A model generated the notes under the pieces. That model was given only the letters and a program-made list of their open reading frames with translations, made no database searches and was not told the DNA's origin. Below are positions 1 to 44,975 of a stretch of DNA of 44,975 nucleotides, piece by piece. Within the stretch, counting starts at the first letter, position 1. Each line of letters starts with the position of its first letter. The translations under genes and the position numbers were made by a program. Source of the stretch: a virus; IMG/VR virus record IMGVR_UViG_3300032242_003291, positions 272,285 to 317,259 of that record. One strand, 5' to 3'.

Positions 1-1025
1 TCAGCCTTATCTTTAACTTTTTGTTCAACAACTAATTTTTCAATTAAGTCAATTAATTCGTTTTCAGTTAATTTAAGACTATTAGTATTTTCTTTAATTC
101 CTTTAAGTGTTAAAGCAAGATTAACTTGTTTTAATAATTTAGCGTCAGCTGCAGATAACTTTTTATCACCTTCACCTTTCTTCATCAATTCTTTTTTCAA
201 AGATTTTAATTTAGCTTGTGGGATTTTGTCTCCTTCAGCAACACCTAATTTCTTGTGTAGCGCTCCTTTTTTCATTCCTGTTTTTTGAATCCACTTTTCT
301 TTACCTTCTTTAACAGGATATTTGTGACCATCAACTTCAAAACTATCTTCATGATTTTTTTTAGCATTAGCTAAAGCACCTGAGAAAGCATTACCTTCTT
401 CAGTTTCTGCCTCGTCCATATCTCTTGCAGTTCTAACTCTAAATGGTTTACCTCCAAACTTATCTTTATATCTATTAAAAAACTTATCTCCGTGTTCTTT
501 ATCAAACCAAATTTGATTACTTCCATGTTTGTCCATCAATGATGGAAAATCATGAAATTCTTCTTCATCATAATCTTCCAAATCATCTGCATTTGCAGGT
601 CTATCATGTTCGTCGAACCAACCATGTTCGTCATCAAATGAACCCATCATTTTTGGTTTCTTCAATCCTTTTCCAACATAAGTTGGTTCATTTTGAGATA
701 ATTCTTCTGCTTCGTCTTCAGCATCCTCATCTCCATCATAATCACCTGGTGTTGATGATTCTTCTCCGTCTTTATCAAAATAGAACCATTCGTCCATTTC
801 TTCACTTTCTTTCGTTTCTTTCTTTTTACTTCTAAGTTTTTTGAAATCAGCAGCATCAAGTTCACCTTTCGGCTCTGCAACATCTAATTTCTTTTGGTTA
901 CCTTTAAGAGACTCTTTAGTCTCAACTTCAGTCCAATCTTCAGTTAGTTGTTTTACTTTACTCTCGATTTCCTCATTCAAAATTTTGGAAACCAATTTAT
1001 CAATATTTGTGTTAGTTTTATTCAT
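1..1025 (-). CDS. Acidic/lysine-rich hypothetical protein, 3' end beyond window
   Basis: The reading frame opens at ATG 1025 and stays open to base 1, so the C-terminus (after about 341 codons) lies outside the window. The N-terminus is MNKTNTNIDKLVSKILNEE. A very acidic middle (about residues 75-140) is followed by a lysine-rich part. I see no catalytic motif or membrane segment. It shares charged, low-complexity character with the next gene upstream and lies 25 nt from it, which suggests the same transcript. A virion or prohead-associated role is only an inference from composition and T4-like context; no family is recognised. Confidence 0.75.
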   Translation of the reverse strand, partial: MNKTNTNIDKLVSKILNEEIESKVKQLTEDWTEVETKESLKGNQKKLDVAEPKGELDAADFKKLRSKKKETKESEEMDEWFYFDKDGEESSTPGDYDGDEDAEDEAEELSQNEPTYVGKGLKKPKMMGSFDDEHGWFDEHDRPANADDLEDYDEEEFHDFPSLMDKHGSNQIWFDKEHGDKFFNRYKDKFGGKPFRVRTARDMDEAETEEGNAFSGALANAKKNHEDSFEVDGHKYPVKEGKEKWIQKTGMKKGALHKKLGVAEGDKIPQAKLKSLKKELMKKGEGDKKLSAADAKLLKQVNLALTLKGIKENTNSLKLTENELIDLIEKLVVEQKVKDKA

Positions 1026-1050
1026 CACGTGATTTTTTATATAAATATCT

Positions 1051-1980
1051 TTATTTAGTTCTTTTGTTTAATTTTTCATATTCGTATTCCAAAATTGTTG
1101 TAATCACATTCTCACTTAGATTCAATTGTTTTGCAACGTTTTTGATTGCTTCTTTAACTGATTCGTTTTTTGATATGTTGAGTGCATTTATGTCACCTTG
1201 ATTACAGTAAGGAAATTTGGTACACTTCTTTTTTACAGATACAAATTTTCCGCCAGGTACTTGTGTCTTTCTACTTGGTCCCCAATCTTTTTTCTTTGTA
1301 GATTTAGCCCACATAGCAGGACTTGAGTATCCACCAACTGAACCTGAGCCTGTAGCTTCTGTAGCTTCAACTTTTTCAGTCTCTTCTTTAAGTTTTTTAA
1401 CATTCATTTTTGGTTTTGTTAAACCATCAATATGTATTTCTTGAGCACCATGGTCATTTTTATATCCAGCTTTGATACCACCGTCTTTTTTAGATAAGTA
1501 ATCAATTTTGATATTTTCTTTTGTATCTAACGTTTTAGCTTCATCTCCCACTCTAAATGACTCTCCATCATTATTAGTTGCTTTTTTAACTTTAGGAGAT
1601 TCTTTGAATGGTTTTCTTCCTTCTTTAAGTTTGTTTGCTGGGTATGATTCCGCTCTACTTTTTTCCCAAAATTCATTATCTCCATCTCCACCAAAAACAG
1701 GTGCTGAGAATGCCCCAGCCGAACCTGACCCTGTAGCTTCTTTAGTTTCAGATTTACTTTTCTTTTTCTTTCCCTGACAATGAGCTCTCTGACTGAACCC
1801 TTTTGGATGTGAACAATCTATAGACCTTTTATATTTTTCAGTCCATTTTTCAGTAACATCTTCTTCTTTCATACCTTGTTTAGCATTCATCATATCTAAC
1901 ATAGTATCACCATTGAGTGTTACTTGTGAGAAAGCCTTATCTAATCCTTTCTTAAACATTTCTCCTGATGTGTTGTCCAT
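1051..1980 (-). CDS. Hypothetical lysine-rich protein with paired Cys motif
   Basis: This is a 309-residue soluble, basic protein. Around residues 55-70 it has a short conserved-looking stretch, IDCSHPKGFSQRAHCQGKKK, with two cysteines and a histidine. Two copies of a glycine/serine linker follow (EATGSGSAGAFSAP and later EATGSGSVGGYSSP). A lysine/cysteine segment (VKKKCTKFPYCNQG) precedes a helical C-terminus. From memory, similar Cys-Pro-Lys-Gly-Phe stretches recur in uncharacterised phage proteins, but I cannot name a family with confidence. The duplicated Gly/Ser linkers suggest tandem protein-binding or processing segments. It lies 2 nt after the upstream gene and is probably co-transcribed with it. 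Confidence 0.75.
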   Translation of the reverse strand: MDNTSGEMFKKGLDKAFSQVTLNGDTMLDMMNAKQGMKEEDVTEKWTEKYKRSIDCSHPKGFSQRAHCQGKKKKSKSETKEATGSGSAGAFSAPVFGGDGDNEFWEKSRAESYPANKLKEGRKPFKESPKVKKATNNDGESFRVGDEAKTLDTKENIKIDYLSKKDGGIKAGYKNDHGAQEIHIDGLTKPKMNVKKLKEETEKVEATEATGSGSVGGYSSPAMWAKSTKKKDWGPSRKTQVPGGKFVSVKKKCTKFPYCNQGDINALNISKNESVKEAIKNVAKQLNLSENVITTILEYEYEKLNKRTK

Positions 1981-1982
1981 TA

Positions 1983-2228
1983 TTAAGCGTTTTTAAGTCT
2001 TGGTTCCCAATAGCTTCTATTCATCCACATAAATTGATAGAACTCACGGAACATTCTTAGTGTGATATCTTTAACGTCACCTTCGAGTTTTCCTTTTTTG
2101 ATTTCCTTCTTCAATTTGTCAATGAACTTATCTTCGTATTGTCTTAGCGTACTTGCTTCCATAAAGCTTTTTATTTCTTTACGAATCAATACTTCGATTT
2201 CATTCTTTTCTGCGCTTGAAAGTGCCAT
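1983..2228 (-). CDS. Small helical hypothetical protein
   Basis: An 81-residue, charged, mostly alpha-helical protein beginning MALSSAEKNEIEVLIRKE and ending in an aromatic-rich segment (FYQFMWMNRSYWEPRL). There is no signal peptide, metal motif or enzyme motif. Its ATG overlaps the upstream stop by one base (TAATG), which implies translational coupling to the spanin-like gene before it. Function unknown. Confidence 0.7.
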   Translation of the reverse strand: MALSSAEKNEIEVLIRKEIKSFMEASTLRQYEDKFIDKLKKEIKKGKLEGDVKDITLRMFREFYQFMWMNRSYWEPRLKNA

Positions 2229-2638
2229 TATTTAGTAATTAAGAAAAAGGTTAATACTGCAACCATACCAGTACCTAAAATTGATTTGAATTTACTTTTT
2301 ACTTTTTCTTTCTTGAGGTCCCACTCTAATCTTTTTGAATAATTTTCCATTAAATCATACTTTTGATTTTGAGCATCAATTATTTTAACGTAGTTAGCTT
2401 CTTTGACTTGCATAGTATTAATAACACTATCTTTTAAGTTAACTTTAGTTTCAAGACCTGAGATATGTTGATTAGCTAAAGTTAATTCAGCTTTTGCAGA
2501 ATCTCCTGACAATAAGTCTTTAGCGATTAATTTGAATACACTAATAGGTAAACACTTAGTTTTAATAGTGGTATCTTGCTGAGAAAAAGCTGTCAAGCTG
2601 AGGCTCAGTATAGTTACCAGCGCGATTAATTTCTTCAT
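2228..2638 (-). CDS. Exported coiled-coil protein with C-terminal TM, spanin-like
   Basis: The 136-residue protein starts with a Sec-type signal peptide (MKKLIALVTILSLSLTAFSQ, typical of Bacteroidota exports). A long amphipathic helical stretch (about 50-110) follows, and a hydrophobic segment near the C-terminus (about 117-134). Its first 77 nt overlap the end of the upstream membrane gene in another reading frame, as in Rz/Rz1 spanin pairs that fuse inner and outer membranes at lysis. Odd points are the absence of a lipobox cysteine after the signal and the added C-terminal membrane segment, a topology closer to a unimolecular spanin. The spanin role is inferred from topology, overlap and the adjacent endolysin. 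Confidence 0.55.
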   Translation of the reverse strand: MKKLIALVTILSLSLTAFSQQDTTIKTKCLPISVFKLIAKDLLSGDSAKAELTLANQHISGLETKVNLKDSVINTMQVKEANYVKIIDAQNQKYDLMENYSKRLEWDLKKEKVKSKFKSILGTGMVAVLTFFLITK

Positions 2639-2927
2639 GGTAGATTTCTTTTACGATTGTTTTTTGTCCCTTGATGTTATTGATATCATTATCAACCGCA
2701 TCAATTTTTTTATTGTAACCTTCTATGTTACTATCCAACTTTTGTTGGTCTTTGTAAATGTCTTTAATTACTTGATTCAATGAATCAATTTTAGCCTTTT
2801 CATCTGCAGGCATTCCTACTTTTGGTGTAAGTACAAAAACAACCCAATACAATAGGAATAATCCTACTAATACTTTAGCAATTGTTTTGTAATTACCTTT
2901 CAAAAAATTTAAAATTAACTGTACCAT
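2562..2927 (-). CDS. Inner-membrane coiled-coil protein, i-spanin-like
   Basis: A 121-residue protein with one N-terminal membrane segment (about residues 14-34, AKVLVGLFLLYWVVFVL) followed by a periplasmic heptad-rich coiled coil (about 42-95). It ends with ELDSFF-like residues (EPQLDSFFSARYHY). This is the topology of an inner-membrane spanin (Rz type). Its 3' end overlaps the start of the next exported coiled-coil gene by 77 nt in a different frame, and its ATG overlaps the upstream stop by one base. With the amidase two genes upstream it forms a lysis cluster. The spanin assignment is by topology and gene order, not by a family signature I can confirm. Confidence 0.55.
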   Translation of the reverse strand: MVQLILNFLKGNYKTIAKVLVGLFLLYWVVFVLTPKVGMPADEKAKIDSLNQVIKDIYKDQQKLDSNIEGYNKKIDAVDNDINNIKGQKTIVKEIYHEEINRAGNYTEPQLDSFFSARYHY

Positions 2928-3496
2928 TATTGTGGTGATTCTTTTGTTTTCTTTCTACTTGCAAGAACTTTACCCCATTTGGATTTGAACTTTTGGTAGA
3001 ACTGTTGTAGTTTATTCATCGTGTTCATAAAGTCTTGGTCAACTTTAAGCATTTGACCATTAATATATACTCCACTATTTTCACCAATTGTGAAAATAAA
3101 ATCGATGTCTTCATCAATTAGTTTACCAGACCATTCAACATTATTAGGATAAACATTCAATGTTTCAAAGTCTGATAAATCAGAAACTTCATTAACAAAC
3201 TCATCCATAGTCTCTTGGAATGCAACTTTCTCATCTGTAGTAATATCTAAATCACTTCTACTTTTACCGTGAAGTGCTAATATACCACCTGAAATTCTGT
3301 ACTTTTGAACCTTGTCTGATGGAGATGGTGTTTCATCATCTTCAATATCATCTTCGGCTGTTTCATAATCATTATCTTGGTCAATCTTATCTTCTACATC
3401 TTGACCAACATTAATTTGTTCTTGTTCAAACAAGAATCTTGATTTCTTAAGGAGAGATTTAATCTCATCGTATCTTTCGTTATGCGTATTGCTCAT
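2927..3496 (-). CDS. Acidic hypothetical protein
   Basis: I choose ATG 3496 (MSNTHNERYDEIKSLLKK). The longer frame back to 3529 lies inside the amidase gene and adds only a poor leader. The protein has about 189 residues: a helical N-terminus, a strongly acidic disordered stretch (about 30-60, DVEDKIDQDNDYETAEDD), and a globular part with alternating strands. The tail is basic (KSKWGKVLASRKKTKESPQ). The start overlaps the end of the amidase gene by 17 nt. No enzyme motif is visible. Its acidic/basic layout is seen in virion scaffold-type proteins, but that is a guess. Confidence 0.7.
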   Translation of the reverse strand: MSNTHNERYDEIKSLLKKSRFLFEQEQINVGQDVEDKIDQDNDYETAEDDIEDDETPSPSDKVQKYRISGGILALHGKSRSDLDITTDEKVAFQETMDEFVNEVSDLSDFETLNVYPNNVEWSGKLIDEDIDFIFTIGENSGVYINGQMLKVDQDFMNTMNKLQQFYQKFKSKWGKVLASRKKTKESPQ

Positions 3497-4085
3497 TTTC
3501 AATGTATTTTGTAAAAGATGCAAAGTCAAAAGATGGATTTAGGTCTGTGTATTTTGAATCCAAATTACTTTTTGAGAATATACCTTCAAAGTTTTGAATT
3601 CCTTCTACTTTTGTATTATGACCAATACATCTTTTTTCTATATGAAGTGATTCAGTTAATTGTGAACATAGACCAGCTGCCGCTTGTAATTGGCTTGTGG
3701 TATAAGGTTCCCAAAAAAAGAAGTCTCTCCATTTTTTTTCGTACACCTGTTGATTATAAATACTCCCTTTCCAATTAATGTAATCATTGCTCAATGGTTT
3801 CTTTTCTAACCAACCTAAATTCTCCAAACAAATTATGATGGAGCTCTTATTTAATGTTTCTTCTGTTAGGAAATTGGCGAATGTATCATCAGGTAATAAT
3901 TGTAATATCTTACCTTCCTTGGTTATAACATAATGAGGTATCTTGTCATACTTACCGTAGTATCTAAATTTAAGGGAGGTTAAGTATTCCTCAACCTCCC
4001 TTGATGTATGACATAAGACAATCTTAGTCTTCTTTTTATGTTTCCCTATAAACTTGAAATTTCCGTATTTTTCAATGTTAAGCAT
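3480..4085 (-). CDS. N-acetylmuramoyl-L-alanine amidase endolysin (Amidase_2)
   Basis: The 201-residue protein reads as an Amidase_2 (PGRP/T7-lysozyme fold) that cuts the amide between N-acetylmuramic acid and L-alanine in peptidoglycan. Visible signatures are VLCHTS with His26, PHYVITKEGKILQLLPDD (about 50-68), and IGHN with His156. KYTDLNPSFDF follows with Asp181, in the place of the third zinc ligand and substrate-binding turn. There is no signal peptide, so release would need a holin or pinholin. The downstream spanin-like pair and upstream membrane proteins complete a lysis cassette. The length fits a single-domain phage endolysin, with no separate cell-wall-binding domain. Confidence 0.85.
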   Translation of the reverse strand: MLNIEKYGNFKFIGKHKKKTKIVLCHTSREVEEYLTSLKFRYYGKYDKIPHYVITKEGKILQLLPDDTFANFLTEETLNKSSIIICLENLGWLEKKPLSNDYINWKGSIYNQQVYEKKWRDFFFWEPYTTSQLQAAAGLCSQLTESLHIEKRCIGHNTKVEGIQNFEGIFSKSNLDSKYTDLNPSFDFASFTKYIENEQYA

Positions 4086-4782
4086 CTCTTCTTAAATAAC
4101 TTAATACTTTTTTAATAGGACCAGGTTTTTCTTCCTCTATGGGTTCTTCAACAACTGATTCTTCAACAATTGGTTCAGGTATTGTTTCTTCAACTAATAC
4201 TCCAAACTTGTCTTCGTTTATTTTACTTAACACAACTTCAAGTTTTTCCAAATCTTCTTTTGTTGCAGTCAATTTTGGTTCTTCAATTTCAGGTAATGGT
4301 TCTGTTGGTACCTTCTTTTTCTCCTCTTCTTCAAACTTAACTAACATGTGTAAAAACGAAAGAGAAATAATTGGTAACATTCCTCCTGCAAAGAATGCCA
4401 AAAATCTTTTATGTCCTACCAAATCTCCATTCTCAATCCCTAAGTATTGAACTAAAGGACTAACTAAGTCAACCCAGTCTTTGAATGATTGACTTGCAAT
4501 GTCGATGAATTGATAAGCAAAAAAGACGTTACCGATAAATTGAATAAGGGTAACGATTGCAAATGGGAAATATACTTTTCTTCCCATTCTAGCAGCAATT
4601 GCTGCCAAGGTTGATAATGCCGCAATCTCAACAGCAACAGATAGATAGATGGACCAACTTGTTGGGTTGGAGATACCATACCATTTCGTTACGTGGGAGA
4701 TTGATACAAGAGCAACCAATAAGATTGGAATAAGGAAAGCAATGTAAATTACTTTCTTCAGATTCTTTTCAATCCAATTCAT
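4078..4782 (-). CDS. Four-helix membrane protein with acidic tail, possible holin
   Basis: A 234-residue protein with four hydrophobic segments, at about 10-30, 42-64, 70-93 and 125-147. A cytoplasmic tail rich in Pro and Glu follows (EEPIEEEKPGPIKK) and ends in basic RRDA. It overlaps the amidase start by 8 nt and is joined to the upstream small lipoprotein-like gene by a one-base TAATG overlap. Position directly before the endolysin makes a holin or lysis regulator possible, but 234 residues with a long acidic tail is larger than common holins. No family signature is recognised, so the role is an inference from context. Confidence 0.65.
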   Translation of the reverse strand: MNWIEKNLKKVIYIAFLIPILLVALVSISHVTKWYGISNPTSWSIYLSVAVEIAALSTLAAIAARMGRKVYFPFAIVTLIQFIGNVFFAYQFIDIASQSFKDWVDLVSPLVQYLGIENGDLVGHKRFLAFFAGGMLPIISLSFLHMLVKFEEEEKKKVPTEPLPEIEEPKLTATKEDLEKLEVVLSKINEDKFGVLVEETIPEPIVEESVVEEPIEEEKPGPIKKVLSYLRRDA

Positions 4783-5063
4783 TATTTGTTATTTAATTTT
4801 TTTATCTCTTCTTCAATTTCAGACTGTCTTCTCACATCAAGAAGTTTTCTGTCAGTTGCTTGAATCATTCTTTTTTCTGCTTCAAGACCTGAAATTTTAA
4901 GTTCTTTGTTTAACTCACCTTTAGTATAAGTTGAGTCTTTGATAGCTTGAATCTCATTTTTGATTTTAGCTAAATCTCTTCCGTCTCCACAGCTTTTGAA
5001 TAATCCAAGTAATGCGATTACCAAGACAATCGTTGTGAAGTTGTTTTGAATAAATTTTTTCAT
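4782..5063 (-). CDS. Small membrane-anchored coiled-coil protein, lipoprotein candidate
   Basis: A 93-residue protein. Its N-terminal hydrophobic segment (about 10-23) runs straight into LFKSCGDG, where the cysteine could be lipidated, although Phe-Lys-Ser is a weak lipobox. The rest is a charged coiled coil. If lipidated it could act as an outer-membrane spanin partner of the i-spanin-like protein; if not, it is a bitopic membrane protein. It is the first gene after the terminator at 5095-5123 and is preceded by a TATATTTC box (5088-5095). Confidence 0.6.
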   Translation of the reverse strand: MKKFIQNNFTTIVLVIALLGLFKSCGDGRDLAKIKNEIQAIKDSTYTKGELNKELKISGLEAEKRMIQATDRKLLDVRRQSEIEEEIKKLNNK

Positions 5064-5094
5064 AGTTTTTTTATTTAATACCTTTTAGAAATAT

Positions 5095-5123
5095 AAAAGG
5101 TGTACTTAATAAATACACCTTTT
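5095..5123 (-). terminator. Rho-independent terminator after sigma-factor gene
   Basis: A perfect 10-bp stem (arms 5095-5104 and 5114-5123, AAAAGGTGTA paired with TACACCTTTT) encloses a 9-nt loop. It lies 8 nt after the sigma gene stop. Read on the minus strand the hairpin ends in TTTTATATTT, so it should end the sigma transcript before the lysis cluster. The plus strand also has a short T run, so it may work both ways. Confidence 0.7.
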
Positions 5124-5131
5124 TAATCATT

Positions 5132-5929
5132 TTACATATAATCAAACAAGGAACCCGTCTCATTTCTTAATTTTCTAAGTGCTTTTTCTTTGATTTGACG
5201 GACCCTTTCCTTTGTTAAGTCAAAGTCACTACCAATATCTTCTAAGGTTCTTGTGGACCCTGAAAGACCAAAATAGTCCTCAATAATAATCTTCTCTCTC
5301 TCATCCAATACATCCAACATGGATAATAACTTTTCTTTCAAAGTTTGTTCCGTAGATAGACCAGCATCAGGAGCATCTGAGTTTGGGTTATTAATAACGT
5401 CAATTAAGGTATCTCCTTCCTCATTCAAAGGACTTTCCAAATTAACTATCTTTGGTAAACTAGTGAATTTATCTGGTAAATTGTCTCCAGTGATTTCTTG
5501 TTCTTTTTTTGCCTTATGCAATTCTTGAACCACATTCACTGGTAGACGAATGGTTCTTGCGTTCTCATTAAGAGATTGAAGGATGGATTGTCGAACCCAC
5601 CAAACCGCATAAGATATGAATCTTAATTTTTTTGTCCAATCGAAGTTTTCGATTGCTTTCAATAATCCGTAGTTACCTTCAGCAATCAAGTCAGGTAAAT
5701 CTAACCCTTGGTTTTGATATTGCTTACTTACGGTAATAACGAATCTGAGGTTACCCTCCACCAATTCTTTTTGGATTTCTTGTTTCTCTTGTAATGTTAT
5801 ATTACCTGACATCATCTTCTGAGCCAGTTCTCTTTCCCTTTCAGGAGTCATTACTTTAATCTTTCTAATGTCTTTAAGGTAGGAATTAATTTCCTCTTGA
5901 TTGATAGGTATTACTGCTTTTTCTTTCAT
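5132..5929 (-). CDS. RNA polymerase sigma-70 factor, primary (RpoD/SigA) type
   Basis: The 265-residue protein carries sigma regions 1.2 (YLKDIRKIKVMTPERERELA, about 17-36), 2 (GNLRFVITVSKQYQNQGL, then LRFISYAVWWVRQSI for the -10 contact), 3 (RLPVNVVQELHKA) and 4.2 (TLEDIGSDFDLTKERVRQIKEKAL, about 225-250). Region 1.1 is absent. Unlike T4 gp55, which is a minimal divergent sigma, this resembles a host primary sigma with a complete region 4. It would direct polymerase to promoters of the host type, and TAnnTTTG boxes do occur in this window. It is co-transcribed 3 nt after the acidic gene upstream and ends in a terminator. Whether it serves middle or late genes cannot be told from sequence. 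Confidence 0.9.
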   Translation of the reverse strand: MKEKAVIPINQEEINSYLKDIRKIKVMTPERERELAQKMMSGNITLQEKQEIQKELVEGNLRFVITVSKQYQNQGLDLPDLIAEGNYGLLKAIENFDWTKKLRFISYAVWWVRQSILQSLNENARTIRLPVNVVQELHKAKKEQEITGDNLPDKFTSLPKIVNLESPLNEEGDTLIDVINNPNSDAPDAGLSTEQTLKEKLLSMLDVLDEREKIIIEDYFGLSGSTRTLEDIGSDFDLTKERVRQIKEKALRKLRNETGSLFDYM

Positions 5930-5932
5930 TAT

Positions 5933-6454
5933 TTATTTTTTACTATAACCGTCTAAAATGTCTTGTTCAAAGGGTGATAGTGATGGGTAACCTTTAGATA
6001 ATATTTTATCAAGGATTTGGTCTAAGGTAGGTCTTCTAAGATACTGTTCTCGTTCTCCCAAAAGTAATGCCACAAAATCGTCTTCTTCCTCTTCATCCAT
6101 ATATAAGTCAGGATTGTTTTTCACCTGTCTCATATCTATATTAATACTTACATCGTCACTTACATTTTCTAAATCAAATAAGTGAGTTTTTATATCTTCA
6201 GGTACTGAAACTGACACATTGTCAGTAATCTCTGTCAAAATGAACGTTTCGGTAATTCCGAACAGTACGGTTTGAATATAAACAAATACCTCTTCTTTAT
6301 CGACCTCAGTCTCAAAATGGAACAATAAAATTCCTTTACTATGTTGAAACTTAAGGTGTTGTGAATCCACAATTGGTGTAATTGCCATCGCAATCTCAGT
6401 ACACTCATCCTCCGACTTAAAGTCGCCAATAATCGTTAGCAAATATCTATCCAT
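5933..6454 (-). CDS. Acidic hypothetical protein co-transcribed with sigma factor
   Basis: I choose ATG 6454 (MDRYLLTIIGDFKSED). An upstream TTG at 6475 in frame overlaps the promoter box and is less likely. The protein has about 173 residues: an alpha/beta N-terminal domain (about 1-85), an acidic linker (MDEEEEDDFVALL), and a short conserved-looking C-terminal helix pair (LDQILDKILSKGYPSLSPFE). From general knowledge, this last type of motif occurs at the C-terminus of various Bacteroidota proteins. Because it is tightly paired with a sigma factor, it may be a transcription co-factor or anti-sigma partner; this is inference. Confidence 0.65.
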   Translation of the reverse strand: MDRYLLTIIGDFKSEDECTEIAMAITPIVDSQHLKFQHSKGILLFHFETEVDKEEVFVYIQTVLFGITETFILTEITDNVSVSVPEDIKTHLFDLENVSDDVSINIDMRQVKNNPDLYMDEEEEDDFVALLLGEREQYLRRPTLDQILDKILSKGYPSLSPFEQDILDGYSKK

Positions 6455-6472
6455 AATTTTTTGTAATTTAGT

Positions 6473-6480
6473 CAAAGATA
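6473..6480 (-). promoter_or_regulatory. Bacteroidota-type -7 box TATCTTTG
   Basis: TATCTTTG fits the TAnnTTTG -7 consensus of Bacteroidota primary-sigma promoters and lies 18 nt before the ATG of the acidic gene/sigma operon. No clear TTTG -33 box is present at the expected distance. Instead a 16-nt hairpin-forming sequence occupies that region (6498-6513). Confidence 0.5.
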
Positions 6481-6497
6481 TGGGTTTAGTTTGAAAA

Positions 6498-6513
6498 TCA
6501 GTATTTATACTGA
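6498..6513. repeat. Short inverted repeat upstream of sigma operon
   Basis: TCAGTAT and ATACTGA flank a two-base centre, giving a perfect 7-bp inverted repeat in the -33 region of the sigma operon promoter. On the minus strand the core reads TATAAATA, the consensus of T4 late promoters. It could be an operator, a late-promoter element or chance in AT-rich DNA. Confidence 0.4.
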
Positions 6514-6524
6514 ATATTTTTGAA

Positions 6525-6552
6525 AAAAAACCTTAACAACGTAAGGTTTTTT
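6525..6552 (-). terminator. Rho-independent terminator after restriction-modification gene
   Basis: An 11-bp perfect stem (6525-6535 with 6542-6552, AAAAAACCTTA / TAAGGTTTTTT) and 6-nt loop lie 6 nt after the stop of the gene ending at 6559. On the minus strand the stem is followed by a run of T. It isolates the R-M gene from the sigma operon downstream. Confidence 0.75.
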
Positions 6553-6558
6553 ATTATT

Positions 6559-8904
6559 TTAAAGTGAATCTAAAAATTGTAAATTATGCGAATATGAACA
6601 ACTTTTGATATATCTTGACATAAATTCTGTATTCAAATTACCATTTGAATCAATTGGTAGTTTTAATTTTAATTCAGCTAATCTAGTTTTACTTGCCCCT
6701 CTTCCATAATTAAATCTATAATTTTCTCTATTAATAAGTGTAACAATAAATAAAAGAATATATTGATTGTTTTCAAATTTTGGTTTCAATTTTTCAACGT
6801 GGTCACTAGCGGCAAAATTTAAATGTTGGTAATTACAAAATCCCAAAACAGAACTTTCAACAGTAATTACTTGTCCACTTTCTGTTTGGATGTCAGTGAA
6901 TCTTTCAACACCATTATTTGTTGCTTGTGTTGTAACATAGGGATATTCACCGCCATCAGCAAACTTAATAATATCAGGTGGCGTTGTTTTCGTTCCAGTT
7001 ATTTCAAAGATTTCAGGTAAATAAAAAGTTTTCCATTCAACTTGAGATAATTCAATTTGTTCCTCTTCTTGAGATTTCATATAAACTTCCTCAACAAGTC
7101 TATTTGAAAATAAAAATGTTGAATATCTATGTAACTCATCGACAAATGAATTTTTATTTAGAGTTGAATAGTCTGTTTCCAAATAATTTTCTGCGGACCA
7201 TTCAGATAAGGGTGTTATTGTTTTACAAACGGAAAACCCTGGTTCGTCTTGTCTGTTAATATAATCATTAACCCATTTTTGTTTTATTTTAGTCCACTTA
7301 CTATGAAAATCTACTCTACCTGAAGTTTTTCTCTTTACAAATCCATCGTCTTTATAATACCCAAAATAAACTTTTTTATCAAAATTGTGTGGTTTATGTG
7401 CTGTGAATATCATAATACAAGAAACTACACCGACGTTTGAATTATGAAATAGTTCATTGGGCATAGATAATACTGCCTCGAGTGTATGATTTTGTAGAAT
7501 TTTGTCTTTTACTGCCATAACTTTCTTGCTCACAGTCACCGCTGAGGACATCGGTAAAATCGCTATACAAGTACCGTTCACTTCCAAACAATCAAGATTT
7601 GTATATACAAATTCTAATTCTTCAGTGTCATTTTTTTTATCACCTTTATACGGTGGATTTAAAAATCCGACTGTTGGTTTTTTTTCTTTGATTGTAATAA
7701 TATTTTTTTCATCAAAACAACTTCCGCTTAATAAATTTTTTGTTTTCATATTATGTATCAAAAAATTTGAAATTAATAAAGAATATATGTGAGACGAATA
7801 TTCGACTCCTATTAAATTATTTTCTTTAATTTTTGAAATTAAAGATTCATCTCCTTTAGCATCTTCAATCATATACTTCATTGCAGAGATTAGAAATCCT
7901 CCTGTACCTGTGCAATTATCCAAAACGACACTATTTTTATTAACTTGAGCTAATTCTGAAAAAAATTCAGTAATGTGAGGTGGCGTCAACACAATACCTA
8001 ATCCTTTGTCTGAGTTAGAATATGATAAAAAAATGTTATATATCTCACCTAAAACGTCTCTAAATTTGTATGTGTCAATAAAATTTTTGATATTTAATTC
8101 AACATCAATTATTATATCTCTCAAAACATTTGGATTTGTAGTAAGTGCTGTATCAGTTTTAATAAAATCAAAATGGGTTTTCATTATTTCTAATTGGCGT
8201 TTACTCAAATCAACTTCTTTATCTAAGTATGAGTAAAAAGAAGTTATTAAATACTCCGCAAGTTGTGTAGGGTCAATAAGATTTCTATATGAATTTTGAA
8301 AATTTATATTTTCTAAAGCAACTAAAATAGCACTTAGGAGTAAACTACGATAATTTTCAGCTATTTTCGCACTATGAAGTTTTGTGTTTAAATTTTGAGC
8401 AAAAGTTCTCAATTTTTCATAATCTTGTAATATTACTTTTTCATTTTTAGTGTAAAAATTGGAGTATGATTCAATATCCAAAAGTTTATTACCTAAAACA
8501 TTTTCTATTTTATATGAATTACGCTCCTGAAAAAAGTGACTTACTTTATAGTTTGAAGGGGAATTTCCACTTATCGCAATAGATAAAACATCATAATGTT
8601 TTGATAAAAAATTGGAGTAGTGTTTAACACCGTCTACAGCATATTTGACTTCATCAACATTACCATTGTTTTCATGTAAGGAAATCTCACCCTTACATTC
8701 AGTAATAATCACTAAATCAGGGTGATTAAAAATTTGTATTATATGCTCAGGATATCCCGCACCTCCTTTCTTTGATTTAGACGCACCTTTTAATGCATTT
8801 TTGATTTTATTGTTATCAGATTGATGGGTTTCTATTTTTCCGATACCTTCTAATTGAGATTTGAAATGGTCTCTTGTAAATTCTTGAATAATTGTTTCGT
8901 TCAT
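6559..8904 (-). CDS. Single-chain restriction-modification enzyme (Type IIG-like: nuclease, N6-adenine methylase, specificity domain)
   Basis: This 781-residue protein joins three functions. The N-terminus has a PD-(D/E)XK-type nuclease core, HPDLVIITECK, with Asp63, Glu69 and Lys71 and an upstream Pro-Glu-His. The middle is an N6-adenine methyltransferase of the Type I HsdM/gamma class: a VLTPPHITEFF helix, the SAM-binding VLDNCTGTGGF (about 328-338) and catalytic NPPY (about 414). The C-terminus from about 620 resembles a Type I HsdS target-recognition domain (VEWKTFYLPEIFEITG ... GEYPYVTTQATNNG). This order is that of Type IIG enzymes, which both methylate and cleave. All key residues appear intact. 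The gene has its own control region and terminator, like a cargo gene. It may exclude competing phages or protect this genome. Confidence 0.85.
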   Translation of the reverse strand: MNETIIQEFTRDHFKSQLEGIGKIETHQSDNNKIKNALKGASKSKKGGAGYPEHIIQIFNHPDLVIITECKGEISLHENNGNVDEVKYAVDGVKHYSNFLSKHYDVLSIAISGNSPSNYKVSHFFQERNSYKIENVLGNKLLDIESYSNFYTKNEKVILQDYEKLRTFAQNLNTKLHSAKIAENYRSLLLSAILVALENINFQNSYRNLIDPTQLAEYLITSFYSYLDKEVDLSKRQLEIMKTHFDFIKTDTALTTNPNVLRDIIIDVELNIKNFIDTYKFRDVLGEIYNIFLSYSNSDKGLGIVLTPPHITEFFSELAQVNKNSVVLDNCTGTGGFLISAMKYMIEDAKGDESLISKIKENNLIGVEYSSHIYSLLISNFLIHNMKTKNLLSGSCFDEKNIITIKEKKPTVGFLNPPYKGDKKNDTEELEFVYTNLDCLEVNGTCIAILPMSSAVTVSKKVMAVKDKILQNHTLEAVLSMPNELFHNSNVGVVSCIMIFTAHKPHNFDKKVYFGYYKDDGFVKRKTSGRVDFHSKWTKIKQKWVNDYINRQDEPGFSVCKTITPLSEWSAENYLETDYSTLNKNSFVDELHRYSTFLFSNRLVEEVYMKSQEEEQIELSQVEWKTFYLPEIFEITGTKTTPPDIIKFADGGEYPYVTTQATNNGVERFTDIQTESGQVITVESSVLGFCNYQHLNFAASDHVEKLKPKFENNQYILLFIVTLINRENYRFNYGRGASKTRLAELKLKLPIDSNGNLNTEFMSRYIKSCSYSHNLQFLDSL

Positions 8905-8926
8905 AATGTTTTTTTATAAATATAAT

Positions 8927-8970
8927 AATATTGTACAAAAGTTCAAATACTAAATATGGAAATATTGTAC
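8927..8970. repeat. Direct repeat AATATTGTAC x2 upstream of R-M gene
   Basis: Two exact copies of AATATTGTAC (8927-8936 and 8961-8970) start 34 bp apart, close to three helical turns, in the 104-nt region just upstream of the R-M start codon. Each copy contains AATATT and GTAC, both palindromic. Such spacing is typical of operator pairs bound on one DNA face, so autoregulation of the R-M gene is plausible but unproven. Confidence 0.45.
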
Positions 8971-9008
8971 GATAATTTTTTAACTGAAGACATGTTGATA
9001 AATCTTTT

Positions 9009-9482
9009 TTACAAATATACTCTATTTTTTATACCCGAATATTGTTCGTACCACTTATTTTCTTTATCCATCCAAACATATGGATTGGTAGGGTCTACTT
9101 GCCATCTGTACTTTGAATAAAACTCAAAGTCTTTCTTCAATAAATTGGACTTATGTGAATCGTGAAACTTTTGATTACCCCACCACTCAGGATAAGTTAC
9201 CGATTCATCAATCACTTCCTTATTCATGGTATTTTTGAATCCACGTTTAACCCACTCGTCAATACTTACATTCAAGTACATCTTAAGTAATGGTACGTAT
9301 TGTCTCCACATAACAGAACACGGATGGTTTAACCAACCCTTGTAAGGAGTTCCATCTAACTTTGGTCTACCTGTTATAGCATTGATGATTTGGAATGTTT
9401 CAACTCTCTGTTTTCCCAAACGTTTATCATCAAGTACTCTCAGTGATTCTGTAATGTCTGAATAGGGTAAGAATGTTTGCAT
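9009..9482 (-). CDS. DNA glycosylase-like protein (pyrimidine-dimer glycosylase-related family)
   Basis: The 157-residue protein begins MQTFLPYSDITESLRVLDDKRLGKQRVE and continues with NHPCSVMW. This is the layout of a phage/bacterial family that I recall being annotated as pyrimidine-dimer DNA glycosylase/endonuclease V-related (the MSMEG_6728-type family). The conserved DDKRLGKQRVE helix and the NHP-x4-W motif are clear, and the C-terminal KENKWYEQYSG echoes the KWYKYYGK end of T4 DenV. It would excise UV photoproducts. It has its own promoter (9487-9518) and is preceded by the gp46 terminator. Family membership is fairly clear; the enzymatic activity is less certain. Confidence 0.65.
   Translation of the reverse strand: MQTFLPYSDITESLRVLDDKRLGKQRVETFQIINAITGRPKLDGTPYKGWLNHPCSVMWRQYVPLLKMYLNVSIDEWVKRGFKNTMNKEVIDESVTYPEWWGNQKFHDSHKSNLLKKDFEFYSKYRWQVDPTNPYVWMDKENKWYEQYSGIKNRVYL
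9012..9019 (-). promoter_or_regulatory. Possible -7 box TATATTTG for the R-M gene
   Basis: TATATTTG sits one base past the stop codon of the glycosylase-like gene, about 110 nt before the R-M start codon, reading toward it. No TTTG is seen 19-20 nt upstream, so support is partial. A 16-codon open frame (ATG about 8993) lies between this box and the R-M gene. Confidence 0.35.
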
Positions 9483-9486
9483 GGTG

Positions 9487-9518
9487 CAAATATATGATGT
9501 TTAATTTAAATGGCAAAA
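9487..9518 (-). promoter_or_regulatory. Bacteroidota-type promoter, TTTTG-N19-TATATTTG
   Basis: The -33 box TTTTG (9518-9514) and the -7 box TATATTTG (9494-9487) are separated by 19 nt, an excellent match to the Bacteroidota consensus. The -7 box ends only 4 nt before the ATG at 9482, so transcription would start at or next to the start codon, giving a leaderless message. Confidence 0.75.
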
Positions 9519-9521
9519 TAA

Positions 9522-9544
9522 AACCCCACTTCATGGGTGGGGTT
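9522..9544 (-). terminator. Rho-independent terminator after gp46 gene
   Basis: An 8-bp GC-rich stem (9522-9529 AACCCCAC with 9537-9544 GTGGGGTT) encloses a 7-nt loop. It lies 6 nt after the gp46 stop and is followed on the minus strand by TTATTTT. It closes the recombination operon just upstream of the next promoter. Confidence 0.75.
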
Positions 9545-9550
9545 AATTAA

Positions 9551-11929
9551 TTATTGTGAAACTTTACTTACGTTATCTGTCTTAGTAATATGAACTACGT
9601 TATCCGCCCAATTGGATATAAGTGGGTTATGACTGATTACAAATATCTTTTCAAAGTAATCCTTCAACTTCATAAAGAAGTCCCCAACCATCTCTAAATT
9701 ATCATTAGATACCTTACCCCACGTCTCATCGTAGACAGATATGTTTGGTTTTGGAAGTGAACATACCTTAGCGAGTACCGCTCTGATAGCCAAGGCTCCC
9801 ACCGTCTTCTCATATCCTGAACCTGCGGTCATAGGTTTTTCAATACCTGTTCCGTTGTCAATCATGATGAAGTCAACCTCATTCTTATCGTTAATACGAA
9901 TCTCCAAGTTGAAGAAACAAGAGTCCTGAAGTAATCTCTGAAGTTCAGAGTTAATCAATGGCATCATTGTCTTCATAATGATTTTAGATATTCCGTTCTT
10001 ACCGAAGACATCAACGTAGATTTTATAAATCTTCTCACGTTCAAACTCTTCAGCAATCTTAAGGATGATATCGTTATTCTTTTCAATACGACCTTCAAGG
10101 TTTTTGATTTGAGTTGCATTACTTGCTTGAATTCTTTCATACCCTCTCTTCTCACCAATCAATTCGTCAATACGAAGACCAGCTTTAACCAACTGAGCAT
10201 CCACCTCGTTGTTCTTCTTAATCTTATCTTGAACCTCTTGATATCTCTTAAGTTTATCTTTGGCTTGTTCCAACTTAAGGTCATTGGATTCCAAAGATAT
10301 CTCGTACTTCTCCTTGATAAGTTTGTTTCTCTCATACTCATCGAAGTCCTTCTTAAGTTGAGTGAATGATTGTTCTTTCTTTTCAAGTTTGGATTGTTCC
10401 TTTTCAAGGTCCTTAACTTTTTTCTCCCAATCTTTCAACTCATCAATCTTTTTCATTGTAAGTGCCGCCTCCATCAATTTGATTCCGCAGTGCTCACACT
10501 GAATACCATCACCATACTTCTTGATAAGTTCTTTGATGTCATCAACTTGTTTCTGTGCAAGGATTAACTCACCAGAAACTCTTTTGATTTCACCCTTAAC
10601 CTCATCATGTTGGTCCTCGTGATAATATTCCTTTGGCTCAACAATCTTAACCTCTTTAATTTGACCTTTAATCTTCTCACTACCTTCTTCATAACCTGTG
10701 ATGTCTGATTGAAGTTTGATTGGGTTAAGAACAATTAACTCTTGGTCCAAGTCGGTATGCTTTGAGTTTAATAACCCATCCTTGTACTCCTGACCCTTCT
10801 GAAGTCTTTTGTTAACATCCTCAATCTTTGTTTCAGATGAATCAATCTCGTCCTGAAGTCTTTCAATCTCTTCCTTGTTGTTCACATTGTCTTGTTTCAA
10901 TGACTCTGTGTTGTATATGTTGGACATCATACCCTTTGAGAACTCAGCAAAGATTTCTTTGCCAGTCTCTTCCTTCTTCTTCAAGAACTCAAGACCCAAG
11001 AATCTACTTAACACCTGACCACGAGCTGTTGGTTTTGCCTCCAACAGGTCCTCAAGGTTTGATGCTGTCGTCACAATCGTCATTAGGAAGTCATCCATGT
11101 CCCCAATTGATGTCTTGATGAAGTTCTCAGTCTCACGTCTTTGCTCCCCTGTAAAGTTCTGTAATTGACCGTCAGCTAACTTCTTAAAGAAGTCCAAGTC
11201 AGTCTTAACATTCCATTCACCAGCTTTGGATTTCTTTCTCTCAATTTTACGAGCAATGATATACTCCTCACCATCAATGATGATATCACCTTTAACCGAT
11301 ACCACATTCTTATCTGTGAATCTGTTAAAAATTTCTTCAGCTTTCTGTGTCTTTGTTGTCGTGTTAAAGAACAAGAATAATAACAAGTCCACAGTTAATA
11401 CCGTCTTACCTCCAAAGTTTGGTGGGTCTGACTCAACTACAGTGATACCATTACACTTGTCAAAATCAATCACTTGGTCCTCACCATAAGATAAGAAGTT
11501 ACTGAACTCAATCTTCTTGATGTACCATCTTTTGAATGGTGTCACCTCAACCTCGTTCTCCATCATTCTGTTCTCAACCGCAAGGTCAATGTTCATTACT
11601 TGGTCGTAATACTGGTCTTGTTGTTTAGACTCAAGAAGTGATTTGATAAGTTCCTTCTGATAATTCTTATCCATGATGTTAACCGCAACATCAATCGTCT
11701 GTTGTGTATCATCAACGGTCTTTGCCTTAGTAATAACATTAATGTTGTTAGACACATACTTCTTCATGAAGTACTGTTTAACAGACTTGATTCTCTCTTG
11801 TGTAAAGTTCTCAGGAGTGTCCTCCCAAATTACTTGGATATAAGGATTCTCCAACGTAGTTATGTCTAACTTTGTTGCCATATTGGTGTAATTAAATTCT
11901 GGTATCGGATTGAATAAATCCCATTTCAT
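9551..11929 (-). CDS. gp46: Recombination exonuclease subunit gp46 (SbcC/Rad50-like) with N-terminal extension
   Basis: This 792-residue SMC-like ATPase partners gp47 in DNA end resection and recombination-dependent replication. From about residue 137 it has the Rad50 N-terminus (IKKIEFSNFLSYGEDQVIDF). A diverged Walker A (PPNFGGKTVL, about 170) follows, then long coiled coils around a zinc-hook QCEHCG (about 478). The C-terminal ABC half has the signature TAGSGYEKTVGALAIRAVLA, Walker B-type ISVYDETW and an FVISHN switch. T4 gp46 is about 560 residues. The first 140 or so residues here (WDLFNPIPEFNYTNMATKLD ... VEVTPFKRWY) are extra and may be the capping domain missing from the short gp47 nearby. 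It starts one base into the upstream stop and ends at a terminator. Confidence 0.88.
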   Translation of the reverse strand: MKWDLFNPIPEFNYTNMATKLDITTLENPYIQVIWEDTPENFTQERIKSVKQYFMKKYVSNNINVITKAKTVDDTQQTIDVAVNIMDKNYQKELIKSLLESKQQDQYYDQVMNIDLAVENRMMENEVEVTPFKRWYIKKIEFSNFLSYGEDQVIDFDKCNGITVVESDPPNFGGKTVLTVDLLLFLFFNTTTKTQKAEEIFNRFTDKNVVSVKGDIIIDGEEYIIARKIERKKSKAGEWNVKTDLDFFKKLADGQLQNFTGEQRRETENFIKTSIGDMDDFLMTIVTTASNLEDLLEAKPTARGQVLSRFLGLEFLKKKEETGKEIFAEFSKGMMSNIYNTESLKQDNVNNKEEIERLQDEIDSSETKIEDVNKRLQKGQEYKDGLLNSKHTDLDQELIVLNPIKLQSDITGYEEGSEKIKGQIKEVKIVEPKEYYHEDQHDEVKGEIKRVSGELILAQKQVDDIKELIKKYGDGIQCEHCGIKLMEAALTMKKIDELKDWEKKVKDLEKEQSKLEKKEQSFTQLKKDFDEYERNKLIKEKYEISLESNDLKLEQAKDKLKRYQEVQDKIKKNNEVDAQLVKAGLRIDELIGEKRGYERIQASNATQIKNLEGRIEKNNDIILKIAEEFEREKIYKIYVDVFGKNGISKIIMKTMMPLINSELQRLLQDSCFFNLEIRINDKNEVDFIMIDNGTGIEKPMTAGSGYEKTVGALAIRAVLAKVCSLPKPNISVYDETWGKVSNDNLEMVGDFFMKLKDYFEKIFVISHNPLISNWADNVVHITKTDNVSKVSQ

Positions 11930-12117
11930 TATTGTCCTGTAGTAATTGTAGCTCCTGACTCAGCTTCATACTTCTTTTTTAATTCTTCGATTTGCGTTCT
12001 CATTGATTCATTCATCAACTTTTGCATGGCATTTTGTTGTGCCTTGATATGTTGATTTCTTGCTTCAATTTTTTTTCTGTGTTCTTTTGCTCCACCTCTA
12101 ACTTTAGCCTTTGCCAT
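11929..12117 (-). CDS. Small basic helical protein
   Basis: A 62-residue protein with a strongly basic N-terminus (MAKAKVRGGAKEHRKKIEAR) followed by a Gln/Met-rich helix (AQQNAMQKLMNESMRTQIEE). There are no cysteines or membrane segments. Its stop overlaps the gp46 start by one base, so it is translationally coupled to the recombination gene. A nucleic-acid-binding role is plausible from charge alone; no family is recognised. Confidence 0.65.
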   Translation of the reverse strand: MAKAKVRGGAKEHRKKIEARNQHIKAQQNAMQKLMNESMRTQIEELKKKYEAESGATITTGQ

Positions 12118-12122
12118 TGATA

Positions 12123-12479
12123 TTAATTTTGATTTTGTTGTGGTCTGTTTTGTTCAAACCATTCGATTATTGAGTTTATTGCCCAAACTGAGCCAGATGC
12201 CAACATTCCATCGAAAAACCACGATACGAATGGTGTAACATTTAATAATTCGTGTACAGGTGAATAAATTGAAATGGATAAAAACCATCCACAATGAAAC
12301 CCAAAACACATCATACATTTAATCATGTTGGATATAAAAATCCAGAACCCATTAAATGGTGTAAATTCATTGTCTGCCCATCGATTGATTGCGTTTCTTG
12401 GTCCATTAAAAATACTACCGTAAACTACAATATTACTTAACCCATAAGCAATAATCATCCATAATACTAATTGTGTCAT
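12123..12479 (-). CDS. Small multi-pass membrane protein with Cys motif
   Basis: The 118-residue protein has about three hydrophobic segments (about 3-22, 43-72 and 82-108). A Cys-containing stretch, MIKCMMCFGFHCGWF, recalls the C-x2-C-x4-G-x-W motif of DUF1360-type membrane proteins, though I am not certain of that link. Its start codon lies 11 nt after the preceding gene. A host-membrane role during infection is possible. It is odd to find it inside a recombination operon, but T4-like phages often place small membrane genes among replication genes. Confidence 0.6.
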   Translation of the reverse strand: MTQLVLWMIIAYGLSNIVVYGSIFNGPRNAINRWADNEFTPFNGFWIFISNMIKCMMCFGFHCGWFLSISIYSPVHELLNVTPFVSWFFDGMLASGSVWAINSIIEWFEQNRPQQNQN

Positions 12480-12490
12480 ATATTTTATTT

Positions 12491-13210
12491 TTATTTATAA
12501 AGTGTGTCGTTTAAGTTTGACCCTCTTAAAAAAGCCGCTTTTTTATCTTGTTGAAACTTTTGAATCTCTTCAATTGTTTTTTCATATTCTTTAAGTTGTC
12601 TATCTTTTTCAATATTGTCCTGTTTCAATTTTTGAACCGTATTTTGAAGAGCTTCAAGTTTGGGTTTCCAATTCCCATCAGACTCCTTTTCTATAATTAT
12701 CTCCTTAACCACTTCAACAGGAACCTCAACTATCTTCTCAACTTCCTTGATAACTTCAACTATCTTTTCAATAATAACCTCTCTGATTTCAGGTTCAGGT
12801 TTGTCGTAAATATTGTCATTATTTGAGACAAAAACTTCCTTAATCACCTCTTTAATAACCTCTCTATCAACGTATTCTATAACTTTTATTTCAGTGGGAG
12901 GGCTCGGGATTTCCTTAATGACCTCAATAATTCTGTCAACAGGAACCTCCACTCTTTTTTCAACTTCCACATACTCAATCTTCACAACCTCTTTCTCTTT
13001 CACCACAGGGACTTCAACATACTTGATAACCTCTTTGATTACCTCTTTTTCCTTTGTCTCAACCCCCGCATTTAAAAGACCATACCTTTCAATATTGAAT
13101 CCAGTTGTAAAGGAGTCCTTGACAACTGAACTAATTAGCAAATCATTAAGGTTACAATAGGACAAAAGGTCTTTATGTTCACTACTTGAAAGTTTTAATT
13201 TAATCTCCAT
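12491..13210 (-). CDS. Repetitive charged protein with EVIKEV/VEVPV repeats
   Basis: The N-terminal 45 residues form a small domain (MEIKLKLSSSEHKDLLSYCN ... FNIERYGLL). About 130 residues of imperfect repeats of Val/Ile, Glu and Lys follow (KEVIKEVIKYVEVPVVKEKE, VEKIVEVPVEVVKEI), then a coiled-coil C-terminus (LQNTVQKLKQDNIEKDRQLK). Alternating hydrophobic and charged residues with periodic Pro suggest an extended beta or rod-like structure. No family is recognised. Its ATG lies inside the end of the HNH endonuclease gene (11-nt overlap), so the endonuclease cassette abuts it exactly without disrupting it. Confidence 0.65.
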   Translation of the reverse strand: MEIKLKLSSSEHKDLLSYCNLNDLLISSVVKDSFTTGFNIERYGLLNAGVETKEKEVIKEVIKYVEVPVVKEKEVVKIEYVEVEKRVEVPVDRIIEVIKEIPSPPTEIKVIEYVDREVIKEVIKEVFVSNNDNIYDKPEPEIREVIIEKIVEVIKEVEKIVEVPVEVVKEIIIEKESDGNWKPKLEALQNTVQKLKQDNIEKDRQLKEYEKTIEEIQKFQQDKKAAFLRGSNLNDTLYK

Positions 13211-13829
13211 TAATTATTTTGTCTCGTTTTCTTATATTATCTAAAGCCCATAGTGGTTGTAAATTAGTATAATGACACAACCTTTTCAATTCTTCATCAT
13301 TTTTTGCCGATGATATTGGTATAATGTGGTCAATATGCCAACCAAATAATCCGTGATTTTCCCAAGTCATCCCCATCCAAAATTGTTTTTCAAGATATTC
13401 TTTTAATTGTAATGGAGAACATCCAATTAAATCAAAAGTTTTTTCCTTTTTTGACCTAAGAATTTTATTAATTTTAGACCTATACAACATTTTCAATTTT
13501 AATATAGGTTCATTTTTTTTCCTTTCAGACATTCTTTCATTTATAATATCTCTTTTATTTTTTACATAACTTTTCTTATATTCTTTAACTTTGTCTTGAT
13601 TATTTTCACCCCATAATTTAACTCGTTCTATCACATGACCCTTATTATGTTCGTAATAAATTTTTGATTTTTCTGAAATTTTACTTTTGTTTTTTAGGTA
13701 ATATTCCAATTTATATTCTTTATTACAAACTTTACATATTGGTTGTAATCCGTCATTTCTATTTTTATCTTTATTAAAGTCACAAATATTTTTAGATAAT
13801 TGGCATTTAAGACAAGTTTTTGTTTCCAT
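13200..13829 (-). CDS. HNH homing-type endonuclease with zinc finger
   Basis: A 209-residue protein. The N-terminal zinc ribbon has Cys6, Cys9, Cys32 and Cys35 (CLKCQ ... ICKVC). A basic helical linker (NKRDIINERMSERKKNEPIL) leads to the C-terminal HNH nuclease, WHIDHIIPISSA followed by TNLQPLWALDNIRKRD. Asp167/His168 and the downstream Asn are the metal/catalytic candidates. Free-standing HNH genes of this kind are common mobile genes in T4-like phages and copy themselves by cutting cognate genomes. It overlaps the ribbon-helix-helix gene upstream by 23 nt and the repeat protein gene downstream, and it sits between the gp47 and gp46 genes. Higher Lys/Asn content than its neighbours suggests recent transfer. 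Confidence 0.85.
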   Translation of the reverse strand: METKTCLKCQLSKNICDFNKDKNRNDGLQPICKVCNKEYKLEYYLKNKSKISEKSKIYYEHNKGHVIERVKLWGENNQDKVKEYKKSYVKNKRDIINERMSERKKNEPILKLKMLYRSKINKILRSKKEKTFDLIGCSPLQLKEYLEKQFWMGMTWENHGLFGWHIDHIIPISSAKNDEELKRLCHYTNLQPLWALDNIRKRDKIINGD

Positions 13830-13971
13830 TGTTCTTATAGTTTTTAAGTAACTGATTTACTAATGAAGATAAATTAATATGAATACTTCTATAATACGCC
13901 AATAATTCTGGGTCTAACGCAACCGATACTTTAGTTTTTTTCTCTTCTAATGTTTTTAATTTTCTCCCCAT
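13807..13971 (-). CDS. Small ribbon-helix-helix (MetJ/Arc-type) DNA-binding protein
   Basis: A 54-residue frame from ATG 13971 reads MGRKLKTLEEKKTKVSVALD, then PELLAYYRSIHINLSSLVNQ and a basic tail. A single beta strand (TKVSVALD) followed by two helices (PELLAYYRSI, LSSLVNQLLKNYK) is the ribbon-helix-helix layout of CopG/Arc repressors and antitoxins. Its end overlaps the start of the HNH gene by 23 nt, so the two are one operon. The promoter in front carries a perfect 10-bp inverted repeat across the -7 box (13979-14011). This strongly suggests autorepression that limits endonuclease expression. Confidence 0.75.
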   Translation of the reverse strand: MGRKLKTLEEKKTKVSVALDPELLAYYRSIHINLSSLVNQLLKNYKNNGNKNLS

Positions 13972-13978
13972 ATTAATA

Positions 13979-14016
13979 AATATTCACAAATATAATAAAA
14001 GTGTGAATATTAACAA
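13979..14016 (-). promoter_or_regulatory. Promoter with operator-like inverted repeat controlling RHH-HNH operon
   Basis: The -33 TTG (14016-14014) and the -7 TATATTTG (13994-13987) are 19 nt apart. A perfect inverted repeat, AATATTCACA (13979-13988) and TGTGAATATT (14002-14011) with a 13-nt centre, covers the -7 box. RHH proteins bind such paired half-sites as dimers of dimers, so binding here would block polymerase. The -7 box lies 15 nt from the RHH start codon. Confidence 0.7.
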
Positions 14017-14022
14017 TTTTTT

Positions 14023-14802
14023 TTAAAAATTAATTAACTTCTCAGTCCCTTCACTTAACGCATCAAACGAATTAATGTAAAAAGAAAGGAAAGGTTTAGG
14101 ATTAGGTAAATCCACAAAAGAATATTCGTCTTTTTCAATTTCATATACACCATACCCATGTTTTCTAACTGTTTCCCCAAAATTTTGTTGGATGGTCGAA
14201 CCGACCATGTACGCCTTCTTTCCACCAGGGATATCAAAAATTTGTCGTTTATGGATATCACCACAAAGAACCAAATCACACCCTTTGAATTTACTTACAT
14301 CAAATCCATCTTCAAACTTATAACCTATGTCCGTATATAAACCTTGAACTGGTCCGTGAAATAATCCAATATTCTTATTCTTTGATTTTTGTATGTCTGG
14401 TGGAATATTATGTTCCATTAATGAAAATACACACCAATTAACATTATCGTCCTCATATACCCCTCTATTCTTTAAATAAACAATATTCTCACTATTCAAA
14501 GAATTAATAACTGGTGTCAACGCATCTAATCTTTGTAAATTGGATTCAATCATATCATGATTTCCGATTATCACTATTGTTTTAGCAATTTTAGAACATT
14601 CTAAAAATACCCAAGCAACAAACTCCACCAATTCAGGTGTCATTTGGTTTTTGGAATGAACTAAGTCTCCTGTGAATACTATTCTATCAGGTTGTAATGT
14701 CTTCCATTCCTTCAATGCAGATTCAAGGATTCCACGATATAAATCGTGGTCCTTGAATAATCTGATATGTAAATCTGAAAAGTGTACTAATCTTTTAATC
14801 AT
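14023..14802 (-). CDS. gp47: Recombination nuclease subunit gp47 (SbcD/Mre11-like), short form
   Basis: The 259-residue calcineurin-like phosphoesterase trims DNA ends with gp46. All metal/catalytic motifs are present: HFSDLH (Asp10, His12), FTGDLVHS (Asp46), IGNHD (Asn81, His82), LFHGP (His149) and CGDIHKRQ (His184), then the MVGSTIQQNFGE strand. It stops soon after, at EKLINF, whereas T4 gp47 has about 340 residues including a C-terminal capping and Rad50-binding part. That part is missing here, and gp46 carries an unexplained N-terminal extension. The HNH-RHH cassette begins right behind the stop, so truncation by insertion is an alternative. The start overlaps the small membrane gene upstream. 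Confidence 0.85.
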   Translation of the reverse strand: MIKRLVHFSDLHIRLFKDHDLYRGILESALKEWKTLQPDRIVFTGDLVHSKNQMTPELVEFVAWVFLECSKIAKTIVIIGNHDMIESNLQRLDALTPVINSLNSENIVYLKNRGVYEDDNVNWCVFSLMEHNIPPDIQKSKNKNIGLFHGPVQGLYTDIGYKFEDGFDVSKFKGCDLVLCGDIHKRQIFDIPGGKKAYMVGSTIQQNFGETVRKHGYGVYEIEKDEYSFVDLPNPKPFLSFYINSFDALSEGTEKLINF

Positions 14803-14944
14803 TGTCTGTCATTAATGAGAATCCAAGTATCATAAAAATTGAACCTACAGCCCAATTTTCAAACACTATGAATTGTGAAATACCTGTACCGATAAGGATA
14901 TAAGGTCCGAACTTTCTCCAAAGTTTTGTAAATTTATTCTTCAC
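14795..14944 (-). CDS. Very small membrane protein (49 aa)
   Basis: A 49-codon frame from GTG 14944 to TAA 14795 fills the gap between the zinc-ribbon gene and gp47. It reads KNKFTKLWRKFGPYILIGTG, then ISQFIVFENWAVGSIFMILG and FSLMTDND. A basic N-terminus is followed by two short hydrophobic stretches, a credible inner-membrane microprotein. It overlaps both neighbours (11 nt upstream, 8 nt with the gp47 start), the tight coupling seen through this operon. Without it a 131-nt hole would remain. Function unknown. Confidence 0.55.
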   Translation of the reverse strand: MKNKFTKLWRKFGPYILIGTGISQFIVFENWAVGSIFMILGFSLMTDND

Positions 14945-15170
14945 TGATTATTGGGTTTTGTTGTTCTTCAAATGGATTTTGTCCTTTATTTATGTGTCCA
15001 CATTCGTCACACTTATAAATTGGAAATGGTACTGTTGTATCTTCAGGAGCTCCTTGTAATCTTGAAACAAATTTCAAGTAAATTACCTCTCTGAAGTATA
15101 CCGAATCACACTTATCGCATTTAACTGTGGGAGAATCCCTTAAATTAACCCTCCGTCCTAAATCTTGCAT
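14934..15170 (-). CDS. Small zinc-ribbon protein
   Basis: The 78-residue protein begins MQDLGRRVNLRDSPTVKCDKCDS and has a second pair in YKCDECGHINKG. This gives four cysteines in a C-x2-C ... C-x2-C zinc ribbon (Cys18, 21, 53 and 56 approximately). Between the knuckles is a strand-rich insertion (REVIYLKFVSRLQGAPED). Short zinc-ribbon proteins of this form are widespread in T4-like genomes without an assigned role; nucleic-acid or polymerase binding is usual for the fold. It overlaps the upstream gene by 26 nt. Confidence 0.7.
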   Translation of the reverse strand: MQDLGRRVNLRDSPTVKCDKCDSVYFREVIYLKFVSRLQGAPEDTTVPFPIYKCDECGHINKGQNPFEEQQNPIISEE

Positions 15171-16032
15171 ATTCTTCGTTTTTTAATGTTTTATGTAGGT
15201 TGTTTATTGTTTCCTGTAAATTAGAAATATAAGTAAGATTTCTGGTTTGTTCAAGTATTTGAATGTGTTCTGATAATGTTTTGAAATCTAAAGAACCTAA
15301 TGTTGTTGTAAATTTATCTATGAAATCTTTTGATTTTCTTGTTTTTTTCATGTGAACGAAATAAGCCCTAAAATACCAAAAAATTGTTTGGAGTTCATTT
15401 TCAGTCCACCCATTATTCAAAAGAGCGGTATCTGCAACATCTGAATCATTAGCATTATAAACTAAAACTTCACCTGAGAACGCACTAAAATTATACTCAA
15501 GATACAATGCGAATTTATTATAGTTTGTTTGTCTTTTACCTGTCTTATCAATAATATAACCAAGTAATCCGTTTCTAACGTATCGTTGAAAGGTGCTTGT
15601 ATCATTTCTACTAGCCGTACACCATTTGGTGCCTGCACCGTATTTTAATGAACCTCTATGAGTTAAAGGTGATAATAACAAATAATCATCAGTCTCATGT
15701 AAAACTATAACATGTTCGTCTCGGATAAAAGTTTTTTCATCTTTGATTTCTTCTGCCCGAAGTATAGTTTTTCTTAACAGACTAAGACTGGTATAATCCT
15801 TGGCGTAAATGTCTTTGTTATCTATGTAAGGTAACAACTCATCGAACTTGTTCACTAAATCTATAAGACCATCAGTTGTCGATGGACAATCGTTATAACC
15901 TCTATTTGACCAACTTTTTAATAAGTAATCTAAATATTTTTTTGTTGGTGTCTTATCTGCATCGACAAGTTTATTAAATGTTCTTGCTATGACTCCCTCA
16001 TATTTGAGTTTTAATTCATCAACTTTTGACAT
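15145..16032 (-). CDS. Uncharacterised phage protein with YGAGTKWCTAS motif
   Basis: The 295-residue soluble protein has a helical N-terminal half. The core, about residues 125-165, reads LLSPLTHRGSLKYGAGTKWC, then TASRNDTSTFQRYVRNGLLG and YIID. From general knowledge, proteins with the Tyr-Gly-x-Gly-Thr-Lys-Trp-Cys-Thr signature recur in large phages and remain uncharacterised. Conserved Lys/Trp/Cys and the following strand suggest a binding or catalytic pocket, but no reaction can be assigned. It has a good host-type promoter (16054-16085) and leads the operon that runs through the zinc ribbon and the microprotein to gp47. Confidence 0.7.
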   Translation of the reverse strand: MSKVDELKLKYEGVIARTFNKLVDADKTPTKKYLDYLLKSWSNRGYNDCPSTTDGLIDLVNKFDELLPYIDNKDIYAKDYTSLSLLRKTILRAEEIKDEKTFIRDEHVIVLHETDDYLLLSPLTHRGSLKYGAGTKWCTASRNDTSTFQRYVRNGLLGYIIDKTGKRQTNYNKFALYLEYNFSAFSGEVLVYNANDSDVADTALLNNGWTENELQTIFWYFRAYFVHMKKTRKSKDFIDKFTTTLGSLDFKTLSEHIQILEQTRNLTYISNLQETINNLHKTLKNEEYARFRTEG

Positions 16033-16053
16033 ATATTAATTTTTTACGAAAGA

Positions 16054-16085
16054 CAAAGGTAAGTGAAAACTATTACTTAACCAAA
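16054..16085 (-). promoter_or_regulatory. Bacteroidota-type promoter, TTTG-N20-TACCTTTG
   Basis: The -33 TTTG (16085-16082) and -7 TACCTTTG (16061-16054) are 20 nt apart, matching the Bacteroidota consensus. The -33 box lies within the last codons of the nuclease gene upstream. The -7 box is 21 nt before the ATG at 16032. Confidence 0.7.
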
Positions 16086-16915
16086 TATTTTTTGATGTCC
16101 ATATCTAAAACAGTCTTGATGATGTCTTGAGGGACTCTATATTCATCAAAGAACGTATCCTCTTTCAAATGTGAGATGATACAACCATAAAGTTTGATGT
16201 TCTCATATTTTGTACCCTGTAACATCTTAATCAACAACTTACCATATAAAGGTAATTGAAGATAGTAGTGACCTAACGCATTGTCAGGATATTGTTCGAA
16301 TGGGTCTTTTAATCTTTTGGTATAACTGTTCTCTTGGAAATTCTTTGGTTTATTAGTCTTCCAATCTGTAATCAAAAGACCGAATTCATCACCAGTCTTG
16401 TTCAATGTCAACCATACTTTATCGGGTTGTCCTGTATATCCCAAATCAGGGTCACCTAATACCATCTCCGTATCAAGTAATTCCACCTTTCTATTTTCCA
16501 TTAACTCAAGGTATCGTTTACCCGCAAAAATCATATTATCACTCTTCATTAACTGAGTAAGGTCACAATCAAATATTGGTTGCCTTACTTCTTTGTATCC
16601 ACCATATTTTTCTATAAGAGTCTTCTCCAACATAAAGTGAACTCTACTTCCTAAATTAGTTGAGTAGTCACCAGCAGCTGCCCACTCCTCAATTAATTGT
16701 TGTTGTTTTTGTGGGTCCCCACCAGCTTTGTTATACGCCGCTTCTTCAGTTGGAAATTCAGTGTAGAATTTTTTTAATACTTTTGATACTGAAGGATAAT
16801 CTCTACGACCATTCATAGTGTAGATGTGTTTATCTTCTTCGAATGTTAATCCAAGTGACTCTTGTCTTACTTTGATTAAATCTCTAATCTCTTTGGCTAT
16901 GTTACTTAAATTCAT
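16073..16915 (-). CDS. PD-(D/E)XK exonuclease, RecB/Cas4-like
   Basis: I choose ATG 16915 (MNLSNIAKEIRDLIKVRQES); the frame could extend to TTG 16930, inside the primase gene. The protein has about 280 residues. The nuclease core is in the C-terminal half: GYTGQPDKVWL supplies the first Asp, LLITDWKTNKP the Asp-x-Lys pair, and HYYLQLPLYGKLL the Gln-x3-Tyr motif of the RecB-family subset. An upstream GSRVHFMLEKTL helix is the usual His-containing motif. Such enzymes process DNA ends in replication and recombination. It overlaps the primase gene by 14 nt. It might degrade host DNA or act in recombination; sequence alone does not decide. Confidence 0.85.
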   Translation of the reverse strand: MNLSNIAKEIRDLIKVRQESLGLTFEEDKHIYTMNGRRDYPSVSKVLKKFYTEFPTEEAAYNKAGGDPQKQQQLIEEWAAAGDYSTNLGSRVHFMLEKTLIEKYGGYKEVRQPIFDCDLTQLMKSDNMIFAGKRYLELMENRKVELLDTEMVLGDPDLGYTGQPDKVWLTLNKTGDEFGLLITDWKTNKPKNFQENSYTKRLKDPFEQYPDNALGHYYLQLPLYGKLLIKMLQGTKYENIKLYGCIISHLKEDTFFDEYRVPQDIIKTVLDMDIKKYLVK

Positions 16916-17816
16916 AATAGTATTCTTCAATTTGTCCCCTTAAATCACAAATGTCTTTGTCTAAAGGTAGTTTAACAATTTTTATTTTATTATATAATTT
17001 TCCACCATTCAACTCGTTATAAACTTTCACACCATCTGTCCAAGCATCTCCATCGGTACAAATGATGATGTTTCCCTCAGCTCTTTCGTATAATGTTTGG
17101 AAAAGAAGTTTACTCATTTTCTTACCTAACATCACAATTGAATTCTCAATGAAGAATCCGTCAAACGCACCTTCCACCAAATATACATCTTTTGTCCAAT
17201 CTATCAGTCCCTCGTTGAATATTATCTCATCTTTTGGTACCGCAGGATTCTTATATTTCATCTTCCTTGGTGTCCAAGCTCTTGCAACATAATAGTTCAA
17301 TACCCCATCCTTGTCGAACGAAGGTACGATAATTCTGAATGCAAAATCACCTTTTACAGTATAACCTATCTTATATTTTTCAATCATTTCGTCATTTATA
17401 CCCCTTGATTGCAAATACTTGTAAGCTTCTATATGTGGAATGAACCTTGGATTGGAGTCTTTGAAGGTCGTGTAACCCTCAGGAAGTCTTAATTTTGGTC
17501 GTTTCTTTTCTTCCTGCTTGAGTTCTTCAGGTTTAATTAAGTTGTAGAGTTTCTTTTGGGCTTTGGTTGCATAACCATCGAATAACTTACCCAACGGACC
17601 GTGAGTTCCGTGTGTCTCACCACAAGCCCAACATTTGTATACGTGTCTTGAATAGTTGATTTCAAGGTTTCCCTTACCATCACCTTGGTCTAACCCTTTC
17701 TCTTCAGCACAAACAGGACAGTCGAAAGATATCTGACCCTTCGACTCATAGTGTTGTTTTGGTGTACCTAATACATCAGTTAACAACTCAACCAATACTT
17801 CAACTTCATCTGACAT
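16902..17816 (-). CDS. DNA primase (DnaG type, zinc finger plus Toprim)
   Basis: The 304-residue protein makes RNA primers for lagging-strand synthesis. The N-terminal zinc finger has Cys33, Cys36, Cys62 and Cys65 (DCPVC ... KCWACG). The catalytic core carries the Toprim motifs VYLVEGAFDGFF (about 215, the conserved Glu) and IIICTDGDAWTDG (about 252-264, the Asp-x-Asp). No helicase domain is attached, so a separate helicase is expected elsewhere in the genome. A TATATTTG box ends 4 nt before the ATG, which implies a leaderless message. It forms an operon with the nuclease downstream. Confidence 0.9.
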   Translation of the reverse strand: MSDEVEVLVELLTDVLGTPKQHYESKGQISFDCPVCAEEKGLDQGDGKGNLEINYSRHVYKCWACGETHGTHGPLGKLFDGYATKAQKKLYNLIKPEELKQEEKKRPKLRLPEGYTTFKDSNPRFIPHIEAYKYLQSRGINDEMIEKYKIGYTVKGDFAFRIIVPSFDKDGVLNYYVARAWTPRKMKYKNPAVPKDEIIFNEGLIDWTKDVYLVEGAFDGFFIENSIVMLGKKMSKLLFQTLYERAEGNIIICTDGDAWTDGVKVYNELNGGKLYNKIKIVKLPLDKDICDLRGQIEEYYYEFK

Positions 17817-17820
17817 ATTA

Positions 17821-17828
17821 CAAATATA
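17821..17828 (-). promoter_or_regulatory. -7 box TATATTTG directly before primase start
   Basis: TATATTTG ends 4 nt before the primase ATG. A TTGACA lies only 10 nt further upstream, and no TTTG is at the 19-20 nt distance, so the -33 element is weak. Transcription from here would begin at the start codon. Confidence 0.55.
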
Positions 17829-17833
17829 GTAAA

Positions 17834-17995
17834 TTATTTGTCAATATCATCAGGATGGATTCCTATAACGTGTGCTCTCCACCATTTTTTTACTGGATGT
17901 GATTCTTCTAAGTTTTTTTCAATTACTATTGCCACGATAATGAACGTTACTACCGATAATAGACAAAGTAAGTACAAGTAAGCTAATGCTATCAT
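17834..17995 (-). CDS. Small single-pass membrane protein
   Basis: I choose ATG 17995 (MIALAYLYLLCLLSVVTFII), directly after the upstream stop; a longer frame to 18049 would overlap that gene. The 53-residue product has one strong hydrophobic segment (about 3-24) followed by a charged, probably cytoplasmic tail (EKNLEESHPVKKWWRAHVIG). No known family. It lies upstream of, and is probably read through into, the primase operon. Confidence 0.6.
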   Translation of the reverse strand: MIALAYLYLLCLLSVVTFIIVAIVIEKNLEESHPVKKWWRAHVIGIHPDDIDK

Positions 17996-17996
17996 A

Positions 17997-18356
17997 TTAT
18001 TCCCATTTAATTTTTCCAATATTGTAATAATCACCAATTTCAACACCAAAATATTTCATCCTTGTTTTAACATCAAATAAAGATGATTTTCTCAAAAATC
18101 TATTAAGTTTAATTTTTGAAATATTATGAGTTTTTAATATTGTATTGGTATGCCAAGCTCTTTTCTCACGACCCATCCTAACAAAGATGTTTCCTTCGAA
18201 AACAACATCAACTTCTTCGGAGAAACTATATTTTCTGTAATTTTTAATCTTGACGATACCTTCTACATGCTCAGTACAGATAGGTATTTCACCCCACTTT
18301 TTAAGTGACTTCTTAATCGCCTTAGTCTCATCATTTTGAATTATGTATCTCGCCAT
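17997..18356 (-). CDS. Hypothetical basic protein
   Basis: I choose ATG 18356 (MARYIIQNDETKAIKKSLKK); the TTG nine bases upstream falls next to the promoter box. About 119 residues, basic, with alternating strands and helices (EGIVKIKNYRKYSFSEEVDV). There are no membrane or metal motifs. It has an excellent promoter (18363-18394) and is the first gene of a short transcript that includes the membrane protein. Function unknown. Confidence 0.65.
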   Translation of the reverse strand: MARYIIQNDETKAIKKSLKKWGEIPICTEHVEGIVKIKNYRKYSFSEEVDVVFEGNIFVRMGREKRAWHTNTILKTHNISKIKLNRFLRKSSLFDVKTRMKYFGVEIGDYYNIGKIKWE

Positions 18357-18362
18357 AGATGA

Positions 18363-18394
18363 CAAAGATACGGAGAATAAATTAAACTACCAAA
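18363..18394 (-). promoter_or_regulatory. Bacteroidota-type promoter, TTTG-N20-TATCTTTG
   Basis: The -33 TTTG (18394-18391) and -7 TATCTTTG (18370-18363) are 20 nt apart. The -7 box ends 6 nt before the ATG at 18356, again placing the transcription start at or very near the start codon. The -33 box overlaps the end of the RuvC-like gene. Confidence 0.72.
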
Positions 18395-18989
18395 TTTCTT
18401 GCATCTTCATATAACCCAAAGCCGCACAATATGCGTCGGTTTGGTCATAATTTTCCTTTTTAAGGGTATTGTTTTTGGTATATTGCCAAGTGATTTGAGG
18501 TTCACGTTTAGCAACCAACTCCCATATTATAACTTTTTTATCTATGTCTTTAGGGAACCCTCCAAATAAAACATGCTTACCTTTGTCGTTCTGTTGAACT
18601 AAATGTGGAAAGGCGAATTTTCTTGAGTTGTAAGTAGATACAAATTCAGGCACCACACCTAAAACATCGTAGACTTCTTTACAAACTAATGTATTGAATC
18701 TCATTAATGTCCCTACAGTGTAAACGTTGTTTGAGTTAAGTAATGGTTCTTCGATAACCACACTTGTAATTCCCATGTTGACGTAGTCTTCTAATTTTTT
18801 TCTAAAAATACCACTCTTAAGGATTAATTCCTCAATCTTGTTTTCAACTTTAGGTTTAGGGATTGGAGATATGTGAGTTAACTCTAATAAGTTTTTACTT
18901 TCAATATCAAATAATGCCCACCCAATTGTTTTTGTGGATACATCTAAGCCTAATACTTTTGGAGAATCTTTACCTATTGTTTTTGCCAT
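18387..18989 (-). CDS. RuvC/RNase H-fold nuclease, putative Holliday-junction resolvase
   Basis: The 200-residue protein opens with KVLGLDVSTKTIGWALFD, the first RNase H-fold strand, with Asp16. SVVIEEPLL follows (Glu80/81), and near the end DQTDAYCAALGY supplies the C-terminal Asp pair (182, 185). These four acids are the metal-binding set of RuvC/YqgF-type resolvases. In T4 the same job, resolving branched DNA before packaging, is done by the unrelated endonuclease VII (gp49), so this would be a functional replacement. It starts 2 nt after the structural gene at 18992. Confidence 0.8.
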   Translation of the reverse strand: MAKTIGKDSPKVLGLDVSTKTIGWALFDIESKNLLELTHISPIPKPKVENKIEELILKSGIFRKKLEDYVNMGITSVVIEEPLLNSNNVYTVGTLMRFNTLVCKEVYDVLGVVPEFVSTYNSRKFAFPHLVQQNDKGKHVLFGGFPKDIDKKVIIWELVAKREPQITWQYTKNNTLKKENYDQTDAYCAALGYMKMQEIW

Positions 18990-18991
18990 GA

Positions 18992-21190
18992 TTAAAAATC
19001 TAATTTAACTACATATTGCTGAATACCTTGTCTCAATTCAGGAGATTGTAGTTTAGATATAACCATAAGGTCTTTATTACTATTGTAAAGACCAATTTCA
19101 GTAACATAGGATGTTGTACCAGAAACCCAAGTTGGATTTGACGTATTGGTAAATTGATTTCTACCAAGATTAATTAGGTATTTCATCTCGTATATCGTTG
19201 CAGATATGTCAGTAGTTAGATTACCATAGAAATAATACTCATCACCAAAATTCAATGTGTCTGGTTGACCATTCATTGGTATGTCGATGTAGTTATTCAA
19301 TTGGTAAATTGTTGCTCCTGTTGCAGGATAATAGTCATCTTGATTGATTTGGAATGTAACACCTGTTAACGAATCTGTTGTAATAAATCCATTGTTCAAA
19401 GTCATTGCTGATGTAACATCAATCTCTCTCCATGCAGTTGCGGATGGTCTTGTATCACCTGTAACAAGTTGACATAATAACTTCATCGAAGTTGCTGTGA
19501 ATCCTGTCATACCTGATTGTGATAAGAACGGGAACTCAGCTCCGAATCTAACCGCCACGTTTTCAGTGTTTGCAGTTACGGAGTCAGCGGCTTTAATAAC
19601 AGAATAGTAATTACAATGTAAAGATGATGTTGCACCTGACACAGTATCAAATCTATAAGTAACCCATAATCTTTGAGCTGGATTTGTCATTATACCTTCT
19701 TGTGTTGAACCATTTGGATAACAGATATTTGGTGTTATCAACGAAAGTTTTGGTGCTGGTAGAGTCCAGTTTCTGTTTGATTTGTTAGATAATGCGGCAA
19801 TTACTTCTTCATCATCAATAACCACAATCTCTTGGTCTGGAAATACTTTTCCAATTCTATTTAAGTTGGCATTACTATCAGGATTCAAATCCCATAGATG
19901 ATAATATCTAATACCAGGGTCATTCATATCCAAATTCTTTGTTGATTTAATGTAATAAGGTATACATAAATCATAACCTGGAGGGTCTATCCAAAATGTC
20001 TCACCTATAGTAGAACCTGTTGATTTGTGCCACATCAATGTAGGTATGTTAAGTTTGAAGTGTCTTGCCAAACCTATATTATCATTTGGATTTTGTGGGT
20101 CAAATGGAACAGTTGAGAACTTCTCACCATATACGTTATCAATGTTTTGATTTGTATAGTGAATGATTGCAATCGCCTTTTGATTCTTTGGTGTAACTAT
20201 AATTTTTTCATCGAAGGAGTTATAGTAAAATACCTTACTCGTATCTGTTTGACCACTCGGCTCTTGATATCCGAGATATTCTTTAGTTCCAATATAAGTT
20301 ACTGAATTATACATGTCATACCCTTGATAATAACTTGTGAATACGCCTGCAGGATTTTCAGACCAAGGAATATTCATATTCCATATTGGTGTATCCAAAC
20401 GTTGTGCAACATTACAAGGAGATTCAAAGTTCAGTACATCATTAGACCAATAAGGTGCTGGTGTATTAAAATCATATAATTGAGTCATGCCAGATGGGTA
20501 AATGTACGCTCTTGCATAATAGGTACCTGTATTAAGTAATGGGTATGATGGAACTGCTCTATCCAATGTAAGTGTGAAAGTTGTACCAGTTACTCCTGTT
20601 GTTGGAGTCATTGACTGAATCTTATATGTTAAAATTTGATTAGTGCCAAAAGTACCACATCCACCATTACCATCAAGAACTAATGTAACAAAATCATTAA
20701 CTTGCGGAGTTCCTGTACAAGTTGGTGAACAAACTGAATAATCATATTCAACTGTAATTGATGTTTGACCTGTCAATGTTGACATATCAACCCAATAGTT
20801 TGAAGTGATTGTGTAGGCTGAAGATGTTTGTATTTGAGTATTACCTGTTGTAAAAAATCCTTTTGGTCCCGCAGAATTATATACCTCCTGAACAATACTA
20901 TCCATATAAGGAATACCATATGTGTTACCCGCGCCACCTTGAACGTAATATGGATATTTTACGTTTTGTTTGTTTGATTCAGGAGAACCAGTATCATTTT
21001 GAGCATTGAATGCAGGCATCAAAATATTATTATTAACTTGATTATAATTGGTTACAGCTGAATAATTAACTTCACTATCACCTATTTGGAAATAAGCAAT
21101 ATTAAAATTACCTTGGGAGATATATCTTCTTCCAACATCTGTAACTCTTGTGTTAATTAATCCTGAGGTATTTTTTAGAATATATGACAT
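18992..21190 (-). CDS. Large virion structural protein, probable tail/baseplate fibre component
   Basis: The 732-residue protein begins MSYILKNTSGLINTRVTDVG, then RRYISQGNFNIAYFQIGDSE. This is a start seen in phage tail or baseplate-associated proteins, in which an Asn-Thr-Arg-x-Thr-Asp-x-Gly-Arg segment attaches to the tail. The remainder is rich in Asn, Thr, Tyr and Gly with beta-strand patterning, typical of receptor-facing virion proteins. No catalytic motif is visible. It is next to the Pro-Thr-repeat fibre genes and probably in their transcript, so it is likely their anchor. The attachment role is inferred from the N-terminus and the neighbourhood. Confidence 0.65.
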   Translation of the reverse strand: MSYILKNTSGLINTRVTDVGRRYISQGNFNIAYFQIGDSEVNYSAVTNYNQVNNNILMPAFNAQNDTGSPESNKQNVKYPYYVQGGAGNTYGIPYMDSIVQEVYNSAGPKGFFTTGNTQIQTSSAYTITSNYWVDMSTLTGQTSITVEYDYSVCSPTCTGTPQVNDFVTLVLDGNGGCGTFGTNQILTYKIQSMTPTTGVTGTTFTLTLDRAVPSYPLLNTGTYYARAYIYPSGMTQLYDFNTPAPYWSNDVLNFESPCNVAQRLDTPIWNMNIPWSENPAGVFTSYYQGYDMYNSVTYIGTKEYLGYQEPSGQTDTSKVFYYNSFDEKIIVTPKNQKAIAIIHYTNQNIDNVYGEKFSTVPFDPQNPNDNIGLARHFKLNIPTLMWHKSTGSTIGETFWIDPPGYDLCIPYYIKSTKNLDMNDPGIRYYHLWDLNPDSNANLNRIGKVFPDQEIVVIDDEEVIAALSNKSNRNWTLPAPKLSLITPNICYPNGSTQEGIMTNPAQRLWVTYRFDTVSGATSSLHCNYYSVIKAADSVTANTENVAVRFGAEFPFLSQSGMTGFTATSMKLLCQLVTGDTRPSATAWREIDVTSAMTLNNGFITTDSLTGVTFQINQDDYYPATGATIYQLNNYIDIPMNGQPDTLNFGDEYYFYGNLTTDISATIYEMKYLINLGRNQFTNTSNPTWVSGTTSYVTEIGLYNSNKDLMVISKLQSPELRQGIQQYVVKLDF

Positions 21191-21224
21191 CTTATATAAA
21201 TATTTTTGTTTTTACTTTATGGTA

Positions 21225-24179
21225 TTACATACAACACTCCAAACTATTTGTTACTGTTGAACCTCCATTTAAGACAATAGCATTATTGTTATAATGTCCA
21301 TATAAAGTTGGAGTACCATACACGTTATTGTTACAAATTGCATGATAATAGTTGTCAGCTTGAGTATAATATATGTCTACAGGGACTTTACTAATACAAT
21401 CATAGTATCTTAACCAAACTGTATTATTCCAATTAGGAGTTGAGTTACCATAAGAAGCATCAAAATCCGAGGTGGTTAAAACAAGATTATAATACGTACA
21501 ATCACATGACGATACAGGGTCAGCATTTTTCTGATATGATGTCGTAACATCAATTGTATCTACAGTATCTCCTGCAACTGATGTACAACAAATACATCCA
21601 TTTATTATAGGATTAGTTATATGTCCACTAATTTTTCCTTCCAAAACAGTAACACAACTATTTGTACTTATTTGTCCGTCAGTTATTACTAAATCTGATG
21701 TGCTTGTTACTAATATAGTAGAGGTACTTGATAAAGTAATATTATATGATTGGGTGTCCGTTATTGTTGTTTGAGACTCAGGACTACAATTTGGTCTCGT
21801 TGTTGTATTGGTAGTTGTTTTTGGATTTAATGCAACAAGATTATTACCGTCTTGTGATACCACAATTCCATTTGATATTGTACCAGTACCTGGTCCGTTC
21901 ACAATTTTGAATGAAGAGAAGTCCAAGGTAGCTTGTATTGTTACTCCCGTTGGTATTGCTGGTGTTGAAATTATATTATATCTACTTACTCCCGAATTTT
22001 TATTCGATGAAGGATTTGTTTGTGAATCGACTAATTTAAATGATAATTGATATGTTGTTGGTGCTTGATTAAATCCAATTGTAATAACATTTGATAAAGT
22101 TGTCCCTGAAGAATCTTTAACCAATGTAGTATATGTGTTCGGACATAAATTGAAGAAGAAGTTACTTGTTTGCCAAGTCAATCCATTATTGATTGAATAT
22201 ACATATGGTGATGTACCATAAGATGCAGCAATCGTAATTGAACCATCACAGTTTTGTGTTCCATTACAAGTACTATTTTGATAAGTAACTTGAGCTTGTA
22301 AAGGTACTTTGGTAGGACAATCACCTTCAGTCATTGTGACTGTATAAGTTATACTTCCTCCAGCCACTTGCCATAAAGCCGTTGGAATATTAGATGTTGT
22401 TGTACTTACGAATATTCCACCTCCATCGGAAATAAATGGTGTCTTCATATCTTGTTCAACAATTTCCCAAACAAGATTATTCCAAATAATATTATAAGTC
22501 CCGTTTGTCCAAGTAGTTTTTCCATTAAACATACCATTACATGTAAATTGTAATGGACCATAGGAAGTTGTACTACTAATTGCAACAAAACATAATTTAG
22601 GACATGTACCTGAAGGAGTAACAGTTGGAGTTGCAGTCACTGTTGGTGTTGGAGTTGATGTAGGTGCAAAAATACTACAAATTGTTGTTGCTGTATAATC
22701 ACGATAATAATCAATAACCGTGCATTGATAAGTTCCTCCTGAAATTCCTGATAATGTTTGATTTCTTTGTCCATTATCCCAATAAAACGAATAAGGGCTT
22801 GTTCCACCAGTTACATTCAAAGATAAAATTCCATCATTTGAGTTTGCAGAAGATGGATACTTAATAACATTACAAGTTGCACCCATGTCAAACAATGTGA
22901 ACACCTGACAATCGTTTTGAGGTTTATATACTGGTAAATTACTTGAGGTTGGAGTAATTGATGGAGTTAATGTAGGAGTTGGTGAAGATGTGATTGAAGG
23001 TGTGGGTGTAACTGCTGGTGTCGATGTTGTTGTTGGCGTAGGTGTTGGTGTTGGTGTTACACAATTTGCGGCATAACTGACGTATAACTTAGTCACACCA
23101 TTTGTTGCTTTTGAATAATCTAATGTGATAGGTAAACCGACTTGTGTTCCTTGAACAAAATTTCCACAGCAATCGGTATAATAATAATTTCCTGTTGTAA
23201 TACCTTGACCACAATTAAGTTGTGTAGTTGTAGGTGTTGGGTTGGGCGTTCTTGTCATTGTAGGTGTATTAGTAGGTGTAGAAGTGTTTGTTGGTGTTGG
23301 CGTGGGTGTATTTGAAGGTGCTGGTGTACTGGTTGATGTTGGTGTTGGCGTCGGTGTATTACTAGATGTTGGTGTCGGTGTTGGTGCAACGCAGTATTGA
23401 TAACTAACACAATTTCCACTACATGTTGAATAAACGTATCCTGATGGACAAGTATATCCTGAAGATGTGTAGTTTCCATTTATGTCTTGAGCAAGAGTAA
23501 ATTGTGTAACATTACCTGTTGTAAAGATAATATTCAAATCATTCATTGTAGTTGCTCCTGTTAATTGAGCCAATGTGTTGTCGTAAATTTCACATCCGAA
23601 ACCAGCAGGATTTGTACTTCCACCTGGGTCGTTCAATCCGTATAATTCCAACGTATGATTTCCAGCCCCAATTTCAACAGGGTATACATGCCAGTAGGTA
23701 AATGCACTATATTGACCTGAATAAGGTGCTGGTGAAGCCTTTGTGTTCAAGATTTGAACTCCGTCTAATACAAGTCTAAATTCATTATCCGCAGCAATAC
23801 CAACATAATAGGTTTTTGTTGCAATAAATCCTGTTAAACATTTTGAAAATCCTAACCAAGTGTTAATCGGAGTCGCATTTAATGCAGTTGTATCCCAAAT
23901 TGCGGTTCTATTCAAAGGTCCTTGACTTGAAGATAAACCTGGGTTAGCCCAAATATTGTTTGTTGTAACTATACCATAAGTTGTACCTGTACCACAAACT
24001 GAAAATCCTGGTTCATAAAATACAGTACCGTATCTTGAATATAAATTGTATGACGTTCTTACAACAGGTAAGATTGTTGTAGGAGGCGTAGCCCCAACCA
24101 CAACCTCTCTAAAACAAGAGTTGTCGTCATATGGGTACCAAGTATACGCTGGATTACAATCTGAACAGTTATATGCCAT
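21225..24179 (-). CDS. Pro-Thr-repeat fibre/adhesin with lectin-like and SprB-like domains
   Basis: The 984-residue, Cys-containing virion-type protein has several parts. Residues about 40-215 form a beta-rich domain (TYYVGIAADNEFRLVLDGVQ ... WHVYPVEIGAGNHTLELYG) resembling PA14/carbohydrate-binding modules. Pro-Thr tracts (TPTPTPTSTSTPAPSNTPTP and others) follow as extended linkers. Around 445-500 is a SprB-type repeat, GGTSPYSFYWDNGQRNQTLS then GISGGTYQCTV, with a second, weaker copy near 645-710. SprB repeats are known from Bacteroidota gliding adhesins. The C-terminus is another Cys-rich beta domain. It probably binds host surface glycans. The long Ser/Thr tracts are candidate O-glycosylation sites. 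Confidence 0.75.
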   Translation of the reverse strand: MAYNCSDCNPAYTWYPYDDNSCFREVVVGATPPTTILPVVRTSYNLYSRYGTVFYEPGFSVCGTGTTYGIVTTNNIWANPGLSSSQGPLNRTAIWDTTALNATPINTWLGFSKCLTGFIATKTYYVGIAADNEFRLVLDGVQILNTKASPAPYSGQYSAFTYWHVYPVEIGAGNHTLELYGLNDPGGSTNPAGFGCEIYDNTLAQLTGATTMNDLNIIFTTGNVTQFTLAQDINGNYTSSGYTCPSGYVYSTCSGNCVSYQYCVAPTPTPTSSNTPTPTPTSTSTPAPSNTPTPTPTNTSTPTNTPTMTRTPNPTPTTTQLNCGQGITTGNYYYTDCCGNFVQGTQVGLPITLDYSKATNGVTKLYVSYAANCVTPTPTPTPTTTSTPAVTPTPSITSSPTPTLTPSITPTSSNLPVYKPQNDCQVFTLFDMGATCNVIKYPSSANSNDGILSLNVTGGTSPYSFYWDNGQRNQTLSGISGGTYQCTVIDYYRDYTATTICSIFAPTSTPTPTVTATPTVTPSGTCPKLCFVAISSTTSYGPLQFTCNGMFNGKTTWTNGTYNIIWNNLVWEIVEQDMKTPFISDGGGIFVSTTTSNIPTALWQVAGGSITYTVTMTEGDCPTKVPLQAQVTYQNSTCNGTQNCDGSITIAASYGTSPYVYSINNGLTWQTSNFFFNLCPNTYTTLVKDSSGTTLSNVITIGFNQAPTTYQLSFKLVDSQTNPSSNKNSGVSRYNIISTPAIPTGVTIQATLDFSSFKIVNGPGTGTISNGIVVSQDGNNLVALNPKTTTNTTTRPNCSPESQTTITDTQSYNITLSSTSTILVTSTSDLVITDGQISTNSCVTVLEGKISGHITNPIINGCICCTSVAGDTVDTIDVTTSYQKNADPVSSCDCTYYNLVLTTSDFDASYGNSTPNWNNTVWLRYYDCISKVPVDIYYTQADNYYHAICNNNVYGTPTLYGHYNNNAIVLNGGSTVTNSLECCM

Positions 24180-24246
24180 TTATGATGTTATTATATCCTA
24201 TAAGTATAGGTTTTAATGATATTTTGTATAGGTTTATCATATCTAA

Positions 24247-24891
24247 CTAACACTGTACAAAGTTTACTATCTCACCAACAACGTTAATCTGCACCGCATA
24301 ATAATTACTTCCCCACCCCATTTTAATCCATCTATTTTGACCATTAAATGGATTATATAAAGTAATACCAACTTTAGTTTGATAAACCACAGCACCATTA
24401 ACAGGGACTGAATTTGCTTGACTAATGTAAGTGTAATAGTTATTAACCGTAATGGTTTCATTACAAGTATTTGCTGAGGTCACGGAAGTTGTTTGACCGA
24501 TAGCGTGTGTTGCGATTGCTGGCGTTAAGGATGGTGTTGGTGTAAAAGTTGGTGTAACTGTAGGTGTTGCAGATTGTGTTGGAGTTATTGTTGGTGTTAC
24601 TGATTCAGTTGGTGTTTGTGTTATAGTTTGACTTGGAGTTATTGTTGGTGTTGGTGTATGACTGGCTGTGGGTGTAGGTGTGATTAATACAACATTACCG
24701 TCAATACATCCTTGTGTATCAACAATCTTTACAACAAAATCTACTGTATCATAAGGGTCTGGTACATCAAATACAAATGGAAATGTTGATACAGTTGCAA
24801 CATAAACACAACTTGCACTATATGAATCACAATAGTATATGTTTACTGGTGTGTTAGCCGTTACTGATGTTATGGTTACTTGTTGACTCAT
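24247..24891 (-). CDS. Pro-Thr-repeat fibre protein, short
   Basis: I choose ATG 24891 (MSQQVTITSVTANTPVNIYY), which overlaps the stop of the preceding gene (ATGA). The 214-residue product has three parts. Residues 1-70 are a beta module paralogous to the whole neighbouring 72-residue protein. Residues about 72-135 are a Pro-Thr tract (TPTPTASHTPTPTITPSQTI). The rest is a C-terminal beta domain (TVNNYYTYISQANSVPVNGA). It looks like an accessory spike built from the same parts as the big fibres. Confidence 0.7.
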   Translation of the reverse strand: MSQQVTITSVTANTPVNIYYCDSYSASCVYVATVSTFPFVFDVPDPYDTVDFVVKIVDTQGCIDGNVVLITPTPTASHTPTPTITPSQTITQTPTESVTPTITPTQSATPTVTPTFTPTPSLTPAIATHAIGQTTSVTSANTCNETITVNNYYTYISQANSVPVNGAVVYQTKVGITLYNPFNGQNRWIKMGWGSNYYAVQINVVGEIVNFVQC

Positions 24892-25106
24892 TGAACTACT
24901 GTTACTCCTGAAATTATACAATTATTATTATCAATCACTTTCAACATATAAGATGGTGAAGTGTTGTATGGCGATGGTATGTCAAATATGTATGGAGTTG
25001 AACTTATTGTTGTAATATAAAAACAAGCCGAGCCATTGGGTTGACAAACAAACACATCGTATGGTGATTGTCCTGTTATACTATCTATTGTTACTTGAAT
25101 TGCCAT
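24888..25106 (-). CDS. Small beta-module protein paralogous to neighbour's N-terminus
   Basis: A 72-residue protein, MAIQVTIDSITGQSPYDVFV ... TPYIFDIPSPYNTS ... KVIDNNNC. It aligns along its length with residues 1-70 of the next gene (for example IFDIPSPYNT against VFDVPDPYDT, and KVIDNNNC against KIVDTQGC). It lacks the Pro-Thr tract and C-terminal domain. It is coupled to that gene by a 4-nt ATGA overlap. It may be a duplicated module, an assembly partner or a capping unit. Confidence 0.65.
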   Translation of the reverse strand: MAIQVTIDSITGQSPYDVFVCQPNGSACFYITTISSTPYIFDIPSPYNTSPSYMLKVIDNNNCIISGVTVVQ

Positions 25107-25119
25107 TATCTTAAATATT

Positions 25120-28100
25120 TTAACAAGCTACCGAACTATATGTTACGTTAGGATTATCGGTACCTGAAACACAACTTCCACAAATACTTGCACCCTGAGG
25201 GAAGTATTGTCCTTGTCCGTTACATACATCAGTTTGTCCACTATTTGTTCCCGCCTGAACAAGGACAAAGAATGATGCCGTACTATTCAAATAAATAGGG
25301 TTAAGACATTGTGTACCACTATTACCATTTTGATAATAAACAGTAACATTCACTAGTGTATCCACACTAACATTATTATCCAAATAAACTGATGCACCCA
25401 TAAAGTCATCAATAGTTCCTCCAACGCAAGGTTGCATAAACCCACCTGCTTGAGTTACTTTTGATGGTGGTTTTGTTTGACAAGTATTACAATCATCATA
25501 GGTTATTGTAGGTGCGGAAGAGAAATAATCTCCTGTAAACGTAATTGGCGTTGTATTTTGCGGTGCAATATAGTTAGAATCATATCTACCTAAATAAATC
25601 CAACAATTACCACTACCATCTTTGAATGTTTGATTTGCCGATATTGTGAATGATAATGGTAATGTTTGTATTACTGTTATTATGTTTCCTGATATTGTTG
25701 AACAACTTTGGGCAACATAGACATATACTGGCGATGGAGTCATAGTCGGAGTTTCAGTTGGCGTTGGTGTGTTGGTCGCGGTTTCTGTAGGTGTTTGTGT
25801 CATAGTTGGAGTCGGTGTAGGTGTATCACTACCTGTTGGAGTTGGAGAACTACCAATAGTTGGAGTAGTCGATGGTGTTGCTGTTTGGCTTGCAGTTTGA
25901 GTTGGTGTTACAGGAGATGTTGTAACAGGTGTACTTGTTTGAGTTGGTGTAGGTGTAGGGGTGTTTGTTGCTGTAGTTGTAACTGATGGGGTAGGAGTTG
26001 GATAGATTGAACAATAAGCACAAGAACCATATATTTGATATATGAAGTTAACAGTAGAATTAGATGAAATATTACTGTCGTCTCTTGTATACGTAACACA
26101 CATATTTTCATTGTTGATGTTTGCAAAGAATGTTGTTCCTGTAATAATACTTACCCCACTAAACACTAATGAATCTGAAGTATATAATTCTTTACCTGTA
26201 TCACAATTTGTTAAAACTTTTGCAGATACACAACTAAATCTCTCATCTAACATAACAAATGTTGCCTTACCTTGAACATCAACAGTTCTTGTTAACGTCA
26301 CAGATGGTGTATTTGTTATTGTTGGAGTAATTGCTGGTGTGTAACCACTCATAGTGAATGAAATTGCTTTGTTATCACAAATCATTCCTGTTGGTGAAGG
26401 TGTTGGTGTTAAACCAAATGAGTTTATATCAAAATTAACATCAGCACAAGCAACACTCGGTGTTGGTGTTGGCAATGGTTCCCAATCACAATCAAAATAT
26501 GCATTGAAATCAAAAGTATTACAATTGATTGGCGTTGGTGTTGGTGTAGGACAAACTCCTCCTGTGAATTCATTTGCAGAAATATCAGGACATTGAGAAT
26601 AACATGGTGTTGCTCCTTGTAATATACAAGAACCACCAAGACTATTACTTAAACACCATGCACTTCCGTTATAATAAATGTATGCTGTTGTAACACCATC
26701 CCCAACATAATACTGTCTTGTATTATATGTTCCCGCATCCGTGTAATTTCCATTGTAATTCAATAGACTTGATAAAGATGACCTTAAACAAAATGTACTA
26801 TAAGAACATGGTGCTGCGGTTGATGAAACCGTTGGTGTCATTGTTGGTGTTGTATATGGTGTTGGTGTTGGACTTGGATTTAATAAACACGATTTACAAT
26901 CAGAATAACTTGGTGCACCTAAATCGGGACCACCAGGACCTGAGAATTCAATCCAAGAATAACATTCTCCACTATAAATGTAAGTCGCACCAACAAATGC
27001 AGTGTCTTCTTCAACGTTTGCATAAAATACCGTTTGGTCTGTACACTTACTAAGTAAAGAGGCTTTATTAGCTGACCTTGGACAAATATTATCACCACAT
27101 CCTCCATCAGTCATCAAGAAAGAAACCCCATATCCATTATATTGTGGACCTGTACCATCATTTATCACACTCGTTGCACAACCTGTAAATTGAGTGCTAC
27201 CTGTAATATAATATGTGACACCAATTGTGGATGGAATTGCTGGGTCATTAAATCTAAAAATGTTAGTTGCGTTAGAACAATCTACAAATTGAACAGTATA
27301 ACCTAATGTAGGTGAAGGTGTTGGAGTCTGTGTTGGCGTCTGTGTTGGCGTTTCAGTATTAGTTGGAGTTGGTGTTGGAGTATCACTACCTGTCGGTGTT
27401 GGCGTTTCAGTATTAGTTGGAGTTGGTGTTGGAGTATCACTACCTGTTGGTGTTGGCGTTTCAGTATTAGTTTGAGTTGGAGTCTGAGTTGGCGTTTCAG
27501 TATTAGTTGGAGTTGGTGTTGGAGTATCACTACCTGTAGGAGTTTGAGTTGGAGTTATTGTTGGGTCAGGTGTTGAAGTTGGTGTCGGGTCTGGTGGAGG
27601 TGCAATACATGCCAAATCAAAACAATCCGCAGGTGCTGGAAATAATAAAGTATCTAAATCAAAATCAAATGGCTGTGGTGTTTGACTTGGAGCAACGTCA
27701 GGTAACAAATAACAAGTGTATATAGAAGTTTGAACCCAACTACCTTGTAAACCACCATTTGTACTTCTTCCTATTTTTGTACCTACACCAGTACAAGGTG
27801 ACATACTATAATAGTAGTAGGACACGGAAGGTGTAGATGCTGGTGTTGAATCAGGTGTAGATGCTGGTGTTGAATCAGGTGTAGATGCTGGTGTTGAATC
27901 AGGTGTTGGTGTTGGTGTAGTAATATCACCTGGACAATATTGACCACAAGAACCCAAGTCGGTTAAAAATCCAACATATGGGCCAGTTATACTAATTGCA
28001 CATACACTATCACCATAATTTATATCTACGTTACTGTAACTTACATTATTACAATCTGTATAATAAAACCCACCGTAATTACCAGAATTATTATAATATG

Positions 28101-28440
28101 TGGTACATTGAATACATGGGATTGTAGGTGTAACAGTTGGAGTTGGGTCTGGTGTTGGTGGTGGTCCACAAAGGATTCCAGTGTTAATGAATGAACTATT
28201 TAATGCATCAATTTGTGCATCATTCTGATAATAGAAAGCAGTTGTAGTTCCAAATTCATCAAAACAGGTTGAAGCACTATAAGTTCCTGAAGAAGTGTAA
28301 CTTTCAGTTATTGTGTTACCTAAACAGTCTTGATACATCATATAAACTGTTCCGTCAACATATGGATAACTTCCGCTGTTGCCGAATGAGTTTGCAATGT
28401 CAACACCATCAATATAAAGCTCTAAATATTTACACGCCAT
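25120..28440 (-). CDS. Giant Pro-Thr-repeat fibre/adhesin
   Basis: The 1106-residue protein opens MACKYLELYIDGVDIANSFG and alternates short Cys-rich beta modules (such as YYNNSGNYGGFYYTDCNNVS) with at least six Pro-Thr-Ser-Glu tracts. The longest tract (about 290-380) is built from an 18-residue unit, TNTETPTPTGSDTPTPTP, encoded by tandem 54-bp DNA repeats. An 8-residue unit, DSTPASTP, is present three times near 175-205. There is no signal peptide, as expected for a virion component. The tracts are probably stiff extended spacers and good acceptors for O-linked sugars. Repeat number is likely to vary by slippage. Confidence 0.72.
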   Translation of the reverse strand: MACKYLELYIDGVDIANSFGNSGSYPYVDGTVYMMYQDCLGNTITESYTSSGTYSASTCFDEFGTTTAFYYQNDAQIDALNSSFINTGILCGPPPTPDPTPTVTPTIPCIQCTTYYNNSGNYGGFYYTDCNNVSYSNVDINYGDSVCAISITGPYVGFLTDLGSCGQYCPGDITTPTPTPDSTPASTPDSTPASTPDSTPASTPSVSYYYYSMSPCTGVGTKIGRSTNGGLQGSWVQTSIYTCYLLPDVAPSQTPQPFDFDLDTLLFPAPADCFDLACIAPPPDPTPTSTPDPTITPTQTPTGSDTPTPTPTNTETPTQTPTQTNTETPTPTGSDTPTPTPTNTETPTPTGSDTPTPTPTNTETPTQTPTQTPTPSPTLGYTVQFVDCSNATNIFRFNDPAIPSTIGVTYYITGSTQFTGCATSVINDGTGPQYNGYGVSFLMTDGGCGDNICPRSANKASLLSKCTDQTVFYANVEEDTAFVGATYIYSGECYSWIEFSGPGGPDLGAPSYSDCKSCLLNPSPTPTPYTTPTMTPTVSSTAAPCSYSTFCLRSSLSSLLNYNGNYTDAGTYNTRQYYVGDGVTTAYIYYNGSAWCLSNSLGGSCILQGATPCYSQCPDISANEFTGGVCPTPTPTPINCNTFDFNAYFDCDWEPLPTPTPSVACADVNFDINSFGLTPTPSPTGMICDNKAISFTMSGYTPAITPTITNTPSVTLTRTVDVQGKATFVMLDERFSCVSAKVLTNCDTGKELYTSDSLVFSGVSIITGTTFFANINNENMCVTYTRDDSNISSNSTVNFIYQIYGSCAYCSIYPTPTPSVTTTATNTPTPTPTQTSTPVTTSPVTPTQTASQTATPSTTPTIGSSPTPTGSDTPTPTPTMTQTPTETATNTPTPTETPTMTPSPVYVYVAQSCSTISGNIITVIQTLPLSFTISANQTFKDGSGNCWIYLGRYDSNYIAPQNTTPITFTGDYFSSAPTITYDDCNTCQTKPPSKVTQAGGFMQPCVGGTIDDFMGASVYLDNNVSVDTLVNVTVYYQNGNSGTQCLNPIYLNSTASFFVLVQAGTNSGQTDVCNGQGQYFPQGASICGSCVSGTDNPNVTYSSVAC
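27359..27538. repeat. Tandem 54-bp coding repeats in fibre gene
   Basis: A 54-bp unit begins at 27359, 27413 and 27467, followed by a 36-bp partial unit and another copy start at 27503. Each unit encodes 18 residues of the Thr-Pro-Glu-Ser tract. Near-identity at DNA level points to recent expansion or homogenisation. Confidence 0.75.
27830..27901. repeat. Tandem 24-bp coding repeat, three copies
   Basis: The 24-bp unit GGTGTAGATGCTGGTGTTGA-ATCA is repeated three times without change and encodes the octapeptide DSTPASTP on the minus strand. Perfect identity suggests recent slippage-type expansion. Confidence 0.75.
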
Positions 28441-28544
28441 ATCATTATCTTACACTATAAATAACCAGTTATTTGTTTTTATACAAGAAAATATAGTTTT
28501 ATCTAAAACTAAATAAAGGGCGGTCAGGACTATATTTATGATAT

Positions 28545-28721
28545 ATGAAACTTCTAAAGACAATAAAAAAAATTATACAAGAGGCTGAGGAGCAATACAA
28601 CGCTGCGTCCGAAACAAATTTACCATTAGAAGAAATCGACAGATTAGAGAAACATTATAAAGATTCTCTCAGATTACTTAGATTGTATAATTCGAAACAA
28701 GAAAAAAAAGAAAAAAAATAA
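28545..28721 (+). CDS. Small coiled-coil protein on plus strand
   Basis: A 58-codon frame, ATG 28545 to TAA 28721: MKLLKTIKKIIQEAEEQYNA, then ASETNLPLEEIDRLEKHYKD and a lysine-rich tail. It is a plain amphipathic helix or coiled coil with a basic end. It is the only plausible gene on this strand among minus-strand fibre and sugar genes, and it ends exactly where the convergent methyltransferase gene ends. A TATATTTATG box lies just upstream. Codon pattern and length support a real gene, but no family is recognised. Confidence 0.5.
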   Translation: MKLLKTIKKIIQEAEEQYNAASETNLPLEEIDRLEKHYKDSLRLLRLYNSKQEKKEKK

Positions 28722-29570
28722 TTATTTTATAGCCATACCAATTCCACCTTTGGAATATATTTTATATCCATTATTCTCAAGATAAGAAACTAAAGTATTT
28801 TTTTCATCATTTTCCAAATTAAAATCTTCGTAGATAATGAAATTAGGTAATTCATCAATTTTAATCGACAATAGTAATTTAGCATCAAGTCCTTCAACGT
28901 CTAAATGTATCCAATCCAATTTTTTATTATACGCTGAAAAATGATTAAATATTAAGTCATTTATTGATATTGAACTTCTTTTTGTAGAGTGTATTTCTTC
29001 TTTCTCCCAAAAATCAATAACCCTTTTTATCACGCTATTTGTATACCCTTTTCCTCCTTCGTAAAACTCGACATCAGAACCATCGGTTGTAATTAAATTA
29101 TTTACAAGAGTTACCCCTTGTTTTCCTTCGTAGTTTTTTTTCAACTCAATGAATTGTTTTTCACTTCCTTCTACAAGAACCATATCTGACATAAAATTTC
29201 TAACTAGTGGTACCCATTCACCAAATTCACCGTCATGAGTTCCAATAACAAGACCTTTAGGTTTAATTCCTTTATTAATTAGTGATTTACAATAAAGCCA
29301 TAACGATTTGTAAAATATTGACCCGTGTTGAATTACATCCCACCTGTATTGATAAATAAAATTGCCTTGGGCATCTCTAACTACAACATCATTCATTTCA
29401 GTATTTGGAAATTTAGCCCACATTTCATTAGTTAAATTTGTTTCCCAAACAATTTTTTTTGATAAGGCATTTTTAATTTGAAAATTAATCGGCAATTGTT
29501 CGGGTGTAAAAATACCCGTAAGGTTACCAGTTTCTATTTTAATATCATCGGAATAGATTATGTTAATCAT
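28722..29570 (-). CDS. FkbM-family methyltransferase
   Basis: The 282-residue protein has an N-terminal extension of about 100 residues, then a SAM-binding fold: GLVIGTHDGEFGEWVP (motif I), MVLVEGSEKQFIEL (motif II), and the FkbM features TNSVIKRVIDFW and LDWIHLDVEGLDAKLL. FkbM enzymes O-methylate sugars or polyketides. It is translationally coupled to the acetyltransferase upstream (ATGA overlap), so it probably methylates the sugar built or transferred by this operon. It is the last minus-strand gene of the sugar island. Confidence 0.82.
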   Translation of the reverse strand: MINIIYSDDIKIETGNLTGIFTPEQLPINFQIKNALSKKIVWETNLTNEMWAKFPNTEMNDVVVRDAQGNFIYQYRWDVIQHGSIFYKSLWLYCKSLINKGIKPKGLVIGTHDGEFGEWVPLVRNFMSDMVLVEGSEKQFIELKKNYEGKQGVTLVNNLITTDGSDVEFYEGGKGYTNSVIKRVIDFWEKEEIHSTKRSSISINDLIFNHFSAYNKKLDWIHLDVEGLDAKLLLSIKIDELPNFIIYEDFNLENDEKNTLVSYLENNGYKIYSKGGIGMAIK

Positions 29571-30112
29571 AAATGTTTGTCTATAAAGTTATCTATATTA
29601 TCTGACCATAAGTCCATGGCCTCTGTTTTTATTCTATCTTCAGTCCAATCCCACCAAGAAATTTTTAATAAAGATTCTATTTGTTTTTCACTGAATCGGT
29701 ATTTTACTACTTTACTAGGATTTCCAACCACTATCGCATACGGTGGTACATCTTTAGCAATAGTCGCTGTTGAGCCAATTATTGCTCCGTGACCAATCTT
29801 AACTCCTGACATAATTGTAGACTTAGCGCCAATCCATACGTCGTTTCCAATTACAATATCCCCCTTACACGCAGGATGACCCATACTCATATGCATGTCT
29901 GCAATCTCAGGTGTGACTGGTCCCCACAATTGTGAACTTGTTGTCACCCAATCAGGTCTATGATTTGCATGTAAAAAGAAATTGCAATCTCTTCCTATTG
30001 AAGTGTATTTTCCAACGTGGATATGGTATTGGTCACTCCAAGAAATTATGTTAACATTTCGGTCAAAATACGTTCCTCTATCCGCGTGCCAAAGATGAAG
30101 ATTTTCTATCAT
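29567..30112 (-). CDS. Hexapeptide-repeat acetyltransferase (CatB/Vat type)
   Basis: The 181-residue protein forms a left-handed beta helix. Visible are the short strands HVGKYTSIGRDCNFFLHANH with the catalytic-type His, then GDIVIGNDVWIGAKSTIMSG, VKIGHGAIIGSTATIAKDVP and PYAIVVGNPSKVVKYRF. This matches xenobiotic/CatB-like and sugar O-acetyltransferases that act as trimers with acetyl-CoA. Context among glycosyltransferases favours sugar acetylation over antibiotic inactivation. It has ATGA overlaps with both neighbours. Confidence 0.85.
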   Translation of the reverse strand: MIENLHLWHADRGTYFDRNVNIISWSDQYHIHVGKYTSIGRDCNFFLHANHRPDWVTTSSQLWGPVTPEIADMHMSMGHPACKGDIVIGNDVWIGAKSTIMSGVKIGHGAIIGSTATIAKDVPPYAIVVGNPSKVVKYRFSEKQIESLLKISWWDWTEDRIKTEAMDLWSDNIDNFIDKHL

Positions 30113-33015
30113 TTTATTTGTAGTACGTTATTATAAAGTTTAGTTTTACTGTTTGTTCCAACTATTTCAATAATATATGTCTTATCTGTTAAATGAATAT
30201 TTGAAATGTAAAATAAAAAATATTGAAATAAATTTTGATTAGATAATGATTCGACAATTTCTCCATTAATTTGTTTTATTACAAAATCAACATTTTCGTT
30301 AATGCGTTTTGAGCCTAAAAAAGAATTTTTTTCAAAGAAAATTGTATCATTTTGATAATAAACCAAGACCTCTTCAGAATCTAAAACTGTGTTACCATAG
30401 TCTTTTTGTATACCTATAAATCTTTCTTTTGTTTTTAGTCCGTGAAATACTGCAATATCATTTTGATGGTTTGGTAATTTAACATAATTAGAAATTCCTG
30501 TCATATGGAACGGATGATTTACATCTGTAAACTTATCCATTTCAATATTATTTGTTTCTTCGATATCACATAAATGTAAAGCTTTTTGAAGATTATGTTT
30601 TGATAAAACCACATTAGCAGAATCTTCGTCATGTAATGTAAAAATTCCAACTTCAGTTCCTTTATATTCTTGATACATTTGAATTTGTTCTTCAAAAAAC
30701 CATTTGGAGTTTGCATCAAACAACATTACATTAGTTTTTCTCCTTGGATATACACAAACATTAACTCCTGCTTTGTCTGCCAAAATACCAACAGTATCTG
30801 TCCATTTTTCGCCTTCCCTAATTCCACTTAGGTATAGTCTATCATGGATATGGGAATTAATCAACGGATAATTTTCTAATTGGTTGAAATAAGTTGATAT
30901 GTCGTCAGCCGATACCGTTAGATAAATGTCACTATCAATAAAAATAAATTTTTTATCAGGATATTGATTGATAACATCAATCATTAATTTTGGTTTACTG
31001 CTGATTATATTTTCATCTCTACCCTTATCGTCTTTGTTACCTTTTTCAATATCAATTCTTCTTAAAATAAATTGCTCACTTGTTAAAAATTTAGATGGTA
31101 TTTGATAATCAAAATTAATTGTATAAATGACACACTTTCTATTGGAATAATTATGTATTGATTCCATTAGATATTTTACTGTGGATGAATAATTTTCTGT
31201 AAATCCAAAAACCCAATAAAAATCATCTATGAATTTTTTATCATATTTGGCATAAATTTGATTTCCAACTTTATCAAATTTTGTATGTTCTTTTTTATAA
31301 AAATGATACAAAAATATTTCATCTTCGTTAATGAAGTTTTTACCTCCTCTCCAAACACAATCATATAAGTTTTTTCCAAATGAATTTGTGTTCATAGAAT
31401 AAATCAACTTAACATCAAATTTATTCTTAGCCAATCTATCCATAACATCTTCTTCATAACATTTGACATCAGGACTTTGAAAACATTCAATAAATTCATT
31501 TGTTTTATAAAATGTTCTTAACTCCTCAGTATTTTTTATTATTAAAAAAGGGCCCGATAACCTATCATGATATGTTTTTTCAGCGACAGAAATTATATCA
31601 TGTTTTCCGAGTAAAGGGTAAACGTATTTAACAACATCACCAAATAAAGTATCAATATCATAACATCCAAAATACTCATAATCCATTATATACTCCGAGA
31701 ATATATCACCAAGAGATGCTTTCAAGTCACAAGTTTTCTTGTTATTTTTCAATTCAATTTTTGAACCAACTAAGTTTGATATTTTATCAACAATATTATT
31801 AAGGTCTGTTTTGATAACTCTATAATTTGGAGAATCTAGACTTATATCTTGGTCGGTTACAAATAAAAAATCAACATTTTTTAAATTTTTTGTTGTTTCA
31901 TAATGAAACCAAAAATAATCGGGTATTTTACCAAGCCATAATTGTATCAAAACAATTTTTTTTCTGTAATCTTTTTGTAATATGATTTCTTTTGTTTCCC
32001 TATCACGAAAAACTATTTTTTTATCATCAAACCCTTTTTCGACAAATATCCAATAATTTAATTGAGGTTGTAAATCAAGACTAAAAAAATCAATTAAATT
32101 ATTTTCAAACCCTTCATATACTGAAATTTCAACTCTTTGCTCACTATATTTTTTATTTAAAAAATGAATCTTTTTTTTGTCGTCAGAAAAATAGGTTATT
32201 TCAATTTTTTTAGGATTATTTTTCATGTACCTATTTTTTATTTTATTTTCGATTGCTATCTTATATTCGTCAGCATACTTATATTTTATTTTATCATTAC
32301 TTTGAACTGAATTAACAGGTTTTTGCCATCTAGTTTTATCTGAATCTATTGATACCGCAAACTGTACTCTTTCACACTCTTCTATTAAATGATTGATACC
32401 ATTGTGTTGGTAACATAATAAAAGAGCTCTCTCAATATTTAATGAATCTTGTTTTTCAAGAAATTTAAAATTATTTTCATCACATATATAATTACCTCCT
32501 CCTAATACTTTGTCTGAAAATTTACTGTCAAAAATATGATGTCTATCAGTGACACCGAAATATGATTCCGCTTCAGGAACGTATAACTTTCCCAAAGGTA
32601 ATATAGGATGGTCTTTTACATAATAATAATCTGAACGAGATAATATTATCCTATCATATTCCAACAAGACATCTTTTTTATTTTTGAGGATATAATCTCT
32701 AAAAGCCAAAATTATAGCACCAGAACCGATGGCATTATCTATTCCACCCATAAAACCACTATGTTTATTAAGTTTGAAAATATAATCCCAGTTTCCTTCA
32801 AATGAATTTGAATAATAATCTCTCCAATTATCATATTCGGGCAACTCCCAAATATATTTTGCTCTTTTGTATAATGAAGGAGTTTTATCATTTGTTTCTC
32901 CAAAACATAATGCTAAATCTGCATTATAAGGAGATAGAAGATGTTTATAAATTGTCTCCCAAGTTTCTTCACCACCACGAGGATTACCCATTAATATGAC
33001 TAAAGTTTTTTCCAT
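30109..33015 (-). CDS. Large multidomain glycosyltransferase
   Basis: I choose ATG 33015 (MEKTLVILMGNPRGGEETWE). The protein has about 968 residues in at least three parts. The first (about 1-240) has a GT-like core with YDRIILSRSDYYYV. The second (about 350-600) starts KIVLIQLWLGKIPDYFWFHY and includes KASLGDIFSEYIMDYEYFGC then YDIDTLFGD, the pattern of the DUF6625 putative glycosyltransferases with an Asp-x-Asp. The third (about 610-830) includes PDKKFIFIDSDIYL, a second Asp-x-Asp as in GT-A enzymes. A beta-rich C-terminus follows. It may add two or three sugars in sequence. It is coupled by ATGA to the acetyltransferase. Confidence 0.72.
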   Translation of the reverse strand: MEKTLVILMGNPRGGEETWETIYKHLLSPYNADLALCFGETNDKTPSLYKRAKYIWELPEYDNWRDYYSNSFEGNWDYIFKLNKHSGFMGGIDNAIGSGAIILAFRDYILKNKKDVLLEYDRIILSRSDYYYVKDHPILPLGKLYVPEAESYFGVTDRHHIFDSKFSDKVLGGGNYICDENNFKFLEKQDSLNIERALLLCYQHNGINHLIEECERVQFAVSIDSDKTRWQKPVNSVQSNDKIKYKYADEYKIAIENKIKNRYMKNNPKKIEITYFSDDKKKIHFLNKKYSEQRVEISVYEGFENNLIDFFSLDLQPQLNYWIFVEKGFDDKKIVFRDRETKEIILQKDYRKKIVLIQLWLGKIPDYFWFHYETTKNLKNVDFLFVTDQDISLDSPNYRVIKTDLNNIVDKISNLVGSKIELKNNKKTCDLKASLGDIFSEYIMDYEYFGCYDIDTLFGDVVKYVYPLLGKHDIISVAEKTYHDRLSGPFLIIKNTEELRTFYKTNEFIECFQSPDVKCYEEDVMDRLAKNKFDVKLIYSMNTNSFGKNLYDCVWRGGKNFINEDEIFLYHFYKKEHTKFDKVGNQIYAKYDKKFIDDFYWVFGFTENYSSTVKYLMESIHNYSNRKCVIYTINFDYQIPSKFLTSEQFILRRIDIEKGNKDDKGRDENIISSKPKLMIDVINQYPDKKFIFIDSDIYLTVSADDISTYFNQLENYPLINSHIHDRLYLSGIREGEKWTDTVGILADKAGVNVCVYPRRKTNVMLFDANSKWFFEEQIQMYQEYKGTEVGIFTLHDEDSANVVLSKHNLQKALHLCDIEETNNIEMDKFTDVNHPFHMTGISNYVKLPNHQNDIAVFHGLKTKERFIGIQKDYGNTVLDSEEVLVYYQNDTIFFEKNSFLGSKRINENVDFVIKQINGEIVESLSNQNLFQYFLFYISNIHLTDKTYIIEIVGTNSKTKLYNNVLQIK

Positions 33016-33061
33016 TAACAAATTACCAATTGATTATTTAATTTAGTTTTTAAAACCACAC

Positions 33062-33640
33062 TTATTTTTTTTTGAATTTTGCAGGGACTCCAACGTAAAC
33101 CCCACTTGTTACTATGTTTTTAACCACAGTCGCATTAGCACCTATTATTACATTTGAACTAACGTGTATTTTTTCTTTAATTGATGAGTTATTACCCATA
33201 TAAACATTTGAACTAATATTAACGTTTCCAGATACAATAGAACCTGGCATCGCACTAAAATAATCTCCAATCTTTGAATCATGACCTATTTGAACTCCTC
33301 TATTTAGTATTGCATGTGAACCTATTTTTATATTTGTTGTCAGTATTGAATAGGCCCCAATAAAACTACCTTCTCCTACTTCAATATAATCCAAAATTAA
33401 TGCAGTTGGATGAACAAATGTAAAAAATTGGAGCCCTTTAGGTAATCGTTGAACCATTTCATACCTATCCTTGGAGTTTCCAATTGCAATCATTGCAACA
33501 TGTTCGTTTGGGTCTAACATAGATAATGGTGATGTTTCGCTGTCAACATATTTGTCGTCAACAAATCGTTCTAATTTAACCCCCATTTGTGCCATTACTT
33601 CTCTTGCATGACCACCATTTCCAATTAATACTTTTTTCAT
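33062..33640 (-). CDS. NeuD/PglD-type sugar O- or N-acetyltransferase
   Basis: The 192-residue protein has the NeuD/PglD layout. The N-terminal nucleotide-sugar domain starts VLIGNGGHAREVMAQMG and includes AIGNSKDRYEMVQRL. A left-handed beta helix follows with FVHPTALI, GAYSILTTNIKIG, HAILNRGVQIGHDSKIGDYF and a GVPAKFKKK end. PglD enzymes acetylate 4-amino sugars made by PglE aminotransferases, and the coupled gene just upstream (ATGA overlap) is a DegT/PglE-like aminotransferase. The pair therefore suggests synthesis of an acetamido sugar. Full length for the family. Confidence 0.85.
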   Translation of the reverse strand: MKKVLIGNGGHAREVMAQMGVKLERFVDDKYVDSETSPLSMLDPNEHVAMIAIGNSKDRYEMVQRLPKGLQFFTFVHPTALILDYIEVGEGSFIGAYSILTTNIKIGSHAILNRGVQIGHDSKIGDYFSAMPGSIVSGNVNISSNVYMGNNSSIKEKIHVSSNVIIGANATVVKNIVTSGVYVGVPAKFKKK

Positions 33641-34281
33641 TGTTTGTAAATTTCGTATTTTGATAAATCTGGATATGGTAATTCCAAATCTAAATTATCT
33701 TTTTTACTTCCATCCAGATTATAAAATTGAGTCATCATCAACAATCCTCTTGCTGCAAGTTCAGGCATCATATAAAAATTCCAACCTAACATATCAAAAT
33801 TATCGTCATGGTAAGAACATTCTCTTCTACCACTAAATCTGGCTCTCTTAAACCATAACATCGCCTGATAGTCATCAGTAATTATTGCGCCTCCTTTACT
33901 CAATTTTAATGTCTTATAAGGTCCTGTAAATGATAGACACATATGTGTCCCTGAGACGTACATATCCGCAGTAAACCTCAATGCTGAGTCAACAACATTA
34001 CTTGGAAATAATCTGTAAGCCCCTTTAATTGTTTTTCCTTCAACAGGTGTGAAATTAACCTTCAATCCTGCATGAATTATCTCACAAGGAACCGAAGGAT
34101 ATGTCTTCGAAGGACAGTCTACAGTGTCTCCTGTAAATGACTTCTTAACATGTTTTTCATAATATAACGCTAAGAATAATGCGTTACTCATATTATCTAA
34201 TGCAATAGCATGAGGAGCACCTGTGTAATCACACAATGTTTTCTCAAAATCTTCAGTAATTTTATGTACACCTTGTGCCAT
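33637..34281 (-). CDS. DegT/DnrJ/EryC1-family sugar aminotransferase, short form
   Basis: The 214-residue PLP-dependent enzyme belongs to the DegT family (PglE, StrS). Seen are the phosphate-binding start YTGAPHAIALDNMSNALFLA, DTVDCPSKTYPSVPCEIIHA, the VVDSALRF region, and the Lys-containing HMCLSFTGPYKTLKLSKGG then AIITDD. It probably transaminates a keto nucleotide sugar for acetylation by the coupled NeuD/PglD-like enzyme. Normal family members have about 370-390 residues. This one keeps the large domain and only a stub of the small C-terminal domain. A deleted copy of the same gene remains at 37551-37668. Confidence 0.8.
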   Translation of the reverse strand: MAQGVHKITEDFEKTLCDYTGAPHAIALDNMSNALFLALYYEKHVKKSFTGDTVDCPSKTYPSVPCEIIHAGLKVNFTPVEGKTIKGAYRLFPSNVVDSALRFTADMYVSGTHMCLSFTGPYKTLKLSKGGAIITDDYQAMLWFKRARFSGRRECSYHDDNFDMLGWNFYMMPELAARGLLMMTQFYNLDGSKKDNLDLELPYPDLSKYEIYKQ

Positions 34282-34298
34282 TTAATTTAAGTTTTAGA

Positions 34299-34333
34299 TT
34301 AAAAATATAATTGACATGTTTTATATTTTCAAC
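34299..34333. promoter_or_regulatory. Divergent promoter region, copy 1
   Basis: Directly upstream of the aminotransferase gene, the minus strand reads TTG-N20-TATATTTT, a near-consensus host-type promoter. The region is an imperfect version of the symmetric divergent promoter at 37688-37717. The gene it once served on the plus strand is now only a fragment. Confidence 0.5.
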
Positions 34334-34376
34334 TTTATATTTTGTGAAACAAATCACCTTTTTTATGACCGATACA
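34333..34376 (+). pseudogene. Fragment of the glycosyltransferase gene found intact at 37741
   Basis: These 44 bases match 38034-38080 inside the intact GT4-BAHT gene, with three mismatches and one 3-nt gap. The part lost here begins at a 7-bp direct repeat, AACATTA, present in the intact copy at 37718 and 38032, consistent with a 314-nt microhomology deletion of the 5' end. The fragment now supplies, in antisense, the last codons of the gene ending at 34363. Confidence 0.8.
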
Positions 34377-35328
34377 TAATCTCGACGTCATTTATCAAAG
34401 TTAAATTTTCCTCAATAGTGAAATCAATGTTAAAATATTTTATATCATTAATGAATGCCTTTGCGTTTTTTATATCTGTAATTTCAACTTTTTTTGTATT
34501 CCAAGTTTTTGGTTGAATTTTTAAATTTGTAAAAAAATTGTCATTGATTATTAAATCAAGAGAAACTTCAATACTTGTTCCGTTATGAATAAAATAATTT
34601 AAATCATCACCACTTCTAAAAAAAGTAAAAGCAATTTTACTTAAAATATTTTCTGACATAATTTCACATTTTCCAAAATCTAAGAATTTCTCTAACTCTT
34701 GGTGATTCAATTTTAATACTTTTTGATTTTCAAATAACAACTCATAAACAGTTCTTTCACTTGAAAATAAATCACTATCTAAATGAACTTTTTTATACAA
34801 GTCAAAGATTTTTTTATAGTTGTATTCAAATGTTTCAAAGTGAAATTTTTCCAAATTTATTGAAATTAAATTTCCAATAATATTACCTCTGTCGCTCTCA
34901 TAGATAACAACATCGTTGTTTTCAAGTTTACTTTTGTTTATTTCAAGAATACTCAAATCTTTGATTAGTGCGTCATATTCAAGAACATGAACTATTTTAT
35001 ATTCGGCATTTTTTAAAAAGGACAAAGGAAGTTGCCACAATCTAAGTATCGCAGGTACATGACTTGAAGGAAAGAAATAAGATTTATGCATAATATAAAA
35101 ATCATCGTTGGCAAAGAATCTTTTTCCTTTCAATGAGTTGTCAGTAATAAATGGATTATTTTTATCATAAAAATAAAAATCAACATCTTCTACAATATCA
35201 AAAGGTAACACACAATGACTGGCAATACAAATTTTATACTTTGAATTAATTTGACGAATTAATTTTTTTAAAATAAGTTTTTTTTCGCTTGTGTTTGAAA
35301 AATCCGTTATAAGTACTATCTCACTCAT
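34363..35328 (-). CDS. Glycosyltransferase-like protein
   Basis: The 321-residue soluble alpha/beta protein begins MSEIVLITDFSNTSEKKLIL and continues with YKICIASHCVLPFDIVEDVD and FYFYDKNNPFITD. A YKIVHVLEYDALI segment is the likely sugar-nucleotide strand with an acidic pair. The C-terminal third (SIEVSLDLIINDNFFTNLKI) is beta-rich. I recall related proteins in polysaccharide clusters of marine and freshwater bacteria and phages, but the exact family is uncertain. Its last few codons and stop (IMYRS) are formed by the antisense of a decayed glycosyltransferase fragment, so its C-terminus was reshaped by the rearrangement. Confidence 0.6.
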   Translation of the reverse strand: MSEIVLITDFSNTSEKKLILKKLIRQINSKYKICIASHCVLPFDIVEDVDFYFYDKNNPFITDNSLKGKRFFANDDFYIMHKSYFFPSSHVPAILRLWQLPLSFLKNAEYKIVHVLEYDALIKDLSILEINKSKLENNDVVIYESDRGNIIGNLISINLEKFHFETFEYNYKKIFDLYKKVHLDSDLFSSERTVYELLFENQKVLKLNHQELEKFLDFGKCEIMSENILSKIAFTFFRSGDDLNYFIHNGTSIEVSLDLIINDNFFTNLKIQPKTWNTKKVEITDIKNAKAFINDIKYFNIDFTIEENLTLINDVEIMYRS

Positions 35329-35379
35329 TATTCAATAATTTATTTCCATTTGTAATTTTATTTCAAAAAATAAAACCTT

Positions 35380-36144
35380 TTAAACCCAAAAATCGATATT
35401 TAGCCATTCGTCATTTACTGTATGACAATTTATTGATGGTTGTACTGTCCCTATTTTACAACTCTCACTATTAATTAAATTAATTAAATCTTCGTCATTT
35501 TTATAGTTTAAAATACACGGATATTTATAAAAATTTTCATTTAGTATTGTTTTTCTACCCATTAATGCCATTTCTATTGCTGTTGCCATTCCATTACCGT
35601 CAGACAAATTTAAGTTAAGAAAAGATTTATCGTAATAATTATTTTTCAAATAATTTATATCATAGTAATCATTAATATTAAAATGATTCGTAGTTATTAT
35701 TTCATAATTAATTTGTTTTTGTATTTGTTTTAATTTTTCAACGTTAAATTGATTACTCCATCCATTTTTAAAACCAGTATATGCATATATTTTATCCCCC
35801 AAAACATTAGGTTCAAACAATGAGTAATCTTTAACTTCTATCGTTACGTTTCTACAATTAACATTATCAGGTATTTTTGAAATTAATCTAACTTCTTCTA
35901 ATATATTAATAATGAACAAATCATCTGTATTTGTGACTATATCAAAATTTGGTAGGTCATATGGGTTTGTAAGAAATATAAATTTGTATGATTTATGATT
36001 TTGTATTTGATGAGATAATTCGTTTCCGCCAAAAAATATACATGGTTTGTTCACATCATAATATTCATCAAAATTATATCTTTCAATAAAACCTTTTTTA
36101 AAAAAATTAACAGAAGGGGCAACAAGTGTTTGAGATATTCTCAT
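35380..36144 (-). CDS. GT-B-like glycosyltransferase
   Basis: The 254-residue protein has a short N-terminal half (MRISQTLVAPSVNFFKKGFI). Its C-terminal half is of GT-B type: GDKIYAYTGFKNGWSNQFNV resembles the start of the nucleotide-binding domain, and LNLSDGNGMATAIEMALMGR, then KTILN, resembles the Glu-containing donor-binding loop of GT1/GT4 enzymes. It is shorter than typical GT-B enzymes (about 350-400), so it may be a reduced form or work with a partner. It lies in the four-gene block between the duplicated junctions. Confidence 0.6.
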   Translation of the reverse strand: MRISQTLVAPSVNFFKKGFIERYNFDEYYDVNKPCIFFGGNELSHQIQNHKSYKFIFLTNPYDLPNFDIVTNTDDLFIINILEEVRLISKIPDNVNCRNVTIEVKDYSLFEPNVLGDKIYAYTGFKNGWSNQFNVEKLKQIQKQINYEIITTNHFNINDYYDINYLKNNYYDKSFLNLNLSDGNGMATAIEMALMGRKTILNENFYKYPCILNYKNDEDLINLINSESCKIGTVQPSINCHTVNDEWLNIDFWV

Positions 36145-36171
36145 TATATTATTATTTTTTTTATTTTTTAT

Positions 36172-36222
36172 TTATTTTTGAATTTGACAGCAACACCCAC
36201 ATTCAAATAACGCTAATTTCAT
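36172..36222 (-). CDS. Possible 16-residue cysteine-rich micropeptide or gene remnant
   Basis: A tiny frame, MKLALFECGCCCQIQK then stop, begins with an ATG that overlaps the stop of the upstream methyltransferase (ATGA), exactly as real genes in this operon do. Four of five consecutive residues are cysteine. It could be a micropeptide or the stub of a lost gene. Support is only its coupling and its odd composition. Confidence 0.25.
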   Translation of the reverse strand: MKLALFECGCCCQIQK

Positions 36223-36845
36223 TTTTTCTTATAATAAGAATATTCACCAAAATCGCCAACCAACTCACAATGTGGTGTTAAAAATTTATTAATAGAATTA
36301 CGAACACTATCCCAACTGGAATCGTCCATAATAATATATCCTCCCTTCTTAACTAAAGGTAAATAAAGTAAAATGTCTCTTGATACATTCATCTCATTGT
36401 GATTTCCGTCAATATGTAATACATCTATCGATTCTTTTTCAAAATGAATGAATGAGTCCTCTGATGGTTCTCTAATTATTGTAATTGTTTTCGATAAATC
36501 ATTATTTTCAATAATTTCACAAACATTTTTGTAAATTGAATCAAAGGTTTCTTGTCCTTTTAATAATTCGTTATAAAAAAATTCTTCTTGATTTTTATCC
36601 CAAAAAGGGATTTCATTTTTTGACATTTCAAAAGACCATGGGTCAATACCAATAATTTTTCCTTCAATTTTTTCTAAAACCTCTGCAAAAGAAAATAAAG
36701 AACTACCTTTATACACTCCAATTTCAACACAAACTTTACTGTGAGTTGTTTTAATTAAATTATGTATAAGATTTCTTTTCTCATCAATACACCAACCTCC
36801 TTGGTCATAAACATCATTTTTAATTAATCCTCTTAAATTTCTCAT
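36219..36845 (-). CDS. Class I SAM methyltransferase (Methyltransf_24 type)
   Basis: The 208-residue protein has motif I SKVCVEIGVYKGSSLFSFAE, the acidic strand GKIIGIDPWSFEM, and motif IV/V-like ESIDVLHIDGNHNEMNVSRD then LPLVKKGGYIIMDD. This is the usual form of small Methyltransf_24 enzymes that accompany glycan clusters and O-methylate sugars. It lies 1 nt downstream of the stop of the similar-sized methyltransferase gene at 36847, so the two are one operon. Confidence 0.8.
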   Translation of the reverse strand: MRNLRGLIKNDVYDQGGWCIDEKRNLIHNLIKTTHSKVCVEIGVYKGSSLFSFAEVLEKIEGKIIGIDPWSFEMSKNEIPFWDKNQEEFFYNELLKGQETFDSIYKNVCEIIENNDLSKTITIIREPSEDSFIHFEKESIDVLHIDGNHNEMNVSRDILLYLPLVKKGGYIIMDDSSWDSVRNSINKFLTPHCELVGDFGEYSYYKKK

Positions 36846-36846
36846 G

Positions 36847-37551
36847 TTATTTTTTTTGTATTATAATTTTTATATTATCGTAACTATCGTAGTGTGTCCC
36901 AATTAGTTTCCAATCGGTGTTACCTTTCAAAACGTGTTGGTAAATATGAACCCCTTTACCGACCATTGGATAAGGAATAACCATATTATCTTCTTGACCA
37001 TTAGCATGAAACCACTGAACATATGTACCTTGTTTATAATTGTCATCGATTACAATAATACTACCTTTTAACATTTTTGATTCGATTGCTTTAAACTCTT
37101 CCCAACCATGTAATGCACTTGGAAATGCATCAAATAAATTAAAATCCCAACTGTCTAAATGGACAAAATTAGGTATTTCTTCAATATTTTTTAAAAACGA
37201 AACAGAATCACTTACGTGTATTGAATAATCCAAATTAGGAATAGCATCTTCAAATATTTTTACACTTTTTTCAACAATGTTAGATGAGATGTCAACTGAC
37301 GTCATTTTACCATTTGTGTTTTTTGCAACATACCCTAAAAAAAGACCAAATAACCCATCGTTATAGTTTGATGATGCTCCAGTTTCTAAAACAATCAATT
37401 TATCAAAATTGAATTCATCATTAATTGAGTCAATAACTGTTTCACATTGTTGTCTCCTAATTCTGTGTGCATTTGAATTTTCATAATCAAAAATGACTGT
37501 CTTCATATGACTTAAGTATTCCTCATATCCCTCTAAAAAATTTTGTTTCAT
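36847..37551 (-). CDS. Class I SAM methyltransferase
   Basis: A 234-residue protein with a Rossmann SAM fold: LIVLETGASSNYNDGLFGLF (motif I), KMTSVDISSNIVEKSVKIFE (motif II, acidic residue), and NFVHLDSWDFNLFDAFPSAL with GSIIVIDDNYKQG at the metal/substrate end. It resembles Methyltransf_24-type enzymes of glycan clusters. The substrate is unknown, probably a sugar. Its start codon overlaps the relic end of a deleted aminotransferase copy, which places it at the edge of the inserted block. Confidence 0.75.
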   Translation of the reverse strand: MKQNFLEGYEEYLSHMKTVIFDYENSNAHRIRRQQCETVIDSINDEFNFDKLIVLETGASSNYNDGLFGLFLGYVAKNTNGKMTSVDISSNIVEKSVKIFEDAIPNLDYSIHVSDSVSFLKNIEEIPNFVHLDSWDFNLFDAFPSALHGWEEFKAIESKMLKGSIIVIDDNYKQGTYVQWFHANGQEDNMVIPYPMVGKGVHIYQHVLKGNTDWKLIGTHYDSYDNIKIIIQKK

Positions 37552-37668
37552 TATTTATATATTTTGTATTTTGATAAATCAGGATATGGTAATTCCAAAT
37601 CTACATTATGTTTTTTACTTCCATTTAAATTATAAAATAAAGTCATCATAAGTAATCCCTTGTACCAT
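37551..37668 (-). pseudogene. Internally deleted copy of the DegT aminotransferase gene
   Basis: Bases 37561-37658 match the 3' end of the intact gene at 33650-33747 (12 differences in 98). Bases 37658-37720 match its start codon and upstream region at 34271-34333 (6 differences in 63). About 524 nt between are missing, which shifts the frame, so the start codon reads only MVQGITYDDFIL before a stop. In the original frame the relic still reads LLMMTLFYNLNGSKKHNVDL then ELPYPDLSKYKIYK. Confidence 0.88.
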
Positions 37669-37687
37669 TTAATTTAAGTTTTGGATT

Positions 37688-37717
37688 GAAAATATAATTG
37701 ATATGCATTATATTTTC
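37688..37717. promoter_or_regulatory. Symmetric divergent promoter with 11-bp inverted repeat, copy 2
   Basis: A perfect inverted repeat, GAAAATATAAT (37688-37698) and ATTATATTTTC (37707-37717) with an 8-nt centre, places a TATATTTT -7-like box on each strand. For the plus-strand gene, TTG-N20-TATATTTT fits the host-type spacing. Symmetry means one element could drive both directions or be bound by a dimeric regulator. Confidence 0.6.
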
Positions 37718-37740
37718 AACATTAAAAAGACATAATTGAA

Positions 37741-40029
37741 ATGAGTAAATCAAAAATTTTTGCACATGGTTCCTATGTTGGTAACACAGGATATAATCAA
37801 CACACAAGAGATTTTTTCAGACATCTTAGTAAACACGCAGATATAAAAGTTAGAAACTTTACGATAGGTAATTCTTGGAAGGGTTATTCCGAAAGACCAC
37901 ATGATAACGAAACTTACTTTAATGCAACCGATGAAAAACTATTATATCAACAAGTTCTTTGGAATGGTGACAACACAAGAAGTAATTTTCCAATTTATTC
38001 AGATAAATCAAAAAATTTCACACCTGATGTTAACATTATATTATGTGAAACAAATCACCACCTTTTTTATGACCAATACAATGGTCCGAAAATTGCATAT
38101 AACGTATGGGAGTCTACATTGCAACCTAAAGAATACTTCAACAAATTAAAAGAATTTGATGAAATGTGGGTACCATCAAAATGGCAAAGAGACTGTACCA
38201 TAGCTCAAGGTTATGACCCAAACAAAATTAAAGTCGTTCCTGAAGGTGTTGATGTTAATACATTTTACCCCGATAACTCAGTAAATCATCCATTAACAAA
38301 AGACAAGTTTACATTCTTTTTAGCGGGAAGATGGGATTATAGAAAATCTATCAAGGAAATTATTGAAACATTTATAAAGACTTTTAATAACAACGAACCT
38401 GTTGAGTTAATTGTTTCTGTTGATAATCCATTTTCGAATGATGGATTAAACTCAACTGAAGAAAGATTGAAACATTATGGGTTAGAAGATGATAGAATTA
38501 AAATTCTCCATTTCCCACCAAGAGAGGAATACATTAGATTGTTAAAATCTTGTAATGTATTTGTATCATGCGCAAGAGCAGAAGGTTGGAACTTACCACT
38601 TATTGAGGCTATGGCTTGTGGTACTCCGTCAATTTATTCAGATTGTTCAGGTCAGTTGGAATTTGCAGAGGGTAGAGGTATACCTGTTAAAATATCGCAT
38701 GAATTACCTGTAAGTGCTAGTACATATAATCACTTCAACGATAATGTTGGAAACTATTATGAACCTGATTTTTATGATTTGGGTATCAAAATAAAAAATG
38801 TGTTTGAGGATTATAAAAAGTATAAAATTTTTGCATTAGTAGAATCAGAACAAATTAGAGAAGAGTTTAGTTGGGAAAATGTTGCTAAAATAGGTATTGA
38901 TACTATTAATGATTTTTTAGACAGAAAACCTTGGTTAAATAAACCAATCAAAACTAATGAAATTAAAATTAGTTATTTAGATGGTCCAAGAGTTGAAGTA
39001 TCAGGTGACGAAAAGAAAGATTATTTTGTTGAATTTATTGATAGTACCGATGGAAAGGTAATACATTCTCAAACTATTAGTAATAACATGTGGGTTTCTT
39101 GTAGTAAAAAATACTATATTCCTTGGATAATTAAAATTAATGGTGAAGTTTACGATGAACTGAATTTAGAAGGAAAAACGGTAATGATTTCACTTGAATC
39201 AAAAGCTTTAGGTGATACTATATCTTGGGCACCATATGCTGTTGAATTTCAAAAGAAACATAATTGTAAGGTGTTATTGTCCACTTTCAAAAATAACTTC
39301 TTTGAAGGTTTAGAATCATATAAAAATATAACCTTTATCAAACCAGGTGAATCTCATGGTTGTGATGTAATATACAGAATCGGTTGGTTTAAAAAAGATA
39401 AGAAATGGGAAGATAGAGACAAAAATCCAAATCAACCAAACTTGATTCCACTTCAACAAGCAGCAACCGACATTTTAGGTTTAGAATATAAAGAACTTAA
39501 CTTTGGTTTAAATTTTGAAAAAAAGGAAAAACCTATGGAAAAAGATTATGTAGTGTTCGCACCAAATGCAACTTCAGGTTGTAAAGAGTGGGATTATAAT
39601 CATTGGGTGACATTATCTAAACTCATTAAAGAATTAGGATATGATGTTTTAACATTAACACAAAAACCATTTCACATAGATGGTGTATTAAATATTTGGG
39701 ATGAACCTTTGGACGTTGTTGCAAACTACCTTTATCATGCCAAGGCTTACGTAGGGTTGGGTTCGGGATTATCTTGGTTTAATTGGGCTTTAGGGAATTA
39801 TTCATTTATGGTTAATGGTTTTGCAAGACCTGACCACGAATTTACAACAAACATTACAAAAATTTATAACGAAAATACTTGTATATTCTGTTGGAATGAT
39901 GAAGTTTTTGTTTTTGACCCTGGTAATTGGAATTGGTGTCCAGTATATGAAGGGACAAAAAAACAACACGTTTGTCAAAGGTCTATTACACCATTACAAG
40001 TATTTCAACAACTAACAACTAAAATATAA
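37741..40029 (+). CDS. GT4 glycosyltransferase fused to BAHT-type (TibC/Aah-like) heptosyltransferase
   Basis: The 762-residue protein joins two enzymes. Residues about 1-400 are a GT4-type GT-B enzyme: KFTFFLAGRWDYRKSIKEII, then ARAEGWNLPLIEAMACGTPS with the Glu-x7-Glu loop near 281. Residues about 405-762 resemble autotransporter O-heptosyltransferases: ESKALGDTISWAPYAVEFQK, YRIGWF, LQQAATDILGLEYKELNFGL and GLGSGLSWFNWAL. They end with Cys714-x2-Cys717-x15-Cys733-x11-Cys745, the iron-finger pattern. BAHT enzymes transfer heptose from ADP-heptose to Ser in autotransporter adhesins. It overlaps the next BAHT-like gene by one base. The donor sugar here cannot be told from sequence. Confidence 0.85.
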   Translation: MSKSKIFAHGSYVGNTGYNQHTRDFFRHLSKHADIKVRNFTIGNSWKGYSERPHDNETYFNATDEKLLYQQVLWNGDNTRSNFPIYSDKSKNFTPDVNIILCETNHHLFYDQYNGPKIAYNVWESTLQPKEYFNKLKEFDEMWVPSKWQRDCTIAQGYDPNKIKVVPEGVDVNTFYPDNSVNHPLTKDKFTFFLAGRWDYRKSIKEIIETFIKTFNNNEPVELIVSVDNPFSNDGLNSTEERLKHYGLEDDRIKILHFPPREEYIRLLKSCNVFVSCARAEGWNLPLIEAMACGTPSIYSDCSGQLEFAEGRGIPVKISHELPVSASTYNHFNDNVGNYYEPDFYDLGIKIKNVFEDYKKYKIFALVESEQIREEFSWENVAKIGIDTINDFLDRKPWLNKPIKTNEIKISYLDGPRVEVSGDEKKDYFVEFIDSTDGKVIHSQTISNNMWVSCSKKYYIPWIIKINGEVYDELNLEGKTVMISLESKALGDTISWAPYAVEFQKKHNCKVLLSTFKNNFFEGLESYKNITFIKPGESHGCDVIYRIGWFKKDKKWEDRDKNPNQPNLIPLQQAATDILGLEYKELNFGLNFEKKEKPMEKDYVVFAPNATSGCKEWDYNHWVTLSKLIKELGYDVLTLTQKPFHIDGVLNIWDEPLDVVANYLYHAKAYVGLGSGLSWFNWALGNYSFMVNGFARPDHEFTTNITKIYNENTCIFCWNDEVFVFDPGNWNWCPVYEGTKKQHVCQRSITPLQVFQQLTTKI

Positions 40030-40910
40030 TGAAGACAATATTAATTGAACTTATGTCAGGTTCTCTTGGTGACACCATAGCAATTATGCCATGTGTAGAA
40101 TATTTTATATCAAAAAATGATGATGATGTTCTTTTGAAGATAAATCCAAGATATCATTTTTTATTCACTAACTCATACCCAACAATTAAATTCTACCAAG
40201 GCAACGAACATTTTGATAAAAAAATTCAACTACATTATAATTTTAATTTACCCCTACAAACAGGATTTGCACAACAACTTGGATATGTTAATTGGACCTA
40301 TATCAGACCAAAAGTCGATGTTAATGTAAAAGAAAGACCTATAAAATCCAAGTATGTTTCAATTAGCATACATTCAACATCTCAACTCAAATATTGGAAT
40401 CATCCAATTGGAAAAAAATCACAACCATTATCTCCTTATTGGACCGAATTAAACGGATTATTGAGAAAGTCAGGTTATACTCCTGTTGTTGTAGAAAAAG
40501 ATGAAATGTTTGGAATACCCCCACTCAGAAATGGTATGCCATCAAAATCAAATAATAAAATTGGTCTTAGTTTAGAAGACACAATAAATTATATATATCA
40601 CTCAGATTTTTTCATAGGACTATCTTCAGGACTATCTTGGCTTGCACATGCAATGGGAAAAAAAGTTGTAATGATATCAAACTTCTCGGATGAAACTCAT
40701 GAATTTGATTTATCCTGTGAAGATTATATAAGAATAACTAATAAATCAGTTTGTCATGGTTGTTGGAATAAAATTAATCAAGATTATAATTTTGATTCAT
40801 CTGATTGGTATTGGTGTCCCAAACATAAAGATACTCCAAGAGAGTTTGAATGTCATACTTCAATAACACCTGATTATGTTATTGAACAAATTAAACAATG
40901 GATAAATTAA
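40029..40910 (+). CDS. BAHT-type (TibC/Aah-like) protein heptosyltransferase
   Basis: A 293-residue free-standing homologue of the C-terminal half of the previous protein. It has the GT9-like start LMSGSLGDTIAIMPCVEYFI, the acceptor/donor region SIHSTSQLKYWNHP, the DFFIGLSSGLSWLAHAMGKK loop, and an iron finger Cys242-x2-Cys245-x17-Cys263-x11-Cys275 (CHGC ... WYWCPKH ... FECHTSITP). The shared ending WYWCP/WNWCP ... SITP is striking. It probably assembles with or complements the fusion enzyme to O-glycosylate a protein. It starts on the upstream stop (TAATG), so the two are made together. Confidence 0.85.
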   Translation: MKTILIELMSGSLGDTIAIMPCVEYFISKNDDDVLLKINPRYHFLFTNSYPTIKFYQGNEHFDKKIQLHYNFNLPLQTGFAQQLGYVNWTYIRPKVDVNVKERPIKSKYVSISIHSTSQLKYWNHPIGKKSQPLSPYWTELNGLLRKSGYTPVVVEKDEMFGIPPLRNGMPSKSNNKIGLSLEDTINYIYHSDFFIGLSSGLSWLAHAMGKKVVMISNFSDETHEFDLSCEDYIRITNKSVCHGCWNKINQDYNFDSSDWYWCPKHKDTPREFECHTSITPDYVIEQIKQWIN

Positions 40911-40914
40911 AATT

Positions 40915-41913
40915 ATGTTTGAATTATTAAGTTACGATATACAAAAAGATGAAAAAAAAATTGTAATACAAATTTTCTTTCGTAACAACTCGGACAACTC
41001 CTATGATGTTAATACATTATTTGAGGATTCAATCTTCAATCAATGTCAGAAATTTAGAACTATGACAGTAAACCCAAATTCAACTCATTGGGTTTCTTGG
41101 GATTTATCTCAGGATTTGGATACCGCATCAGATGAGATAAATGGATTACAGTTGAGGGCATTATGGGGTGCCAATTTCAAAATATTAATTGATGACAAAG
41201 TTGTTGCAGAATTTCCATTAAAATATACTTTTACCAATTTAAATCTAAGAAAAGGATTGAAAAATTTTTCACCATTCAATAAGAAAAAGTTTTGGATTCT
41301 TGGCGATTCTCATTCAGGATTTTACACAAACACGTCCCCTGATTATTTAAAAACATCAAAATACGACATAATACCGTCAGGTTTATTGGGGCTATCGTTA
41401 AATAACTTTTTAAATGAAGAATTTGATAGATGGTTTGACTCTTTACCAATTTGGGATAATGATATTGTTGCAATTGATGTTGGTGAACTCGATATAAGAT
41501 GTGGTCTTTTTCACTTTGCAAGTAAAAATGACTTAAATGTATATTCCATTACTGATGATTTATTAAAAAGATACTTTGATTTTCTATTAAGATTTAAACA
41601 AAAGTACAAAAATGAGTTGGTTATATTGACACCTAACAGACCAATAAAAGATGGGTGCCTCGATGGAAACGCAGAATATTTCAAATTAACCATATCTAAT
41701 ACAAGTGAAAGACTTGAACTATGGAATTATTTCAATATTAAATTAAAATTATTCTGTGAAGAAAACTCAATAAAATACTGGGATATCAAACACATGTATA
41801 CAGATAAAGATGGAACATTGTTCAATGACATACTTTATTACAACGATATACACATAAAAGTCAAAGAACCAATGTTGTTTGACTTAAGACATAAAATAGA
41901 AAATAATTTTTAA
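40915..41913 (+). CDS. SGNH/GDSL-like hydrolase or acyl-modifying protein
   Basis: The 332-residue protein has two parts. Residues about 1-115 are a beta domain (FELLSYDIQKDEKKIVIQIF) like an accessory glycan-binding module. Residues about 120-332 show SGNH landmarks: KFWILGDSHSGFYT (nucleophile Ser in Gly-Asp-Ser-His), IVAIDVGELDIRCG (a diverged block III), LVILTPNRPI, and a C-terminal YYNDIHIK with the Asp-x-His pair. SGNH enzymes add or remove acyl groups on sugars. It lies 4 nt after the BAHT gene and is cytoplasmic by sequence. Confidence 0.75.
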   Translation: MFELLSYDIQKDEKKIVIQIFFRNNSDNSYDVNTLFEDSIFNQCQKFRTMTVNPNSTHWVSWDLSQDLDTASDEINGLQLRALWGANFKILIDDKVVAEFPLKYTFTNLNLRKGLKNFSPFNKKKFWILGDSHSGFYTNTSPDYLKTSKYDIIPSGLLGLSLNNFLNEEFDRWFDSLPIWDNDIVAIDVGELDIRCGLFHFASKNDLNVYSITDDLLKRYFDFLLRFKQKYKNELVILTPNRPIKDGCLDGNAEYFKLTISNTSERLELWNYFNIKLKLFCEENSIKYWDIKHMYTDKDGTLFNDILYYNDIHIKVKEPMLFDLRHKIENNF

Positions 41914-41914
41914 C

Positions 41915-42634
41915 ATGGATTTATCTAAATTTGATTGGGGTTGGATGGACAAACCAACAACTAGAACACTATCAAGTAAAGGGATTACAAAGTCATATGG
42001 ACAATGGCATAAAGACATCATTACAGATGAAATATTCGAACAAAAATTATATGAACAATTTTTTCCTGTTGAAGAAGGAGATATTGTTATGGACTTCGGT
42101 GCAAGTGTAGGTCCATTTACATATTCCATCTTAGATAAGAAACCAAAACATGTTTATTGTTTTGAGCCGAGTCCACAAGAAATTAGTACATTAATTAAAA
42201 ACACTCAAGACGGACCTGTTACAGTAATAAATAAGGGTATTTCTGACGTTGAGGGTGAGTTTGAATTTAATTTGTTTGGTGTTGAAGATGGAACAAGAAT
42301 CGCTAAATCAACTACGTTTGATTCCATTAAAAAAGAGTTTAATATTACTAAAATTGATTTTATCAAAACAGATTGTGAAGGTGGTGAATACTCTATTTTT
42401 AACAATAAAAATATTTTTTGGATTAAAGAAAATGTTAGAAAGGTAGTCGGTGAGTGGCATTTAGATAGTCCTCAAAGAAAGGAGCAATTCAGAGTTTTCA
42501 GAGATACTTATTTACGTTTGTTTCCAAATATTGAAGTTTTTGCTATTGATGGTGTCAATATTAAATGGGAATTATGGAAAGACCATTTTATTGATTATTA
42601 TCGTCAAATTATAGTTTATATCGATAATAGATAA
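41915..42634 (+). CDS. FkbM-family methyltransferase
   Basis: The 239-residue protein shows the FkbM fold: GDIVMDFGASVGPFTYSILD (motif I), VYCFEPSPQEISTLIKN, the RIAKSTTFDSIKKEF segment, and ITKIDFIKTDCEGGEYSIF with the characteristic Lys-x-Asp-x-Glu-Gly. It starts one base after the SGNH gene stop and ends at a strong terminator, closing the plus-strand operon. A likely role is O-methylation of the sugar attached by the BAHT-like enzymes, which would cap it. The substrate is inferred from neighbours only. Confidence 0.85.
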   Translation: MDLSKFDWGWMDKPTTRTLSSKGITKSYGQWHKDIITDEIFEQKLYEQFFPVEEGDIVMDFGASVGPFTYSILDKKPKHVYCFEPSPQEISTLIKNTQDGPVTVINKGISDVEGEFEFNLFGVEDGTRIAKSTTFDSIKKEFNITKIDFIKTDCEGGEYSIFNNKNIFWIKENVRKVVGEWHLDSPQRKEQFRVFRDTYLRLFPNIEVFAIDGVNIKWELWKDHFIDYYRQIIVYIDNR

Positions 42635-42635
42635 A

Positions 42636-42664
42636 AAAAAAGGGGAGTTTAGCTCCCCTTTTTT
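42636..42664. terminator. Strong bidirectional terminator between convergent operons
   Basis: A GGGGAG/CTCCCC core (42642-42647 and 42653-42658, 5-nt loop) is extended by six A-T pairs on the outside. T runs follow on the plus strand and A runs precede, so it works in both directions. It sits exactly between the plus-strand sugar operon and the end of the minus-strand fibre gene. Confidence 0.9.
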
Positions 42665-42670
42665 ATTTTA

Positions 42671-44975
42671 TTACTTTATTGGTTTGTATTCTAAAAGAAC
42701 CTTTTCAATATCTTTACGTTCAGCTTGAATGAAGAAACTTGTATTTATTTTTTCTGTCTCAGAATCTATATACACTTTATTATCTTCGACTTTAACAACG
42801 TAGTGAATTGTTGCTGTCCCAATTGGTGTAAGTTGAACTGTGATAGTATCTTCGTGTACTAAATTTACCCAATATTCAGGTAATTCAATTACATTTGAAG
42901 TTACTATACCTCTTACGTAAACTCCATGTTCTGGTCCTTCTAACACACCGTATCTTAATCTGAATCCTTCTTTTGTTGGGTGAGTGATATCAAATGATTT
43001 AGATGCCGCTGTTAAATTACCTGTCATCGTAGTATCTCCTGTCACATTCAAGGTTGCTCCATCATATCTTAGACCTGCATTACCTTGAACCGTGCCAGCT
43101 GTTCCCGTTGCAGTTACAATCCAAGTATTTGTATTGTTATTGATAACTGCTGAGTTTCCTGACGTACCAGAACTTCCTGAGCTACCACTCGAACCAGATG
43201 TTCCAGAACTTCCTGACGTGCCGCTAGCACCTGAAACACCACTTGTTCCTGAAGAACCAGATGAACCTGAGCTACCACTTGTTCCTGAGCTTCCTGAAGA
43301 ACCAGATGTTCCTGAGCTTCCTGAAGAACCAGATGTTCCTGAGCTACCACTTGAACCAGATGTTCCTGAGCTACCACTTGAACCAGATGTTCCTGAAGAA
43401 CCAGATGAACCTGAGCTACCACTTGTTCCCGAAGAACCGCTCGAACCAGAAGTTCCTGAGCTACCACTTGAGCCACTTGTTCCTGATGAACCAGAGCTAC
43501 CACTTGTTCCTGATGAACCTGATGAACCTGAGCTACCACTTGTTCCTGAGCTACCGCTTGAACCAGACGTCCCTGATGAACCAGACGTTCCAGAGCTTCC
43601 TGAAGTACCACTTGAGCCACTTGTTCCTGATGAGCCAGAGCTACCACTTGTTCCTGATGAGCCAGAGCTACCACTTGAACCAGACGTTCCTGAAGAACCT
43701 GAACTACCACTTGTTCCTGAAGAACCACTTGAGCCAGATGTTCCTGAACTACCAGATACACCTCTTAAACCTGCAATAGATATTGTCCATGAAGACGCTA
43801 AAGTAGTTCCAGAGTTATAATCAGCAGCAATCGCGAAAGTTGTTCCTGTTATACTTACTGTACCTTCAAAGAAATTAGAAGTAGTATTTATCGCTCTTAC
43901 TCTGTCACCTGTAACGAATGCACCTTGTTGATTCACAGTTAAAGTTATTGTACCAGTAGATGCTGGAGTTGCGGATGTAGTTGAAGTTACATTATTATAA
44001 CCAAGTCCTGAAGTTCCTGATGTTCCTGATGAGCCAGAGCTACCACTTGTTCCTGATGAGCCTGAACTACCACTTGTTCCAGAAGAACCTGATGAACCTG
44101 AGCTACCAGATGTTCCTGATGAACCTGATGAACCTGAAGTTCCTGAGCTACCACTTGAGCCACTTGTTCCTGATGAACCTGATGAACCTGAGCTACCACT
44201 TGTTCCAGAAGAACCTGAGCTACCACTTGTTCCTGATGAACCAGATGTTCCAGAGCTTCCTGAAGTACCACTTGAGCCACTTGTTCCTGAAGAACCTGAG
44301 CTACCACTTGTTCCAGAAGAACCAGATGAGCCAGAGCTACCACTTGTTCCCGAAGAACCTGAGCTACCACTTGTTCCTGATGAACCAGATGTTCCAGAGC
44401 TTCCTGAAGTACCACTTGAGCCACTTGTTCCTGATGAGCCAGAGCTACCACTTGTTCCTGAAGAACCCGAGCTACCCGATGTTCCTGATGAACCAGATGT
44501 TCCAGAGCTTCCTGAAGTACCACTTGAGCCACTTGTTCCTGAAGAACCTGAAACGCCTCTCACACCTGCGATAGATATTGTCCATGAAGACGCTAAAGTC
44601 GTTCCCGAGTTATAATCAGCTGCAATTGCGAAAGTTGTTCCAGTTATACTCACAGTACCTTCAAAGAAGTTAGATGTAGTGTTCACTGCTCTTACTCTAT
44701 CACCTGTTATAAACGCTCCTTGTTGATTTACGGTTAATGTTATAGTTCCTGTTGATGCTGGTGTTACCGATGTAGTTGAAGTTACATTACTATAACCAAG
44801 TCCTGATGTTCCTGATGTTCCTGAAGAACCTGAGCTACCACTTGTTCCTGAGCTACCACTTGAGCCAGATGTTCCTGATGAACCTGAGCTACCACTTGTA
44901 CCTGAGCTACCGCTTGAACCACTTGTTCCAGAAGAACCAGATGAGCCAGAGCTACCACTTGTTCCTGAGCTACCG
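42671..44975 (-). CDS. Collagen-like Gly-Ser-Thr repeat tail fibre, 5' end beyond window
   Basis: The frame is open from the window edge to the stop at 42671, over 760 codons. A GTG at 44686 is internal because the repeats continue upstream in frame. Modules of about 84 residues (SATPASTGTITLTVNQQGAF ... GDRVRAINTTSNFFEGTVSI) alternate with tracts of Gly-Ser-Ser-Gly-Thr-Ser units. The C-terminal domain (about 170 residues) holds FDITHPTKEGFRLRYGVLEG, then PEHGVYVRGIVTSNVIELPE, an ending common to fibres of T4-like environmental phages. The Gly-x-x periodicity suggests a collagen-like trimeric shaft. The many exposed Ser/Thr residues make it the closest candidate acceptor for the sugar enzymes upstream. 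Confidence 0.82.
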   Translation of the reverse strand, partial: GSSGTSGSSGSSGSSGTSGSSGSSGTSGSSGSSGTSGSSGSSGTSGSSGSSGTSGTSGLGYSNVTSTTSVTPASTGTITLTVNQQGAFITGDRVRAVNTTSNFFEGTVSITGTTFAIAADYNSGTTLASSWTISIAGVRGVSGSSGTSGSSGTSGSSGTSGSSGTSGSSGSSGTSGSSGSSGTSGSSGTSGSSGTSGSSGTSGSSGSSGTSGSSGSSGSSGTSGSSGSSGTSGSSGTSGSSGTSGSSGTSGSSGSSGTSGSSGSSGSSGTSGSSGSSGTSGSSGSSGTSGSSGSSGSSGTSGSSGSSGTSGSSGSSGTSGTSGLGYNNVTSTTSATPASTGTITLTVNQQGAFVTGDRVRAINTTSNFFEGTVSITGTTFAIAADYNSGTTLASSWTISIAGLRGVSGSSGTSGSSGSSGTSGSSGSSGTSGSSGSSGSSGTSGSSGSSGTSGSSGTSGSSGTSGSSGTSGSSGSSGTSGSSGSSGSSGTSGSSGSSGTSGSSGSSGTSGSSGSSGTSGSSGSSGSSGTSGSSGSSGTSGSSGSSGTSGSSGSSGTSGSSGSSGTSGSSGSSGSSGTSGVSGASGTSGSSGTSGSSGSSGSSGTSGNSAVINNNTNTWIVTATGTAGTVQGNAGLRYDGATLNVTGDTTMTGNLTAASKSFDITHPTKEGFRLRYGVLEGPEHGVYVRGIVTSNVIELPEYWVNLVHEDTITVQLTPIGTATIHYVVKVEDNKVYIDSETEKINTSFFIQAERKDIEKVLLEYKPIK
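43157..43757. repeat. Gly-Ser-Thr coding repeat tract 1
   Basis: About 600 bp of short tandem units, nine-base multiples such as GAACCAGATGTTCCTGAGCT read on the plus strand, encode Gly-Ser-Ser/Gly-Thr-Ser on the minus strand. Larger blocks within the tract are themselves repeated, indicating several rounds of unequal exchange. Confidence 0.8.
43758..44004. repeat. Beta-module coding repeat, copy A
   Basis: This segment, between two Gly-Ser-Thr tracts, encodes a module that is nearly the same as the one at 44555-44805. The DNA differs mainly at third codon positions, for example tagtattta against tagtgttca at the NTTSNFF codons. The copies are therefore older than the flanking short repeats or are under protein-level constraint. 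Confidence 0.75.
44005..44554. repeat. Gly-Ser-Thr coding repeat tract 2
   Basis: A second tract of about 550 bp with the same short units and several long identical sub-blocks, for example the GATGTTCCAGAGCTTCCTGA block that recurs within it. It shares these sub-blocks with tract 1, which makes recombination between the tracts likely. Confidence 0.8.
44555..44805. repeat. Beta-module coding repeat, copy B
   Basis: The second copy of the module at 43758-44004, offset by about 797 nt. A third Gly-Ser-Thr tract begins after it and runs off the window, so more module copies may follow. Confidence 0.75.

Follow-up and report, generated by a model that had tools for sequence, protein, structure and literature searches.

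The end of a jumbo phage record encodes two proteins, here termed A and B. Profile matches and structural models strongly indicate that they are protein O-glycosyltransferases similar to TibC and Aah, and the Gly-Ser/Thr collagen-like fibre encoded by the phage itself is probably modified by them on Ser and Thr. They are not canonical members of the family of bacterial autotransporter heptosyltransferases (BAHTs): A has no thumb, B has no barrel, and both are devoid of Arg286. So far, TibC-type enzymes have been known from bacterial adhesins.

Gene pair, locus, and family assignment

The window, i.e., the whole stretch of 44,975 nucleotides that was analyzed, is the final 45 kb of a 317,259-base IMG/VR virus record, the source of which is a jumbo phage by the criterion of size. 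PHROG matches in this record include a sigma factor, SbcC/SbcD-like proteins, endonuclease VII, an exonuclease, and a primase. The record was searched family by family, and the A and B genes were the only TIGR04414 matches in its entire length. The genes of A (762 aa; ORF 37741-40029) and B (293 aa; ORF 40029-40910) are located on the plus strand, and the stop codon of A and the ATG of B share one base (TAATG), which fits translational coupling. The adjacent, translationally coupled pair of the original prediction was thus confirmed, with exact reading frames. Residues 405-762 of A and protein B share 29% identity over 305 columns (BLASTP E value of 9e-33), so the C-terminal region said to be common to both is real; this E value and the TIGR04414 scores rule out a chance motif. 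Both genes lie within the fibre/tail region, a place that collects glycosyltransferases anyway. The main features of the locus are compiled in Table 1.

Table 1. Coordinates of the A and B domains, their iron-finger cysteines, and the downstream genes in the window
Feature	Position	Strand	Evidence or remark
A, N-terminal GT4 domain (residues 1 to about 395)	37741..38925	+	PF00534 2.3e-15
A, C-terminal BAHT-like domain (residues 405-762)	38953..40029	+	Beta-barrel, catalytic GT-B, iron finger; without thumb
A, iron-finger cysteines C714-x2-C717-x15-C733-x11-C745	39880..39975	+	TibC alignment
B, stand-alone BAHT-like catalytic domain	40029..40910	+	Iron finger; without N-terminal barrel
B, iron-finger cysteines C242-x2-C245-x17-C263-x11-C275	40752..40853	+	TibC alignment
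332-aa protein	40915..41913	+	Next gene of same-strand run; possible accessory
FkbM-type methyltransferase	41915..42634	+	Last gene of run; TIGR01444 62.8 bits, cut-off 37.7
Gly-Ser-Ser/Gly-Thr-Ser collagen-like fibre gene (proposed substrate)	42671..44975	-	PF01391 3.2e-56; at least 767 aa, runs off window end

The assignment to the TibC/Aah type was borne out by several methods. The TIGR04414 scores were 218 bits for A and 201 bits for B (profile positions 83-373), both over the NCBIfam curated cut-off of 200; B is marginal in a genome search, in which it obtained 197.2 bits, or 200.8 bits with its neighbours in frame. Matches to the TibC structure 4rap were found by phmmer (6.2e-35 for A and 6.8e-32 for B) and for the AF2 models by Foldseek (TMt of 0.84 and TMq of 0.87, respectively). 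TibC was the top Foldseek match for both models, followed in the case of A by GT4 enzymes such as MshA and HepE, and the only convincing solved relatives by sequence were the TibC structures 4RAP/4RB4. The mean pLDDT was 92.9 for B and 89.1 for A; the pTM of A was 0.57, and the arrangement of its domains is therefore uncertain. With LPS heptosyltransferase I (TIGR02193, cut-off 185), A and B scored only 19-20 bits, and an identity as LPS heptosyltransferases (GT9, WaaC/WaaF) was ruled out. The GT4 fusion proposed for A was also recovered, with additional matches to phrog_2170 (glycosyltransferase; 1.2e-32) and to the GT4 folds of MshA/HepE.

Further along the plus-strand run, the 332-aa protein had no Pfam/NCBIfam match and no PHROG match at an E value of ≤0.01. 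Glycan methylation is a possible role of the FkbM-type methyltransferase; related loci contain fusions of such domains with BAHT. The fibre gene, about 1.8 kb beyond B, contains 263 Ser, 110 Thr, and 179 Gly residues in 767 aa, and its C terminus is a phage domain of unknown function (phrog_17490; 1.1e-37). Collagen-like arrays are cut off by the two record ends (at 1 to about 4 kb and at 315-317 kb), with a further occurrence at 255-261 kb; the arrays at both ends indicate that the record probably begins and ends inside one collagen-like gene that the assembler left unjoined. None of ten neighbouring proteins tested had an autotransporter match.

Active site, sugar donor, and quaternary structure

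The cysteines of A and B align onto C339, C342, C358, and C370, the iron ligands of TibC (PMC4358343), and are kept in all 75 unique phage copies, which supports the iron fingers that had been proposed from the cysteine spacing. In TibC, Asp110 is catalytic, Thr226 and Lys230 bind phosphate, and Trp305 binds the sugar. The 75 unique phage copies, 57 of them A-like and 18 B-like, showed no variation at Asp110, Lys230, Trp305, and the four cysteines (TibC numbering) and had Thr or Ser at the position of Thr226. TibC mutants of Asp110, Lys230, Trp305, and all four cysteines lost activity (PMC4358343), and judged by these data and the conservation, the residues of A and B appear to be those of working enzymes.

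The sugar donor is a different matter. TibC Arg286 touches adenine N1, and its replacement abolishes or largely diminishes activity (PMC4358343). A has Val at this position and B has Thr, and Arg was kept in only 7 of the 75 unique phage copies versus 92 of 99 bacterial copies; an independent-pair test of Arg286 loss versus collagen adjacency gave no signal either way. Family searches of the whole record for gmhA and rfaE domain II had no match, and ADP-heptose made by the phage was set aside on these grounds. The term "heptosyl" in the original prediction is thus not supported as stated. Selectivity for D,D- or L,D-heptose depends on residue 300; A has Gly at this site, and B has Ser, as does Aah. 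Given that Arg286 is lost and residue 300 differs, the donor may be ADP-heptose supplied by a Gram-negative host or some other nucleotide sugar. As to the acceptor residue, TibC was found to modify Ser and not Thr (PMC4358343), a point against the Ser/Thr acceptor proposed here.

In TibC, dimers are assembled through the thumb into a 12-mer ring that surrounds the autotransporter; mutants of the thumb are dimeric and inactive, and TibC with a deleted barrel is inactive as well (PMC4358343). By alignment, the thumb region comprises 20 aa in A, 29 aa in B, and 30 aa in TibC. In the same alignment-based counts, 83 of 90 bacterial copies that lack a collagen-like neighbour had a 30-aa region, and 47 of 57 A-like phage copies, A of the window among them, had a 20-aa region. 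A gammaproteobacterial clade with such neighbours had a 21-aa region in each of its five members. In B-like copies, this region has 29-30 residues and the barrel is missing. The N-terminal beta-barrel is present in A according to alignment and model and absent from B, the profile match of which starts at position 83. The link between thumb and collagen was not significant once phylogeny was counted, with about three changes on the tree accounting for thumb loss. That A-type enzymes would not form the TibC ring, because their thumb is missing, is accordingly a structural prediction and not a statistical result. B may complement A.

Association of BAHT domains with Gly-Ser/Thr collagen-like arrays

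Related viral loci were fetched with three queries, namely, the B domain, the A domain, and the GT4 domain. They contain BAHT domains fused to GT4, to methyltransferases and GT4, to GT4 and PIG-L, and to FkbM and a dehydrogenase. All GT4-query loci of at least 8 kb also hold a BAHT domain, which makes it plausible that the fused GT4 adds a second sugar; for the same reason, GT4 loci were dropped as a BAHT-free control. The loci formed 68 BAHT clusters (80% single linkage), 29 of which had at least 8 kb on both sides. A Ser/Thr-rich Gly-x-y array (at least eight triplets) was found in 20 of these 29 clusters and within 3 kb in 14, which backs the Ser/Thr-rich fibres as the likely target and the expected pairing with repeat fibres. 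Such an array was found at none of 75 loci of the unrelated SbcC-like gene from related phages, a comparison that alone could reflect the common location in the fibre region. Across 21 SbcC-matched phage records, BAHT and collagen co-occurred with a Fisher p of 3.4e-5, a value that we do not rely on, since the tree shows only one or two independent changes. Some BAHT contigs, including a 636-kb record, have no such array, and in three large records (G001, G007, and G009) the listed collagen matches are more than 40 kb from BAHT.

The association was also approached in the reverse direction. Viral contigs were scanned, blind to BAHT, with a DNA pattern for Gly-Ser-Ser-Gly-Thr-Ser-Gly, and 20 records were picked that had a length of at least 52 kb and contained the pattern at least twice. 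The 22 controls comprised 17 records from random patterns (two scans, the first of which gave 13 contigs) and 5 with a single collagen-pattern match. BAHT was found in 15 of the 20 picked contigs (14 above the cut-off; 5 without BAHT) and in 1 of the 22 controls (Fisher p of 2.5e-6, odds ratio of 63), a comparison weakened somewhat by the shorter length, on the whole, of the control records. The single positive control had 64 collagen matches of its own. With the random-pattern controls alone (1/17), p was 3e-5. GT2 was weakly enriched (12/20 versus 6/22, p of 0.06, odds ratio of 4), indicating that the enrichment of BAHT is not general to glycosyltransferases. No pair among 11 BAHT proteins from the picked records exceeded 60% identity.

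The pairing also exists in an isolated phage, which makes the idea directly testable. Microcystis phage Mel-JY01 (PP395634.1) encodes a 1226-aa GT4-methyltransferase-BAHT protein (317 bits) annotated as "methyltransferase FkbM"; its middle methyltransferase-like segment was read from annotation and sequence and not from a family match. Upstream, the plus strand has a collagen-like Gly-Ser/Thr frame of 1016 aa, a region annotated mainly as hypothetical proteins on the other strand. Position 286 of its BAHT domain is Ile. Cyanobacterial LPS often lacks heptose, and heptose-free LPS, if present in Microcystis, would speak for another donor.

Among 80 bacterial BAHT loci surveyed, some (L294, L296, and L319) showed the known partnership with strand-loop-strand-type repeat proteins. 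At six gammaproteobacterial loci (L285, L290, L291, L292, L297, and L298), all of them MAG contigs, BAHT is located beside short GTSGSSG-repeat proteins with lipobox-like (GCGG) or signal-like N termini; at L285, the gene of this protein is 13 bp upstream of BAHT on the same strand. In the tree, TibC and other bacterial BAHTs formed one clade (SH-aLRT of 100), and collagen-linked copies occurred in several parts. Five of the six GTSGSSG-linked BAHTs formed a branch of their own, and that of L285 was placed among the phage-like copies.

Proposed function, alternatives, and known systems

We propose that A and B would glycosylate the fibre at Ser and Thr in the cytoplasm of the host, either ahead of virion assembly or in its course, with the collagen-like array as the presumed acceptor. 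(i) A ring-less A would be better suited to a thin extended chain than to a wide beta-helix. (ii) B, which has the thumb region and no barrel, would work together with A, possibly as a hetero-oligomer. (iii) The GT4 domain would extend or diversify the glycan by lengthening the first sugar or adding a second one. (iv) The FkbM-type methyltransferase would cap the glycan. The glycan might affect protease resistance, adsorption, or evasion of host defences, as well as stability; that it stabilises the proline-poor triple helix is a guess.

The enzymes might act instead on LPS core or O-antigen at the surface of the host and thereby alter receptors or exclude other phages, in which case the proximity of the fibre gene would merely mark a common host-recognition region. 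This is how phage glycosyltransferases from the host-recognition cluster of pelagimyophages were interpreted (PMC7029224), and BAHT is a GT9 relative of WaaC/WaaF (PF01075 match; Foldseek 1psw and 2h1h). We nevertheless consider this unlikely, given that TIGR04414 gave 201-218 bits and LPS heptosyltransferase I 19-20 bits, that the iron finger and the barrel of A are features of TibC, that the Gly-Ser/Thr array is linked far more strongly with BAHT than with GT2, and that this link recurs in bacterial contigs beside small secreted proteins. The position of bacterial BAHTs beside these proteins and the presence of BAHT in contigs picked by their collagen pattern would be left unexplained if the array were a mere companion and the pair glycosylated a different virion protein (of the baseplate, the tail sheath, or another fibre); this reading, which would account for the BAHT genes near a tail-sheath gene in marine relatives and for the BAHT loci with no recognisable array, appears quite improbable.

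Glycosylation of the fibre by A and B is compatible with a catalytically idle or regulatory B that only completes an oligomer with A. The absence of a barrel from B, together with the loss of activity upon barrel deletion in TibC, would agree with such a role, and B, with its full-length thumb region, and A, which has none, could supply each other's missing parts. Of 23 unique B copies, 14 directly follow an A, seven of them with a 4-base overlap. All 18 B-like sequences retain the catalytic Asp, Lys, and Trp, however, pointing to an active enzyme, and some B-like genes occur without A, so that we regard an idle B as rather unlikely, if less so than a different substrate.

In a broader and tentative view, which we hold to be possible but doubtful, TibC-type enzymes would be thumb-less and ring-less, use a donor other than ADP-heptose, and together form a wide, largely viral system for the O-glycosylation of Gly-Ser/Thr collagen-like fibres; the glycan would stiffen or stabilise the proline-poor collagen, and the autotransporter enzymes would be one specialised clade. 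If TibC-type enzymes do act on collagen-like fibres, this would provide a likely function for many phage genes that at present carry no annotation beyond glycosyltransferase or methyltransferase, bear on the building of proline-poor Gly-Ser/Thr collagen arrays, and predict heavily glycosylated fibres in many large phages.

A literature search found no paper joining collagen-like proteins with BAHT enzymes; work on Cronobacter, the nearest by search term, was outside its scope. We know of no relation between the collagen modification of Mimivirus and enzymes of the A/B type. According to the relevant part of a review (PMC8968730), Mimivirus resembles the phage in that a virus modifies its own collagen, but it does so by hydroxylation and glycosylation and is a virus of amoebae. 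The Gly-x-y collagen-like fibre of Bacillus BclA also bears sugar; BclA differs in being a Gram-positive spore protein for which the review's section names no BAHT-type enzyme (PMC8968730). Mycobacteriophage virions carry glycans on capsid and tail-tube subunits (Freeman et al. 2023, cited in PMC12619734); the phages and virion proteins are others, and the glycans there, as summarized in that article, were shown experimentally. The closest known system is TibC/Aah (BAHT; TIGR04414; PDB 4RAP and 4RB4; PMC4358343), which shares with A and B the fold, Asp110, Lys230, Trp305, the four-Cys iron finger, the barrel (in A), and the link to a repetitive Ser-rich partner. The phage pair is distinguished by the GT4 fusion, a thumb-less A, a barrel-less B, and the replacement of Arg286 by Val or Thr, and its candidate partner is a collagen-like fibre, whereas that of TibC/Aah is a beta-helical autotransporter.

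Genes and domains accompanying the BAHT enzymes

The aminotransferase match and methyltransferase-like genes upstream of the BAHT-like A/B pair (Table) may belong to a glycan pathway. Related viral loci carry further domains fused to BAHT, FkbM methyltransferase and dehydrogenase in L109 and a PIG-L-like domain in L072, hinting that the sugar decoration is varied.

Table. Features of the window and related loci
Source	Coordinates	Strand	Feature
Window	33637-34281	-	DegT-type aminotransferase, partial match; upstream of A/B, other strand
Window	36219-37551	-	Methyltransferase-like genes; upstream of A/B, other strand
L109	700-3447		BAHT + FkbM methyltransferase + short-chain dehydrogenase
L072	8795-12541		GT4-BAHT + PIG-L deacetylase-like domain
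Microcystis phage Mel-JY01 (L644, PP395634.1)	1-3049	+	Gly-Ser/Thr collagen-like frame, 1016 aa
L285	8954-9925	+	Small GTSGSSG-repeat protein
L290	7902-9067	-	Same
L297	8518-8898, 11261-11887	-	Same, two
L298	7793-9000	-	Same

Collagen-like arrays in viral records

Same-strand collagen-like arrays occupy both ends of the whole record G000 (1 to ~4 kb and 314.9-317.3 kb, the latter being window 42671-44975), which suggests that the assembler split the genome within one very long fibre gene. The Mel-JY01 frame is annotated without a collagen label, and opposite-strand hypothetical proteins cover most of it. Viral record G055 (L375) had no BAHT match; its very long Gly-x-y collagen arrays are Gln-rich, in keeping with a BAHT link restricted to Ser/Thr-rich arrays.

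Bacterial repeat proteins

In four gammaproteobacterial loci (L285, L290, L297, and L298), the GTSGSSG-repeat proteins adjoin the BAHT gene and have lipobox-like or signal-like N termini.
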